Shown piece by piece: positions 1-64,000 of a stretch of 64,000 nucleotides of DNA. The position numbers and the translations under genes were made by a program. Source of the DNA: Eubacteriales Family XIII. Incertae Sedis bacterium (GTDB lineage Bacteria > Bacillota > Clostridia > Peptostreptococcales > Anaerovoracaceae); assembly GCA_031272485.1 (NCBI GenBank), contig JAISTV010000001.1, forward strand, positions 1-64,000, read 5' to 3'. The notes under the pieces were generated by a model. The model did not search any database and was not told the origin of the DNA. It was given only the letters and a program-made list of their open reading frames with translations. Each line of letters starts with the position of its first letter. Position 1 is the stretch's first letter.

Positions 1-2
1 CG

Positions 3-1184
3 TTAGCGTCTCTTTCCTTGCATGAAGGGGCGGGCTATTTTGGCTGCGGCTTTCATCCAGGCGTGGTCGAGGTCTTTGCTGGCTTTCTTTATCTCTGCCG
101 GGATGTCTATTTGTTGCGGGCACTTGGTTTTGCAGGCGCCGCAGGATACGCATTGCGAGGCGTAGCCTTTGGTGGGCGAGAGTATGCCGAGGTCGAGCGT
201 GTACTGGAAATCGTTGTAGTGCCGGCTGGTGTCCGCGAGGCCTGTGCCGTTCCAGAAGCGGAACACCGTGGGGATGGCTACGTTCTTCGGGCAGGGTAGG
301 CAGTATTCGCAGCCCGTGCAGGGCACCTTGGTCTTGCTCAGGATGATTTCCTTCGCCTGCGCTATGGCCGCGAGCTCTGCTTCCGTCATGGCGCCTGCCT
401 CCATCTCCGATGCCGTCTTCAGGTTTCCTGTGAGCTGGTCGGGCTCGTTCATGCCCGAGAGCACCGTGAGCACCTCCGGGTGGTTCATGACCCAGCGGAT
501 GCCCCATTCGGCCGGGGTGCGCAGCGGCACCGCCGCCTCGAACACGTCCTGCGCCTCCTTGGGCACCACCGCGAGCTTTCCGCCGCGCAGCGGTTCCATG
601 ATCATGACGGGCATGCCCTTGGCCGCCGCGTGCTTGAGCCCCGCCGTGCCCGCCTGGCGGTCCGTGTCCAAGTAGTTATACTGAATCATGCAGAAGTCCC
701 AGTCATACGCGTCGATAATCTTCTGAAACGACCCGGTGTTGCCGTGGAACGAAAACCCGAAGTTCCGTATCCGGCCCACCGCCTTCTGCTTCTCCGCCCA
801 CTCGAGCACGCCCATCTGCCGGAACCGCTCGAAGTAGTCGAAGCTCGTGAGCATGTGCAGCAGGTAGTAGTCTATGCGGTCCGTGCCGAGCCGCTGCAGG
901 GTGGAATTAAAATACTTATCGAAATCCTCCGCGCGCTTGACCATGAGCATGGGCAGCTTGGAGGTGAGGTTAATCCGGTCGCGGTACGGCCCTACGAGAA
1001 TGTCCGAAAGCAGCACCTCGTTGCCCGGGTAAAACCAAGCCGTGTCGAAATAGTTCACGCCGTTTTCAATGGCTGTATCTATAAGCCGTCGGCACTTCTC
1101 CACGTCCTTCTTGGGTAGGCGCATGCAACCGAAAGCCAGCTGTGATATTCTGTCTCCGTTTTTGGGGTTGGTACGATATATCAT
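3..1184 (-). CDS. Aldo/keto reductase with C-terminal 4Fe-4S ferredoxin-like region
   Basis: AKR-like N-terminus (RISQLAFGCMRLP, YFDTAWFYPGNE); C-terminal CTGCEYCLPCP and CVSCGACKTKCPQ cysteine motifs; SD upstream. Confidence 0.9.
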   Translation of the reverse strand: MIYRTNPKNGDRISQLAFGCMRLPKKDVEKCRRLIDTAIENGVNYFDTAWFYPGNEVLLSDILVGPYRDRINLTSKLPMLMVKRAEDFDKYFNSTLQRLGTDRIDYYLLHMLTSFDYFERFRQMGVLEWAEKQKAVGRIRNFGFSFHGNTGSFQKIIDAYDWDFCMIQYNYLDTDRQAGTAGLKHAAAKGMPVMIMEPLRGGKLAVVPKEAQDVFEAAVPLRTPAEWGIRWVMNHPEVLTVLSGMNEPDQLTGNLKTASEMEAGAMTEAELAAIAQAKEIILSKTKVPCTGCEYCLPCPKNVAIPTVFRFWNGTGLADTSRHYNDFQYTLDLGILSPTKGYASQCVSCGACKTKCPQQIDIPAEIKKASKDLDHAWMKAAAKIARPFMQGKRR

Positions 1185-1235
1185 GGAATCTCTCCTTCCG
1201 CACCTCTATTATACACACATAACCCGCGCCGAAAA

Positions 1236-2276
1236 CTACAAGAATACACGGAACGCCGTAGGCAGCGCATACGCCTCCCGCAGCTCCGCCTCCGTGGCCC
1301 ACACGAGCCCCTCCGAGGGCAGAGCCTCCCGCACCCGCACCTCGTAGGCCTGCATGTGCCAGACCACGTGCGTAAATACATGCTTATGTGACTTGGCAAT
1401 GGCAATGCTGTCAACCTTATAACCTTGACAGGCAAGCAGCGCCGACGCCCGTTCTTCCCGCATAGCCCCTTCGGCGTTCGGAAACTCCCACATGCCCCCG
1501 AGCAGACCGCCGGCGGGCCGTTTACGTACAGCCAGCTTCCCCTCCGCGTGAATCAGAAAGACCGTGCGGCTCTCCACCCGCCGGGGCTTCTTAGGCGAAA
1601 GCACCGGGTAGTCCTTTTGCCTCCCGCCCCTGTAGGCCTTGCACAAACCCGCGAGCGGGCAGGGCGCGCAATCCGGCTGCGTGCCGGGCAGGCACAGCAC
1701 CTCGCCGAGCTCCATGATGGCCTGCGTGAGAATGCCCGGCGAAGGGCAGGTATCATAGACTGTCTGCAGCGCCGCGGTAATCTCCCGCCTCACCTGCGGC
1801 GTGTCCACCGCCTCGCGGATGGCGAGCAGGCGAGCGATCACGCGTAGCACGTTCCCGTCTACGGCCGGCACGGGCAGTCCGAAACAGATGCTGCCGACAG
1901 CCCCGGCCGTGTAGGCGCCCACCCCAGGCAGACGCAGGATACCGGCATAGTCCCGCGGGAACGCGCCGCCGTACTGTTCGCAGATAATCTGCGCGGCCTT
2001 GTGCAGGTTGCGCGCGCGGCTGTAGTAGCCCAGTCCCTCCCAGAGCTTGAGGAGCTTCTCTTCGCTGCAGGCGGCCAGCGCCTCCACCGTGGGCAGCGCC
2101 TCAAGGAAGCGCACATAGTAATCCCGCGCAGCCTCGATGCGCGTCTGCTGGAGCATAATCTCGCTCAGCCAGACGTGATAGGGCGCCGTATCCGCGCGCC
2201 ACGGCAGCGGCCGGGCGTTCTCACGGTACCAGCGGCAGAGGCGGGGTGCAAATTCTTCGGGCAGCTTCCTTTTCAT
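1236..2276 (-). CDS. mutY: A/G-specific adenine glycosylase
   Basis: PLPWRADTAPYHVWLSEIMLQQTRIEAARDYY, LPGVGAYTAGAVGSICFGLPVPAVDGNVLRV; Fe-S CxxxxxxCxxCxxxxxC; start placed at MKRKLPEEF instead of the longer ORF start. Confidence 0.93.
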   Translation of the reverse strand: MKRKLPEEFAPRLCRWYRENARPLPWRADTAPYHVWLSEIMLQQTRIEAARDYYVRFLEALPTVEALAACSEEKLLKLWEGLGYYSRARNLHKAAQIICEQYGGAFPRDYAGILRLPGVGAYTAGAVGSICFGLPVPAVDGNVLRVIARLLAIREAVDTPQVRREITAALQTVYDTCPSPGILTQAIMELGEVLCLPGTQPDCAPCPLAGLCKAYRGGRQKDYPVLSPKKPRRVESRTVFLIHAEGKLAVRKRPAGGLLGGMWEFPNAEGAMREERASALLACQGYKVDSIAIAKSHKHVFTHVVWHMQAYEVRVREALPSEGLVWATEAELREAYALPTAFRVFL

Positions 2277-2353
2277 CCGCATAGTATACCATTTGAAATT
2301 CCCGTCCGTAACGCTCATAATATAGGAAGAGGATAAACGCTGAGGGAGCAGAT

Positions 2354-3061
2354 ATGAATAGCAGCCTGAATTGGGAATACATTTCGCAGCAGCTCACGGA
2401 GGTCACTTTACTGTCGACCGTCGTGCGGCTTCTTCTTGCCGTGGTTCTGGGCGGCATCGTGGGGCTTGAGCGCCGGGCCAAGAGCCGGCCGGCCGGCTTC
2501 CGCACGCACATTCTGGTCTGCGTGGGCGCGTGCTTAGCCATGCTCACGAACCAGTTCGTATACGAGAATATGTCCACGCTCTCCGACCCGACGCGTCTGG
2601 GCGCGCAGGTGATTACCGGCGTGGGCTTCCTGGGCGTGGGCACCATCCTGGTCACCGGCCGTCACAAGATTAAGGGCCTCACCACGGCGGCGGGCCTATG
2701 GGCATCCGCGTGCATGGGGCTGGCCATAGGCATAGGGTTTTACGCGGGCGGCATAATTACCGGCGCGGTGATTTTCATGGCGCTGTTCACGTTCGGAAAA
2801 CTCGAAGACAGGCTCGAAGCCTTCTCCCGGCAGATGGAATTGTACGTGGAGGTAAACTCGGTCAAGGACATGAAGGGTGTGCGCGAAGGGATTCAGGCCG
2901 CCGGCATAAGCATTCACGAAACGCACTTCAGCCAGTCACCGCTCGTGGAAGGCAAGGTGGGGCTGTACTTCATGATGCGGCTTCCCAAGGGTATGAACAA
3001 GGCACAGGCCGTAGGGGTCATAGAAGCGGTGGAAGGCGTGCGCCTCACCGAAGAAATCTAA
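2354..3061 (+). CDS. MgtC/SapB family membrane protein
   Basis: GGIVGLERRAKSRPAGFRTHILVCVGACLAML motif typical of MgtC/SapB. Confidence 0.92.
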   Translation: MNSSLNWEYISQQLTEVTLLSTVVRLLLAVVLGGIVGLERRAKSRPAGFRTHILVCVGACLAMLTNQFVYENMSTLSDPTRLGAQVITGVGFLGVGTILVTGRHKIKGLTTAAGLWASACMGLAIGIGFYAGGIITGAVIFMALFTFGKLEDRLEAFSRQMELYVEVNSVKDMKGVREGIQAAGISIHETHFSQSPLVEGKVGLYFMMRLPKGMNKAQAVGVIEAVEGVRLTEEI

Positions 3062-4125
3062 AATTCGTCATTCATAAAGAGCAGGTCGCTCTTCTTCGCG
3101 TAAAGCATTTTTACTTGACGCACATCTGTGCTTACGGGGCAGATCCACCAGAGGTTCGCCTCTTCGTTTTTCGCGCTCGCCGCGTCTGCGCCGCGCACGC
3201 GCAGGAGTACCGTGTGCTCAAACACGCCGGACAGCACTTCCGTCACCTCGACCGGAACCGAAACATAGTCCGCCGCCTGAGCCGCGGCAGGCTCCTTTTC
3301 CGTGAAGTACCTCGCCCGGATGCCAATGTGGGTGGCCGACTGCGCGCCGGCAAAGCTGCCTGTAAGTTCGTAGCCCCAGTCTGTCGCCACAAGGCGCCCG
3401 TCCCCGCTGCGCGCCAGCCTCGAGAAGTTCTTACAACCCGTGAGCCTGGCCGTGACGGTGTTCCTGGGATGCGCAAACACATCCTGCGTCTTACCCGACT
3501 GCAGGACGCGGCCGCCGTCCACCGTAAGCAGGTTTCCGCAAATGCGGAAGGCCTCGTCGCGGCTGTGCGTGACTAAGATGGCGTCTCCCGGATAGTCCGA
3601 AAGCGTGCGCACCAGCTGCGCCTGCATGTTCTCCCGCAGGTACGAGTCCAGCGCGGAGAACGGCTCGTCCAAGAGCAGCACCTCCGGCTCCGAGGCGAAA
3701 ATCCGCGCGAGCGCCACGCGCTGTTGCTGCCCGCCGGAAATCTCGGAAGGGTAGCGGTCCGCCAGCTCCTCCAGTTCAAAGCGCGCGAGAAGCGGCTCGA
3801 TATTCGCGTTCTTCTTATCCCGCACCGCGGCCAGAATGTTCTTTCGCACCGACATATGGGGGAAAAGGGCGTAGCTCTGAAACAGATACCCCGCGCCGCG
3901 CGCCTGCGGCGGCACGTCTATACCCGCAGACGAATCGAACACAACCCGGTTCCCGATTTTAATCACGCCTTCGCTTGGTTTAACGAGCCCGGCTATGCAC
4001 TTAAGCGTCAGGCTCTTTCCGCTGCCGGACGCGCCCAGAATCCCCAGCGTGCCGCCTTCGGACGTGAAGGAGACCGCAAGCTGAAACCCCTCGTATTCCT
4101 TGCGAATATCTACGTGCAGGCTCAT
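3058..4125 (-). CDS. modC: Molybdate ABC transporter ATP-binding protein
   Basis: Walker A GASGSGKS, signature SGGQQQRVALARI, Walker B; adjacent to modB/modA; C-terminal regulatory domain. Confidence 0.9.
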   Translation of the reverse strand: MSLHVDIRKEYEGFQLAVSFTSEGGTLGILGASGSGKSLTLKCIAGLVKPSEGVIKIGNRVVFDSSAGIDVPPQARGAGYLFQSYALFPHMSVRKNILAAVRDKKNANIEPLLARFELEELADRYPSEISGGQQQRVALARIFASEPEVLLLDEPFSALDSYLRENMQAQLVRTLSDYPGDAILVTHSRDEAFRICGNLLTVDGGRVLQSGKTQDVFAHPRNTVTARLTGCKNFSRLARSGDGRLVATDWGYELTGSFAGAQSATHIGIRARYFTEKEPAAAQAADYVSVPVEVTEVLSGVFEHTVLLRVRGADAASAKNEEANLWWICPVSTDVRQVKMLYAKKSDLLFMNDEF

Positions 4126-4823
4126 GGCGCGCGCCTCCGCTTACGGGCATAGAGCCGGGCAGAAGAGGTGCGCCGCTCCTCGAGCACGAGGCTCAGGAAC
4201 AGCACAAACACCAGTGAGATTAAAACGAGAATGAGCACGTACGTGTACGCCTGCTCCATATTGCCCCCTGACACGGCGCTGTAGATGGCCAGCGGCATGG
4301 TGCGGGTAAGCCCCGGGATATTGCCGGCTATCATAGCTGTGGCGCCAAACTCGCCCAGCCCGCGCGAAAACGCCAGGATGCCGCCCGAGGCAAGGCCCGG
4401 CCGCGCGAGCGGGAGCAGGATGCGCACAAAGATGGCGCGCTCCGGCATGCCTATGGTCCGCGCCGCCTGCAGGTAAACCTCGTCCACCTGCAGGAAGGCC
4501 GCCTTGGCCGAGCGGTACATGAGGGGCAGGGCTATGACCACCGCCGCCACCACCGTGGCCGGCCAGTTGAACACGAGCTTTACGCCTATCTCCCCGAGCA
4601 GCTTGCCTATGGGGCGGTAGACCCCGAAGATGTACAGCAAAAAGAAGCCCGCGACCGTGGGCGGCAGCACCAGCGGCAGGGTAAGCACCGCGTCCAGAAC
4701 CGATTTCAGGACGCGGCTTTTCATCTTATATACGACGTAGGCGAGCAGCGTTCCGATTACGAACGTAAGCAGAATGGCTACCGCCGCCGTCTTCAGCGAT
4801 ATGAGGATGGGGTCGAGGTTCAA
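4122..4823 (-). CDS. modB: Molybdate ABC transporter permease
   Basis: Permease EAA-type loop, GLGEFGATAMIAGNIPG motif typical of ModB; operon position. Confidence 0.92.
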   Translation of the reverse strand: MNLDPILISLKTAAVAILLTFVIGTLLAYVVYKMKSRVLKSVLDAVLTLPLVLPPTVAGFFLLYIFGVYRPIGKLLGEIGVKLVFNWPATVVAAVVIALPLMYRSAKAAFLQVDEVYLQAARTIGMPERAIFVRILLPLARPGLASGGILAFSRGLGEFGATAMIAGNIPGLTRTMPLAIYSAVSGGNMEQAYTYVLILVLISLVFVLFLSLVLEERRTSSARLYARKRRRAP

Positions 4824-4826
4824 GTC

Positions 4827-5675
4827 TTACAGCACCTTGAACCCGGCCTTCTCGAATATGGCCGCCACCTCGTCGCTCTTGAGGAAATCTATGAAGGCGT
4901 CCACCGCCTCCGCGTTGTCTGCGCTCACGGCTTTCAGCTTGGCCACCGGATAGATGACGGGCGTCTGCAGGCTGCCTTCCGGCACCTTGGCTATGACCTC
5001 CACCTTGTCGGAGACGCTGGCCGCGTCCGTGGCGTAAACGATGCCCACTTCCGCGCTGCCTTCCGCAACCCAGTTAAGCACCTCGGTGACGTTCGTGCCG
5101 AGGCTCGCCTTGGCGGACACCGCGTCCCACGTGCCGAGGCTCGTGAGCGCTTCCTGCGCATACTGCCCCGCGGGCACGCTCGCCGGGTCGCCTATGGCGA
5201 TGGTCGCCGCGTCCGTAATGTTATCAAAGTCCGTCACGCTCGTACCGCTGTCCTTGCGGGTAATGAGCACGAGCTCGTTCTCCAGCAGTTCGGTCACGTC
5301 CGCGGAATCTATGTACCCGCCGTCCACGAGCGCCGTCATCTGCTTGGTCGCCGCGGAGAAGAACACGTCTGCCGCGAGGCCTTCCTCGATCTGCGTCTGC
5401 AGCTTGCCGCTGCTGTCATAGGTGGGCACAAACGTCACGTTCGGATATCTCTCGTTAAACAGTGGGATGAGTTCGTCCGTAAACGTCTTCTCCAGACTGG
5501 CCGCCGCCGCGAGCGTAATGGTGCCTTCTGTGTCGTATATGGTTACCTCGACTTCCACATCATCAGTCGAATCCGTGTCCCCACTGTTCTCCTTGCCGCA
5601 ACCGGCAAGCGCAAGCCCCATCACCAACAGGAGGCTCAAGAGAACCGCAAATATTTTCAAATTCAATTTTTTCAT
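4827..5675 (-). CDS. modA: Molybdate-binding lipoprotein
   Basis: Lipobox LALAGCG; LAAAASLEKTFTDELIPLF and AEVGIVYATDA motifs of ModA. Confidence 0.92.
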   Translation of the reverse strand: MKKLNLKIFAVLLSLLLVMGLALAGCGKENSGDTDSTDDVEVEVTIYDTEGTITLAAAASLEKTFTDELIPLFNERYPNVTFVPTYDSSGKLQTQIEEGLAADVFFSAATKQMTALVDGGYIDSADVTELLENELVLITRKDSGTSVTDFDNITDAATIAIGDPASVPAGQYAQEALTSLGTWDAVSAKASLGTNVTEVLNWVAEGSAEVGIVYATDAASVSDKVEVIAKVPEGSLQTPVIYPVAKLKAVSADNAEAVDAFIDFLKSDEVAAIFEKAGFKVL

Positions 5676-5679
5676 TTTC

Positions 5680-6732
5680 CTACTCCATTCCGAATCCGCA
5701 ATTGGGATAAATACAGGTTTCGCACGAAAAGCAAAGCCCTCCGTTGCTCATACGGACAAAATCCTCCTTCCCGAGCCGCAGTCCCGCAAACAGGCGCGGC
5801 AGCAGCAGGTCCATGCAGCTCCGTCTGGAGTGCAGCAGCCCGCCGGGCACGCCCAAGATTATCGTTTCCTTATCCCCCCGCGTGAGGTACGCCATCATGT
5901 ACATGGAGCCCGGCAGCACCGGCGTTCCGTACGTGACCACCTCCGCCCCCGTGTTTCTTATGGCCAGCGGCGTCCGGTCGTCCGGATCCACGCTCATGCC
6001 CCCCGTGACTATGACGAGGTCCGCTCCTTCTTCTATGGCGGCAAGTATGGCCCGCGTGGTGAATTCCGCTTCGTCCGGCACCACAGACTGGCTTACCTCC
6101 TCGTGTGGCAATTCGAACCGCGCAAGGTACCCGCGCACCGCGGCGCCCATGCCGTCCGGGATTCTGCCCTCGTACACCTCGCTGCCCGTGGTCACTATGG
6201 CCACGCGTTTCTTTACGTAAGGCAGGACGCGGAATACCGCTTCCGTGTCAAGCTCCGCTACTTGACGCGCCTGCTCCAGGTTCTTTCTCGAAGTTACAAG
6301 CGGTATGATGCGCATGCCCGCGAGGACGTCTCCCGGTCGCACCGGCGAGAGGTTATGCCGCGCCGCTATGGCTACGTCCGGAATGCGGTTTAACGCGAAG
6401 AGCCGCTTCGTGTCCGAACAGAAGAGGCCATGCGCATTCGCGCGCACGTCTATCCGCCCCTGAAAGACCTCTCCGACCGTAACGTATGGACTTTCCCCGA
6501 ACGTAAGGCCGGCCAGGTATAAAGCCGCGTCTTCCTCGTGCACGTTCTCCTCGTCCTTGTCCTCCCAGACATAGAGGTTCTTCTTTCCTATGTCCAGCAG
6601 CGCCGGGATGTCTTCCTCCCGCACCGTATGGCCGCGGCGGAAAGCCACCTTGCGCTGTTCGCCGGGCACGATCCTGGTTATGTCGTGGCAGAGCGTAAGC
6701 CCCACCGCATCCTGCGTATCAATGGTCTTCAT
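5680..6732 (-). CDS. MoeA-like molybdopterin-binding protein with C-terminal Cys cluster
   Basis: VTGGMSVDPDDRTPLAI molybdopterin-binding motif; C-terminus LCFSCETCIYPNCGFGME. Confidence 0.82.
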   Translation of the reverse strand: MKTIDTQDAVGLTLCHDITRIVPGEQRKVAFRRGHTVREEDIPALLDIGKKNLYVWEDKDEENVHEEDAALYLAGLTFGESPYVTVGEVFQGRIDVRANAHGLFCSDTKRLFALNRIPDVAIAARHNLSPVRPGDVLAGMRIIPLVTSRKNLEQARQVAELDTEAVFRVLPYVKKRVAIVTTGSEVYEGRIPDGMGAAVRGYLARFELPHEEVSQSVVPDEAEFTTRAILAAIEEGADLVIVTGGMSVDPDDRTPLAIRNTGAEVVTYGTPVLPGSMYMMAYLTRGDKETIILGVPGGLLHSRRSCMDLLLPRLFAGLRLGKEDFVRMSNGGLCFSCETCIYPNCGFGME

Positions 6733-6743
6733 GTCTGCTTCCT

Positions 6744-7682
6744 TTAATCACTTGTTTCACTGCGCAGTATCTCTATGCCGTGCCGCAGCGCCGGCATGAC
6801 CGCCTCCAGTCCTTCCCGGATGGCGTTCGGGTTTCCCGGCAGGTTTAGAATCAGCGTGCGTCCGCGTATGCCGCATACCTGCCGGCTGAGCATGGCCCGT
6901 GGGGTGTGCGCAAGCCCTGCCGCGCGCATGGCCTCCGGGATGCCGGGAACCTGCCTCTCGCATATGGCCGCCGTGGCCTCGGGCGTTACGTCGCGGAGCG
7001 AAAACCCCGTGCCGCCCGTTGTAACGATAAGCGGCACGTCCTCGCCGCACCAGGCGAGCAGGCGCTGCTGAATGGCCTGCACCTCATCCGGCACGGTGGC
7101 TATCTGCACCACGTTATAGCCGGAAGCCTGTAGCATCTCTGTGACGAGCGGGCCGCCTTTATCCTCCCGCTCTCCGCGGTAACTTCTGTCGGAGACCGTG
7201 AGCACCGCCGCGGCGATTTCCGTCTTTTGCGGCGCGCCGATGGCGCCGGATATATGAACCGTGTCTCCCGGTTTCACCGTGCCTTCTGCTATCACCTGCG
7301 CAAACACGCCCTCGCGCGGCATGACGCAGTCGCCCACCTGCTTGCGGATGGCGCAGCCCGTGTGGCATTCCTTGCCGATCTGCGTGATACGCAGCAGGAC
7401 GCCGTCCGCTTCGCCAATGCGTATTTCCGTGCCCACGGGCAGGGTGTGCAGCTCGACTCCCTCCGTCAGAATATTCTCCGCGAAGTCGCCCGGCCAGATG
7501 TCCGGCAGCACGCCGCTGAGCTTCTGCGTACTCTCCATGGCGAGCAGGCTTATCTGGCGGTTGAAATCGTCCCCGTGCGCGTCGCCGTCAATCCCGGAAA
7601 CCTGACGGAAATACGCCTCCGGAACGGGGCGCTTTTTCTCGCCTTTGTTTGCGCTTATGCAGACCGCGACTACCGTAGCCAT
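6744..7682 (-). CDS. MOSC domain - MogA/MoaB fusion protein
   Basis: N-terminal MOSC-like (VSGIDGDAHGDDFNRQISLL, GKECHTGCAI); C-terminal MogA-like (AAVLTVSDRSYRGEREDKGGP, LIVTTGGTGFSLRDVTPEA, LPGNPNA). Confidence 0.88.
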   Translation of the reverse strand: MATVVAVCISANKGEKKRPVPEAYFRQVSGIDGDAHGDDFNRQISLLAMESTQKLSGVLPDIWPGDFAENILTEGVELHTLPVGTEIRIGEADGVLLRITQIGKECHTGCAIRKQVGDCVMPREGVFAQVIAEGTVKPGDTVHISGAIGAPQKTEIAAAVLTVSDRSYRGEREDKGGPLVTEMLQASGYNVVQIATVPDEVQAIQQRLLAWCGEDVPLIVTTGGTGFSLRDVTPEATAAICERQVPGIPEAMRAAGLAHTPRAMLSRQVCGIRGRTLILNLPGNPNAIREGLEAVMPALRHGIEILRSETSD

Positions 7683-8143
7683 GTTCCCGACCTCCCGCCG
7701 CTCTTGGAGAGCAGCTTAATATCCGTGATGGCTATATCCCGCTGCATGGCCTTGCACATATCGTAGATGGTGAGCGCCGCCACGCTTGCCGCGGTCAGGG
7801 CTTCCATCTCCACGCCCGTCTCGCCCGTGCACGTTACCGTAGCGCGGATGTCAATGGCAGCGGCCTTAGCATCCACCGTAAAGTCCACGTCCACGCCGGT
7901 AATCAGCAGCGGGTGGCAGAGCGGTATCAGGTCGGACGTGCGTTTGGCCGCCTGTATGCCGGCGATTTTCGCCACGGTGAGCACGTCGCCTTTCTTAGAC
8001 GTTCCGCCCTCTATGGCTGTCAATACTTCGGGGTTGACAAGAACGCGCGCGCCGGCCGTGGCGCTGCGGACGGTCTTTTCCTTCTCAGTCACGTTTACCA
8101 TGCGGGCGTTTCCCGCCGCGTCCAGATGCGTAAGCGTTCCCAT
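7670..8143 (-). CDS. moaC: Cyclic pyranopterin monophosphate synthase
   Basis: LTHLDAAGNARMVNVTEKEKTVRSATA, KRTSDLIPLCHPL, EMEALTAASVAALTIYDMCKA. Confidence 0.96.
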   Translation of the reverse strand: MGTLTHLDAAGNARMVNVTEKEKTVRSATAGARVLVNPEVLTAIEGGTSKKGDVLTVAKIAGIQAAKRTSDLIPLCHPLLITGVDVDFTVDAKAAAIDIRATVTCTGETGVEMEALTAASVAALTIYDMCKAMQRDIAITDIKLLSKSGGRSGTWLR

Positions 8144-8144
8144 A

Positions 8145-9092
8145 CTATCCTCCTATAGCCACCATGCGGCGGCTGCAGGCGCTGCACCCGTCCTCCGCGA
8201 GGCGGTGCCGCCTGGGTTTTCCGGCTATACCTTGCTTTATCGCTTCTATAAGCTGCGCGTCCGAAAGCCCCCGCAGGGGAATCTCCGCCGCGGCGTGCAG
8301 ACAGGATTTGAGAAAGCCGTCCGGCGTGACGCGGATGCGGTTGCACCGCGCGCAGAACGAACGGCTGAGCGGCCGGATGAGGCTCACGGTTCCCGGGTAT
8401 CCGTCTATACGCCAGACCTGCGCGTTTCCCGTCTCGCCCTCGTAGTTCATCCTGCCTATCCGGCGGAAGACGTGCTCGGCCTTCAGTTGCCGGTCCGCCT
8501 GCCAGTCCGCGCTCTCGCCTATGGGCATGAGCTCCAGAAACCGGACGTGGATATGCGCCGATTGGGTGAGCAGCGCAATCTTTTCTATCTCGCCGTCGTT
8601 CACGCCGTTTAGGACCACGCAGTTTATCTTCACGGGGGTGAGGCCGCAGGCAATGGCGGCGCGAATGCCTTCCAGCGTATACTTGAGGCTGCCGCCGCGC
8701 GTAAGCTCTTCGTACAGCGCCGGGTTGAGCGCGTCCAGGCTCACGTTTACGCGGTCAAGGCCGCAGGCTTTAAGCGCTTCGGCTTTCTCCGCGAGCTGCT
8801 GCCCGTTGGTGGTCAGGCAGGTTTCCCGGATGCCGGGCACCGCGGATACACGCCGGACTATTTCTTCTATGCCGCGCCGCACCAGCGGCTCGCCGCCGGT
8901 TATGCGCACCTTGGTTATGCCGAGCGAAGCAGCTGCCCGCACGATGCGCTCCATCTCCTCGACGCGCAGCATGTCCTCGTGGAGGCGCTTTTCCACCCCT
9001 TCTTCGGGCATGCAATACACGCATCGCAGATCGCAGAGATCCGTGACGGAAAGCCTGAGGTAATTCACTTCGCGGCCGTAAGAATCGTACAT
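8145..9092 (-). CDS. moaA: GTP 3',8-cyclase (radical SAM)
   Basis: YLRLSVTDLCDLRCVYCMPEEGV radical SAM motif; C-terminal second Cys cluster (FCARCNRIRVTPDGFLKSCL). Confidence 0.96.
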   Translation of the reverse strand: MYDSYGREVNYLRLSVTDLCDLRCVYCMPEEGVEKRLHEDMLRVEEMERIVRAAASLGITKVRITGGEPLVRRGIEEIVRRVSAVPGIRETCLTTNGQQLAEKAEALKACGLDRVNVSLDALNPALYEELTRGGSLKYTLEGIRAAIACGLTPVKINCVVLNGVNDGEIEKIALLTQSAHIHVRFLELMPIGESADWQADRQLKAEHVFRRIGRMNYEGETGNAQVWRIDGYPGTVSLIRPLSRSFCARCNRIRVTPDGFLKSCLHAAAEIPLRGLSDAQLIEAIKQGIAGKPRRHRLAEDGCSACSRRMVAIGG

Positions 9093-9124
9093 GGAAATAT
9101 TCTACGGTATTCTGTGCAATTATA

Positions 9125-9142
9125 ATGTTCTATATAGAACAT
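9125..9142. promoter_or_regulatory. Perfect 18-bp palindrome ATGTTCTATATAGAACAT, candidate operator in moaA/crp divergent region
   Basis: Sequence equals its own reverse complement; lies between divergent moaA (-) and Crp/Fnr (+); same TGTTCT-N4-AGAACA core recurs at 55138. Confidence 0.75.
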
Positions 9143-9173
9143 TTTCTTATTCTCTGATATGATAGACTACGCT

Positions 9174-9830
9174 ATGGAATATCAGGGGATTATCGATTCA
9201 ACCCTCTTTCGAGGCTTCACAAAACCGGAAGCTGCGCGGGTGCTGGATGCCGCGAAGCCGCAGGCGCATGCCTTCAAAGGCGGCGACGTGCTCTGGCGGC
9301 AGGGCGACAAGGTCACGGGGATAGGCGTTCTCACGGAAGGGACGCTTCTGGGTCGCCGCTACCTGCCGGACGGGAAGGCACTCGTCGCGCGGGTTTATAA
9401 CGCGCCGATTCCCTTTAATCTGGAGGCGGCGGTATCGAGACGGCGGACGACACCTACGTCGGTGGAGGCACAGACGGCCGGCACATACCATTGGCTTCCC
9501 ATGCGTTCTTTATTTGAAAATCAGGATATAGACGAACGGACGGTGCGCCGCCTGCACCAGAACATCCTGGCGCAGATAGCGGACGACGCAATCCGTTTTC
9601 TGAACCGCTCGGACATCCTCACGCAGCGGACGGTGCGCGAGCGGGTTCTCATGTATTTTGAGATTCTGCGCGCGAAACAGGGCAGCGAGGTGAGGACCAA
9701 TATGACCCAGGAGGCGCTGGCGGGCTATCTCGGTGTGGACCGCTCCAGCCTGTCGTGGGAACTGAACGAGATGCGGCGGGAGGGACTCATCGCGTATAAG
9801 CGAAACCGGTATATGCTGCTTTACGATTGA
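9174..9830 (+). CDS. Crp/Fnr family transcriptional regulator
   Basis: cNMP-binding fold N-terminus, C-terminal HTH MTQEALAGYLGVDRSSLSWELNEMRREGLI; start at second ATG (MEYQG) preferred. Confidence 0.88.
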   Translation: MEYQGIIDSTLFRGFTKPEAARVLDAAKPQAHAFKGGDVLWRQGDKVTGIGVLTEGTLLGRRYLPDGKALVARVYNAPIPFNLEAAVSRRRTTPTSVEAQTAGTYHWLPMRSLFENQDIDERTVRRLHQNILAQIADDAIRFLNRSDILTQRTVRERVLMYFEILRAKQGSEVRTNMTQEALAGYLGVDRSSLSWELNEMRREGLIAYKRNRYMLLYD

Positions 9831-9937
9831 AAAACGTGCATTTTGCCTGATTGTATCCTAAATTTGAGGGTAGAAGTAAAGTATCTGGTTACGAAGGCCA
9901 AAGATACACAGGGGGGACTTCGGAAAGGAGTGGCAAA

Positions 9938-11014
9938 ATGTATTTAGTGAAGAAAGAAAAGAACAAAAAATGCGAGAAGACGGAAGAGACGGCGGGGCGC
10001 AAGGTGAAGGGCGTGTTGGCCGTTTTTTTAGTGCTGGCCATGCTGTTTGCCGTCGGCTGCGGTTCGGCGGCCGCCGCGCAGGGGGAAACCGGCGCGACGG
10101 GCGAGATAGAAAATCCGTCTGCGGCCAGCGGGGACGAGGCCTCCTCGGAGGCGGCCATTACGAATGACGCGGCTACGCTGGGCACGGTGCATTTCGACGT
10201 GGAGAACTTAGTCGGGCTGGATTCGCACGCGTCGGTGCGCGTTCAGATAGCGAACAACGGCAGCCTGCCGCCTTACAGCGGAAGCGAGACGAAGCAGGCG
10301 GTGCAGAGCGGTTCGGTGGCTCTCACGGGCATAGCGGCGAGCGACATAGACGCGGCGCAGGACACGGCGGAGGAGAAGGGCGATACGCACAGCTCTATAG
10401 ACCAGTACATAGACCTGACTTCCACGAACAACATCCTGACGGCGCTGTGCACGGACGACTGCACGTATTACTCGACCACGGCATACCGCATAATCAACAC
10501 GGGCGACACGGAGGTGCAATTCGCCGTGCAGGAGGACGTGAAGGCGCTTGACGATTACTACTGGAACGGCCATGAGTGGCGCGACTCGTTCTACGACGAC
10601 CATCAGACATGGAGCGTTGACCCGGGTTCCTACATAGAGTTCACGCTGCCCGTCAACCCGCATCAGGGTATCTTCCACAACAAGGTGCGCGGGACGTACG
10701 TGAAGCTTTGGGCGGTGCAGACGCCGCAGGGTCCGGACCACTTCAAGGTGACGGACGGCAACATAGTGACGGAGTTCAACGTGGACAAGGACGCACTGCA
10801 GCTGGTATACGATGAGGACAGCATCCGCGCGACGCTCCTCCCGGCGGAGTACGTCCCGACGCTGGCCAACATTCTCAACAACATGGCGCAGCACGGGTAT
10901 GTTCCGCCTCTGTACATGACGGAGAAGGATGAGCCCGAGGACCTGCCGATATTGTACGTGTTCGAATGGTACCCGCAGAACGGGAAGTTTGAAATCGAAG
11001 TGACGAAGAATTAG
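9938..11014 (+). CDS. Putative lipoprotein of unknown function
   Basis: SD (aaaggagtgg) then MYLVKKEKNKK...VLAVFLVLAMLFAVGCG lipobox; no recognised domain. Confidence 0.75.
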   Translation: MYLVKKEKNKKCEKTEETAGRKVKGVLAVFLVLAMLFAVGCGSAAAAQGETGATGEIENPSAASGDEASSEAAITNDAATLGTVHFDVENLVGLDSHASVRVQIANNGSLPPYSGSETKQAVQSGSVALTGIAASDIDAAQDTAEEKGDTHSSIDQYIDLTSTNNILTALCTDDCTYYSTTAYRIINTGDTEVQFAVQEDVKALDDYYWNGHEWRDSFYDDHQTWSVDPGSYIEFTLPVNPHQGIFHNKVRGTYVKLWAVQTPQGPDHFKVTDGNIVTEFNVDKDALQLVYDEDSIRATLLPAEYVPTLANILNNMAQHGYVPPLYMTEKDEPEDLPILYVFEWYPQNGKFEIEVTKN

Positions 11015-11036
11015 GTAAGGCCGTTACCAGTTTCCC

Positions 11037-11083
11037 CATGGACAAAAAAATCGCTTCCGTAGGAAGCGATTTTTTGTCCATAT
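11037..11083. terminator. Bidirectional intrinsic terminator
   Basis: AAAAAAATCGCTTCC-GTA-GGAAGCGATTTTTT, near-perfect inverted repeat between convergent lipoprotein gene and tRNA. Confidence 0.88.
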
Positions 11084-11159
11084 GGCGCGCCAAAGAAGAT
11101 TCGAACTCCCGGCCTCCACATCCGGAGTGTGGCGCTCTATCCAGCTGAGCTATTGGCGC
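11083..11159 (-). tRNA. tRNA-Arg (anticodon CCG), CCA encoded
   Basis: Reverse complement GCGCCAATAGCTCAGCTGGATAGAGCGCCACACTCCGGATGTGGAGGCCGGGAGTTCGAATCTTCTTTGGCGCGCCA folds as cloverleaf; anticodon loop CTCCGGA. Confidence 0.93.
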
Positions 11160-11277
11160 AAGGCTTTCCGGGCGATTCGCGCCGGCAAGATGGAATTATA
11201 CCATTGATGTGCTATAATTACAATGTTAATCGAGAGAATGATTTTCCGAAATATACACGGTGTCTGGAGGCTGAGAA

Positions 11278-12702
11278 ATGACAGAAACAAACGGCAAACG
11301 GCTAATCAAATTTACGGAAACGGTCCTGCGCGACGGGCATCAGTCCCTGATCGCCACGCGTATGAAAACCAAGGAAATGCTTCCTATATTAGAGGTGCTC
11401 GACGCGGTGGGCTATAACGCGCTGGAGTGCTGGGGCGGGGCCACGTTCGACGCGAGCGTGCGCTTCCTGAACGAGGATCCGTGGGATCGCCTGCGCACCA
11501 TCCGCAAGCACGTGAAGAACACCAAGCTGCAGATGCTGCTGCGCGGACAGAACCTGCTGGGCTACAAGCATTACGCGGACGACATGGTGGACGAGTTCGT
11601 GGGCAAGTCCATAGAAAACGGCATAGACATAATCCGCATCTTCGACGCGTTTAACGACACGCGCAACCTCGAGCAGGCTATCAAGGCGTGCCGCAAGTAC
11701 GGCGGGCATTCGCAGCCGGCGCTCTCCTTTACGCTGAGCCCGGTGCACACGCCGGAGATGTTCGTGAAGCTCATCCTCGAGCTCGAGCAGATGGGCGCGG
11801 ACTCGGTCTGTATAAAGGACATGGCGGGTCTGCTGGATCCGTACGGCACCTACGATCTGGTCAAGGAGATCAAGAGCAAGGTGAGCGTACCGCTGGAGAT
11901 TCACACGCACGCCACGAGCGGCCTGGGTTCCATGACGTACCTGAAGGCGGCCGAGGCTGGCGCGGATATAATCGACACGGCGCTGTCCCCGTTCGCGGAG
12001 GGCACGAGCCAGCCGTCCACCGAGCCGCTTGTCTACACGTTTGACCACAGCGACAGCTTCTACACGGGCCTGGATCTGGACGCCATGAACAAGGCCACCG
12101 AGTACTTCCGGCCGCTTCGCGAAGAGGCCATAGCCTCCGGCCTTATGGACTCCAAGCTGCTGAGCGTGGACATAAACACTCTCATCTATCAGGTGCCCGG
12201 CGGCATGCTGTCGAACCTGGTTTCGCAGCTCAAGCAGGCGAACGCCATGGACAAGTTCGAAGACGTGTTGCGCGAGATTCCGCGCGTGCGCGAGGACCTG
12301 GGCTATCCGCCGCTCGTCACGCCGTCCAGCCAGATCGTGGGTACGCAGGCAGTGCTCAACGTCCTTATGGGCGAGCGCTACAAGATGGTGCCGCAGGAGG
12401 TCAAGGACGTGGTCATGGGCAAGTACGGCGCGACGACCGTACCCATTAGCGAAGAAGTAGCCGACAAGATTCTCGGCGCGGATAAAGCGAACCGGATTAC
12501 GCACCGGCCGGCGGACGACATTGGCCCCGAGCTGGACAAGGCGCAGAAGGAATTCGCGGAATATATAGAACAGCCGGAGGACGTGCTCACGGGCGCCATG
12601 TTCCCGGAGCCGGCCATAAAGTTCTTCAAGTACCGGCAGGCACAGAAATACGGCGTGGACTCCACGCTGCTCGACAAGGAGCAGGCGGTCTACCCGGTAT
12701 AG
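11278..12702 (+). CDS. Oxaloacetate decarboxylase alpha subunit / pyruvate carboxylase subunit B-type carboxyltransferase (no biotin domain)
   Basis: ETVLRDGHQSLIATRMKT, YNALECWGGATFDASVRFLNEDPW, THATSGLGSMTYLKAAEAGADIIDTALSPFAEGTSQP. Confidence 0.92.
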   Translation: MTETNGKRLIKFTETVLRDGHQSLIATRMKTKEMLPILEVLDAVGYNALECWGGATFDASVRFLNEDPWDRLRTIRKHVKNTKLQMLLRGQNLLGYKHYADDMVDEFVGKSIENGIDIIRIFDAFNDTRNLEQAIKACRKYGGHSQPALSFTLSPVHTPEMFVKLILELEQMGADSVCIKDMAGLLDPYGTYDLVKEIKSKVSVPLEIHTHATSGLGSMTYLKAAEAGADIIDTALSPFAEGTSQPSTEPLVYTFDHSDSFYTGLDLDAMNKATEYFRPLREEAIASGLMDSKLLSVDINTLIYQVPGGMLSNLVSQLKQANAMDKFEDVLREIPRVREDLGYPPLVTPSSQIVGTQAVLNVLMGERYKMVPQEVKDVVMGKYGATTVPISEEVADKILGADKANRITHRPADDIGPELDKAQKEFAEYIEQPEDVLTGAMFPEPAIKFFKYRQAQKYGVDSTLLDKEQAVYPV

Positions 12703-12733
12703 GAGGCAGTCCCCGAAATAGCGAGGTGATGGC

Positions 12734-13456
12734 GTGTTTCGGAAGGTGGAAGCGAAAAAAGAGGAGCTGTTTGCGGAACGTCCGTTTTCCGAGATGTTTC
12801 TGCGGACGGTCGCGGCCAGGAACCTGCTGGACTTCGCCTTCATGAACCTCAAGCTCGAGGGCAGCAAGCTCACGGAGCAGGGCGTAAGCAGCATCCTGCG
12901 CGGCGAGATTGTCCCGGGCGTAAGCATAGGCGAGCACAATCTGGCGGGCTACCACCGCGACGCGCTGGCGCTGTTCGACGAGATGCGCCGCATGAAGACG
13001 GACCTCGACCGCAAGGAGCTGGCCCGCATTTACGAAGTGATATGGCATGTACAGGCGCCTTCCTACCGCGTGGCGGGGAAGGTGCTTTATCATCTGGACT
13101 ACGTGGCGCCCGTGCATATGCAGCCGGCGGAGATGCTCGACGAGCTTTTCCGCTACCAGTACAAACGCGAGGAGACCTATAAGGGCGACTACATCCTGCG
13201 GGCGGTGGAGCTGCATGACGGCATCATAGGCGTGTACCCCTACGAGGAGGGGAGCGAACTGCTGGCGCGCTGCGCGCTCACGTACGAGCTTCTGCGGCAT
13301 GAGCTTCCCGTGGTGGGCATAGGCCTGCGGGAGCCGGAGTACAATGAGGCGGTTTCCCTGGCTCTTAACAAGGGCGATCACCGCAGACTGTACGAGGCTG
13401 TATGCCGGGCCGCGCTCAAGAAGCTGGACTACCTGATAGAGCTGGCGCGGGCGTAA
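12734..13456 (+). CDS. Degenerate Fic-like protein
   Basis: LKLEGSKLTEQGVSSILRGE..VSIGEHNLAGYHRDAL resembles the Fic inhibitory/N-terminal region; HDGIIGVYPYEEGSELLAR occupies the place of HPFxxGNGRxxR. Confidence 0.55.
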   Translation: MFRKVEAKKEELFAERPFSEMFLRTVAARNLLDFAFMNLKLEGSKLTEQGVSSILRGEIVPGVSIGEHNLAGYHRDALALFDEMRRMKTDLDRKELARIYEVIWHVQAPSYRVAGKVLYHLDYVAPVHMQPAEMLDELFRYQYKREETYKGDYILRAVELHDGIIGVYPYEEGSELLARCALTYELLRHELPVVGIGLREPEYNEAVSLALNKGDHRRLYEAVCRAALKKLDYLIELARA

Positions 13457-13479
13457 GACGCAGGGGGGCGGCGCAAAGG

Positions 13480-13518
13480 TGTGAATATTTATAAATTTTC
13501 TTGCATAAATATGCATGA
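13480..13518. promoter_or_regulatory. Tandem ARG-box-like operators upstream of argG
   Basis: TGTGAATATTTATAAATT and TTGCATAAATATGCATGA (TGCATA-AA-TATGCA dyad); resemble ArgR/AhrC 18-bp boxes. Confidence 0.6.
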
Positions 13519-13524
13519 AAACTA

Positions 13525-13553
13525 TTGCTTTTGCATGCGCCGGTTGATATACT
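13525..13553 (+). promoter_or_regulatory. Candidate sigma-70/A promoter for argGH
   Basis: TTGCTT-N17-TATACT immediately downstream of ARG-box-like dyads. Confidence 0.6.
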
Positions 13554-13623
13554 GATTGGCGTATTGTCAATGGATGCGGCGCGGGATTCGCCCGCGGACG
13601 CTTGGATAAGGAGCGAGAGGATT

Positions 13624-14841
13624 ATGAGTGAGCAAAAAGAGAAAATCGTACTGGCGTATTCGGGGGGGCTGGACACCTCTATCATTCTGACGTGGCTCAA
13701 GGAGGAGTATAACGCCGAGATTATAACGGTCTGCGCGGACGTGGGGCAGGACGACGACTTTTCGGATGTGGACAAGAAGGCCTATGCCACCGGCGCCACG
13801 AAGGCGTACACGCTGGATCTGAAGGACGAGTTCGTGGAGGACTACATTTGGCCCACGCTCAAGTCGGGCGCCGTTTACGAAAACGACTACCTGCTGGGGA
13901 CGTCCATGGCCCGCCCCCTCATCGCGGAGAAATTGGTGGACATAGCCCATAAGGAAGGCGCCCATATCATTGCCCACGGGGCGACGGGCAAGGGCAACGA
14001 CCAGGTGCGGTTCGAGTCGACCATCCACGCGCTGGATCCTTCCATTAAGATACTGGCGCCGTGGCGGATCTGGAACCTGCGGTCGCGCGAGCAGCTTATC
14101 GACTACGCGGCGTCGCACGGGATTCCCATAGAGCAGACGCGCGAGAAGATTTACAGCCGGGATCAGAACATCTGGCATATAAGCCACGAGAGCGGAAACC
14201 TGGAGGACCCGTGGAACGAGCACCTCGAGGACATCCACGTGATGAGCGTGCCGGTGGAGAAGGGGCCGGACGAGCCGGCGTATGTGAACATAGACTTCGA
14301 GGCGGGCGTGCCGGTGGCGCTGGACGGCGAGAAGCTGAGCGGCGTGGCGCTTATCCAGAAGCTCAACAAGCTGGGCGGCGAGCACGGCGTGGGAACCATA
14401 GACATAGTGGAGAACCGGCTCGTGGGCATGAAGTCCCGCGGGGTGTACGAGACGCCGGGCGGCACGATTCTGCTCAAGGCGCTGCAGGCCATAGAGAAGC
14501 TGGTGCTGGACCGCGACTCCATGAACTACAAGAATCAGGTGGCGCTTAAGTATGCGCAGCTCGTCTACGACGGCCTGTGGTTTACGCCGCTGCGGGAGGC
14601 GTTCGACGCGTTTGTGAACGTGCTTATGGCAGGCGCCACGGGCACGGTGCGCATGAAGCTGTATAAGGGCAACGCACTTCCGGTGGCGAGCAAGTCGGAG
14701 TACTCGCTGTTCAACGAGGAGTTTGCGACCATGGGCGAGGACGAGGTGTACAACCAGAAGGACGCGGAAGGGTTTATAAACCTCTTCAGCCTTTCGATGA
14801 AGATTCGCGCCATTCAGAAGGCTAAGCGCGAGGGAAAATAG
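13624..14841 (+). CDS. argG: Argininosuccinate synthase
   Basis: [33 protein letters not shown]; start at MSEQKEK after SD. Confidence 0.97.
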
Positions 14842-14842
14842 A

Positions 14843-16201
14843 ATGAAACTATGGGCAGGAAGGTTTAATAAGGAGATTTCCGGGTTCGCGGATGAGTGGG
14901 CGGCCTCGCTTTCGTTCGACCGCGTGCTTTACCGCGAGGACATTCAGGGGAGCGTGGCGCATTGCCGGATGCTGGCTAAGCAGGGTATCCTGTCAGAGGC
15001 GGACGCGCAGCTGATTGAGTCCGGGCTGCGGGAGATTCTCGATGAGCTCGAGTCCGGGCAGATAGACTTTCCGGAGGGCACGGAAGACATACATATGGGC
15101 GTGGAGGCGCTGCTGACCGAGCGGATAGGCGAGGCGGGCAAGCGTCTGCATACGGCGCGCAGCCGCAACGACCAGGTGGCCACGGACATCCGCCTGTTCG
15201 TCAAGGAGGTCACGCTGCATACGCTGGAGCTGCTCAAGGCGCTGCGCGATACATTGCTGGCGCTGGCGGAGCAGCACGCGCGGACCATCATGCCGGGTTA
15301 CACGCATTTGCAGCATGCCCAGCCGGTTTCGCTGGGGTTCCACCTGCTGGCCTACTACCAGATGTTCGGACGCGACACAGAGCGCTTCTGGGACGCGTAC
15401 AGCCGCACGGACGTTCTGCCGCTGGGGTCGGGCGCGCTGGCGGGCACGAGCTACGATACGGACAGGGCTTACCTGGCGGAGGAGCTTGGCTTTACGGAGG
15501 TTTCGAAAAACGCCATGGACGCGGTGAGCGACCGCGACTTTCTGATTGAGTATATCGGGGCGGCCAGCATAACCATGATGCACCTGTCGCGTTTCTGCGA
15601 GGAGCTGATCCTGTGGAGCAGCACGGAGTTCGGCTTCGTGGAGATGGACGACGCCTACAGCACGGGCAGCAGCATCATGCCGCAGAAGAAGAACCCGGAC
15701 ATGGCGGAGCTCATCCGCGGCAAGACCGGGCGCGTGTACGGGGACCTCATGGCCATCCTCACGGTCATGAAGGGGCTGCCGCTGGCGTACAACAAGGACA
15801 TGCAGGAGGACAAGATTCCGCTGTTCGACGCGGCGGAGACGCTTACGAGCTCGCTTACGGTCTTCACGGAGATGATAGCCACCATGCAGGTCAATGAGGG
15901 CCGCATGGCGGAGGCGGCCGGGCAGGGCTTTATGAACGCGACGGACGCGGCGGACTATCTGGTTCGCAAGGGCGTGCCGTTCCGCGAGGCGCACGAGATT
16001 ATCGGGCGGATAGTGCTGCACTGTATAGAGAAGGGCGTGGGCATAGAGGACCTTCCGCTCAAGGAGCTGCAGTCGTACAGCAAGAAGTTCGCCAAGGACG
16101 TTTACGACTTTATCACGCCGGAGGCCTGTATGAACGCCAAGATATCGGCGGGCGGCACGTCCTACGACCGTATACTTGAACAGATTGGAAACGAAAAATA
16201 A
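14843..16201 (+). CDS. argH: Argininosuccinate lyase
   Basis: MKLWAGRFNKEI, HTARSRNDQVATDIRL, GSSIMPQKKNPDMAELIRGKTGRVYG. Confidence 0.97.
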   Translation: MKLWAGRFNKEISGFADEWAASLSFDRVLYREDIQGSVAHCRMLAKQGILSEADAQLIESGLREILDELESGQIDFPEGTEDIHMGVEALLTERIGEAGKRLHTARSRNDQVATDIRLFVKEVTLHTLELLKALRDTLLALAEQHARTIMPGYTHLQHAQPVSLGFHLLAYYQMFGRDTERFWDAYSRTDVLPLGSGALAGTSYDTDRAYLAEELGFTEVSKNAMDAVSDRDFLIEYIGAASITMMHLSRFCEELILWSSTEFGFVEMDDAYSTGSSIMPQKKNPDMAELIRGKTGRVYGDLMAILTVMKGLPLAYNKDMQEDKIPLFDAAETLTSSLTVFTEMIATMQVNEGRMAEAAGQGFMNATDAADYLVRKGVPFREAHEIIGRIVLHCIEKGVGIEDLPLKELQSYSKKFAKDVYDFITPEACMNAKISAGGTSYDRILEQIGNEK

Positions 16202-17414
16202 AGAACTGAACTGGAAACGCAACGTCACCCTCTACCTCTTCGGGCAGGGGGTGTCTCTTATCGGGACGGGGCTGGTAAGCTTCGCAATCATGTGGTACGT
16301 GACGCTGGACACGAACTCCGGCGTGGTGCTCACGCTGTACACGGCGGCCATCTCGCTGCCGGCGGTGTTCATCACGCCTTTCGCGGGGGTGTGGGCGGAC
16401 CGGTTCAGCCGCAAGGCGCTCATAAATATCGCGGACGGGAGCATAGCGGTGGTCACGCTGGGGATTGCGTTTCTCTTCTCGCAGGGTATGGCGAGTATAG
16501 GGGCGCTTCTGGCGTGCAGCGTAATCCGTTCGCTGGGACAGGGCACGCAGATGCCGGCGGAGAGCGCGGTCATTCCGCAGATTGTGCCGGAGCACGCGCT
16601 CATGCGGGTGAACGGAATCAACAGCTCCATCCAGTCGTTTTCCATGCTTGCCTCGCCGCTCATGGCGGCCGGGCTGCTTTCCGTGGCGCCCATTCAGGTG
16701 ATTCTGTATATCGACGTGGTTACGGCGGCGGTGGGCATAGGGATATTGGTGTTCTTCGTCAAGGTGCCGCGGCTCGAAGGCGTTGCCTCCTCACAGGGAA
16801 AGCAGGCGGGTGGCTACCGGCGGGAGATACTGGCGGGGCTTTCCTACATCCGCGCGCACGGCTATGTGAAGCACATCTTCCTGTTTGCGGCGGCCTTCTT
16901 CGTGTTCCTCACGCCCGCGGCCATGCTCACGCCGCTGCAGGTCATTCGCGACTTTGGCGACGAGTACTGGAAGCTCATGGCCATAGAGGTGGTCTTCTCG
17001 GCGGGCATGCTGCTCGGCGGCATCCTGATTTCCGTCTGGGGCGGGTTTAAGAGCAAGTCGCTTACAGCCGCGGTGGGCGCGGCGTTTGTAGGACTGACGG
17101 GGGTCGGTCTGGGCATCACGGGGCACTTCTTCGTCTACCTTTCCGTCATGGCGGTCATGGGTATAGCCGTGCCGCTCATCAACGCCCCCATCCAGACCAT
17201 CCTGCAGGCGCGCGTGGACGAGGCGTACATGGGCCGCGTTTTCTCGGTCATGACCATCATCTCCGGCACCGTCATGCCCCTGTCCATGATAGCCTTTGGC
17301 CCGCTGGCGGACCTGATTGCCATAGACTATCTGCTGATAGCCGCCGGCGTCGGCACCGTCTTCCTCGGCGCAGGCTTCCTGTTAGACAAGGTCGTGCGCC
17401 AGGCCGGGCAATAA
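16176..17414 (+). CDS. MFS transporter
   Basis: GVWADRFSRKALINIADG; 12-TM-like hydrophobicity; overlaps argH end. Confidence 0.88.
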   Translation: MNRLETKNKELNWKRNVTLYLFGQGVSLIGTGLVSFAIMWYVTLDTNSGVVLTLYTAAISLPAVFITPFAGVWADRFSRKALINIADGSIAVVTLGIAFLFSQGMASIGALLACSVIRSLGQGTQMPAESAVIPQIVPEHALMRVNGINSSIQSFSMLASPLMAAGLLSVAPIQVILYIDVVTAAVGIGILVFFVKVPRLEGVASSQGKQAGGYRREILAGLSYIRAHGYVKHIFLFAAAFFVFLTPAAMLTPLQVIRDFGDEYWKLMAIEVVFSAGMLLGGILISVWGGFKSKSLTAAVGAAFVGLTGVGLGITGHFFVYLSVMAVMGIAVPLINAPIQTILQARVDEAYMGRVFSVMTIISGTVMPLSMIAFGPLADLIAIDYLLIAAGVGTVFLGAGFLLDKVVRQAGQ

Positions 17415-17488
17415 TGTGTGAAGGCTTGTGAACATATCGTCACATAAAAACCATATTAGGGGCGCACTGCCTATGCTATAATTTACCC

Positions 17489-18442
17489 ATGGATTTTTCC
17501 GCTGACAGACAGCCTATCGCAGGCAGACTTCAGGCGCTTTTGGGGGCGCAAAATGTAAAGGCAGGCGAACTTATGTCCGCGCATACCACCTTCAAGGTGG
17601 GCGGGCCCGCAGACCTCTTCCTCACGCCGGAATCCGAAGAAGCGCTGATCGCCGCGGTCCATCTTTTGGGCGCGGAGGGCATTCCGTTTTTCGTACTGGG
17701 AAACGGGAGCAATGTTCTGGTTCGGGACGGGGGCATTCGCGGGGCGGTGCTCTGTGTCGGGCAGGCGCTGGGCGGAATCCGCACGGAAGGCAGCGAGATT
17801 ACCGCGGGTGCGGGCGAGCTGCTCGTGAGCCTTTCACACGCCGCGGCGAAGGCAGGCCTTACGGGGCTGGAGTTCGCGAGCGGCATCCCTGGATCGGTGG
17901 GCGGCGCACTGTACATGAATGCGGGCGCGTACGACGGGGAGATGAGAGATGTGGTCATATCCGCGCGCGTGTATGATCCGGCGGCGCAGGCAGTGCGACA
18001 GGTGCAGCCGGAGGAGATGGCGCTCGGTTATCGCAGCAGCCGCTTTCAGGCAGGGGATCTGCTGATTCTGTCCGTCACCGTCCGGCTTACGCCGGGCAGC
18101 GAGGAACAGATTCGTGAAAAGATGCGGCAGCTTATGGAGAAACGCAATGCCAAACAGCCGGTGAACATGGCAAGCGCAGGCAGCTTCTTCAAACGCCCGC
18201 CCGGTCAGTATGCCGGGGCGCTCATAGAGCAGGCGGGTATGAAGGGCTACCGCGTGGGAGGCGCCATGGTCTCGGACAAGCACGCGGGGTTTGTGGTAAA
18301 CACAGGCGGTGCGACGGCAGCGGATGTCCTGGCGGTCATGCAGGCCGTGCAGGAAAGAGTGAGGGAAACAAGCGGGCATTGGCTCATGCCGGAACCCGCC
18401 ATAATCGGAGAGGATCATTTTGCAGACGGAAACGAAAATTGA
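17489..18442 (+). CDS. murB: UDP-N-acetylmuramate dehydrogenase
   Basis: TTFKVGGPADLFL, LGNGSNVLVRDGGIRG, GLEFASGIPGSVGGALYMNAGAYDGE. Confidence 0.96.
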   Translation: MDFSADRQPIAGRLQALLGAQNVKAGELMSAHTTFKVGGPADLFLTPESEEALIAAVHLLGAEGIPFFVLGNGSNVLVRDGGIRGAVLCVGQALGGIRTEGSEITAGAGELLVSLSHAAAKAGLTGLEFASGIPGSVGGALYMNAGAYDGEMRDVVISARVYDPAAQAVRQVQPEEMALGYRSSRFQAGDLLILSVTVRLTPGSEEQIREKMRQLMEKRNAKQPVNMASAGSFFKRPPGQYAGALIEQAGMKGYRVGGAMVSDKHAGFVVNTGGATAADVLAVMQAVQERVRETSGHWLMPEPAIIGEDHFADGNEN

Positions 18443-19199
18443 ATTCATGGTGAACAACCGGAAGTACAGCCTGATTTCGGATTTGCATACACATACCGTT
18501 TACAGCCACGGGAAGGGCAGTATAGAAGACAACGTGGTAGCGGCCATAGGCAAGGGCCTGAAGACCATTGGCATATCCGACCACGGCCCCAGCCATCTGG
18601 GCTTCGGGATGAGCCGGAAGGACATTCCGAAAATGCGTTCGGAGATCGAGGCGCTGCGCGACAAGTATCCGGAGATAGAGATTCTGTACGGGATTGAGGC
18701 GAACATAGTCAACAAGAACGGGGATCTGGATATCAAGCCGGCCGAGTTCGCGCTGTTTGACTACGTCATGGCAGGCTACCACTACGGCGCCATAGGGCGC
18801 AACCCGGTGGGGACCATGTTTAACGCGGCGCACAACCTGATCGAGTACCGGACGGGGCGCGAGCCGAAGCGGCTGATTCGCCACAACACGGACTACGTGG
18901 TGAGCGCGCTACTAAAGAACGACGTGAAGGTGCTCACGCATCCGGGCGATAAGGCGCCCATGGACCTGCTGGAGATAGCCATAGTCTGCGCCAAGACCGA
19001 CACGCTGGTGGAAATCAACACGCATCATATGTCGCTTTCCGCGCAGGACATAACGACCATGGCCCTGGCGGACGTGAAGTTTATCATAGGCAGCGACGCG
19101 CACAAGCCGGGCCGCGTGGGAGATTTCGTGGCAGGCGTGAATGTGCTGCTCGACGCCGGGCTGGATCTGGACCGGGTCGTAAACCTGCGCGTGGAGTAG
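18420..19199 (+). CDS. PHP-domain phosphatase-like protein
   Basis: LISDLHTHTVYSHGKGSIEDNVVAA, GISDHGPSHLG, KVLTHPGD, IIGSDAHKPGRVGDF; conserved murB-rapZ neighbourhood; start may be at 18447. Confidence 0.88.
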   Translation: MQTETKIEFMVNNRKYSLISDLHTHTVYSHGKGSIEDNVVAAIGKGLKTIGISDHGPSHLGFGMSRKDIPKMRSEIEALRDKYPEIEILYGIEANIVNKNGDLDIKPAEFALFDYVMAGYHYGAIGRNPVGTMFNAAHNLIEYRTGREPKRLIRHNTDYVVSALLKNDVKVLTHPGDKAPMDLLEIAIVCAKTDTLVEINTHHMSLSAQDITTMALADVKFIIGSDAHKPGRVGDFVAGVNVLLDAGLDLDRVVNLRVE

Positions 19200-19223
19200 C
19201 GCTTAAGCGAAGGCGGGGAACGT

Positions 19224-20075
19224 ATGGAGATTATGATTATCACGGGGCTGTCCGGCGCGGGCAAGAGCCAGGCGGCCGACTATTTCGAGGACAACGGGTA
19301 CTATTGCATAGACAACCTGCCGCCCTCGCTCATCCACAGCTTTCTCGACCTCATCCGGCGCGGCGGCCATCCGGTGGACAAGGCGGCCTTCGTCATAGAC
19401 ATCCGCGGCGCGGAATTCCTCAGCCAGCTGAAAGAGAACCTGGAGCTCCTCAAGAAAGAGGGCAATTTCTACCGTATTCTGTTCCTCGACGCCGGCGACG
19501 ACGTGCTTCTGCGCCGGTACAACGAGTCCCGCCGGGCGCATCCGCTGGCACACGGGATTACCAACGCCGAGGCGCTGGCCAGCGAGCGGCGGACGCTGGC
19601 GCCCATCAAGAAGATGGCGGACCTGCATCTGGACACTTCCCGGCTGAACAACGCGCAGCTTGTAAGTTCGCTCGCGCATCTGCTCGGCGACGGGTCAAGT
19701 GCGGAGACGTTCAAGGTTATCATCCAATCGTTCGGCTACAAGTATGGCATGCCGGACGAGGCGGATCTTATTTTCGACATGCGGTTCATACCGAACCCGT
19801 TTTACGTGGACAGCCTGAAGAAGCTCACCGGAAACAGCAAGAAGGTGCGGGACTACGTCATGCGCGCGCCGGAGGCCAAGGTGTTTCTGGAGGAGGTCAT
19901 AGGACTGTTCGAGACGCTCAAACCGGCGTACATCCGTGAGGGGAAGAACAGCCTGAATATAGCGTTCGGCTGTACGGGCGGGCAGCACCGTTCCGTGGCA
20001 GTAGCCAATGTGTTCTTCGAGCGGCTTAAGGAAGCCGGCGAGGACGTCGTGCTGCGGCACCGGGAGGTGAAGTAG
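19224..20075 (+). CDS. rapZ: RNase adapter protein / GlmZ decay-type nucleotide-binding protein
   Basis: IITGLSGAGKSQAADYFEDNGYYCIDNLPPSL, GCTGGQHRSVAVAN. Confidence 0.96.
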   Translation: MEIMIITGLSGAGKSQAADYFEDNGYYCIDNLPPSLIHSFLDLIRRGGHPVDKAAFVIDIRGAEFLSQLKENLELLKKEGNFYRILFLDAGDDVLLRRYNESRRAHPLAHGITNAEALASERRTLAPIKKMADLHLDTSRLNNAQLVSSLAHLLGDGSSAETFKVIIQSFGYKYGMPDEADLIFDMRFIPNPFYVDSLKKLTGNSKKVRDYVMRAPEAKVFLEEVIGLFETLKPAYIREGKNSLNIAFGCTGGQHRSVAVANVFFERLKEAGEDVVLRHREVK

Positions 20076-20076
20076 C

Positions 20077-21045
20077 TTGCCGGGGATTACGGTCATAGGC
20101 GGCGGTACGGGACTCTCCGTACTGCTTCGCGGGATTAAGAATATTTCGGATAAGGAACTGACGGCCATCGTGTCCGTGGCGGACGACGGCGGGAGCAGCG
20201 GGATTCTGCGCGAGGATCTGGGGATGCTGCCGCCGGGCGACATCCGCAGCTGCCTGCTGGCGCTGGCCAGCGAAGAAGAAGGGATGCGGGAGATTCTCGC
20301 GTACCGCTTTTCCGGCGGCAGGCTCGACGGGCAGAACGTGGGGAACCTGCTGATCGCGGCGGCGTCGGAGATTTACGGCGGCTTTCAGAAGGGCCTCGAA
20401 CGCGTGAGCGACATCCTCAAGGTGCGCGGCAAGGTGGTGCCCGTCTGCCCGGAGAAAATGGTGCTGTGCGCGGAGCTGGACAACGGCAATATCGTGGTAG
20501 GCGAATCGCAGATTCCGCGGGTGGCGCTGCGCGAGGGCTCGGCCATCCGCGACGTGTTCCTGGAGTCGGGCGCCTGCCGGATTTCGGACGGGGCGCGCAA
20601 GGCTATCCGCGAGGCGGACATAGTGATTATCGGGCCCGGGAGCCTGTATACGAGCATCATCCCGAACTTCCTCACGGACGGCCTGGCGCAGGAGCTGAGT
20701 AGGAGTGAAGCGATGAAGTTCTTCATTGGCAACGTCATGACACAGCCCGGGGAGACGGACGGGATGAGCGTGGCGGACCATGTGCGGGTGCTGACACGGT
20801 ACGCGGAGGGCGTGCGGATTCAGTGCGTGCTTGCGAACAACGTGCGGCTGCCGGAAGACGTGCTGCGCAAGTACACGGAGGACGGCGCGGCGCAGCTCCT
20901 GCCCACGGACGAGGACCGCGACTATCTCGCCGCGGCGGGGATAGAGCTGGTCGAGGGGGCTTTCATCGAATCGTTCAAGGGGTACATCCGGCACGACGCG
21001 GCGCGGGTGGCGGAGGCGATTTCGTGTCGTTTTCGTCAGAAGTAA
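20077..21045 (+). CDS. yvcK: Gluconeogenesis factor YvcK/CofD-like
   Basis: ITVIGGGTGLSVLLRGIK, IVSVADDGGSSGILREDLGMLPPGDIRSCLLAL; TTG start. Confidence 0.94.
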   Translation: MPGITVIGGGTGLSVLLRGIKNISDKELTAIVSVADDGGSSGILREDLGMLPPGDIRSCLLALASEEEGMREILAYRFSGGRLDGQNVGNLLIAAASEIYGGFQKGLERVSDILKVRGKVVPVCPEKMVLCAELDNGNIVVGESQIPRVALREGSAIRDVFLESGACRISDGARKAIREADIVIIGPGSLYTSIIPNFLTDGLAQELSRSEAMKFFIGNVMTQPGETDGMSVADHVRVLTRYAEGVRIQCVLANNVRLPEDVLRKYTEDGAAQLLPTDEDRDYLAAAGIELVEGAFIESFKGYIRHDAARVAEAISCRFRQK

Positions 21046-21965
21046 AGAGCGAGCTCGCGCGTACCGCCTTCGGGAAGAGCTGCTGCGCGTCCGCGGAGCT
21101 GGCGGGAATCATCCGGTCCTGCGGGGCCATACACATAGAAGGAAAAGGCGACCTCGGGGTGCGTCTGGTGACCGAGAACGCGGCGGTGGCGCGGCGGATT
21201 AAGACGCTGCTCTCGGAGCGGTTTTCCGCCGACGCGAGTCTGCTGGTCGGGGAACACTCGTTTGCGCGCGGGCGGCGGGCCTATGCGCTGCACCTGAGCG
21301 GCAAGCGGGGCGGGAACCGGATTCTGCGCGAGACGGACATAGTGAAGCCTGCCGGGAGCCGGCGGCACATGGAGGAGGGTCTCTCCGAGCGGTTCTTCCG
21401 CAAGAAGTGCTGCCGCAAGGCGTTGCTGCGCGGGCTGTTTCTGGGCGCGGGTACGGTGAGCGACCCGAAGAGCGGCTATAACCTGGAGCTGGTGTTCGCG
21501 GACGAGGCCACGGCGGCCTCCGCGCGGAAGCTGTTCGGCAGCTTCACGGATCTGAAGGCGGGCGTGCGCCAAAGGCGCGGGCGCATCGTGGTGTACCTCA
21601 AGGATTCCGAGCAGATTAAAGACGTGCTGACCATCATGGGCGCGCACGCCAAGCTCCTGGCGTTCGAGGACGTGCGCCTCATGAAGGAACTGCGCGGGCG
21701 CACAAACCGCGTGAACAATTGCGAGCTGGCCAACGTGGACCGCGCGCTGGCTACCTCTTCGCGCGAACTGGATGCCATACAGAGCATCCGCCGCCGCAAC
21801 CTCCTCGACGAACTGCCGTCGGGTCTCCTCGACACCGCCCTGATACGCTTAGACCACCCGGACGCCACCCTCGCGGAGCTGGGCGCCCTGCACACCCCGC
21901 CCATAGGCAAGTCCGCCGTGAGCGCACGAATGAAGCGAATCGAAAAATTCGCGGAGGAAGGGTAA
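21024..21965 (+). CDS. whiA: DNA-binding protein WhiA
   Basis: SFSSEVKSELAR N-terminus, NRVNNCELANVDRALATSSRELDAIQSI, C-terminal HTH SARMKRIEKFAEE; GTG start at 21024 within listed ORF. Confidence 0.94.
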   Translation: MSFSSEVKSELARTAFGKSCCASAELAGIIRSCGAIHIEGKGDLGVRLVTENAAVARRIKTLLSERFSADASLLVGEHSFARGRRAYALHLSGKRGGNRILRETDIVKPAGSRRHMEEGLSERFFRKKCCRKALLRGLFLGAGTVSDPKSGYNLELVFADEATAASARKLFGSFTDLKAGVRQRRGRIVVYLKDSEQIKDVLTIMGAHAKLLAFEDVRLMKELRGRTNRVNNCELANVDRALATSSRELDAIQSIRRRNLLDELPSGLLDTALIRLDHPDATLAELGALHTPPIGKSAVSARMKRIEKFAEEG

Positions 21966-21980
21966 GGCGCGGGCTAAGTA

Positions 21981-22562
21981 TTAATCGTCTTCGTAGGGGT
22001 CGCGGTAGTCTTCGTCGTCTTCTTCGTCGTCGTAGGCGCTTTCCAGCGCGGAGAGGGGCATGATGTATTCGTCTATGGTGTAGCTTAACGCGTCGGAGAA
22101 GTCGAAGCGGTATTCGTTGTCCGTGAGGTTTTCGGAGCGGGCGAGGGATATGGCCTCGCAGACGGGAACCACGAGCGGGGCACTGTCTTCCGCGCCTACC
22201 GGGTGCGCCGTTACCTCGCTGTCGAAGAGGTACCAGTTGCGGAACCGTACGAATTCCTCGCCGTATACCTGGCGGTTTCCTTCCGCGTCCAGCGTGGCCG
22301 CGAGGCCCGAGAGGGTGCGTCCTATGGTGTCCAGAAGCGAGTAGAGCTCGTGCTGGGTGTCCGGCGCCACGCGGAGCAGCTCCTCGAAGTAGCCGTCCGT
22401 GAGCTCCTGCAGGGTGTCCTGTTCTACCTCCTCGAAGAACTGCAGGAAGGCGTCCTGCGATATGTCCTCCTCGGACTCAACCAGTTCCGCGTACTGTTCG
22501 AAGTACGCGAGGTCCCCCACCGATTCGAGTTCCAACAGTTCGAGAAGATCATCGTAATCCAT
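21981..22562 (-). CDS. Acidic protein of unknown function
   Basis: ORF between whiA and murI with SD-like context; very acidic C-terminus YDDEEDDEDYRDPYEDD; no family recognised. Confidence 0.65.
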   Translation of the reverse strand: MDYDDLLELLELESVGDLAYFEQYAELVESEEDISQDAFLQFFEEVEQDTLQELTDGYFEELLRVAPDTQHELYSLLDTIGRTLSGLAATLDAEGNRQVYGEEFVRFRNWYLFDSEVTAHPVGAEDSAPLVVPVCEAISLARSENLTDNEYRFDFSDALSYTIDEYIMPLSALESAYDDEEDDEDYRDPYEDD

Positions 22563-22563
22563 A

Positions 22564-23382
22564 TTACTTGAGTCCCTCCAGTTCCAGATTCTTAAAGGCG
22601 ATAGCGAATTCGCTGCTTTGGAAAATCCGGTTAATCATATTCAGGAAGTTCTCGGACAGGTCACTGGCGTAAAAGATGTGTTCCCCCTGCGGCTCTTCGG
22701 CGAAGCTTTCCGTAGCGGAGAGCGTATCCATGATGCTCGTGAGCACCTGTTCCGACGGGTCTACTATGGTGAGATCCGGGTAGAGCTTGGTTATGTTGCG
22801 ACGGATAAGCGGGTAGTGCGTGCATCCGAGCACGAGGGTGTCAATTCTGTTGTAGCCGATGAAATGGTCGAGGTAGTACTGTATGGTCAGGTCCATGATT
22901 TCGTTCTGTATGATGCCTTCCTCGATGAGCGGCACGAACGCCGGGCAGGGCGTGCCGTAGATGTCGAGCCTGGGGTTGAACTTGAGAATCTTCTTGTAGT
23001 AGGCACCGCTGGCTATGGTCACCTTGGTTCCGATAATCCCCACCTTGTTCTCCGGCGTGCAGTTCTCCGCCACGTAGCGCGCGGCCGGCGAGATGATGCC
23101 GAGGATGGGAATCTGCGGATGCCGCGCCCGCAGGTCCTCGAGGCAGGTGGAGCTCACCGTGTTGCACGGGACCACAATCATCTTCACGTCTTTGGACGCC
23201 AGGAAGTCCGTAATCTGATAGCTGAAACTGCGGATGGTCTGCACCGCCTTGCTGCCGTAGGGCGTGCGCGCGGTGTCGCCAAAATAGACGATGCGCTCCT
23301 TGGGCAGCGCCTGCATAAGGTAGGGAACGGCCGTGAGTCCCCCTAAGCCCGAGTCAAAAAATCCGATTGGTCGATTATCCAC
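22564..23382 (-). CDS. murI: Glutamate racemase
   Basis: RPIGFFDSGLGGLTAVPYL, IVPCNTVSSTCL, LVLGCTHYPLI. Confidence 0.96.
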   Translation of the reverse strand: MDNRPIGFFDSGLGGLTAVPYLMQALPKERIVYFGDTARTPYGSKAVQTIRSFSYQITDFLASKDVKMIVVPCNTVSSTCLEDLRARHPQIPILGIISPAARYVAENCTPENKVGIIGTKVTIASGAYYKKILKFNPRLDIYGTPCPAFVPLIEEGIIQNEIMDLTIQYYLDHFIGYNRIDTLVLGCTHYPLIRRNITKLYPDLTIVDPSEQVLTSIMDTLSATESFAEEPQGEHIFYASDLSENFLNMINRIFQSSEFAIAFKNLELEGLK

Positions 23383-23459
23383 ATTCTCACCTATGATATA
23401 CTCTTACTGATAGCAAAATAATAAACCCTTTTCGGGTAGGTCGCAAGTGCGGAGGGGAC

Positions 23460-25247
23460 ATGACGAAACAGAGAAGCGAGATAGCAAGCAAATACAAATG
23501 GAACATGCGTGCCATGTACAAGGATCAGGCGGAATGGGAGGCGGATTATGCCCGCGCCCTGACGCTGGCGGAGGACTACGGAAAGTTCTCCGGCAAGCTG
23601 GGCCAGGATGCCAAAACCCTGCTCGCGGCGTTCAAGGCCGCCGATGCCGTCTGGCAGGTCACGGAGAAGGTCTTTGTCTACGCCCGGATGCGGCGCGACG
23701 AGGACAACCGCGTGGCGAAATACCAGGTCCTGTCGGACCGTGCGCAGGCCCTCATTGCCAAGGTGGGTGCGGCGCTCTCGTTTTTCACGCCGGAGTTTCT
23801 GGCCATCCCCCGAAAGAAGCTCGACGAGTTTATGACCACGGGCAAGGGGCTCAAGCAGTACGCCTACACGGTCCAGGTCCTGCTGCGCGAGAAGGCGCAC
23901 GTCCTGAAGAAGGACCAGGAGCATCTCATGGCGCAGCTCGGTGAGGTCCTGGGCAGCACCAATGAAGTGTTTAGCATGTTTAATAATGCCGACCTCCGCT
24001 TCGGGAACATAAAGGACGAGAAGGGGGTGAGCACGGAGCTCACGCACGGCAACTACATACGGTTTATGGAGTCGCCCAACCGGTTCGTGCGCCGCAGCGC
24101 GTACGAGAAGATGTACGCGGCCTACGGGGCGCACATCAACACGCTGGCGGTGAACTACGCCTACAACACCAAGGTGGACGTGGTGACCTCGCGGATTCGC
24201 GGCTACAAGAGCAGCCTCGTGCGGGCGCTGTCCGCGGACAACGTGCCCGAGTCCGTCTACGACAACCTGATCAGGATCGTGAACGAAAATCTGGGGAGCC
24301 TGCACCGCTATATGGATCTGCGTCGGCGGATTCTGAAGGTCGGCAAGCTCAAGATGTACGACGTATACGTCCCGCTGTATTCGCTCAAGAAGGACAAGAC
24401 GGACTTTTCGCAGGCTGTGAAGCTCATGAAGCAGGGGCTGGCGCCGCTTGGCAAGGAGTACATTTCCCGGCTGTCGGACGGCGTGAAGGCCGGCTGGATA
24501 GACGTCTTCGAAAACGTGGGCAAGACCAGCGGCGCGTACTCCTTCGGGAGCTACGACTCCATGCCGTACGTCCTGATGAACTTCAGCGGCAAGCTCAAGG
24601 ATGTGTTTACGCTCGTCCACGAGATGGGGCATTCCATGCACGCGCTGTACACGCGCGAGACGCAGCCGTTCCGCTACGGGGGTCACTCCATCTTCACGGC
24701 GGAGGTGGCCTCCACGGTGAACGAGAGCCTGCTCATGCACCATCTGCTCGAAACGCGCAAAAGCAAGGCGGAGCAGCGCTACTTTATAAACCTCTACCTC
24801 GAGGAGTTCCGCACCACGCTCTTCCGCCAGACCATGTTCGCGGAGTTCGAGCGCTACACGCACGCGGAGGCGGAGGCGGGCGTGCCGCTTACGGCGGCGG
24901 CCCTGAGCGACGCGTACGGCAAGCTCAACGCCAAGTACTTCGGGCCCTGCGTGGAGACGGACGCGCAGATATCCATGGAGTGGGCGCGCATCCCGCATTT
25001 CTACCGCGCGTTCTACGTCTATAAGTACGCCACTGGCTACTCGGCCGCCACGGCCATAGCGGACCGCATTCTCACCCAGGGCGCGCCGGCCGCGGAAAAG
25101 TACATCCGCTTCCTGAAGACGGGCGAGAGCGCCGACCCCATAGACCTCCTGCAAATCGCGGGCGTGGATATGAGCCGCCCCGAGCCGGTGGAGAACGCCA
25201 TGCAGGTCTTTTCCGGCCTCGTGGACAAGCTGGAGCAGCTGATATAA
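23460..25247 (+). CDS. pepF: Oligoendopeptidase F (M3 peptidase)
   Basis: TLVHEMGHSMHALYTR HExxH motif; EVASTVNESLLMHHLLE. Confidence 0.95.
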   Translation: MTKQRSEIASKYKWNMRAMYKDQAEWEADYARALTLAEDYGKFSGKLGQDAKTLLAAFKAADAVWQVTEKVFVYARMRRDEDNRVAKYQVLSDRAQALIAKVGAALSFFTPEFLAIPRKKLDEFMTTGKGLKQYAYTVQVLLREKAHVLKKDQEHLMAQLGEVLGSTNEVFSMFNNADLRFGNIKDEKGVSTELTHGNYIRFMESPNRFVRRSAYEKMYAAYGAHINTLAVNYAYNTKVDVVTSRIRGYKSSLVRALSADNVPESVYDNLIRIVNENLGSLHRYMDLRRRILKVGKLKMYDVYVPLYSLKKDKTDFSQAVKLMKQGLAPLGKEYISRLSDGVKAGWIDVFENVGKTSGAYSFGSYDSMPYVLMNFSGKLKDVFTLVHEMGHSMHALYTRETQPFRYGGHSIFTAEVASTVNESLLMHHLLETRKSKAEQRYFINLYLEEFRTTLFRQTMFAEFERYTHAEAEAGVPLTAAALSDAYGKLNAKYFGPCVETDAQISMEWARIPHFYRAFYVYKYATGYSAATAIADRILTQGAPAAEKYIRFLKTGESADPIDLLQIAGVDMSRPEPVENAMQVFSGLVDKLEQLI

Positions 25248-25250
25248 GGA

Positions 25251-26069
25251 GTGAAGGACATGCCTACCGCAGCGAGTATCAACATAACCGACAACGGTCA
25301 TGAAATATCGAAGAAGATTTACCGCGAGCTCAAGCAGAAGCTGGAGAACAACGGCTTTACCGTGAACGCGCAGTTCAACCGCGAGGCGGACCTGACGATT
25401 TGCATAGGCGGCGACGGCGCGCTGCTCCGCATGCTGGAGGAGAACAACTTCCCGACCAAGCCGCCCGTCGTGGGCATAAACACCGGCCACCTGGGCTTCT
25501 TCCAGGAACTCGACGTGAAGGACGTGGACGAGTTCATCTTCAAGTACAAGAGCGACCAGTTCGTGCAGCAGATTTACCGCACGGTCTACGCGGACATTTC
25601 CACCGAGAAGGAGACCATCCGCCTCAAGGCCCTGAACGAGATCGTCTTCCGCGGCGCCGAGTCGCACATGGCGCGCCTGAACATCTTCATAGGCGAGAGC
25701 TTCATAGAGAAGTTCGTGGGCGACGGCATAAGCATCTCCACGCCGGCGGGCAGCACCGCGTACAACTACGCGCTGGGCGGCCCCATAGTGGACCCGCGCC
25801 TTGACCTGCTTCTCGTGACGCCAATAGCGCCCCTGAACACCACGGCCTACCGCTCCTTTACGTCGAGCATAGTCCTGCCGCCCGACCTGGCTTTTGCGGC
25901 CTTCCCGGAGTACCCGCTGTCCCGCAAGCTGCTGATTACCGCAGACGGCAAGCAGCTGAACATGGAGGGCATCCGCAAGATTCGCGCGGGTTTTAACGAC
26001 GAGCCCATAACCCTCCTGCGCTTCAAGGACTACGACTTCTGGCGCACCGTGAAGGGTAAGCTTCTCTAA
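25251..26069 (+). CDS. nadK: NAD kinase
   Basis: ICIGGDGALLRML, VGINTGHLGFFQEL, GDGISISTPAGSTAYNYALGGPIV. Confidence 0.93.
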   Translation: MKDMPTAASINITDNGHEISKKIYRELKQKLENNGFTVNAQFNREADLTICIGGDGALLRMLEENNFPTKPPVVGINTGHLGFFQELDVKDVDEFIFKYKSDQFVQQIYRTVYADISTEKETIRLKALNEIVFRGAESHMARLNIFIGESFIEKFVGDGISISTPAGSTAYNYALGGPIVDPRLDLLLVTPIAPLNTTAYRSFTSSIVLPPDLAFAAFPEYPLSRKLLITADGKQLNMEGIRKIRAGFNDEPITLLRFKDYDFWRTVKGKLL

Positions 26070-26075
26070 GCGCCA

Positions 26076-27032
26076 ATGGCCATGCCCTACGACCTCATCT
26101 ATGTAGCCACGGACCTCGACGCCGGTATGACGGTGAAGGGAGCGCTTAGGCGCGCGAAGGGACTGTCCGCGCGCCAGATTCGTCGCATCATAGGCGGCAC
26201 GGGCGTGCACGGCGAAAAGCCTGAGGCCGGCGGGGAAGGCGGCGTGTTTCTAAACGACAGGCCGGCGCGGTTTGTGGACCGCGTGCAGGCGGGCGACCGC
26301 ATAGGTCTCCTCTACCCGCGGGAGGACACGTACCTCACGCCGCAGGAGATGCCGCTTAACATACTCTACGAAGACGAGGACATCCTCGCGGTGGACAAGC
26401 CGCCGGGCATCGTGGTGCATCCGACCAAGGGACATCCGGACGGGACGCTGGCCAACGGCATAGTCTTCCGGATGCGGGCGCGCTGCGAGAACTACCGGCC
26501 GCGGTTTATCAACCGGCTGGATATGGGTACGTCGGGGATCGTATTAATAGGAAAGAACGCGCACGCGCAGAGCCGCTTTACCCAGATGGCCGCCAAGGGC
26601 CAGGTGGAAAAGCGCTACATAGCCGTGTGCTACGGCGCGCCCGAGCCGCCCGCGGGCGTGATAGACCTGCCCATAGGCATGGCGGACGGGAGCACGGTGG
26701 TGCGCACGGTGCGCGCGGACGGCGCGCCCTCCGTAACGGAGTACGAGACGCTTACCACGTTCGCGCTGCCGGACGGCACGCCCGTAAGCGCGCTGAAACT
26801 GCGGCTTCTCACGGGACGGACGCACCAGATACGGGTGCATCTTTCTCACGCGGGGCACGCCGTGGTGGGGGATTCGCTGTACGGACCGCCCGGGCGCGGC
26901 GATATGGACCGGCAGGCGCTTCACGCCGTAGGACTCTACTTCCCGCATCCAAACACAGGGGAGCGGATAGAGGTGGTCTCGCCGCTTCCGCCGGACATGC
27001 AGGCGTTAACCGGAGGGGCCGCGGCGGAATAA
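26076..27032 (+). CDS. RluA-family pseudouridine synthase
   Basis: INRLDMGTSGIVLIGKNAHAQSRF, LLTGRTHQIRVHLSHAGHAVVGDSLYG. Confidence 0.94.
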   Translation: MAMPYDLIYVATDLDAGMTVKGALRRAKGLSARQIRRIIGGTGVHGEKPEAGGEGGVFLNDRPARFVDRVQAGDRIGLLYPREDTYLTPQEMPLNILYEDEDILAVDKPPGIVVHPTKGHPDGTLANGIVFRMRARCENYRPRFINRLDMGTSGIVLIGKNAHAQSRFTQMAAKGQVEKRYIAVCYGAPEPPAGVIDLPIGMADGSTVVRTVRADGAPSVTEYETLTTFALPDGTPVSALKLRLLTGRTHQIRVHLSHAGHAVVGDSLYGPPGRGDMDRQALHAVGLYFPHPNTGERIEVVSPLPPDMQALTGGAAAE

Positions 27033-27055
27033 TTTACGAATAAGTGACGCAAGCA

Positions 27056-27084
27056 TTGAAAAACGCGCCCTCAAATAGTAAAAT
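27056..27084 (+). promoter_or_regulatory. Candidate promoter for ilvC
   Basis: TTGAAA-N17-TAAAAT 38 bp upstream of ilvC start. Confidence 0.6.
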
Positions 27085-27121
27085 GAATGTTCAAGTGCAG
27101 TAGTCATAAGGAGGATGAATC

Positions 27122-28114
27122 ATGGCGAAGATTTTTTATGAAAGTGATACGGATCTGTCGGTGCTGAGCGGCAAGACCGTGGCGATTATCGGTTACGGCA
27201 GCCAGGGGCATGCGCACGCGCTGAACCTGAAGGAGAGCGGCGTGAGCGTGGTCGTGGGTCTGTACGAGGGCAGCAAGTCCTGGAAGCAGGCGGAGGACGC
27301 GGGGCTGAGCGTGGCTACGGCGGACGCGGCGGCGGCGCAGGCGGATGTGATTATGATCCTCGTTCCGGACGAGAAGCAGCCGGAGATTTACGAGGCGAGT
27401 ATAAAGAAGAACCTGACGGACGGCAAGACGCTTATGTTCGCGCACGGGTTTAATATTCACTTTCAGCAGATTCAGCCTCCGGCGGGCGTGGATGTGGTCA
27501 TGATAGCGCCCAAGGGGCCGGGCCACACGGTTCGCAGCGAGTATACGGAAGGCAAGGGCGTGCCCTGTCTGATCGCGGTTTATCAGGACGCGACGGGGCA
27601 TGCGCAGGATACGGGGCTGGCTTATGCGGCGGGCATAGGCGGGGCGCGCGCGGGCGTGCTGCAGACCACGTTCCGCGAGGAGACGGAGACGGACCTGTTC
27701 GGTGAGCAGGCGGTGCTCTGCGGCGGCGTGACGGCCCTCATGCAGGCGGGCTTTGAGACGCTGGTGGACGCGGGATACGAGCCGGAGAGCGCTTACTTTG
27801 AGTGCATCCATGAGATGAAGCTCATCGTGGACCTCATCTATCAGGGCGGGTTTGCCAAGATGCGCGACTCGATTTCCAACACGGCGGAGTACGGCGACTA
27901 CGAGACGGGCAAGCGAATTATTACGGACGAGTCCAAGGCGGCCATGAAGCAGGTTCTCGCGGAGATTCAGGACGGTACGTTTGCGAACAAGTGGATTACG
28001 GAGAACAAGGTCGGCCGGCCGCACTTCCTGGCGACGCGCCGCATCAAGGCGGAGCATCAGCTGGAGAGCGTGGGCAAGGAGCTGCGTAAGATGTATAGCT
28101 GGGGCGAGAAATAA
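27122..28114 (+). CDS. ilvC: Ketol-acid reductoisomerase
   Basis: [35 protein letters not shown]. Confidence 0.97.
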
Positions 28115-28159
28115 GAAGGAAACCGCGGTGTGGGGCCGCGGGGTAATAGGTGTGATGGG

Positions 28160-29818
28160 ATGAAACTGAGCGGAGCGAAAGTTGTAATGGAATGCCTGCT
28201 GGAGCAGGGGGTGGATACGGTTTTCGGCTATCCGGGGGGCACGATTATGCCCCTGTACGATGCGCTGTATGACTACACGGACGACGGCAGAGTGACGCAT
28301 ATTCTTACGAGTCATGAGCAGGGTGCCACCCACGCGGCGGACGGCTATGCGCGTTCGACCGGCAAGGTAGGCGTATGTTTTGTAACGAGCGGGCCGGGCG
28401 CCACGAACACGGTGACGGGGATCGCCACGGCCAATATGGACAGCAGTCCGATTATCGTCATTTCGGGGCAGGTCACGGTGGACTCCATAGGCCGCGACTC
28501 GTTTCAGGAAGTGGACATAGTGGGCATTACGCTGCCGGTGGTCAAGCACAGTTTTGCGTTGCGGCGGGCGGAGGATATCGCGCCGGCGGTGCGCAAGGCG
28601 TTTCAGATAGCCAGAAGCGGCCGGCCGGGACCGGTGCTCATAGACATTCCCAAGAACCTGTTCGGCGCGGTGGTGGAATATGAGAAGAAGGACGCGCTTC
28701 CGCTGTTTCCCTGTCCCGAGGTGGACAAGGACGCGGTGAAGCGGCTGGCGGATCTGATAAACAAGGCGGAGCGGCCGGTCATCTACGCGGGCGGCGGCGT
28801 GAACATAGCCAACGCTTCCGGCGAGCTGACCAAGCTGGCGAAGAAGGCGGACATCCCGGTGGGCACCACGCTTATGTGCCTGGGGTGCATAGACCGTCGC
28901 GACCCGCTTTCGCTGGGCATGGTGGGCATGCACGGCGAGAAGGAGGCGAACCTGGCGTACTCGCATGCGGACCTTTTGATAGCGGTGGGCGCGCGGTTTT
29001 CGGACCGCGTCATAGGCGACCCGAACCGGTTCGCGCAGGACGCGACCATAGTGCACATAGACCTGGATATCTCCGAGATCGATAAGAACATCGGGACGGA
29101 TTTCTCGGTCATAGGCGACGTGAAGGCGGTGCTCGAGGCGCTGCTGCCGCTCGTAAAGAAAAACAAGCACCCGCAGTGGCTCGCGGAGATAGCGAGCTGG
29201 AAGCGGAAGGTGGAGAAGCATACCAAGTTCGGGCCGGACACCATATTCCCCGTGCTGTACGAGGAATTCGGGGAAGACGCCATAGTGGCCACGGACGTGG
29301 GGCAGCATCAGATGTGGACGGCGCAGCGCTGGCCGTTCAGCAAGCCGCGGCATTTCATCACGTCGGGCGGGCTGGGCACCATGGGCTTCGGCCTGGGCGC
29401 GGCCATAGGCAGCCAGAAGGCGCATCCGGATAAGCAGGTCATCTTGATCTCCGGCGACGGCAGCTTCCGCATGAACCTGAACGAGCTAATCACGGTCTCC
29501 TCGCAGGGCATGCCCATAATGGTCTTCGTCATGAAGAACCAGACGCTGGGCATGGTGCGGCAGTGGCAGAAGCTGTTCTTCGGCAGACGCTATTCGGCCA
29601 CGGATCTGCCGGACGTGCTGGACTATGAGAAGCTGGCCGCTTCGGTGGGCCTGACGGGCATAGAGGTCACCAACGTGGAGGAACTCAAGCAAGCCATTGC
29701 CAAGGTCCGGGAGACGGGCCGGGGCGGCGTAATCGCCTGCGACATAGACCTGGACGAGAACGTATGGCCTATCGTGCCGCCGGGCGACGCGATTATGAAC
29801 ATCATTACAGAGGAGTAG
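28160..29818 (+). CDS. ilvB: Acetolactate synthase large subunit
   Basis: MKLSGAKVVMECLLEQGVDTVFGYPGGTIMPLYDAL, HEQGATHAADGYAR, TPP motif GDGSFRMNLNEL; start trimmed to 28160. Confidence 0.95.
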   Translation: MKLSGAKVVMECLLEQGVDTVFGYPGGTIMPLYDALYDYTDDGRVTHILTSHEQGATHAADGYARSTGKVGVCFVTSGPGATNTVTGIATANMDSSPIIVISGQVTVDSIGRDSFQEVDIVGITLPVVKHSFALRRAEDIAPAVRKAFQIARSGRPGPVLIDIPKNLFGAVVEYEKKDALPLFPCPEVDKDAVKRLADLINKAERPVIYAGGGVNIANASGELTKLAKKADIPVGTTLMCLGCIDRRDPLSLGMVGMHGEKEANLAYSHADLLIAVGARFSDRVIGDPNRFAQDATIVHIDLDISEIDKNIGTDFSVIGDVKAVLEALLPLVKKNKHPQWLAEIASWKRKVEKHTKFGPDTIFPVLYEEFGEDAIVATDVGQHQMWTAQRWPFSKPRHFITSGGLGTMGFGLGAAIGSQKAHPDKQVILISGDGSFRMNLNELITVSSQGMPIMVFVMKNQTLGMVRQWQKLFFGRRYSATDLPDVLDYEKLAASVGLTGIEVTNVEELKQAIAKVRETGRGGVIACDIDLDENVWPIVPPGDAIMNIITEE

Positions 29819-29820
29819 AA

Positions 29821-30618
29821 ATGCAACGTACCGAAAGCAACGACCGCGTGGCGGTCCTCATAGACGCCGAGAATCTGTCGAGCGACTATATCGACGAGAT
29901 TCTGAATGAGGCGGCTACTTTCGGGCGGCTGACCATCAAGCGGATTTACGGCGACTTTACCAAGCAGATAAAGCAGGGCGACTCGCTGCTGCTGCAGGGC
30001 TGGGTGGACGTGGCCGTGGACCACTCGCTGAATCTCATCCAGCAGAACAGCTACACGCGCAAGAAGAACTCTTCGGATTCCGTGCTGATTATAGACGCCA
30101 TGGATATCATGTACGGCGGCAATGTAGATGCTTTCTGCATAGTAAGCAACGACAGCGATTTTACCAGGCTGGCTATGCGGATAGCCGAGACGGGGATGGA
30201 AGTAATCGGCATGGGCACCAAGGACATGGCGGGTTCGTTCAAGAACGCGTGTACGGTCTACCGGGAGCTCGTGGGCGAGAAGGAGGCGCCGGCGCCCAAG
30301 CGGCAGACGGAAGCGGGTGCGGAGCGTACCATGACGCCCAGAAGCAGCCGGGACCGGCAGCCGAAGCGCCGCGTGATTCAGGCCATCCGTACGGCCATAG
30401 ACAGCTTCGATACGGACAATTCGGGCTGGGTGCGCATAAGCCGGATCGGGCAGTTCCTCAACAACCGCTACCCGGACTTCGACCCGCGTAAGTGGGGCGC
30501 CAAGACCAGCAAACTATTGGATTTTCTCATGCAATTAGACGAGTTTGAGGTGCGCAACCGGAAGGTCAATACGCCGGAAGCGCCGGATTACTGGATACGC
30601 ATAAAGAAGGGAAATTGA
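29821..30618 (+). CDS. NYN-domain (LabA/PIN-like) protein with C-terminal OST-HTH-like domain
   Basis: RVAVLIDAENLSSDYIDEIL, DAMDIMYGGNVDAFCIVSNDSDFTRLAMRIAETGMEVIGMG; C-terminal GWVRISRIGQFLNNRYPDFDPRKWGAKTSKLLDFL. Confidence 0.87.
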   Translation: MQRTESNDRVAVLIDAENLSSDYIDEILNEAATFGRLTIKRIYGDFTKQIKQGDSLLLQGWVDVAVDHSLNLIQQNSYTRKKNSSDSVLIIDAMDIMYGGNVDAFCIVSNDSDFTRLAMRIAETGMEVIGMGTKDMAGSFKNACTVYRELVGEKEAPAPKRQTEAGAERTMTPRSSRDRQPKRRVIQAIRTAIDSFDTDNSGWVRISRIGQFLNNRYPDFDPRKWGAKTSKLLDFLMQLDEFEVRNRKVNTPEAPDYWIRIKKGN

Positions 30619-30619
30619 C

Positions 30620-30892
30620 ATGCCATTATTCGCATTGGGCGCTGTCGTACTGATTGCGACGCTGCTGCTGATAGCCATATCGAACGGAAAGGGCGCTGCC
30701 TTTTTCAGCAAACCCAAGTCCACGCAGGGAGGACACGGTGCGCAGCGGCCTTCGAACGTGCAGTACGAGAAGTCGGAAGACGGCAAGATCGTGTATATTT
30801 TCCGCGACAAGAGCAAGGACGCGGAGGCGGAGGTGGCGCCGGAGGACGGCGACAAGCCCGACCCTGCGCCGGATCAGGGGGCGGAGGAATAG
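30620..30892 (+). CDS. Small single-TM protein
   Basis: N-terminal TM then charged tail; tight operon spacing with NYN and rmuC genes. Confidence 0.6.
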   Translation: MPLFALGAVVLIATLLLIAISNGKGAAFFSKPKSTQGGHGAQRPSNVQYEKSEDGKIVYIFRDKSKDAEAEVAPEDGDKPDPAPDQGAEE

Positions 30893-30907
30893 GAACGAAG
30901 TGAGGAG

Positions 30908-32278
30908 ATGAACGGATACTTTGTGGAAATCATACTGATTGTTCTCGCGCTCGCGGCAGCCATTATAGCTGCCGTTGCTTCTTTTGCATCCAAGTCGGAG
31001 GCGGTGCGGATGCGGCGGGAGCAGGCGGCGGCGGCCGAGCGCGCCATGACGGCGGACAAGGCGGAGCTGGAGCGGCTTCTCATGGAGTCGCGCTACGAGA
31101 CGGTAGAGGGCACGGGCCAGCGCGTGGCGAGTCTGCGCGAAGAGATGCAGGCGGGCAACGGTGCCATTCGCGAGACGATATCCGTAAACGAGGCGGAGGC
31201 GCGCAAGGAGATGGCGGCGCAGATTACGGCGCTGCGCACGGAGCTGGGAACCCGGCTTTCCGAGCAGGCCACGCAGAGCGAGCAGAAGCTGGAGAACATC
31301 CGTACGACCATGGAGACGCGGATTCGCGCCATGCAGGACGACAACGCCAAGCAGCTGGACCAGATGCGCGCCACGGTGGACGAGAAGCTGCAAAAGACGC
31401 TGAACGAGCGGATTACGCAGTCGTTTCAGCTTGTCACGGAGCAGCTGGATCTGGTCTCCAAGGGGCTGGGCGAAATGCAGACGCTGGCCTCCGGCGTGGG
31501 CGACCTTAAGAAGGTCTTATCTAATGTTAAGAACCGCGGGATTCTGGGCGAGTATCAGCTCGGGGCCATCCTCGCGGAGATACTCTCGCCGGAGCAGTAC
31601 GAAGAGAATATTCCGACGATCAAGGGCAGTGCGGAGCGCGTGGAGTTTGCCATACGCCTGCCGGGTGACGGGACAGAGACCATCTACCTTCCCATTGACG
31701 CCAAGTTCCCGGCGGATGCCTACAGCCGGCTGGTGGACGCTTACGAGGCGGGCGACACGGCGGAGATAGACGCGGCGGGCAAGCAGCTGGATTCCATGAT
31801 CAAGCAGAGCGGCAAGGCCATTCACGACAAGTACGTGCAGCCGCCGGAGACCACGGACTTCGCCATTATGTTCCTGCCGTTTGAGGGGCTGTACGCGGAG
31901 GTGGTGCGGCGCGGCATGGTGGAGGAGCTGCAGCGGCTGTACAAGGTGAACATAGCCGGGCCCACGACCATGGCGGCGCTACTTAACAGCCTGCAGATGG
32001 GCTTTAAGACGCTGGCCATCCAGAAGCGCTCGAGCGAGGTCTGGGGGGTGCTGGCCGGGGTCAAGTCGGAGTTCGAGAACTTCGAGAACGTGCTCAAGAA
32101 GGCGCAGCAGCGGATAGAGCAGACGAACGACGAGCTGGAGAAGCTCGTGGGCGTGCGGACGCGCGCCATAAACCGCAAGCTGAAGGGCGTGGCGTCGCTG
32201 GAGGCGCCGGACGCGGAAGGCGAGACGATACAGGAAGTGCTTTCGCTCGCGGCAGGGGACGAGGACGAGGACGCTTGA
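30908..32278 (+). CDS. rmuC: DNA recombination protein RmuC
   Basis: N-terminal TM, long coiled coil, VKNRGILGEYQLGAILAEILSPEQYEEN, LPIDAKFPADAYSRL. Confidence 0.93.
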   Translation: MNGYFVEIILIVLALAAAIIAAVASFASKSEAVRMRREQAAAAERAMTADKAELERLLMESRYETVEGTGQRVASLREEMQAGNGAIRETISVNEAEARKEMAAQITALRTELGTRLSEQATQSEQKLENIRTTMETRIRAMQDDNAKQLDQMRATVDEKLQKTLNERITQSFQLVTEQLDLVSKGLGEMQTLASGVGDLKKVLSNVKNRGILGEYQLGAILAEILSPEQYEENIPTIKGSAERVEFAIRLPGDGTETIYLPIDAKFPADAYSRLVDAYEAGDTAEIDAAGKQLDSMIKQSGKAIHDKYVQPPETTDFAIMFLPFEGLYAEVVRRGMVEELQRLYKVNIAGPTTMAALLNSLQMGFKTLAIQKRSSEVWGVLAGVKSEFENFENVLKKAQQRIEQTNDELEKLVGVRTRAINRKLKGVASLEAPDAEGETIQEVLSLAAGDEDEDA

Positions 32279-32282
32279 GTTT

Positions 32283-33062
32283 ATGGGCAGAATCTGGGCT
32301 ATAGGGGACCTGCACCTCTCCTTTTCCTCGGAGAAACCCATGTGGGTGTTCGGGGACATCTGGAAGGACCACGACGAAAAGATAAAGGAAAGCTGCGAGA
32401 AGTGCGTGGGCGCGGAGGACGTGCTGCTGATTTTGGGCGACATTTCGTGGGCGCTTAAGACGGCGGACGCGGACGCGGATCTCACATGGGTTTCGGCGCT
32501 GCCGGGGCGCAAGGTGCTGCTGCGCGGGAACCACGATTTATGGTGGACGAGCGTGAGCAAGCTGCGGGCGCGCTACCCGGGGCTTTCCTTCTTGCAGAAC
32601 GACTGTTTGCTCGTGGGGAACGCCGGCGAGGCCGCGGACGCGAGCGACGAGGCTGCGGACGCGAGCGGCGAGGCTGCGGGTGCTGTGGACGCGGATGCGC
32701 GCGTGGTGCTCTGCGGGTCGCGCGGGTGGGTGCTTCCCAACGACCAGAACTACGCGCCCGAAACGGACGAGAAGATTTACCTCCGCGAGCTGGCGCGCAT
32801 GAAGCTCTCGCTTCAGGCGGCGCGGCGGACGGGCGCCGGCCGCATAATCGTCTGCATCCATTTCCCGCCCGCGGTAAACGGCGCCAGGTCCGGCTTTACC
32901 GACCTCTTCGAAGAATACGGCGTAAGCAAGGTGGTCTACGGCCACCTCCACGGAAAGGACGCCTGGAAGAAGGGCATCAAGGGCACCCTGAACGGCGTAG
33001 AGTACATCCTCGCCGCCGCAGACTACACAAACTTCACCCCCATCTTGGTAACAACGTACTAA
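32283..33062 (+). CDS. Metallophosphoesterase
   Basis: IGDLHLSFS, LLILGDISWAL, LLRGNHDLWW, VYGHLHG. Confidence 0.92.
   Translation: MGRIWAIGDLHLSFSSEKPMWVFGDIWKDHDEKIKESCEKCVGAEDVLLILGDISWALKTADADADLTWVSALPGRKVLLRGNHDLWWTSVSKLRARYPGLSFLQNDCLLVGNAGEAADASDEAADASGEAAGAVDADARVVLCGSRGWVLPNDQNYAPETDEKIYLRELARMKLSLQAARRTGAGRIIVCIHFPPAVNGARSGFTDLFEEYGVSKVVYGHLHGKDAWKKGIKGTLNGVEYILAAADYTNFTPILVTTY
32628..32684 (+). repeat. 21-bp in-frame tandem repeat (about 2.7 units) encoding EAADAS(D/G)
   Basis: GAGGCCGCGGACGCGAGCGAC / GAGGCTGCGGACGCGAGCGGC / GAGGCTGCGGGTGCT. Confidence 0.85.
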
Positions 33063-33192
33063 AGAAAAATGTATTGACTTTTCGCGTTTTCGGGTATAAT
33101 AGATGTAACTACTTGCGTATCAGTGCGCTGCGCGCCGCATCGGGCGGCGGGGGCGCTTTCCAAGGGGGCATACGTAAGACGGGGGGAATGCG

Positions 33193-36100
33193 ATGAAACG
33201 GATTCGCACCTTATTCTCTTTGATACTTGTCCTTTCCATCTGTTTTGTGATGCAATCGGATTCGTTTGTTTATGCCGAGGTGAAGGCGGCGGAAGCAGCG
33301 GACCCTGCGCGTATTGAGAGCTACAAGGATATCCCGGGGATTACCGACGAACAGATAGCGGCGATAGAAAAAGTGCTGGCGGAACACAGTTCGTTCCGCT
33401 ACGGTATTCGTTTAAGCTCGGAGTGCTTCGTTCAGGAGGACGGCAGCTTAGGCGGGTTTGCGGTGCTGTTCTGCGAACGCCTCTCGGAGCTATTCGGCAC
33501 GAAGTTCGTTCCGGAAATCCGGCCCTGGCCGGAACTGGGCGACGAGGTCCTGAGCGGCGAGGTGGACTTTTCCGGTGACTACCGGCCTGCCGCGGATGTG
33601 GAAGGGATTTTCAAGACCCAGACCATAGTGGAGCGGTCTGTAAAGACGGCCCGGCTTACAGACGCCGCGCCCATCGAGAACATTGCCGCCACAAGACCGG
33701 TGAAGTTCGGGTTCCTGTACGGGAGCATTTCGAAGGACCTGATATCCGGCACCATGACGGGCACGAATTACGAAGTGGTGAACGTGAAGGATAACGTGGA
33801 GGCGGAGCAGAAGCTACGGAGCGGGGAGATAGACCTGTTCGTGGCGGACAGCAGCATAGTCTCGCCGCTCATGGTCAAGGACGGGATTACGGTGAGCAAC
33901 TACACGCCGCTCACGTATAAGCGGATTTCCGTGACCACCTCCATAGAGGAATACCAGCCGATTCTGGAGGCGATAGATCTGTATCTGGACGGGGGCGGGT
34001 TCTCCGAGCTGAGCGAACTTTACACGGATGGGTACGCGGCGTTCTGCCGCGCGGCGTTTTTATCCAGCCTCACCGAGGAGGAGCGCGACTGGCTCGACAC
34101 GCGGATTATCGGCGGGGTTTCCGTGAAGCTGGCCATTTCACCGTCCAACTATCCGGTGAATTTCTACAACGCCAAGGAGGAGGCGTGGGACGGGATAGCC
34201 ATAGATGTGCTGGAGGAGATTCAGGCCATCTGCGGGCTGGACTTTGAGATAGTGAACACGCCGGACGAGGGCTGGTCGGTGGTCTTTAAGATGCTGGAGG
34301 ACGGCGAGGCGGACATGGTGGCGGAGCTGATTCACACGGACGAGCGCGCGGGGCGGTTCCTGTTCGGCGAGTCTTTCGCGGAAGACCAGTACGTGCTTAT
34401 CTCGCGCGTGGACACGCCGTCTATCTCCGTGAACCAGGTGCTTTACGCGCGCGTGGGCTTGGTGCCCGACACGGCCTACACGGAGATGTTCCACACTTGG
34501 TTCCCCGACAATGACAATACGGTGGAGTACCCCGATATGTATGCCGCCTTTGACGGACTGGAGGCGGGTGAAATAGAGTGCATCATGGCCACGGAGAACC
34601 GCCTGCTCGCGGTGACCAACTACATGGAGCAGTCGGGGTTCAAGGTGAATCTGGTGTTCGAGCACGCGTCCAATTCGCAGTACGGCTATAACCTGAGCCA
34701 GGGGACGCTGAAGAGCGTCATAGGCAAGGCGCAGCGGCTTGTGGACACGGAGAGCATTTCGAATTTTTGGATGCACATGACGTATGACTACGAGAAGACC
34801 ATAGCCAAGGACCACGCGCGGTACATGCTGATCGTGTCGATTCTGCTGGGCGTGGTCATCCTGCTCTTGGTGATTCAGCTGGCGCTGAAAAGGACGCGCG
34901 AAGTGAAGCTGGAGGCGTTGGTGGGAGAGCGGACGAGCGAGCTGGAGGCAGCCTCCACGGCGAAGAGCGACTTTCTGGCGAACATGAGCCACGAGATGCG
35001 GACGCCTCTGAATGCCGTCATTGGCCTCACGGAGCTTACGATAAACGAGAACGAGGATAACACGGCGCTGCCGGTGGACGTGCGGACGAACCTCCAGAAA
35101 ATCTACGGATCGGGGGTGGCGCTGCTGGCGCTCGTAAACGACCTTCTGGACCTGTCGAAGATAGAGTCCGGGAAGTTCGAGCTGGTGCCGGCGGCGTATG
35201 ACATACCGAGCATGATTAACGACACGGTGACGTTCAACATTATGCGCATAAACGGCAAGCCCATAGAGTTCAAACTCGAGGTGGACGGCGGCCTGCCGGG
35301 CAAGCTGTTCGGCGACGAGCTGCGGATTAAGCAGGTGTTTAACAACCTGCTCTCGAACGCGTTTAAGTACACCAAGGAGGGCACGGTGACGTGGCGCATT
35401 TCGTGCGAGCCGGCCGGCGAAGGGTTTGTGCGGCTGAAGAGCGAGGTGGCGGACACGGGCATAGGCATCCGCGAGGAGGACCTGCCCAAGCTCTTCGGCG
35501 AGTACAGCCAGGTGGACACCAAGGCGAACCGCGCCATAGAGGGGACGGGCCTGGGGCTCGCGATTACCAAGAACATGGTGGCGCTTATGGGCGGCGCGGT
35601 GGAGGTGAAGAGCGTGTACGGCGAGGGCAGCACGTTCTCGTTCTCCATATTACAGAAGGTCGTGGATCCGGCGCCCATAGGGGCGGCTACGGCGCAGAGC
35701 CTGGCGGCGTTCAAGCACAGCGATACGAAGCTCGACCGGCGCAAGAAGCTCGAGCGGGTGGACCTCTCCCGCGCCTCGGTGCTGGTGGTGGACGACGTGC
35801 AGACGAATCTGGATGTGGCGCGCGGGCTGCTTAAGCCCTACAAACTGCATATAGACACGGTCATGAGCGGCGAGGCTTCCATCCGCGCGATTCGCGAGGG
35901 CAGCCCGCGCTACGACGCGGTGTTCATGGATCACATGATGCCGGAGATGGACGGCGTGGAGGCGGTGCGGATTATCCGGCACGAGATTGACTCGGACTAC
36001 GCGCGCGAGGTGCCCATTATCGCGCTCACCGCGAACGCCATTGTCGGCAATGAAGAGCTGTTCCTCGCGAACGGCTTCTCGGACTATCTCTCCAAGCCCA

Positions 36101-36888
36101 TAGATATTCTGGAGCTGGATAAGGTGCTGCGCCGCTGGATTCCGGCCGGCGAAGATGCTGTAAAGGGAAACACCGGGCAGAAGGGCGCCGCGGTATCCGC
36201 TACGGATGCGGCGCCCGCTGCGGATGCTGCGGATGCGGCGGACGCGGCGGGCGCACAGGAAGAGACGGCGGGCGGGCCAGAGGGCGCTGCGGCCGCTGCC
36301 GAAACCGCAAGCGTCCCCGCTTCTTCCCCGGTCTATGGCGTGGATCTGGAGGAAGGGCTTGCGCGCTTCGGCTACGACGCGGAGTCCTATTACGAGGTGC
36401 TCGGTTCCTACGCGCGCAACACGGCTTCAGCGCTCAAACACATCCGTCAGGTGCCTGCCGGCGATTTATCCGGCTACGCGATAACCGTTCACGGGCTGAA
36501 GGGCGCCAGCCGTTCCATTGGCGCAAATAAGCTCGGGGATATGGCGGAGGCGCTGGAGCACGCAGCCAAGGCGGGCGAGAACGTGTTCGTGGTCAAGCAG
36601 ACGCTGCCGTTCGTGGAGGAGGCGGAGAAGACCGTGGCCTCGCTGAACAAGCTGCTGGCGGGGCGGGCGCAGGAGCAGGCGGCGGAAAAGCCGTGCCTGC
36701 AGACGCTCAATCCGTTCCTCGTGGAGCGCATCCGCAAGGCGTGCAAGGCGTACGACATAGACGAGGCGGAGGCGGCGGTCAGGGAGCTCGGCCAGTATAC
36801 CTACGAACAAAAAGGCGACCTGCCGGAGCAGATCGCGGATTGTCTGGCCGTGAGTGATTTTAACGGCGTGCTCAAGCTACTGGAGTAG
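33193..36888 (+). CDS. Hybrid sensor histidine kinase: signal peptide, tandem SBP_bac_3-like domains, HisKA-HATPase, REC, Hpt
   Basis: NMSHEMRTPLNAVIGL H-box; GTGLGLAITKNMVALMGG; REC VLVVDDVQTNLDVARGLL..FMDHMMPEMDG; Hpt VHGLKGASRSIGANKLGDMAEALE; Ala-rich linker. Confidence 0.92.
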   Translation: MKRIRTLFSLILVLSICFVMQSDSFVYAEVKAAEAADPARIESYKDIPGITDEQIAAIEKVLAEHSSFRYGIRLSSECFVQEDGSLGGFAVLFCERLSELFGTKFVPEIRPWPELGDEVLSGEVDFSGDYRPAADVEGIFKTQTIVERSVKTARLTDAAPIENIAATRPVKFGFLYGSISKDLISGTMTGTNYEVVNVKDNVEAEQKLRSGEIDLFVADSSIVSPLMVKDGITVSNYTPLTYKRISVTTSIEEYQPILEAIDLYLDGGGFSELSELYTDGYAAFCRAAFLSSLTEEERDWLDTRIIGGVSVKLAISPSNYPVNFYNAKEEAWDGIAIDVLEEIQAICGLDFEIVNTPDEGWSVVFKMLEDGEADMVAELIHTDERAGRFLFGESFAEDQYVLISRVDTPSISVNQVLYARVGLVPDTAYTEMFHTWFPDNDNTVEYPDMYAAFDGLEAGEIECIMATENRLLAVTNYMEQSGFKVNLVFEHASNSQYGYNLSQGTLKSVIGKAQRLVDTESISNFWMHMTYDYEKTIAKDHARYMLIVSILLGVVILLLVIQLALKRTREVKLEALVGERTSELEAASTAKSDFLANMSHEMRTPLNAVIGLTELTINENEDNTALPVDVRTNLQKIYGSGVALLALVNDLLDLSKIESGKFELVPAAYDIPSMINDTVTFNIMRINGKPIEFKLEVDGGLPGKLFGDELRIKQVFNNLLSNAFKYTKEGTVTWRISCEPAGEGFVRLKSEVADTGIGIREEDLPKLFGEYSQVDTKANRAIEGTGLGLAITKNMVALMGGAVEVKSVYGEGSTFSFSILQKVVDPAPIGAATAQSLAAFKHSDTKLDRRKKLERVDLSRASVLVVDDVQTNLDVARGLLKPYKLHIDTVMSGEASIRAIREGSPRYDAVFMDHMMPEMDGVEAVRIIRHEIDSDYAREVPIIALTANAIVGNEELFLANGFSDYLSKPIDILELDKVLRRWIPAGEDAVKGNTGQKGAAVSATDAAPAADAADAADAAGAQEETAGGPEGAAAAAETASVPASSPVYGVDLEEGLARFGYDAESYYEVLGSYARNTASALKHIRQVPAGDLSGYAITVHGLKGASRSIGANKLGDMAEALEHAAKAGENVFVVKQTLPFVEEAEKTVASLNKLLAGRAQEQAAEKPCLQTLNPFLVERIRKACKAYDIDEAEAAVRELGQYTYEQKGDLPEQIADCLAVSDFNGVLKLLE

Positions 36889-36897
36889 CGGCGCCGC

Positions 36898-38067
36898 TCA
36901 GAGGATTTCTCCCAGAAACGAAACGCCGTGCGCGGTGGCGGGGACGCCGAGGTAGTCCGCCACGGACGCGCCTATGTCGGCGAAGGAGGTGCGTGTGCCC
37001 AGGTCTTTTGCGGGGCGCACGTTTTTTCCGTATAAGGCAAGCGGGATGTACTCGCGCGTGTGGTCAAAGCCGCTGTGGATGGGGTCGTTGCCGTGGTCGG
37101 CGGTGAGCAGCAGGATGTCGTCCGGGCGCAGGGCCGCTTGAATCTCCGGCAGGGCGGCGTCAAACTCCTCTATGGCCTTTGCGTAGCCCGCCGGGTCGCG
37201 GCGGTGGCCGTATTTCGAGTCGAAGTCCACGAGGTTCGTAAAGATAAGGGAGGCGCCGTCCTTCTTCATCTCTTCTATGGTCACGCGGATGCCGTGGGCG
37301 TTATCCTCCGTGTGGATGGACGTGCCGGTGCCGCAGCCGGAAAAGATGTCGTGAATCTTGCCTATGGAAGTAACGCCGCGGTCCGCCTCCGTGAGGATGT
37401 CGAGCAGGGTCTTTTCGGGCGGCGGGACGGAGTAGTCGCGCCGGTCGGAGGTGCGCACGCGCCTGCCGCCTTCTATTATATAGGGGCGGGCTATGACGCG
37501 GCCCACCTGGATGGGGCCGGTTAAGAGCGCGCGGGCCGTCTCACAGAATTCATAGAGCTGCGCGAGGGGAATCACGTCAGTGCACGCCGCGATCTGAAAC
37601 ACGGAGTCGTGGCTGGTGTAGACTATGGGCTTGCCGGTGGCCTCGTGCTCCGGGCCGAGGTCTTCTATAATTACGGTGCCGGAGGCGGGGTAGTTTCCCA
37701 GTACCTCGCGGCCGATTTCCTTCTCGAACCGGCGGATGAAGTCCTCCGGGAAGTGTTCGAAGGTGAGGAAGGGTACGTCGGTCTGAAGGCCGGCTATCTC
37801 CCAGTGCCCCGTAATGGTGTCCTTGCCCTTGGATGCCTCGCTGCACCTGCCGAAAGCGCCGGTCGCGGCGGTGGTGCCCAGATTCGCCGCAGCGGTTATG
37901 GCGTCTACATTGGCAAATCCCTGTGCGCGCAGATGCGGGAATTTCATGTCCGGGCAGGACTGCCAGATGTGCCCGAGGGTGTCTGCGCCGGTGTCCCCGT
38001 ATGCGGCGGCGTCCGGCATGGCGCCCACGCCGAGGCTGTCCAAGACTATGAGGATGACGCGCTTCAT
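36898..38067 (-). CDS. deoB: Phosphopentomutase
   Basis: MKRVILIVLDSLGVGAMPDAAAYGDTGADTLGHI; LLTADHGNDP. Confidence 0.96.
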   Translation of the reverse strand: MKRVILIVLDSLGVGAMPDAAAYGDTGADTLGHIWQSCPDMKFPHLRAQGFANVDAITAAANLGTTAATGAFGRCSEASKGKDTITGHWEIAGLQTDVPFLTFEHFPEDFIRRFEKEIGREVLGNYPASGTVIIEDLGPEHEATGKPIVYTSHDSVFQIAACTDVIPLAQLYEFCETARALLTGPIQVGRVIARPYIIEGGRRVRTSDRRDYSVPPPEKTLLDILTEADRGVTSIGKIHDIFSGCGTGTSIHTEDNAHGIRVTIEEMKKDGASLIFTNLVDFDSKYGHRRDPAGYAKAIEEFDAALPEIQAALRPDDILLLTADHGNDPIHSGFDHTREYIPLALYGKNVRPAKDLGTRTSFADIGASVADYLGVPATAHGVSFLGEIL

Positions 38068-39173
38068 TTGAGCTTCTCCGGGTTGAGGCACTTCAGGTCA
38101 TCGGTTACGAACAGGCCGTCCATGCGCACGAGCTCGCCGTCGAAGAAGATCTCCCCGCCGCCGTAGTCCGGGCGCTGGATGTTTACGAGGTCCCAGTGTA
38201 CGGCGGATTTATTGCCGTTGAAGGCGTCCTCGTAGGCGGCGCCGGGCGTCAGGTGGAAGGAACCCGCAATCTTCTCATCGAAGAGCGTGTCCTTCATGGG
38301 GTAGAGGATGTAGGGGTTCACGCCCAGGGCGAACTCGCCGAAGTAGCGCGCCCCCTCGTCGGTGTCGAGCAGCTTGTTAATCCGCGCGGTGTCGTTCGCG
38401 GTGGCGTCCACAATCCGGCCGTTTTTCACGGTAAAGACTATGTTCTCGTAGGTGAAACCCTGCTCCTCGGAGACGGTGTTGTAGGAAATGGTGCCGTTCA
38501 TGGAGTCGCGCACGGGGGCGGTGTAGACCTCGCCGTCGGGGATGTTCTTCTCGCCCGCGCACTTTATGGCGGGAATGTCCTTGATGGAGAAGGTCAGGTC
38601 CGTGCCCGGGCCCGTGATATGCACCTGGTCCGTACGGTTCATGCGCTCGACGAGGGCGTCCATGGCGCGCGACATCTTGCCGTAGTCGAGGTTGCATACG
38701 TCAAAGTAGAAGTCCTCGAACTTTTCGCCGCTCATGCCGGCCAGCTGCGCCATGCTGGGGTTGGGGTAGCGCAGGACCACCCAGTTCGTGTGGTTCACGC
38801 GGTAGTCGAGGGTGGGGCGCATAATGCGGTTGAACAGGTTCATGCGCTCCGAGGGCACGTCGGACAGCTCGGAGGTGTTAGAGCCCGCGCGCACGGCTAT
38901 GTACGCGTCCATGCCCTTCATCTGATACAGGCTGTAGTCGTTCTGGAATTCCGCCTGCCCCTCGGTCATGCCGAGCAGCATCTCGCGGGTTATGCGCGTG
39001 TCGCGCTGCTCCGTGTACGGCAGTCCCCCTGCGGCGTACACGGCCTTGATCACCTGGCGGATGAGCGGCACCGCGCACTCGCCTTCGAAGGAAATGAGGA
39101 CCTTGTCCCCCGGCTTGACCCGGCAAGAATAATTCACCAAGTTTTCAGCTAACTTCACAATTCTATCATCCAT
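38064..39173 (-). CDS. Aminopeptidase, M29 (AmpS/PepS) family
   Basis: KLAENLVNYSCRVKPGDKVLISFEGE; GTDLTFSIKDIPAIKCAGEKNIPDGEVYTAPV; HWDLVNIQRPDYGGGEIFFDGELVRMDGLF. Confidence 0.92.
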   Translation of the reverse strand: MDDRIVKLAENLVNYSCRVKPGDKVLISFEGECAVPLIRQVIKAVYAAGGLPYTEQRDTRITREMLLGMTEGQAEFQNDYSLYQMKGMDAYIAVRAGSNTSELSDVPSERMNLFNRIMRPTLDYRVNHTNWVVLRYPNPSMAQLAGMSGEKFEDFYFDVCNLDYGKMSRAMDALVERMNRTDQVHITGPGTDLTFSIKDIPAIKCAGEKNIPDGEVYTAPVRDSMNGTISYNTVSEEQGFTYENIVFTVKNGRIVDATANDTARINKLLDTDEGARYFGEFALGVNPYILYPMKDTLFDEKIAGSFHLTPGAAYEDAFNGNKSAVHWDLVNIQRPDYGGGEIFFDGELVRMDGLFVTDDLKCLNPEKLK

Positions 39174-39258
39174 TTTCGTTCTCCTTTTGATAGCATACAA
39201 CTAATAATACCATGTTTTTTAGTGGTATGATTTGCCGAATCCCTGTATAATGGGCAAG

Positions 39259-40203
39259 ATGAAGCACATTTTTTTGATTAATCCGGCAGCTGGCAAGGGT
39301 AAAGCGGCAGACTTGATTCCGCAAATCCTGCAGGCCGTTAAGGGAGAGTCGGTAGACTACGAAATACATCGCACGATGAACGCTTACGACGCACAGAAGT
39401 ATGTGCGGGAGCGTTGCGAGCGTGACGCGGAGCCTATGCGGTTCTACGCGTGCGGCGGAGACGGTACCGTAAATGAGGTCGTAAACGGTCTGTACGGGTT
39501 TCCGCAAGCGGAAATTGCTGTTGTACCTGTGGGCAGTGGCAATGATTTTGTGCGTAATTTCGATAATCGGGAAGCCTTCCTGGACATCGGGAGGCAGCTT
39601 GCGGGAAGCGCATCGCCCGTAGATGTGATACGCTATGAACTTCTGGATCCGGATACCGGGGAGGAAGGGCGCGGCGTGCCAAGGACAGGCGTAGCGCTGA
39701 ACATGTACAACATGGGATTTGACGCCCAGGTAGCCACCAAGGCCGGCGAGATAAAAGGGCCGGTGCTTAAGGGCTCGCTGGCGTACTTTGCCGGAGTGGG
39801 GATAATCCTCGCCCGGATGAAGCCCGTAACGCTTTCGGTGCGTGTGGACGGGCAGGACTTGGGAGAAGCGGACTATCTGCTCGCGGGAGTGGCGAACGGT
39901 AGGTTTTCGGGAGGCGGTTTCGACGGCATGCCTCTTGCAAATATACGGGATGGGAAAATGGACGTGATTTTGGTAAGAAATGTGACGCGCCGGTTTTTTC
40001 TGTCCATAGTCAAGAAATATCATGACGGTCAGCACATGGATGAGCCTAAGTTAAAGGGCATCCTGTACCATTATCCGTGCGAGGAGGCAGAGTTTATACC
40101 CGCAACGGATATGCAGATGGTCATAGACGGAGAACCCGCGCGTGTGGGCGGGGTACGGTTCCGGGTGGAGCCAGGGTCTGTGATGCTGTCCGTACCGGTT
40201 TAG
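39259..40203 (+). CDS. Diacylglycerol kinase family lipid kinase
   Basis: MKHIFLINPAAGKGKAADLIPQI, YACGGDGTVNEVVNGL, VPVGSGNDFVRNF. Confidence 0.93.
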   Translation: MKHIFLINPAAGKGKAADLIPQILQAVKGESVDYEIHRTMNAYDAQKYVRERCERDAEPMRFYACGGDGTVNEVVNGLYGFPQAEIAVVPVGSGNDFVRNFDNREAFLDIGRQLAGSASPVDVIRYELLDPDTGEEGRGVPRTGVALNMYNMGFDAQVATKAGEIKGPVLKGSLAYFAGVGIILARMKPVTLSVRVDGQDLGEADYLLAGVANGRFSGGGFDGMPLANIRDGKMDVILVRNVTRRFFLSIVKKYHDGQHMDEPKLKGILYHYPCEEAEFIPATDMQMVIDGEPARVGGVRFRVEPGSVMLSVPV

Positions 40204-40252
40204 ACGGCCCGGCGCCGTCAGGAGGAACGCTTCAACTAAGGAGGCAAAATAT

Positions 40253-40621
40253 ATGAATATCTACACACGAAGACGGATAACGTTTATCGTCATGCCGATC
40301 GTAGTGATTATCGCAGCGCTGGCTGTCCTGCTCTTTGCTGCGAATGTGGATCTGAAGGAGACGCAGGAGAAGCTAAAAACCGCCGAGGCGGACCTGGCCA
40401 CGGCCAAGGAGGAGCTTGAGGTGGTCCACGAGAATCTGGAGATTACGTACGACACACTGAATCTTCACTCGGACACGGCCATATCCAGCGCAGCCATTAT
40501 CCAGCTGAAGGACGAGACCATAGCCGCCCAGCAGGAACAGATAGAGGCCCTTGCCTCGGAAAACGAGTCGCTCGCCAGTCAGAATCAGACGCTCGTAGCG
40601 GAGAACGAAGCATTAAAATAA
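40253..40621 (+). CDS. Membrane-anchored coiled-coil protein (N-terminal part of a split ORF)
   Basis: N-terminal TM, heptad-rich KLKTAEADLATAKEELEVVHENLEIT; TAA stop at 40619 followed in -1 frame by 40672-40935 domain. Confidence 0.65.
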   Translation: MNIYTRRRITFIVMPIVVIIAALAVLLFAANVDLKETQEKLKTAEADLATAKEELEVVHENLEITYDTLNLHSDTAISSAAIIQLKDETIAAQQEQIEALASENESLASQNQTLVAENEALK

Positions 40622-40935
40622 AGAAGGCCCAGCAGTCTACGGCAGGTAGTTCCTCATCCACCACAAGTCCGGTGACCGTTGCGGCCAGTGATCAAGAAAT
40701 GCTCAACTACATAATTGAGAAGGAAAGCCACGGGAACGCGTACGCCGAGAACGGCCCGTACAAAGGCATCGGCCAGCTTTACTATACCTATTATGATAAA
40801 TACGTGGGCCTGACCTGGGAGCAGTGCATAGGAAACTACGACATCCAGCTCCAGGCCATGCTGGCGTACATAGCTTCACGCTACGGAACCATTCAGGGGG
40901 CGTACAACCATAAGGTCAGTTATGGGTGGTATTGA
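40621..40935 (+). pseudogene. Out-of-frame continuation: Apf/transglycosylase-like lysozyme-fold domain
   Basis: -1 frame reads KKAQQSTAGSSSSTTSPVTVAASDQEMLNYIIEKESHGNAYAENGPYKGIGQLYYTYYDKYVG..ASRYGTIQGAYNHKVSYGWY with stop at 40933. Confidence 0.6.
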
Positions 40936-41161
40936 GTTCTTAAATTTAAGTGGGGGGTTGACTTTATATATGAAGGAGGCGGATCCGCAGATGATTGCGC
41001 TGGCTTTCTACGCGCCGGCGCTCCTGCTGTCCCTGCGGGCGCTGCCCTATGACGCAGACCATCCGGTTGCCAGGGAGTCGCTGGATTTACTACGTGCGCA
41101 CATGCAGTACTTCCGTACCACTTACGGAAAGAAACCGGAGGTGCAGGATGCGAAAGAGTGA
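40922..41161 (+). CDS. Small protein overlapping radical SAM gene (start possibly 40970)
   Basis: 14-bp overlap with downstream CDS; predicted helical, no recognised family. Confidence 0.45.
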   Translation: MGGIEFLNLSGGLTLYMKEADPQMIALAFYAPALLLSLRALPYDADHPVARESLDLLRAHMQYFRTTYGKKPEVQDAKE

Positions 41162-42251
41162 AAGAGACGTACTCGACCTCCTACTGGCGAACACGCACAT
41201 GACTGTTTCGGCGAGCCTGCGGCTACTCGCGCAGTACCCGGAGTCCGCCGCCGTGTTCCGCCGTTTCCCGGCGCTTCTAAAGAAAGCGGGAAAGCGTCGG
41301 CGCAAGGCACTCGAGGAAGGTGTTACCGTGCCGCAGATTCTCATAGTCAGCACCACACAGCGTTGCAACCTGACTTGTAGGGGATGCTATTCGGCAGGGC
41401 GTGGGCTTGCACCTGAAAGTGAACTTTCTGAAGAGAAAGTCCAGGGCATCCTTGCGGAGGCGAAGGACCTCGGCGTGTCCATGGTGCTTCTCGCCGGTGG
41501 AGAACCGCTACTTTCGCGTACGTGGCTGGAGGCGCTCGGCGCAGAGCCGGACCTACTTGGTATGGTCTTCACCAATGGAACCTTGCTTACGGACGAGATG
41601 GCCGACTGGTTCGCCGCGCACAGGCATATTGTTCCGCTCATCAGTCTGGAGGGCGAGAGAGACAAGACTGACGCGCGGCGGGGCGCAGGCGTATACGACC
41701 AGGCCCGTGCAGGGATGAAAAAGCTATTGGCCAATAGACTGCCTTACGGCGTTTCCGTGACGCTCACGCGGGAGAATCTGGACGAGGCGCTCGCGGACCG
41801 GTTTTCGGAAGATTTGATTCAGCAGGGATGCCGGCTGTTTGTTTACGTTGAGTATGTGGCCGTGGAAGAGGGAACGCGGGACTTGCTGCTCAGCGCGGCG
41901 CAGATTGAGCGGATTGTGGAGTTTATCGAGGCGCGTTTGGACTGCCCGGACGCGGTGTACGTGGCTTTTCCGGGCGATGAGTCGCTCTTCGACGGGTGTC
42001 TGGCGGCGGGGCGCGGGTTCGTTTACCTGCAGGAAAACGGCGATCTGGCGCCTTGCCCGTTCGCGCCGTTTTCGGATGTGAGTCTGAAGGATACAGACTT
42101 GCGGAAGGCGCTGGCTTCCCCCTTGCTCCGCGCCATCCGCGAGAACCACGAACTGTTCAAGGAAGGCGAGGGCGGCTGCACGCTGTGGAGCAACCGGGAT
42201 CGCCTGGAGGATTTAATTGGACTTACGAGCGGTCCGACATTTGGCTTTTGA
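41148..42251 (+). CDS. Radical SAM protein
   Basis: VSTTQRCNLTCRGCYSAGRG CxxxCxxC motif, VLLAGGEPLL; C-terminal LAPCPFAPFSD; start trimmed to MRKSERD. Confidence 0.88.
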   Translation: MRKSERDVLDLLLANTHMTVSASLRLLAQYPESAAVFRRFPALLKKAGKRRRKALEEGVTVPQILIVSTTQRCNLTCRGCYSAGRGLAPESELSEEKVQGILAEAKDLGVSMVLLAGGEPLLSRTWLEALGAEPDLLGMVFTNGTLLTDEMADWFAAHRHIVPLISLEGERDKTDARRGAGVYDQARAGMKKLLANRLPYGVSVTLTRENLDEALADRFSEDLIQQGCRLFVYVEYVAVEEGTRDLLLSAAQIERIVEFIEARLDCPDAVYVAFPGDESLFDGCLAAGRGFVYLQENGDLAPCPFAPFSDVSLKDTDLRKALASPLLRAIRENHELFKEGEGGCTLWSNRDRLEDLIGLTSGPTFGF

Positions 42252-42843
42252 TTGTGGTGTTTACGGCGCCGGCGGCGTGGATGCGGATTACGCGTCCGGT
42301 GTCGTTGGTGGCTATGTGTTTCAGCTTGCCTATGTACGGAAAGACGAACTGCGGCATGCGCTTGCCTATGACCCGGAAAATCTCCGGGGCCTCAATGCGG
42401 ACGCGCGGGTCCGTGTCGTTGAGCAGCCGGGCGAAGACGTCCATGCGGCTCCCGTATAGCTGCGGGTTGGTGGTCGCGATATTCTCGGACGCCCAGATGA
42501 ACATAAAGCGGACGTTGGGCGCCTCGTCTTGCGCGTAGTCGAACAGCTTCTGCCAGTAGGGCTCTATCAGCGAGAAATCCGAGCGGCCGATCCGGCCCAG
42601 GGCGTTTACGGCGCGCTCACGCACGGCGCTGTCCTTGTTCGACAGCAGTGCGGCAACCGCCGGCACGTAAGGCGCCACGACATCCGGACGGCGCAGGCCC
42701 ATTTCGCCGAGCACCCAAAGCGCCTTGCACTTGACCTTGTCGGAAGGGTAGTCCAGCGCTTCTCCAACGTATTCCGCCGCTTCCGGCGAGTAAGCCTTGG
42801 CTATGGCCAGGCTCCTTAAATTTCTAATGATTTCAGTCTCCAT
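42223..42843 (-). CDS. HEAT-repeat protein
   Basis: Repeated ALWVLGEMGLRRPDVV / AVNALGRIGRSDFSLI / helical pairs. Confidence 0.75.
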   Translation of the reverse strand: METEIIRNLRSLAIAKAYSPEAAEYVGEALDYPSDKVKCKALWVLGEMGLRRPDVVAPYVPAVAALLSNKDSAVRERAVNALGRIGRSDFSLIEPYWQKLFDYAQDEAPNVRFMFIWASENIATTNPQLYGSRMDVFARLLNDTDPRVRIEAPEIFRVIGKRMPQFVFPYIGKLKHIATNDTGRVIRIHAAGAVNTTIKSQMSDRS

Positions 42844-43153
42844 AATATAATCCCCCATAAAACACGTCCTGCAAGACGTCCTATTCCATCAGAATGATAT
42901 TACCCACCCAAAACAGATTTAAGCATTCTCTCACTCAATAATTCGGACTGATTCGCAAAAAAATGTGGTAAATGCCCAAGTGGCCAAAATTTCAACTTAT
43001 GCACGATTTTAGTTCCAGAAATTGGGTGCGCCCCCATATCAAAGGAGGAATATGCCCCGATTCGCCCAAGTTAGCTTTCTCTAACCGTGCATAACCTGAA
43101 ATTTTGTCCTTTGGGTGCGGGGATTCGGAATATTTTGAAAAAGAAAATATGTA

Positions 43154-43182
43154 TTGAACTTTTGTTCTTTGTCTGGTATAAT
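43154..43182 (+). promoter_or_regulatory. dinB promoter
   Basis: TTGAAC-N17-TATAAT. Confidence 0.75.
43155..43168. promoter_or_regulatory. LexA/DinR SOS box
   Basis: GAAC-TTTT-GTTC, overlapping the -35 of the dinB promoter. Confidence 0.7.
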
Positions 43183-43214
43183 GCCTCTGTCGGGTTTCGG
43201 CGGAGGTTTTTTTT

Positions 43215-44474
43215 ATGCGGCGGGTAGTTTTTCATGTTGATGCGAACAGCGCTTATCTTTCGTGGACGGCGGTGGATCTGCTGGAGCGGGGGTATCCGCT
43301 GGATGTGCGAACGGTGCCGGCGGTTATCGCGGGGGATCCGGCGAGCCGGCACGGGATTATATTGACCAAGTCCATTCCGGCCAAGAAGTACGGGATCGGG
43401 ACGGGCGAGAGCCTTATGGAGGCGCGGGCGCGCTGCCCGGGGCTGGTGGTGCTGCCGCCGGATTACGACCTGTACCTCAAGTGCTCGGAGGCCATGCACC
43501 GGATTTTATCGGAGTACTCGGACCGGATTGAGCGCTATTCTGTGGACGAGAGCTGGCTGGACTTTACGGACAGCGTGCGGCTCTGTGGCGACCCGACAGA
43601 CGTGGCGCACGAAATAAAGGACCGGATAAAAGACGAGCTGGGTTTTACGGTGAACATTGGCGTCTCGGTCAACAAGCTGCTGGCCAAGATGGGCTCGGAG
43701 CTTCAGAAACCGGACCGGGTGCACACGCTGTGGCCGCACGAGATTGAGGAGAAGCTGTGGCCGCTGCCGGTAGGCGAGCTGTTCTTCGTGGGGCGGGCCA
43801 CGAAGCGGAAGCTTACGGCCATGAACATCCGGACCATAGGCGAGCTGGCGCACACGGACCCGGCGCTTTTGCGGGTGGTGCTTAAGCCCGTGCACGGAAC
43901 GCTGGTGTGGCAGTACGCGAACGGGATAGACGACGCGCCGGTGGACCCGAACAGCAGCGTGGCGCAGAAGGGCGTGGGGAACGCGACCACCATCCCCTAC
44001 GATGTGACCACGGAGAAGGAGGCACAGGAGGTGCTGCTGGCCATCTGCGAGCGCGTGGGGACACGGCTGCGGAAGCTGGGTGCGTGCGCGTCGGTGTGCT
44101 GCGTGACCATAAGGAACAGCGACCTGTTCTGGTATCGGCACCAGAAGAAGTATGCCGCGTCCATGGGCGCCACGAGCGAGATATACGAGGCGGCCTGCGC
44201 GCTGTTTCGCGAGATGTGGCGCGGCGAGGCGGTGCGGCAGCTCGGGGTGCATCTGGGGACGCTCACGCCCGCTACGGCGGTGCGGCAGACCTCGCTGTTC
44301 GATAGGGCGGACCGCGAGAAACTCCAGGCGCTGGACGCGGCTGTGGACCGGATTCGCGGGCGCTACGGCGAGAAGGCCCTTACGCGCGGCGTGTTCGCCA
44401 ACACGAACCTGGCGCCCATGCTGGGCGGCGTGAACGACGGGAACTATCTCATGATGGGCGGGTACTCGCTGTGA
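43215..44474 (+). CDS. dinB: DNA polymerase IV (Y-family)
   Basis: VVFHVDANSAYLSWTAVDLLERG, YSVDESWLDFT, IGVSVNKLLAKMGSELQKPD; SD ggagg. Confidence 0.95.
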   Translation: MRRVVFHVDANSAYLSWTAVDLLERGYPLDVRTVPAVIAGDPASRHGIILTKSIPAKKYGIGTGESLMEARARCPGLVVLPPDYDLYLKCSEAMHRILSEYSDRIERYSVDESWLDFTDSVRLCGDPTDVAHEIKDRIKDELGFTVNIGVSVNKLLAKMGSELQKPDRVHTLWPHEIEEKLWPLPVGELFFVGRATKRKLTAMNIRTIGELAHTDPALLRVVLKPVHGTLVWQYANGIDDAPVDPNSSVAQKGVGNATTIPYDVTTEKEAQEVLLAICERVGTRLRKLGACASVCCVTIRNSDLFWYRHQKKYAASMGATSEIYEAACALFREMWRGEAVRQLGVHLGTLTPATAVRQTSLFDRADREKLQALDAAVDRIRGRYGEKALTRGVFANTNLAPMLGGVNDGNYLMMGGYSL

Positions 44475-44734
44475 AGGTGCTGGCCAAGGAAATCGAGATG
44501 CTGGCATCGTTTCAGCGGCGGGGCCAAATCCGTCCGCACCGTTTTCGCGTAGCCGGAGAGGACGGCCGGGAGGAGGTGATTCAGGTCGAGAAGATTTTGC
44601 AGACCGAGGAGACGCGGCTGGCCGGGGTGCGGGCGCTGGTCTTTACGTGTCAGAGCGTAATCCGCGGACTGCAGCGGCGGTACGAGCTGAAATACCGCGT
44701 GGAGGAGCATCGTTGGGAATTGTACAAAATGTAA
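44471..44734 (+). CDS. Small protein coupled to dinB
   Basis: 4-bp overlap with dinB; no named family recognised. Confidence 0.7.
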   Translation: MKVLAKEIEMLASFQRRGQIRPHRFRVAGEDGREEVIQVEKILQTEETRLAGVRALVFTCQSVIRGLQRRYELKYRVEEHRWELYKM

Positions 44735-44824
44735 AAGGTTTAGTTTGTAAACAATAAGGCGCACGGGTTCAAAAAGTTAAAGTTTTAGAATGTGAAAGTT
44801 TTTGAAGATTCTAAAAAATAGTGC

Positions 44825-44853
44825 TTGACATTTAAGGTTTCACAGCGTAATTT
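44825..44853 (+). promoter_or_regulatory. Candidate promoter for giant surface protein gene
   Basis: TTGACA-N17-TAATTT. Confidence 0.6.
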
Positions 44854-44908
44854 GTGAATATAGGAGTTATTAAGTGTGTTCCCGGGGGACGTTCTGAAGG
44901 GGTATGGA

Positions 44909-47900
44909 ATGAACACGAACTTTAATTTCCGCATACTGCGGAGACGGATATTGGCGTTTACGCTGGTATTTGTCATGTCACTGGTATTGATACCGGGGGG
45001 CGGCGCGGCCATAGTCGCGCAAGCGGACGATATTTCTCCACTCGCAGCTCACAATGTTACCTTTGTTCTGGACTCGGGCGGGTCTACAAACCCGGCCGAC
45101 TGGACGCTGTATACGCCTGTGGGCACGGGCGGCGTAATGTCCATAGAGGAGGGGGATCCCGTAACCGAGCCGACACCGCCGAGTGTGCCGGCCGACATGG
45201 TGACGTTCCGGGGCTGGTCCATTTACGACCCGAACAACGGGGGCGCGCCGGGCGGGGACTATACCCGCACGGACTTCTGGGGGTTTGCCGGGTCCGGTTC
45301 GGGGGACATAGACTATGTCTCCGGCGACGTGGTGCTCTACGCCGTCTTTACGGACCGCTACCTGATCAGCTTCAAGAATGAAGTCGGCACGGTATTCCAG
45401 ACGCGCTACATTTATATGGATCCGGATTACAAGGACGTGGACAAGCGGAGCTACACCTTTGCCGGGCCGGACGCGGATCAGGTGAGCGCCTACGTAAACG
45501 TGCCCGACGGCCAGCGCCTCATGTACTGGTATCAGGAGGGTGACGCGGCGCAGAATCCCGTAAGCTTCGGCACGGTGACGGTTACGCGGGACACGACCTT
45601 TGTCCCCAAGTTCTCGCCGGCCAAGCTGGTGCTCTTTAACTCGCAGGGCGGTAGTTCGGTTGATCCTAAGTTCCCTGTCTCGGGTGAGTTCATAGACCGG
45701 CCGGCCGATCCCACGCGTCCGGGCTACACTTTCTGCTACTGGTCTACAGACCCTGCGGCTCTGCCGGCGGACAGCGCAACCAAGGAGTTTCAGTTCTCCG
45801 ACACGACCAGCCCTACGCCCGTCACGGCCGACACAACGCTCTACGCCATCTGGCAGGCGAACAACGTGGGCTATACCGTGGTCTACTGGGTGGAGAAGGC
45901 GAACCTCGGCCGCACTGCCGGGGACCCCGCCACCGCTTCCGGCGCGGCGGACTATGATTACTACAACACCTACCCGGTGGCAGCGGGCAGCGCGCTGGCC
46001 ATGGATGCCGGGCAGACACCGAACTATGACAGCACGTACTGGAACACGGCGTTAAGCACCGCATTCCCGTTCCCGTATAAAACGGTAGTGGCCAATAACA
46101 ACGCGTCCCTCACGCAGGACATCCACTACGCGGAGTACTACAAGACCATCTCGCCGGCGCTTGCCGGCAACGGCACCACGGTGGTGAACGTCTACTTTAC
46201 GCGCCGGGAGTATACCTTCCAGTTCGATATGAAGGTGGGCAGAGTCGCTGTGGATAACGAGGACACCGGCGCAACGGACGAGAACGACACGGGCGGCTAT
46301 ATTACCCGCGGCGGCATCTCTTATCAGTACGGGTCTGCCACGAACAAGTACAGCTTTACCGCCAAGTACGAAGACAATATTGCAGACAAGTGGCCCATGT
46401 TTGCGGAGGCGCTTACCACCACTACGGGCAAGAAGCTCTATGGCTGGAATATAGGTAACTGGAACGGCACCCCGCACAACGACGTGACCATAGTCTACGA
46501 CTGGATGTGCGCGGCGGCCGAGCGTGACGGCGGTACGGCCACCTACTCGAACGATGGACCCTACGTCCTGACCATGGCGCCTGTCTGGCAGGCAACGAAC
46601 TCCAGCAGCATTGCGCATTCCCGCCTCTACTACGTGGAGTACATAGGCGACACGACCGGGATTACCTTCACGGACATTACCGCCGTGGATTCTTACACCA
46701 TAACGCAAAATGCCATCTACTGGCCGCAGTACATAACCTACGATGGCCAGTACTATGAGCTTTCCTATGGACAAAACGGATACCAGACGAGCAACCAGAA
46801 AGCGCAGTTTGCGGCGCTCGAAGGTGTGAGCTGGCAGTATACCGTTCCACCCAACAACTACTCCTCCTACCTGCATGCAGGCAGGCTCTCAAACGGAATC
46901 CAGCACTTTTCCGACAACACAGACCACGGCTCCACTAGTGGCGACGTCCTGCAGTACATATTCTTCCTGTATGCACGGAACCCCTACGCGCTCGCGTTCG
47001 ACATGGGCGGCGCCACGGGCGCGCTGCCATCCACGCTGAACGGCAAGGCTGTGACGACCACTGTCTACGGTGGCTATGTCTCAGGCATCAAGTACGGCGA
47101 GAGTCTGGCGGCCTACAACCCCGGCACGCCTGCGCGCGCAGGCTACGAGTTTGCCGGCTGGTACACCAAGCCGGACTATTCCGCGGGCAGTGAGTTTTCC
47201 TTCACCACTGTACCCATTCCCACGCTACCCGCAGCCGGCGCCGGTTCCACCATTGCGCTGACGCTCTTTGCCAAGTGGACGCCCGCCAAGTACACGGTGC
47301 GCTTCTACGACGGCCTCGGCAGCACTACGCCCATTTCCGGGTCGGCCATAAAGGTTGGAGAGGGCGACACTATAAACGACCCGGGCATCTATTATGTGGG
47401 TCAGGCCGTGGAAGGCAAGGGCGAGTTTATCGGCTGGGTCTGGCTGGTTGCCGGCACGTGGCCGTCCTACTTCGGTTTTGGCGGGCAGGCCGTGACCTCG
47501 GATTTGAATCTCTACGCCACGTGGGAGACCACCGGCTTTACCGTGGAATATGACGCGAACGGCGGCACGGGCACGCCCCCGACGGATTCCAAGACCTACG
47601 TGCTCAACGAGCGCGCGCGCGTGCTGGACGGCTCGAACCTCACCAAGATTGTGGGCGGCGAGGACTATGTTTTCTACGGTTGGAACGCCTACATCCGCGA
47701 CGCCGACGGCGTGAGTTGGATTCCGCAGCCCGGCGCTGTGCTTTCCTACGCCTATAACGTGCACGTAATGACGGGTGACACGAAGCTCGTAGCCTTCTAC
47801 GGCAAGAAGTCCGACTCCGTGCGCTACCGGTACAACCCTGTGATTACGGACGCCGTCTATACGGGCACAACTTCTGCGGCTTCGGCGATTTCCTATTACT

Positions 47901-50900
47901 ATCCGAAGAATCAGACCACTGGCTACGCCTACGCGACGGCCATCTTCTCACACGATAAGAAGGAACTTCTGGGTTGGGACACCTCGCCCTCCGGCACGAC
48001 AGTGGTCTATGCGCTGGGACAGGCGATACCCGACACGGGTTCTACCGACGTGGATCTTTACGCGGTCTGGCAGACCAAGCAGTACGAGCTGCGGTTCGTA
48101 GCCGGTGCGAACGGCGCCATATCCGGCGGCGCGAAAACGGTGACGGGGGTTGCCATTGACACCGCATGGAACACGGCCTGGCCACCGACCGGGTCTGCCA
48201 TAGTGCCGGACGCCGGCTACCATTTCACAAGCTGGACGCCGGTCTTCCCGGCCACGGTTACCCTCAGCCAGACCTTCACGGCGAATTTCGCGCCGAACGT
48301 CTATAAGATCGTCTACGACTACGGCACCGCGCCCATAGGCGCTTCCATTCTGCCGACGGACAGCGGTTCCTACTACTACGGCACGGCCGGCACGCCCAAC
48401 AGCTTTACCGTGGCGCAGGACGCTTCCGCCTCCGGGTCGGGCTATGCCTTCGTGGGCTGGACGATAGGCGGGACCGAGTACAGCGGCAATGTTGCGGTAG
48501 CCACCGTGGCAAGCGCCGCCGGCTATAACGCCGCGACGGGCAATTACGTGATTACGCTCTCCGGTATCTGGGAAGCGGAGGATCAGACGCTTACCTACAA
48601 CCTGAACGAGCCGGTGGACGCGACCGTGAGCGCGAGCCGCAACAGCGGCGTGGCGAGCGAGTCTGTCAAGACCGACGCGCGGATAGACACCGCCGCGCAT
48701 TACACGGATGTGGCCACCAACGCCAACGCGCCCACGCTTACGGGCTACGACTTCAGCGGCTGGTATCTGGACGCGGTCTGCACTACTGCCGTGGGTAGCG
48801 CGACCATGCCCGCGGGCGGCAAGACTATCTACGCCAAGTGGTCGGCCAAGACCGGCAAGGTGGTGTTTGACGCCAACACGACCGGCTATTCCGGCACCAT
48901 GGCCGACCAGAGCTATAACTACAACGAGACGAAGAACCTCACCGCGAACGGCTACGTGAAGGCCGGCCACAACTTCCAGGGCTGGGCCACGAGTCCCACG
49001 GGCAGTGTGGTATACGGCAACAGCACGAGCTATAAGTACAATCCGGATCCGTACACGTCCACCGTGACGCTCTACGCCATCTGGACGGCCGGCACCACGG
49101 TCTACAGTGTGGAGCACTACTGGGTGGACGGCGCCGGCACCGCGACGCTTAAGGACGGCCCGGAGACCTTCTACGGGACCACGGGCTACACAGTTACGGC
49201 GGTGCCCAAGACCATTTATACCGGATACACCTACGCGCCCGACTACAGCAGCGGTTCGGATGTGGAGGTGAGCAGCGGCGCCGTGCTCGGGGACGGCAGC
49301 CTGGTGCTCAAGCTCTACTACACCGTGAACCGGCACGACGTGACGTACGCCTACACGGGGACGGTTCCGTCCGGCGCGCCGGCTGTGCCCACCACGCAGG
49401 CGGGCGTAGCATTTGGCGCCAATGTAACGGTAGCCGCGGCGCCCACGCTGGCCGGCTACACCTTCCACGGCTGGGACTACAACGGCAGCACAGCCACGAG
49501 CTTCACCATGCCCAACGCGGACGTGCAGCTCGTGGGGTCGTGGACGGCCAACAGCAACACGCATTATGTGATAGACATCTATTATCAGAGTTTGCAAGAC
49601 GGGACATACCCGGTCATCCCGTTCGCGAGTTATAACGGTTACGGCACGACGGACACGACAGCCACGGTTGTGGCACCGAGCGACTACAATACGACGGAGC
49701 GTTACGTCTTCGACAGCGCGAATACGAACAACGTGCTTTCCGGGACCATAGCAGGTGACGGGAGCTTACACCTGAAAGTCTATTTCAAGGCGCAGTACAC
49801 CGTCACGTATCTGCCGGGCGACCAGGGCACCTGGAGCAGTGCCGGCGATATTCACAGCGGCATTGACTGGGGCACGAGCACGCCGGCCGTGAGCGTGGAT
49901 CCCACCACGGCGCACTATCCGGGCTACACCTTCTCCGGCTGGAACCAGACGCTGGACAGCGCGGTTAAGTCCGACCGCACGTATTTGGCGCAGTGGACGC
50001 CGCTCTCCGGCGTTCCCTACACGGTCGAGCACTATCTGGTGCAGGGCACCACGGTCACGCTGACCGATACGGATTATAACACCGGCACTACGAACCAGTG
50101 GGTGCTGGCCACTTCGAAGACCTACCCTGGCTACGCGCTTAACCCGTCCTATGCCGGCACGATTGCCGCGGACTACGTGCGGGGCGACGGCACGCTGGTG
50201 CTGCGTCTGTTCTACGTGGCGCAAACCTACACGGTCACGTTTGTGGATTGGGACGCGCGCATAATCAGCGTGCAGCCGGGCATCTTCTACGGCGGCAGCG
50301 CGACCGACCCCGGCGCGCAAACCCGCGCGGGCTATACGTTCGCCGGTTGGAGCACGGCCTTTAACAACATTACCGCCGACATCTACGTGGTGGCCACCTA
50401 CACGCCCAACCCCGTGCCGCCGGTTACCCCCGACCCCGACCCCGACCCCGATCCGATTATCATTACGCCTACGGAGACGCCGCTTGCGGCCACGCCGGAT
50501 GATACGGTTGCGCCGGCAGGTCCGGGCGCCGATCCGGTGGAGGAGGACGTAACCACGGTTGCGGATCCGGATACGTCCCGTGCCAATAAGGACGTGGCGC
50601 ACTGGGCGCTCGTAAACCTCATCCTAACCGCGCTCGGCGTACTCGCCGGCCTCGTGATGCTCGTGGCCTACCTTGTCAAGCGCAAGGAGGAAGAGGACGA
50701 GGACAATGAGAGTGAAAAGCACAGGCGCTTACCGCCCAGGCTGGTCATCCTCCTCGCGGCCGTCATAGCCGTCATGCTGTTCCTGCTCACCGAGGACATG
50801 ACCAAGCCCATGGTCTACATAGACGTATGGACGGTGGTGCACGCGGTGATTGCCGTGGTACAGGTAGTCCTTATGACCTTCTCGACGGGCAAGAAGAAAG

Positions 50901-50926
50901 CGGAGCAAAACCAGGTCCGTGTATAA
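44909..50926 (+). CDS. Giant surface protein with InlB B-repeat-like and MucBP-like modules and C-terminal TM segments
   Basis: Signal peptide; about 14 F/Y-x-GW-type modules (EFAGWYTKP, DFSGWYLDA, TFAGWSTA); VEHY...GDGSLVLKLYY modules; DPDPDPDP linker; C-terminal HWALVNLILTALGVL TM region. Confidence 0.88.
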   Translation: MNTNFNFRILRRRILAFTLVFVMSLVLIPGGGAAIVAQADDISPLAAHNVTFVLDSGGSTNPADWTLYTPVGTGGVMSIEEGDPVTEPTPPSVPADMVTFRGWSIYDPNNGGAPGGDYTRTDFWGFAGSGSGDIDYVSGDVVLYAVFTDRYLISFKNEVGTVFQTRYIYMDPDYKDVDKRSYTFAGPDADQVSAYVNVPDGQRLMYWYQEGDAAQNPVSFGTVTVTRDTTFVPKFSPAKLVLFNSQGGSSVDPKFPVSGEFIDRPADPTRPGYTFCYWSTDPAALPADSATKEFQFSDTTSPTPVTADTTLYAIWQANNVGYTVVYWVEKANLGRTAGDPATASGAADYDYYNTYPVAAGSALAMDAGQTPNYDSTYWNTALSTAFPFPYKTVVANNNASLTQDIHYAEYYKTISPALAGNGTTVVNVYFTRREYTFQFDMKVGRVAVDNEDTGATDENDTGGYITRGGISYQYGSATNKYSFTAKYEDNIADKWPMFAEALTTTTGKKLYGWNIGNWNGTPHNDVTIVYDWMCAAAERDGGTATYSNDGPYVLTMAPVWQATNSSSIAHSRLYYVEYIGDTTGITFTDITAVDSYTITQNAIYWPQYITYDGQYYELSYGQNGYQTSNQKAQFAALEGVSWQYTVPPNNYSSYLHAGRLSNGIQHFSDNTDHGSTSGDVLQYIFFLYARNPYALAFDMGGATGALPSTLNGKAVTTTVYGGYVSGIKYGESLAAYNPGTPARAGYEFAGWYTKPDYSAGSEFSFTTVPIPTLPAAGAGSTIALTLFAKWTPAKYTVRFYDGLGSTTPISGSAIKVGEGDTINDPGIYYVGQAVEGKGEFIGWVWLVAGTWPSYFGFGGQAVTSDLNLYATWETTGFTVEYDANGGTGTPPTDSKTYVLNERARVLDGSNLTKIVGGEDYVFYGWNAYIRDADGVSWIPQPGAVLSYAYNVHVMTGDTKLVAFYGKKSDSVRYRYNPVITDAVYTGTTSAASAISYYYPKNQTTGYAYATAIFSHDKKELLGWDTSPSGTTVVYALGQAIPDTGSTDVDLYAVWQTKQYELRFVAGANGAISGGAKTVTGVAIDTAWNTAWPPTGSAIVPDAGYHFTSWTPVFPATVTLSQTFTANFAPNVYKIVYDYGTAPIGASILPTDSGSYYYGTAGTPNSFTVAQDASASGSGYAFVGWTIGGTEYSGNVAVATVASAAGYNAATGNYVITLSGIWEAEDQTLTYNLNEPVDATVSASRNSGVASESVKTDARIDTAAHYTDVATNANAPTLTGYDFSGWYLDAVCTTAVGSATMPAGGKTIYAKWSAKTGKVVFDANTTGYSGTMADQSYNYNETKNLTANGYVKAGHNFQGWATSPTGSVVYGNSTSYKYNPDPYTSTVTLYAIWTAGTTVYSVEHYWVDGAGTATLKDGPETFYGTTGYTVTAVPKTIYTGYTYAPDYSSGSDVEVSSGAVLGDGSLVLKLYYTVNRHDVTYAYTGTVPSGAPAVPTTQAGVAFGANVTVAAAPTLAGYTFHGWDYNGSTATSFTMPNADVQLVGSWTANSNTHYVIDIYYQSLQDGTYPVIPFASYNGYGTTDTTATVVAPSDYNTTERYVFDSANTNNVLSGTIAGDGSLHLKVYFKAQYTVTYLPGDQGTWSSAGDIHSGIDWGTSTPAVSVDPTTAHYPGYTFSGWNQTLDSAVKSDRTYLAQWTPLSGVPYTVEHYLVQGTTVTLTDTDYNTGTTNQWVLATSKTYPGYALNPSYAGTIAADYVRGDGTLVLRLFYVAQTYTVTFVDWDARIISVQPGIFYGGSATDPGAQTRAGYTFAGWSTAFNNITADIYVVATYTPNPVPPVTPDPDPDPDPIIITPTETPLAATPDDTVAPAGPGADPVEEDVTTVADPDTSRANKDVAHWALVNLILTALGVLAGLVMLVAYLVKRKEEEDEDNESEKHRRLPPRLVILLAAVIAVMLFLLTEDMTKPMVYIDVWTVVHAVIAVVQVVLMTFSTGKKKAEQNQVRV

Positions 50927-50951
50927 AAGGAACTAAAGAGGTGTGAAGCAG

Positions 50952-50990
50952 GCGGCATCCGGCAAGTCCGGATGCCACCGCTTTTTTTTT
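50952..50990 (+). terminator. Intrinsic terminator
   Basis: GCGGCATCCGG-CAAGT-CCGGATGCCACCGC followed by T9. Confidence 0.9.
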
Positions 50991-51010
50991 GGTGAGACGA
51001 GCCGACGGAG

Positions 51011-51057
51011 ATTCGGAATAATGCATTGTTGACATTGTTCCGAATGTGTGGTGTAAT
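51011..51057 (+). promoter_or_regulatory. Promoter and flanking dyad of the HTH-HipA gene
   Basis: TTGACA (51029) N17 TGTAAT (51052); ATTCGGAA (51011-51018) and TTCCGAAT (51038-51045) flank/overlap the -35. Confidence 0.65.
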
Positions 51058-51083
51058 TTGACCAGGAACAAGGAGTGATTTTC

Positions 51084-52322
51084 ATGGGTTACATCAGCGT
51101 AAAACAGGCGGCCGAAAAATGGAAGATATCCGACCGGCGCGTGCGGGTGCTTTGCCGGGAGGGTAAGGTGCCTGGCGCCGTGAAGGACGGCAAGGCATAC
51201 AGGATTCCGGCCAATGCCAGGAAGCCCGCCGACGGACGCATCGCGGCTTCCCGGCGCTTTTTGAAGTGGGATAAGGCCGTTATCGGAACGATAGACGCTG
51301 CGAATGGTGTTGCGTTCGTGCAACCCGAATACAATGAAGTCGTGGCGCTCTATACGCGTGGTGCTAAGTCCTGGTCGCCCGAGCAGTTTGCGGAGTTTTT
51401 GTCCGAGCGTATCGTCAGCCGCGACCGGCGGGATATCGAGCGGATTTTATTCCGCTGCGGTTTGTCAAACTACGACGTTCTCAAGATTGCGGAAATCACA
51501 AGGGGCATGCACCCGAAAGACCTGCTGTGGATAGCGGGTAGCAAGGACGAAGAATTGGATGCGGCCATGACCGCCGTGTTTGATTCCGTGTTTCACCGGC
51601 GGATAGACCTCGCGGGTGACAGCATAGATACGCCGGAAGGGTATAACATCAAACGCTACGGCGTTTACAAAGGGCAGTACGGCATATATAAACAGCGCAT
51701 CAGTCCGCTTTCCACAGACGTGGAGTCTGAGGTCGCTGTTTACCTGCTTGCGCAGAAACTCGGCGTTCCCTGCTGTCCCGCTTATCGCGTGGATACAGAT
51801 GCGGTTTTTTCTGCTTTTCTATTCGGCTTTTCTACGGAATATATCGTGCACTTCCGCCGGTTGTTTGACGGACCGCGTTCGGATAACGAGTATCAGAATC
51901 TGGTTTCCGTTCGCCCGCAGTACAAGGACGACATAGCCCGTATGCTCCTGCTGGACTTCGTCACGCGGCAGGATGACCGGCATCTGTCTAATATCGCTAT
52001 AAGGATGGACGCGAAAGGGGAGTCTTTTTACCCGCTTTACGACAACGGCCGCAGCCTCTTCTACGAAGATACGGAGGAAATGGTGGAACAGGCGGTTGCG
52101 GATCCAGAGCTGTACGCCACCAGTTTCGGCTATGTCGGCACGTACCTCGATTATATTAAGGAAATAGCTGCCGAACGCGGCACGGTTACGGACCTGATTA
52201 ACCTCAAGGTAAGCAACAAAGAAATTGCCGCCGTCTTAAAAAAAGCCGGCTTCCAAGGCTACCGCTTAGAAGGCGCCCGGGCTTGGATAGAAAAAACGAT
52301 AAAAATTCTCAAGACGCTGTAA
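51084..52322 (+). CDS. MerR/excisionase-like HTH fused to HipA-like kinase
   Basis: N-terminal YISVKQAAEKWKISDRRVRVLCREGKVPGAVKDGKAYRIP; kinase motifs LLLDFVTRQDDRHLSNIAI and YPLYDNGRSLF. Confidence 0.8.
   Translation: MGYISVKQAAEKWKISDRRVRVLCREGKVPGAVKDGKAYRIPANARKPADGRIAASRRFLKWDKAVIGTIDAANGVAFVQPEYNEVVALYTRGAKSWSPEQFAEFLSERIVSRDRRDIERILFRCGLSNYDVLKIAEITRGMHPKDLLWIAGSKDEELDAAMTAVFDSVFHRRIDLAGDSIDTPEGYNIKRYGVYKGQYGIYKQRISPLSTDVESEVAVYLLAQKLGVPCCPAYRVDTDAVFSAFLFGFSTEYIVHFRRLFDGPRSDNEYQNLVSVRPQYKDDIARMLLLDFVTRQDDRHLSNIAIRMDAKGESFYPLYDNGRSLFYEDTEEMVEQAVADPELYATSFGYVGTYLDYIKEIAAERGTVTDLINLKVSNKEIAAVLKKAGFQGYRLEGARAWIEKTIKILKTL
52254..52296 (+). repeat. Direct repeat B copy 1 (3' end of HTH-HipA gene)
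   Basis: CAAGGCTACCGCTTAGAAGGCGCCCGGGcttGGATAGAAAAAA, 41/43 identical to 52773-52815. Confidence 0.9.
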
Positions 52323-52390
52323 GGGTATAGGTGAGCGCAGAAGCAAGGCTTTTCCTGCCGCTGTCTACCGCACAACCTGCAAAACTGCTT

Positions 52391-52425
52391 CGAATCGTTT
52401 CTCGCATAAGCGCTTGCGGCCGCCG
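52391..52425 (+). repeat. Direct repeat A copy 1
   Basis: CGAATCGTTTCT..GCGCTTGCGGCCGCCG, both blocks repeated 309 bp downstream. Confidence 0.85.
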
Positions 52426-52486
52426 TCAGGTACGGGGTCTCCCCCGCAAAAGGTCCCGTGCCAGGTCAGGCGGCGGCTGCAAGCGC
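52410..52486. repeat. Long imperfect stem-loop
   Basis: GCGCTTGCGGCCGCCG...CGGCGGCTGCAAGCGC arms with inner GGTACGGG/CCCGTGCC pairing. Confidence 0.65.
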
Positions 52487-52553
52487 CCGTTGGTCAAAAC
52501 TGCAAGTAGTCTGTGGATTTTCGTAGATTTTCGCTTCAATCTGGTCAAATCTG

Positions 52554-52596
52554 CAGATAGTCTGTAGAATTGCTCGCGAAATCTACAGACTATCTG
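52554..52596. repeat. Perfect 15-bp inverted repeat
   Basis: CAGATAGTCTGTAGA-N13-TCTACAGACTATCTG. Confidence 0.9.
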
Positions 52597-52656
52597 TAAT
52601 TCTGCCCGTGGAATATTATGGATATGCCGGCACGGCCCCACGCACGCCGCACCGTC

Positions 52657-52679
52657 ATTGCCGGACTCGTTCCGGCAAT
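52657..52679. repeat. REP-like hairpin
   Basis: ATTGCCGGA-CTCGT-TCCGGCAAT. Confidence 0.8.
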
Positions 52680-52699
52680 CCAGCGGCGCCCCCTGTTCG

Positions 52700-52734
52700 C
52701 GAATCGTTTCTTTCAATCGCGCTTGCGGCCGCCG
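52700..52734 (+). repeat. Direct repeat A copy 2
   Basis: Same two blocks as 52391-52425, conserved spacing. Confidence 0.85.
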
Positions 52735-52772
52735 GAATACCGTAATAAAATCTTTTTACAGGGAGAATGTCT

Positions 52773-52815
52773 CAAGGCTACCGCTTAGAAGGCGCCCGGG
52801 TCTGGATAGAAAAAA
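52773..52815 (+). repeat. Direct repeat B copy 2, inside a 21-codon mini-ORF (52767-52829)
   Basis: CAAGGCTACCGCTTAGAAGGCGCCCGGGtcTGGATAGAAAAAA. Confidence 0.9.
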
Positions 52816-52843
52816 GGGGATGGCAATAAGTTGGTAATGCGTA

Positions 52844-53893
52844 GTGAATTCTGAAACAGGGAAAACTAAATACACACTTTGGTTTATGACGTTTGCTGCG
52901 GCGGCCCTGGGGCTGGTTGGGATTTTTGTTTGGTTCGGGTTGGGTTTGCTTGCCGTTCAAGCGCTTGTGGTGGCCGGAATTATAGTAGTGTTTCATCTTG
53001 CTGTTCGTGCAATTGGCTACGGCGCCTCTCGAAAAATCCAAGTACAGCAGTGGCTGAAGAAGTTCTGCTCCGTACTGTTATGCGTTCTTACTTTGCTCAT
53101 TTCGGTCAGCGGGCTCATATACGCCGTCCAGGACGACATGTTCTTTTACAATGTCAAGGACGAGGAAAGCAGAGAGATTCTGCTGGGGGAACCTGGCTAC
53201 AGCGAGGTGGCGTTTACCGCAGAAAACGGCAAAACGTACCACGGCATGCTGTATCGGGGTATGGACGAAACCGCGCCGCTACTGATTTACTTCGGCGGAA
53301 ACGGGGAGGTGTCTTACAGGAATATGCGCAACCGGCTTGAACAGAACCAATGGCAGTATTTTTCCGGATACAGCTACTTGTATGTGGATTATGAGGGATA
53401 TGGTTTGAACGACGGAAGCGCAAACTACATGAACATGTATGAGGAAGCGCTTGCCATTTTCGACTATGCTGTCACTTTGCCTGCCGTGGATACGGAACGT
53501 ATCGTGGTTATGGGCTATAGCCTGGGTACCGGCTGCGCTGTATACCTTGCAGCACACCGCCCTGTGGCAGGTCTTATACTTGCTGCGCCTTATGCAAACG
53601 GATTTGATATGTATAACAATATGCTGCCCATATTTCACAGCCCCTTAAAGCTCCTGATAAAACAGAAGTTCCCGTCCGATGAATATGCGCCGGATGTGAC
53701 ATGCCCGGTATTGGTTTTCGCGTCGCACGCAGATGAGGCAATTCCGTTCGCTTCCTCCGAGAGGCTTTCAGCGATTTTTTCGGGTGATACCGAATTGGTG
53801 GAACTGGACTCTGTGCTACATGACCACATCTTCAGTGCAGATGGCGTATTTGAGAAGGTTCAGTCATTTCTGGAGGAGATAAAGGCGGAATGA
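52844..53893 (+). CDS. Membrane-anchored alpha/beta hydrolase
   Basis: TM segments then LIYFGGNGEVSYRNM, VMGYSLGTGCAVYLA nucleophile elbow, PVLVFASHADEAIPF; GTG start at 52844 or ATG 52886. Confidence 0.85.
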   Translation: MNSETGKTKYTLWFMTFAAAALGLVGIFVWFGLGLLAVQALVVAGIIVVFHLAVRAIGYGASRKIQVQQWLKKFCSVLLCVLTLLISVSGLIYAVQDDMFFYNVKDEESREILLGEPGYSEVAFTAENGKTYHGMLYRGMDETAPLLIYFGGNGEVSYRNMRNRLEQNQWQYFSGYSYLYVDYEGYGLNDGSANYMNMYEEALAIFDYAVTLPAVDTERIVVMGYSLGTGCAVYLAAHRPVAGLILAAPYANGFDMYNNMLPIFHSPLKLLIKQKFPSDEYAPDVTCPVLVFASHADEAIPFASSERLSAIFSGDTELVELDSVLHDHIFSADGVFEKVQSFLEEIKAE

Positions 53894-54156
53894 AACACGT
53901 ATTGCGTATATCCTTGTTATACGGGCTTATGGCGTTGTTGCTACTGCTATTGCTGTTGTTCTTAGTAAACACCTCCAAGCAGTTTATAATTGGTATTCCG
54001 CTGTTGGAAGCGATTGGCGGCTTCTATGTATTCCGGCAGTTACAGGGTAAGGCCAGGACTAAGAAGGCGCGGCAAATCATCACACTGCTCGCGCTGGTCT
54101 TTCTCGCCTTGGTTATTATGTTTTCGGTAATAGGCGTATTGTACTTGCTGCGCTAA
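53890..54156 (+). CDS. Small membrane protein
   Basis: Overlaps upstream stop by 4 bp; three hydrophobic segments. Confidence 0.65.
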   Translation: MKHVLRISLLYGLMALLLLLLLLFLVNTSKQFIIGIPLLEAIGGFYVFRQLQGKARTKKARQIITLLALVFLALVIMFSVIGVLYLLR

Positions 54157-54179
54157 TACGGGGGCGTGGGGGCTGCTGG

Positions 54180-55067
54180 TTATTTTTTCTTGCGGGCGAG
54201 GCGTAGGACTGCTGCGGCCAGTGCCGCGACTACAATCGCGAGGATGGTGATTACGGGGACGAGCGCGCCGGTGCCTTTGCCGCTGTCTGTATTGCCGGCG
54301 GAAAGAGGAACAGCGAGCGATCCGTCCGAGGTGATTGCTTCTTCCGTGCTTTCGATAGCAGAGGCGGTCTGACTGTTTTGAATCGAGCCGCTGCTTGTTT
54401 CTTCGCCTGCGTCCGCGGTTACGCTTTTCTTCTCCGTTTTTTGCGTGGTGTCTGTGGCGGTGTTCGTTACCTCGGTCTTGGCGCTCTGGGTGGGCGTGAC
54501 AGGTGTGGCAGACGTGCCGGAACCGCTGCTGCTGCCCGTATCTCCGGAAGAGGGGCCGGCAGGCGCTGTCACGGTAACGGAAATGCTCGTAGAGCTCGGC
54601 ACGTGTTTTTCGAGCATCGCGTTAATCGTGATGGTTGTGGTGCCAGGGGATACACCCGTGATGCTCAGCACGCCGCCGCTGTAGCTCGCCTGCGCGATGG
54701 AGGAGTTTTGCGACACTGCCGATACCTGCGTCGTGAAGGTTTGATAGGTGGACCCGCCGCAGGTGCACCAACCGTTGGGGTCCTGACAGGTGATGCCGAT
54801 TTCCGCGCCGAATTCATCGCAGCTTTGCGGACATTCCGGCATTCCGCAGCCGGGCAGCTGGGCCTCGGAGGCAGGCGAAACGCTGACGCTTATAGACGCG
54901 CTCTGCCCGCTCGTCATCGTTACCGAGCCCTGCGAAACGGAAATGGCAACGCCCGGAAGATTGAAATAGGCATAGGCAGGCGTGACGAAAGAGAGCAGAA
55001 CAACGACCGAAAGCAGGAGGGCATGGCAGCCCCGTTTGACTTTTTTTCGGAATAATAACTTGTGCAT
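54180..55067 (-). CDS. Exported Ig-like (Big-type) protein with Cys-rich insertion and C-terminal TM anchor
   Basis: SD + signal peptide; VAISVSQGSVTMTSGQSASISVSVSP...GVLSITGVSPGTTTITINAM; CGMPECPQSCDEFGAEIGITCQDPNGWCTCGG; C-terminal TM + RLARKKK. Confidence 0.75.
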   Translation of the reverse strand: MHKLLFRKKVKRGCHALLLSVVVLLSFVTPAYAYFNLPGVAISVSQGSVTMTSGQSASISVSVSPASEAQLPGCGMPECPQSCDEFGAEIGITCQDPNGWCTCGGSTYQTFTTQVSAVSQNSSIAQASYSGGVLSITGVSPGTTTITINAMLEKHVPSSTSISVTVTAPAGPSSGDTGSSSGSGTSATPVTPTQSAKTEVTNTATDTTQKTEKKSVTADAGEETSSGSIQNSQTASAIESTEEAITSDGSLAVPLSAGNTDSGKGTGALVPVITILAIVVAALAAAVLRLARKKK

Positions 55068-55110
55068 TTGGCCTCTCCTGCCGCAGCGCATTTGATCTTC
55101 GCTTTCCCTA

Positions 55111-55180
55111 ATAATAGAGAAATAAAAATCATTTGACTGTTCTAATCAGAACAGATTTTTCTTTTCTCTGCCGATAGAAT
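55111..55180. promoter_or_regulatory. Divergent regulatory region with dyad CTGTTCTAATCAGAACAG (55137-55154) and -10-like hexamers 21 nt to either side
   Basis: TGTTCT-AATC-AGAACA; TAGAAT at 55175-55180 (+) and TATTAT at 55116-55111 (-). Confidence 0.65.
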
Positions 55181-55248
55181 TCTCGCAACTACTTTTTTTC
55201 TATAGAAGCGCACAGTCATTTAATTACGGTCATGAATAGGGAGAGTGT

Positions 55249-56712
55249 ATGAAAATCGCTTTTGGGAAAAGCAGATATTTTTTGTGTATAGTTCTGGGAT
55301 TTGTAGTCGCAGCGTTTACGCTCGCGGCGTACGGGTGCGCGGCGCAGGCGGCAGCGGAAACAACCTCTCCCTTTGTAGAAAAAACTATGGAAGCTACGCG
55401 GACGGAGGGTCCGGAGGATGCTTCCTTTCGGCTTGGCATGCATGAAAGCTATGTAGGGGAGGGGGACTCTCCATATGCAGACGGCGGGCTTCTGTACGAG
55501 CCGTTAATCATTACGGGCGATACGATAGGCGAACGGCAGATTTATTCGGTTCGGGATTTGGAGACCCTTGCCTCCCTGTACCTGTCGACCGATGAGCTAT
55601 ACGCGACCGGTCTGGGCATCCATGAGATGTGCGCTCTTCCGGCCGGCGCGGGTACGGCGGAACTTGCGGGCCTCGACCTGGCGGTTTTCCTTGGGCTCTG
55701 CGGCGCGGCGGACGCGGACGAGGATGCCCGTGTGTACTGGTTTACGGATAGCGGTACGCAGCCGGCCGGTGAGGTTTTACTGACCGATTTGGTCTCTGCC
55801 GAAGAAGGCCATCGCGCAATGCTCGCCTTTGGCGTGTTTGACGCGGTGCCTTTGGTGCGGTCCGCGGACGCGGCGGGCTATGACGCAAGCGCCGGAAACG
55901 CGGGAGGGCCCTTGCTGCTCTGCTTGCCGGCAGGAGATGAGGTATATGCTGTCGCCGACGTCACAAAGCTGATTGTCGGCACGAGAAGTGAAGACCCCCG
56001 TTACGATTTTCACGCGGACGGAGGCGGGGACGCACAGGAACCGGTTCTCACTATCCGGGTCTTTGCAGCGGGCGCCGCGGAAGACAGTACGCCTATTAGC
56101 GTTCTGACCTATACCGCGGCCAATCTGGAGCAATTAGCCGCGACGTTTCCGGAGCACGTTTCGGGCGGGTATTTCGGCACGATAGGCGACAAGGCGAGTA
56201 CGGAGGGCATGGTAATCGGCGGCTGGATTGACTATTACGAGGGGCTGGACTTTGGCTGGTTCCTGCAGGAGCAGGTGGGGCTGGACGCGCTGAGCGGACG
56301 CGCACTTTTGTACGGCCGGTCCGGGGAGGCATATGTTCCGGAGGATGCGGGGGAGCTTTACGGCGAGATTCCCGATCTGTCGTACTTCGCGGAAGCGCCG
56401 GCCAGGCCGGAGGCGTGCTACGTGCTGACGAGGGACGCAGTAGCCATTACGGGCAGCAGGCCTGTACTCGCGTTTTCGAAAAACGGATACCCCTTGCTTC
56501 CGGCACATGAACATGAAAGCGAAGACTATGTCAGCTACAACCAACTGAACGCGGCACTGGAAGCGCTCGGCGTGGCGAGTGAAGTGGGCGTGGTCAAAAA
56601 CAACAAGGGCCCCTTCATTGCCGGCCTCGGAAATCTGGACGGCCTGTACGGCGGCTACAGGCAGGAGACGGGCGGAGAGTGCATACGCATGGATATCTTT
56701 TTATCCATTTGA
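55249..56712 (+). CDS. Exported protein, possibly two molybdopterin-oxidoreductase-like domains
   Basis: Signal/TM N-terminus with AAYGCAA; repeated pattern of IIT..IGERQIYSVRDLETLA.. and LTIRVF..VLTYTAANLEQLA..; no named family certain. Confidence 0.6.
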   Translation: MKIAFGKSRYFLCIVLGFVVAAFTLAAYGCAAQAAAETTSPFVEKTMEATRTEGPEDASFRLGMHESYVGEGDSPYADGGLLYEPLIITGDTIGERQIYSVRDLETLASLYLSTDELYATGLGIHEMCALPAGAGTAELAGLDLAVFLGLCGAADADEDARVYWFTDSGTQPAGEVLLTDLVSAEEGHRAMLAFGVFDAVPLVRSADAAGYDASAGNAGGPLLLCLPAGDEVYAVADVTKLIVGTRSEDPRYDFHADGGGDAQEPVLTIRVFAAGAAEDSTPISVLTYTAANLEQLAATFPEHVSGGYFGTIGDKASTEGMVIGGWIDYYEGLDFGWFLQEQVGLDALSGRALLYGRSGEAYVPEDAGELYGEIPDLSYFAEAPARPEACYVLTRDAVAITGSRPVLAFSKNGYPLLPAHEHESEDYVSYNQLNAALEALGVASEVGVVKNNKGPFIAGLGNLDGLYGGYRQETGGECIRMDIFLSI

Positions 56713-56756
56713 TTATAGAATTCGTTGTTTTTGTTATTAAGAAAAGGGAGAGTGTT

Positions 56757-59267
56757 ATGAAGAACCGGATAACGAAAAATGCGGGGGCGCGGATTTGGGC
56801 GTTGCTGCTTGTGGCGTTGCTGCTCGTAACTATGGCAATGCCGACGCTGGCATACGCCGACGAGACTACGTCTGAGAGCGCGACTGAGCTCGCGGAGCCG
56901 GAGACCGGCACAGGAATTGAAGTTCTCGACGACGAGGAGGAGGAGGCGTCGCTTGCTACGCTTACGCTTGCGGGGGCGCCGGAGACCTGGCTGGTTCTGG
57001 ATGAGCGGACGATGGATCCTATCGTTGTGGACCTGGATGAGGAATATGCAAACGGCGCGCTGACGCTGGCCGGGAAGGATCAGGACGCGGCGGCCTTTGA
57101 CCTTACGGGCAAGGATGTCACGTGGGCGCTCGGGACGGGCAGCGGCACGCTGGTGCCCGCGGAGGATGTAAGCCTCGACGGAAGCGAGCTTACCGTTCGC
57201 TCTACGGGCCGCGTGTATATCACGGCCACCGTGGACGGCGTTACGAGCAACGCGCTGCGCCTCACTTACGGGGTGAATTCCTATACGCTGACGATTACGG
57301 TGGACGGCGGCGAGCCTATAGTCGTGACGGCGGAGGATCTGAACGCGCTGTCCTCGGCGTCCGTACGCACCTATTCGGCGCAGTCGCACGGCGGGGCCAC
57401 GGACTCCTATTACTCAGGATACGGCCCGACCCTCGAAGAGATTATCAAGACCTACGCGGGCGTGAGCTTGGATCGCGTGGCGAAAGTCTCGTTCATCGCG
57501 ACAGACAACTACGCCACCAATTTCAACGATCCGGAGGGCGGCCTTTTCAACGCGCGGTACTGCTACGATACGGAAGAATCCTATACGGCGGTCGTTCCGA
57601 TGATTGCGACGCTCTCGTCGCAGACCAAGACGTCGAATAAGGACGAGCTGGACACGCACCAGACGCTGCGCCTGCTCTTGGGTCAATCGTCCTGGACGAA
57701 CCACCAGACCGGGCAGCTGTCCTACTGGGTCAAGGGTATGAGCATCACGCTGAAGGAATACCCGTCGCTGTATCTGATGGGCTACCGCGTGTGGGATAGC
57801 AGTTTTGACGCAAACAACGGTTTTGCGGAGATTACACAGACGCTCGACCCGACTTCTCTCATAGGCGACAACGGAACCGGCGGCGGGGTCTCCACGCAGA
57901 ACCTGGCGCTGACGTTCAGCGGGCCCGTGGAGATAACCGACGCGGATGCGCTGCTGGCATCGCTGAACATTACGTACAAGACGGCAAACAAGGATACGAC
58001 GGTAAGCGTGGATCCGGACGATCCGAATACGATTATCATTCAGATGCGCGACAAGGCGGGCACCACGACGGCGCAGGCGGGTTCCGCCCTGAAGGTCACG
58101 CCTGTCAACTTCTCGAGGTTGATAGACGGCCTTGTGGAAAGCGGCGTAGAAAATCCGCAAAACGCGTACCTGACCTACGACATAGCGACAACGCAGCCGA
58201 CGGGCCTGGCGCTGGAGAAGACGGCGGAGACGGTCGGAACGGCGGATACGCCCGCGAGCGTGACATACAAGATTTCCGGCATTCCGCTTATCCGCTCGAT
58301 GAACTTCCTGCGCTTCACGCACGATGACGTGGCGGTGGGAAGTGCCGGCTACTTTACGATTCACTCGCACACGTTCTACACGATGTACGCGGCGACGCAC
58401 GTGAACTCTCTCGTCACGGCGGCCAACATAGCGACGTTTGACGCGGCGGGCTATGTTCTCACAAACAACGGGGACGGCAGCTTTACCGTGACGGCGAAAG
58501 AGGCGATGGAGGGCGAGACGCTCGCCTGGGAAGTCTGGGCCTATCCGTACAGAAGCCCGGCGGACAACAAGATTCTGATTGCCGACCTGCTCGAGACGAC
58601 AGACGCCAGCGACGAGGTGAAGGCGGCGGCAATTGCCGTAATCCAGAACCCCGACGCAACAGCCGAGGAAGTCGCGGCAGCCATCGACGCGCTTAAAGGC
58701 AGCGATTCCGGTGATTCGGGTTCGGGAGACTCCGGCGATTCTGGTGATTCGGGTACGGGAGACTCCGGCAGCGGTTCGGACACAGGAGACTCGGGAGGTT
58801 CGGGCTCCGGCAGTGGTTCGGGCTCCGGCACAGGTGACTCCGGTAGTTCGGGCACCGGCACCGGGAGCGGTTCGACCGGTAGCACCGGAACCGGCAGCGG
58901 CAGTACCGGAACCGGTAGCACCGGTAGCAGCAGCGCGGGTAGCGGCACATACTACTACGGTAGCGGGACATACAGTTCCGGCAACAGCACGGGCAGCACA
59001 ACAGAGACTACCACCGCCGCCACGGGCAGCGCAGTTGAAAGCGCGGATACCACAATTGAAAACGCGGATGTACCGCTGTCAAGCAGCAACGTCCTGACGG
59101 ACAACGCAGGCAGTGACGGGAGCCTGGCGGATAGCGCTGCGACAGACAGCAGCGACTCCGGCGGCATATCGAAGACGCTGGCTCTGGGCCTCGTCATAGG
59201 TCTGGCGGCGCTGGCGGCCATCCTGCTGCTCTTGCTGTTGTGGTTGCGCTCGCGGCGCACCGCATGA
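56757..59267 (+). CDS. Surface protein with molybdopterin-oxidoreductase-like domain, Ser/Gly-rich repeat linker and C-terminal TM anchor
   Basis: Signal peptide; LTITVDGGEPIVVTAEDLNALSS...PTLEEIIKTYAGVSLDRVAKVSFIATDNYATNF...LRLLLGQSSWTNHQTGQLSYWVKGMSITLKE; DSGSG repeats; TM + RSRRTA. Confidence 0.7.
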   Translation: MKNRITKNAGARIWALLLVALLLVTMAMPTLAYADETTSESATELAEPETGTGIEVLDDEEEEASLATLTLAGAPETWLVLDERTMDPIVVDLDEEYANGALTLAGKDQDAAAFDLTGKDVTWALGTGSGTLVPAEDVSLDGSELTVRSTGRVYITATVDGVTSNALRLTYGVNSYTLTITVDGGEPIVVTAEDLNALSSASVRTYSAQSHGGATDSYYSGYGPTLEEIIKTYAGVSLDRVAKVSFIATDNYATNFNDPEGGLFNARYCYDTEESYTAVVPMIATLSSQTKTSNKDELDTHQTLRLLLGQSSWTNHQTGQLSYWVKGMSITLKEYPSLYLMGYRVWDSSFDANNGFAEITQTLDPTSLIGDNGTGGGVSTQNLALTFSGPVEITDADALLASLNITYKTANKDTTVSVDPDDPNTIIIQMRDKAGTTTAQAGSALKVTPVNFSRLIDGLVESGVENPQNAYLTYDIATTQPTGLALEKTAETVGTADTPASVTYKISGIPLIRSMNFLRFTHDDVAVGSAGYFTIHSHTFYTMYAATHVNSLVTAANIATFDAAGYVLTNNGDGSFTVTAKEAMEGETLAWEVWAYPYRSPADNKILIADLLETTDASDEVKAAAIAVIQNPDATAEEVAAAIDALKGSDSGDSGSGDSGDSGDSGTGDSGSGSDTGDSGGSGSGSGSGSGTGDSGSSGTGTGSGSTGSTGTGSGSTGTGSTGSSSAGSGTYYYGSGTYSSGNSTGSTTETTTAATGSAVESADTTIENADVPLSSSNVLTDNAGSDGSLADSAATDSSDSGGISKTLALGLVIGLAALAAILLLLLLWLRSRRTA
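58702..58960 (+). repeat. Low-complexity GDSGSG/GSTGTG repeat region
   Basis: Degenerate hexanucleotide/nonanucleotide repeats (ggttcgggc, accggtagc). Confidence 0.85.
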
Positions 59268-59989
59268 TAGAGATTACGGGCCTTAGTAAAGGGTATTTTG
59301 GCAAGACCGTACTGGAGGACATCTCCTTTGTGTGCGAAACCGGTGCGGTCTGCGGCCTGATTGGATACAACGGCGCCGGCAAGACGACGCTGCTGCGGTG
59401 CATGGCCGGTATATACCGTCCTGACGCGGGCAGCGTCCGGCTCGGCGGCGAAGATGTGTGGGAAAACGCCGGTCGTAAAGCGGAAACATTCCTGCTGGCG
59501 GAGGATCCGTATTTCCTGCCGCAGGCCACACTCTTTACCATGCGCGACTTTTACAGGGGCTACACGCCTTCCTGGGACGACGAGGTCTTCGAACGGCTGA
59601 TGGTGGCATTCCGCCTCCCCGGCACGCAGAAAATAAGTTCGTTCTCCAAGGGCATGCGCCGGCAGGCAGGGATTCTCCTCGCGTTCTCTGCCACGCCGAA
59701 ATATCTGTTTCTGGACGAGATTTTTGACGGACTCGATCTGGCTATGCGGCGCGTCATGCGGACGCTGCTTGCAGCGTATGTGCGCACGCGGCAGGCGACG
59801 GCTGTCGTCACGTCGCACAATCTGCGCGAGCTCGAGGACGGGATAGACAAGATCGTTATGATTCGGCAAAACCGCCTGACCTATGAGGGGCCGGTGGCGG
59901 ACATACGCGAGGCGCACGGGACGCTCGAGGCGTATTTTCTCGGGGAGCGCGAGGTGGATGAGTCGGCGTTTTCCGGAGTGTTCCAATGA
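59264..59989 (+). CDS. ABC transporter ATP-binding protein
   Basis: GYNGAGKTTLLRCMAGIYRPDAG, SFSKGMRRQAGILLAFS, YLFLDEIFDGLD; ATGA overlap with upstream CDS. Confidence 0.92.
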   Translation: MIEITGLSKGYFGKTVLEDISFVCETGAVCGLIGYNGAGKTTLLRCMAGIYRPDAGSVRLGGEDVWENAGRKAETFLLAEDPYFLPQATLFTMRDFYRGYTPSWDDEVFERLMVAFRLPGTQKISSFSKGMRRQAGILLAFSATPKYLFLDEIFDGLDLAMRRVMRTLLAAYVRTRQATAVVTSHNLRELEDGIDKIVMIRQNRLTYEGPVADIREAHGTLEAYFLGEREVDESAFSGVFQ

Positions 59990-62187
59990 TTCGCCACGAC
60001 CTTAAGCTGTGCTTTCGCGGAATGCTGCCGCTCACACTCGCCGGACTGTGCGTGCTGCTCGTCTTCGTACCGCTCGGGACGGCGGCCGTGCCGGGCGACT
60101 CCATCTTCGAGGTGGAGGTCACGCACGACCAGATGAAATGGCGGTTTATCGCCGACGGCTTCGTTCCGCTCGTGCAGGGTTTTTGCGTCTTGCTCGGCCT
60201 TGCCCTGGGCTTCGCGGCCTTTCGTTTCGTTCTCGATCCCGCGCGCGCGCAGCTTATTTTTGCGCTGGGCCTTAAGCGCGGAGTTCTTTATCGCAACCGG
60301 GCTTTGGCCGGCACGTATTTGCTGCTTTTGGCAATAATGCTGCCGCTGGCCGTATCGCTGTGTCTGAACATAGCGTCGGTAGGCGCCTGGCCGGGTGTTT
60401 TCGCCGCGTGGGTCTACGTTTGCGGCGGCCTGTTTGTGACGGCACTGGCGGCTTTTTGCTGCGCGGCGCTGGGCTGCCTGCTGGCAGGCGTGGCGGGCGA
60501 GGCGCTGTTTTTCGGCGCGACACTTCTGACGCTCCCATATGCCGTGAGCTATGCGGCCGGCGCGTTCTTAAAGTATCTGCTGTGGGGCAATCCTTACGGG
60601 GCCTCGCCTTACCTCGGACCGGGCCCCATCCGGCCGCAGGAGACGGACCTTGCCGTGCGGTTTGACCCGCTGCGGTTTTTCTATGCGGATTTGCAGACGC
60701 ACCGTATGTTCTACCGGCCGCTGGATTCGGGCGAGGCGCCGGGAATCGAAGCAGGCGCTGTTCTTATCTGGGGCGCCGTATGCGTGCTGCTGCTGATTCT
60801 GGGAAGCATGGTCTTTAACGCGCGACGCGTTGAGCAGGCAGGGTTTGCGTTCAAGTCGCAGATTATGCTTAACGTCAGCACGTTCGGCCCGTCGCTGTTT
60901 GCGGGCGCATTTGTTTTCTCGCTTGGCGCGGTGGTGGGTGTCTGGTTCGGATGCGTGCTCGGCATCGCTGTATTTGCCGTGTGCCTGGCGGTGGCGGCAA
61001 GGGGCGCGGGCCTTTCTGATACGAGAAAGTCGCGCCGGGTAATCGCGATGGCCCTGCCGATAGCGGTCAAAACCGCCCTGGCATTGGCGCTGGCTGCAGG
61101 CGCAGCGTCCGGCTTCGGGGCATATGGTTCGCTGCCCGACGAGGCGGAAGTGACGAGCGTTCGCGTATCGTACGTGGGCAGTCCGAATGTGCTTGGCATA
61201 GCGGCTTACGGGAGCAGCACGGCCACAAGCTATTATATTTCCGCGGCCCCGGCGTATACGGACGCGGACGATATCCGCGCGGCGGTGGCGGTTCATCGTC
61301 TGTTTGACGAAAGCGGGCGGCTGCCTTTGGCGAAAGACGAGGCGGACTTTGCGGGTACGGTTGTGCCTTACGACATCCGCTTCGATTATGTGCTGCGTGA
61401 CGGAACGCAGAAAACGTGGTACTACGACCGCGCGTCGCTCATGCAGCTCGAACAGGTGGCGGGGCTCACGCCGGACGCAGGGCTGGCGTATGCGCTCGGC
61501 GGCAGTGGCGACGTAGGGGACGACGGGTCTTCCTGGGCGCGGGAGGCGTATCTTTCCGGCAGCGTCTATCTTGCGGACCCGACCTATCGCGAGATATTCT
61601 CGCTGGGCCTGTCTAAGGAGGATCGCACGGGGCTGCTCGCGGCCATCCGCGCGGATGAGGCGGCGCTGTCTTTTGCGGACCGCTACTATCCTTCGGAAGA
61701 GGCGCTCGGCATCCTTATGTTCACGCCGTCTGGCGCGGATGATCTGGTAACCTGGTCCTATCATCTGAGCAATGCGTTTATCTTCGTTTCCCCGGCGCAT
61801 GAACAGACCCTCGCGTTTCTGAAAGAGCACGATCTGTGGCTTGAAACATACGGCCAGGGGGCGGCGGAAGCCGCGGATATTACGCGGCTCATCCTGCAGG
61901 ACTACGACCCGTACATAGGTATGAACGCCCCGACGTTTCCGCAGTCCCCGTATTTCATGTCCTATATCTCGGAGCGGTCCGATGATTTTCGTATCGTGAA
62001 GGACTTTGGCAATCCGGACGAAATCCGCGACCCGGAGCAGATTGCGGAAATTGCGCCCGCGCTGCGCAGCACTTATCTGCTTACGGGTTCGGGAAGCCTT
62101 GCAGCGGTTCAGTACGAAGGATCCGACAAATGGGTGTACCTGTTTTTGCCTGGCGAGTACAAAGTAAACGGAGACGGGATGCAGTAG
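59986..62187 (+). CDS. ABC-2-like permease with large extracytoplasmic domain
   Basis: Multiple TM segments in N-terminal half, long hydrophilic C-terminal half; overlaps ATPase gene by 4 bp. Confidence 0.75.
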   Translation: MIRHDLKLCFRGMLPLTLAGLCVLLVFVPLGTAAVPGDSIFEVEVTHDQMKWRFIADGFVPLVQGFCVLLGLALGFAAFRFVLDPARAQLIFALGLKRGVLYRNRALAGTYLLLLAIMLPLAVSLCLNIASVGAWPGVFAAWVYVCGGLFVTALAAFCCAALGCLLAGVAGEALFFGATLLTLPYAVSYAAGAFLKYLLWGNPYGASPYLGPGPIRPQETDLAVRFDPLRFFYADLQTHRMFYRPLDSGEAPGIEAGAVLIWGAVCVLLLILGSMVFNARRVEQAGFAFKSQIMLNVSTFGPSLFAGAFVFSLGAVVGVWFGCVLGIAVFAVCLAVAARGAGLSDTRKSRRVIAMALPIAVKTALALALAAGAASGFGAYGSLPDEAEVTSVRVSYVGSPNVLGIAAYGSSTATSYYISAAPAYTDADDIRAAVAVHRLFDESGRLPLAKDEADFAGTVVPYDIRFDYVLRDGTQKTWYYDRASLMQLEQVAGLTPDAGLAYALGGSGDVGDDGSSWAREAYLSGSVYLADPTYREIFSLGLSKEDRTGLLAAIRADEAALSFADRYYPSEEALGILMFTPSGADDLVTWSYHLSNAFIFVSPAHEQTLAFLKEHDLWLETYGQGAAEAADITRLILQDYDPYIGMNAPTFPQSPYFMSYISERSDDFRIVKDFGNPDEIRDPEQIAEIAPALRSTYLLTGSGSLAAVQYEGSDKWVYLFLPGEYKVNGDGMQ

Positions 62188-62216
62188 AATCATATCCGGG
62201 AAGGCAGGAACAAAAG

Positions 62217-63065
62217 ATGGTATCGATGAAATTGATTGACGAGTGGCTTAAGGAGGATGTGCCGTATTTCGACTTGACTACGGAGCTGCTGGGCACCGGC
62301 GAGGCGGCGGGCAGCATCGCGTATTTTTCGCGCAGCCCCGTGACGGTAAGCTGCGTGGATGAGGCGGCGGCGCTTCTCACACGCTGCGGGCTAACCGTTA
62401 CGGAAAGGGCAGTCAGCGGGCAGACGCTATTGTCCGGTGAGACGGTGATTGCGGCGGAAGGGCGTACGGCGGGCATTCATAAGGCATGGCGTGTGACGCT
62501 CAGCCTGCTGGAATACGCGTGCGGCATCTCCACACGTACGGCTGCGCTCGTAGCCGCGGCGCGCGAAGCGGCTCCGGACATCGCGGTGCTGACGACGCGA
62601 AAGATCTTTCCGGGCACGAAGGCGGTATCCATTGCCGCCGTTATAGCGGGCGGGGCGCTGCCGCACCGGCTGGGGCTCGGCGAGACGGTACTGATCTTCG
62701 ACAAGCATTTGGAGAAGATAGACGGTGGCTACAGTGGCCTTGCAAAGAGGATGCCGGCTCTGCGCCGGCAGGCGTGCGGCAAAGAAATCTGCGTTGAGGT
62801 CTCCGCGCCCGAAGAAGCGCTACTCATGACGCGGGCAGGCGCGGATGCTTTGCAGTTCGACAAGGTCCCGCAGGAGAAGCTGACAGAAATCGTGACGAGC
62901 GTGCGGGCCGCAGCGCTCGAACGCGGCCGTGAGATACGCCTTATCGCGGCGGGCGGTGTGAATGCGGAGAACGCGGGCGCCTACGCGCGCACGGGCGTGG
63001 ACGCGATTTCTACCACGTGGCCATACTTCGGGAAACCGGCGGATATGACGGTGCGGATTACGTGA
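62217..63065 (+). CDS. modD: ModD-like (nicotinate-nucleotide pyrophosphorylase paralogue associated with Mo uptake)
   Basis: QPRTase-like TTRKIFPGTKAVSIAAVIAGGALPHRLGLGETVLIFDKHL; RLIAAGGVNAENAGAYARTGVDAISTTWPYFGKPADM. Confidence 0.85.
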   Translation: MVSMKLIDEWLKEDVPYFDLTTELLGTGEAAGSIAYFSRSPVTVSCVDEAAALLTRCGLTVTERAVSGQTLLSGETVIAAEGRTAGIHKAWRVTLSLLEYACGISTRTAALVAAAREAAPDIAVLTTRKIFPGTKAVSIAAVIAGGALPHRLGLGETVLIFDKHLEKIDGGYSGLAKRMPALRRQACGKEICVEVSAPEEALLMTRAGADALQFDKVPQEKLTEIVTSVRAAALERGREIRLIAAGGVNAENAGAYARTGVDAISTTWPYFGKPADMTVRIT

Positions 63066-63066
63066 T

Positions 63067-64000
63067 ATGTTTGCGGGCCGGATGAAAACGGTATATGTGC
63101 TCCTCGGCATCCTACTGGTAGCGATGTTCTTTCTTTCGCTCGGCATCGGAAGGTATAACATAGCGCCCGCGGACGTTCTGGCGCTTCTTACGGGGCGCGG
63201 GGCGGAAGCGGGCGTCAGTGATATGGACCGGATTGTGTTCTGGTCCATCCGGTTGCCGCGGCTGCTGTGCGCCATGCTGATCGGCGCGGCGCTGTCCTGT
63301 TCCGGAGCCACTTATCAGGGCATCTTTCGTAACCCGCTTGTTTCGCCCGATATACTCGGCGCGGCGGCCGGCGCGAGTTTCGGCGCGGCGCTGTCTGTCT
63401 TTCTGGGGCTCGGAAAGATTCCTTTACAGGTTCTTTCGTTTTGCTGCGGGGCGTGCGGCGTGCTGCTTTCCTACCGGATCGGCATGCGTTTTTCCGGGCG
63501 TATGCGCGACAATACCGTGACGCTGGTGCTTTGCGGCATGGTCATCACCGCGATTTTCTCCGCCCTGATTTCGGGCGTAAAGCTCGTGGCCGACCCCTAC
63601 GACGATTTGCCGGCCATCACGTTTTGGCTGATGGGGGGACTCTCCTACGTGACAGCGGACGACGTGCTGCTGATGCTCGCGCCGCTGCTTGCGGGGTTTC
63701 TAATGCTGTTTCTTCTGCGGCACCGGCTGAATGTCCTGTCGCTTTCGGACGAGGAGATTGGCGCGCTCGGTGTGGATGCAAAGAAAACGCGGGCGGTGGT
63801 TATCCTTGGCGCGACGCTGCTGACATCGGGTTCGGTCGCCGTAGGGGGCATGATTGCGTGGGTAGGCCTTATCGTGCCGCACGCCGCACGTCTGATTGCC
63901 GGACCGAATTTCGGAAAGCTCCTGCCGTCTTCTTTTTTTCTGGGCGCCGTGTTTCTCATGGCGGCGGATGCCGTGTGCCGGACCCTGTTGTCAATCGAGC
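63067..64000 (+). CDS. FecCD/BtuC-type ABC transporter permease (truncated by window end)
   Basis: RLPRLLCAMLIGAALSCSGATYQGIFRNPLVSPDILGAAAGASFGAAL; GLIVPHAARLIAGPNFGKLLP; open to window end. Confidence 0.93.
   Translation, partial: MFAGRMKTVYVLLGILLVAMFFLSLGIGRYNIAPADVLALLTGRGAEAGVSDMDRIVFWSIRLPRLLCAMLIGAALSCSGATYQGIFRNPLVSPDILGAAAGASFGAALSVFLGLGKIPLQVLSFCCGACGVLLSYRIGMRFSGRMRDNTVTLVLCGMVITAIFSALISGVKLVADPYDDLPAITFWLMGGLSYVTADDVLLMLAPLLAGFLMLFLLRHRLNVLSLSDEEIGALGVDAKKTRAVVILGATLLTSGSVAVGGMIAWVGLIVPHAARLIAGPNFGKLLPSSFFLGAVFLMAADAVCRTLLSIE

Follow-up and report, generated by a model that had tools for sequence, protein, structure and literature searches.

A palindromic operator between divergent moaA and crp genes with putative leaderless promoters in a Clostridiales Family XIII bacterium

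In class II activation, as by CRP and FNR, the dyad of the operator is classically centred near -41.5. For Escherichia coli CRP, the operator is TGTGA-N6-TCACA and the ligand is cAMP. As El-Robh and Busby (2002) are cited in PMC3105977 and PMC5499769, E. coli CRP activates divergent promoters from one site. In M. tuberculosis, a single Cmr site activates divergent promoters and represses a second promoter of the regulator's own gene (PMC5499769). Bacterial leaderless genes with a TA-like signal carry a -10 element directly before the ATG and have no Shine-Dalgarno sequence (SD); in the survey of Zheng et al. (2011), those of Firmicutes were mainly from Lactobacillales and Mycoplasma (PMC3160421). 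Mapping of transcription start sites (TSSs) in C. difficile gave only ~15 potential leaderless cases. Operons of the kind described here are controlled by the Moco riboswitch upstream of moaA, also in Clostridia (PMC2408646).

The window analysed here is a stretch of 64,000 nucleotides on contig C20 of a MAG of 1.26 Mb (60.5% complete). The host, an uncultured gut bacterium, is a high-GC (~60%) member of Clostridiales Family XIII, and is placed there because MAGs of the same GTDB family with Crp relatives bear that label; isolate codes suggest that the gut may be that of a termite. Within the window, a palindrome lies in the 81-bp spacer between a seven-gene operon headed by moaA and a divergent gene for a Crp-family regulator (hereafter crp):

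3058-4125, minus strand: modC-like ATPase, last gene of the operon (profile match)
4122-4823, minus strand: modB (TIGR02141)
4827-5675, minus strand: modA (TIGR01256)
5680-6732, minus strand: moeA-like molybdopterin-binding protein (domain match)
6744-7682, minus strand: MOSC and mogA/moaB fusion (domain match)
7670-8143, minus strand: moaC (domain match)
8145-9092, minus strand: moaA, GTP 3',8-cyclase (TIGR02666, 335 bits)
9092, minus strand: predicted moaA +1, the A of the ATG, with the dyad at -41.5 (from geometry)
9099-9104, minus strand: moaA -10 TAGAAT, 6 nt before the ATG, centre 9101.5, 32 bp from the dyad centre
9119-9126, either direction: rival -10 ATTATAAT, self-complementary, overlapping the dyad
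9124-9143, strandless: operator AATGTTCTATATAGAACATT, a perfect 20-bp palindrome with the core TGTTCTA-NN-TAGAACA, centre 9133.5
9163-9168, plus strand: crp -10 TAGACT, extended (TGATAGACT), 5 nt before the ATG, centre 9165.5, 32 bp from the dyad centre
9174, plus strand: predicted crp +1, the A of the ATG, with the dyad at -40.5 (from geometry, less certain than for moaA)
9174-9830, plus strand: Crp/Fnr-family regulator gene, 218 aa, no cysteine (Pfam HTH_Crp_2, 4.5e-10; orthologues 36-50% identical)

With Cmr at cmr-rv1676, the locus shares a Crp/Fnr regulator and one site between the regulator's own gene and a divergent gene, from which both directions are activated (here as a prediction). 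It differs in its predicted output, two leaderless transcripts, and in its partner, a Moco operon; the likeness is one of layout, operator sequences aside. As with E. coli CRP, one dimer would serve two directions from a class II centre near -41.5, but the operator here is TGTTCTA-NN-TAGAACA, does not match the E. coli type, and has predicted leaderless outputs. Both starts have the form described for leaderless genes with a TA-like signal, although the host belongs to Clostridiales Family XIII, unlike the Firmicutes cases of that survey.

The operon is tightly packed, in the order moaA-moaC-MOSC/mog-moeA-like-modA-modB-modC, and covers molybdate uptake and Moco synthesis. At gathering thresholds, the window has no Rfam match to a Moco riboswitch or any other leader, and the only RNA found is a tRNA. 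In contrast to riboswitch-controlled operons, there is thus no such RNA in a moaA leader, and control would seemingly be exerted at the promoter, by a protein of the Crp type. A xanthine-dehydrogenase-type cluster elsewhere in the MAG (L096; G000 contig C6, about 800-8123) contains the sole molybdoenzymes found in it; this cluster possibly uses Moco from the moaA operon, and no operator match precedes the xanthine-dehydrogenase-type genes of the MAG.

The regulator has a Crp-type HTH (PF13545, 4.5e-10, over the cut-off) and an N-terminal barrel of the cNMP-binding type (PF00027, 2.7e-5, slightly under the curated cut-off), and matches Crp/Fnr structures over its full length in profile comparisons. 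It has no cysteine at all and does not fit the FNR (Fe-S) subfamily. A second Crp-family paralogue, 24% identical, is encoded at L091 (10285-10920, minus strand); its start is closely preceded by GGTTGGATAACCAAC, which resembles a palindrome but differs from the one described here. A tRNA gene (window 11086-11159, minus strand) lies downstream of the neighbour of crp.

A palindrome of 20 bp is reached in 0.06% of local shuffles of the 81-bp spacer (chance ~0.0006). Across 64 kb it is unremarkable, since 7 of 50 Markov-1 shuffles reach such a length, and palindrome length alone was dropped as evidence. A terminator was also rejected, because the flanking genes are divergent. A search of the host's own genome with the core TGTTCTA-NN-TAGAACA (one mismatch allowed) returned two sites only, both inside the window. 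The dyad is most likely bound by a Crp-family protein, and the adjacent regulator is the candidate.

The -10 boxes of moaA and crp are mirror-placed: from the centre of the dyad to that of either hexamer is exactly 32 bp. This is class II promoter geometry on both sides, with the dyad overlapping a poor -35; whichever way the spacer is read, its -35 hexamers are poor, as expected of activator-dependent promoters. The initial annotation had described TAGAAT, 6 nt and ATG at 9092 for moaA on the minus strand, and TAGACT, 5 nt and ATG at 9174 for crp on the plus strand, with no SD at either start. All of these elements are present as described, and the nearest approach to an SD is a weak TGAT upstream of crp. 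That annotation did not contain the equal 32-bp distances, the second operator or the plus-strand TATAAT described below.

We consider it fairly probable that a regulator dimer on the dyad is a two-way class II activator and that the moaA and crp mRNAs are leaderless. The palindrome at 9124-9143 would be the operator of the adjacent regulator, and the bound dimer, acting as a class II activator in either direction, would place RNA polymerase on TAGAAT for moaA or on TAGACT for crp. Transcription of moaA would then start at the A of its ATG, and that of crp at the corresponding A or no more than 1 nt away, so that both mRNAs would be leaderless and translated without SD pairing. The outcome would be positive autoregulation of crp coupled to the molybdate-uptake and Moco operon. 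A given DNA molecule is probably transcribed in only one of the directions at a time, because polymerases placed on both promoters would touch at the dyad. What is observed is the geometry with its recurrence, the presence of the operator beside crp orthologues, and the genome-wide excess of leaderless-type promoters; binding of this regulator, activation rather than repression, and the exact TSSs are inferred. The locus offers a testable case in which an activator site alone would set both transcript starts at start codons.

Against this two-way activation stand the crp spacer, which is 5 nt and not 6, and an alternative crp start. The moaA start at 9092 is fixed, many homologues beginning at the same residue, but that of crp is less certain: an open, in-frame ATG lies at 9159, and the N-terminal lengths of homologues vary. 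We regard it as very improbable that a longer crp transcript is translated from ATG 9159, with moaA alone leaderless. That codon lacks an SD, its use would put TAGACT within the coding sequence and the predicted TSS downstream of the start, and it is the start at 9174 that yields the N-terminal length found in the G020 homologue.

The second operator match lies between divergent genes for surface proteins:

54180-55067, minus strand: surface protein with signal peptide and C-terminal anchor, divergent partner at the second operator (sequence features)
55111-55116, minus strand: -10 TATTAT, 32 bp from the second dyad centre; predicted leader ~37 nt, with SD AGGAGAG
55138-55153, strandless: second operator TGTTCTAATCAGAACA, centre 55145.5
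55175-55180, plus strand: -10 TAGAAT, 32 bp from the second dyad centre; predicted leader ~62 nt, with SD
55249-56712, plus strand: secreted protein of unknown family, adjoining the second operator (sequence features)

Because the genes at this site keep SD leaders (62 and 37 nt), the position of the -10 tracks the dyad rather than the start codon. For the 55249-56712 protein, a sulfite-oxidase-like fold, which would have linked it to molybdopterin, was considered and dropped: Pfam and NCBIfam gave no match, and 60 relatives gave no homologue.

An alignment-based search of relatives' contigs gave 12 loci with crp homologues, and a single-protein query gave none. Four further genera of the family have the operator core next to a crp homologue: G020, G030 and G156, in which it is an orthologue (36-50% identical, with conserved HTH), and G229, in which it is another homologue. 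Over the whole set of sites, -10 scores peak at the 32-bp offset, where 8 of 22 dyad arms have a -10 against a rate of 0.016, a count not attained in 20,000 random shifts. The arms of the window alone (4/4, P = 5e-5) and those of the relatives alone (4/18, P = 1e-4) each have this distance, and further G030 sites have -10s no more than 1 bp from it. Since the 32-bp distance recurs at the second operator and in relatives, the TSS would be predictable from the dyad without reference to the start codon. The same recurrence bears out the earlier proposal that one palindromic operator is common to both promoters, and the motif offers a handle for tracing the regulon across the family.

In no relative examined does moaA stand beside the operator. 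The sites of G030 and G156 precede secreted surface proteins and crp, so that the tie between operator and moaA may be specific to the window's lineage. The only genome of the same genus, G001, has no crp match; only 50 nt precede moaA on its contig, and these contain a TATAAT ~20 nt before the ATG and no dyad. Additional operator copies in G030 (L071, L072, L073 and L063) lie mostly before large secreted proteins, one of them with cohesin domains.

The initial annotation had also named a TATAAT abutting the palindrome (9124-9119, minus strand) as an alternative moaA -10, for which the dyad would be repressive. The hexamer is present there and, because the octamer ATTATAAT is self-complementary, a second TATAAT occupies 9121-9126 on the plus strand; as a repressed moaA promoter, the minus-strand copy is the weaker candidate, with a 20-nt leader devoid of SD and a poor -35. 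Extended to both genes, the proposal makes the dyad a repressor operator, with ATTATAAT as the real -10, leaders of 20 nt (moaA) and 41 nt (crp), and both promoters blocked by the regulator. By sequence, TATAAT is the best of the candidate -10 hexamers, and in G156 the sequence TGATATAAT, on the crp strand, is placed likewise with respect to the dyad. In G229 and G020, moreover, a -10 at 32 bp is absent from the crp-facing arm, and a -10-like sequence lies upstream of the dyad. We nevertheless consider repression of both genes quite unlikely in the window: neither leader holds an SD, the -35 hexamers are poor, and the equal distances of TAGAAT and TAGACT from the dyad would be left unexplained, as would the second operator, which no TATAAT abuts. 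For G229 and G020 themselves, the arrangement looks like repression of crp, and the autoregulation of crp may thus have changed sign within the family.

The TATAAT abutting the dyad may instead be a second, repressed promoter alongside the leaderless ones, as in a mixed mode in which the upstream crp promoter (TATAAT 9121-9126) would be repressed and the leaderless crp and moaA promoters activated. Cmr of M. tuberculosis is a direct precedent (PMC5499769), and both promoter types are found in the window and in G156. The upstream promoter has, however, a poor -35 and a 41-nt leader lacking SD, and its use is only supposed; we hold this mixed mode to be unlikely, and favour activation of two leaderless promoters.

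A -10 at -12 (a spacer of 6 nt) is the spacing that places the TSS at the A of the start codon. In 306 kb of the MAG, ATGs without SD have 10 -10 boxes at exactly this offset against 0.74 expected (P = 7e-9), counts which, as in all these scans, cover every candidate start and depend on a mechanical model of ORFs and SDs; -12 was tested as the offset to which the moaA and crp finding pointed. With ATG and GTG starts taken together, 11 -10 hexamers lie at -12, the peak offset, and starts with SD have no -10 peak upstream in the same 306 kb. crp falls outside the counted cases, given its 5-nt spacing and the scoring of TGAT as a weak SD. Among relatives, G156 (another Family XIII genus, 63% GC) has 7 boxes at -12 against 0.26 expected (P = 1e-8), G014 has 5 against 0.8 (P = 0.001), and G020 has 2 against 0.37; G012, G003, G009, G001 and three order-level relatives have 0 or 1.

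On the strength of the peaks in the MAG and G156, leaderless transcription seems to be a habit of the lineage, common in the host and a relative. moaA and crp would be part of it, as starts without SD have -10s at the leaderless offset. An earlier reservation, that leaderless mRNAs are less common in Firmicutes, carries little weight for this Clostridiales Family XIII lineage, where such starts are frequent by the scans of SD-less ATGs. The placement of +1 at or next to the A of the ATG for both genes gains support, as a prediction, from the same scans and from the conserved dyad geometry. We give even chances to a broader proposal, by which this high-GC Family XIII branch combines routine leaderless initiation with a symmetric two-way class II activator of the Crp family, which has an operator type of its own and a promoter geometry that starts its own mRNA and that of a Moco operon at the ATG, in place of riboswitch control of Moco synthesis. 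By these data, leaderless mRNAs are apparently common in a clostridial lineage, and predictions of gene starts and riboswitches for such genomes should allow for them.

Genes with starts of the leaderless type include mutY and murB, named by profile (window 2276, minus strand, and 17489, plus strand; TATACT or TATAAT, 6 nt, ATG, no SD), dut and addA, named from sequence, and, in G156, dnaE and an FtsK-like gene. A lipid-kinase-like ORF at window 39259 (plus strand) has TATAAT 7 nt before its ATG, and a modB-like gene at L199 (G030 contig C76) has a start of the leaderless type (TACAAT, 6 nt, ATG).
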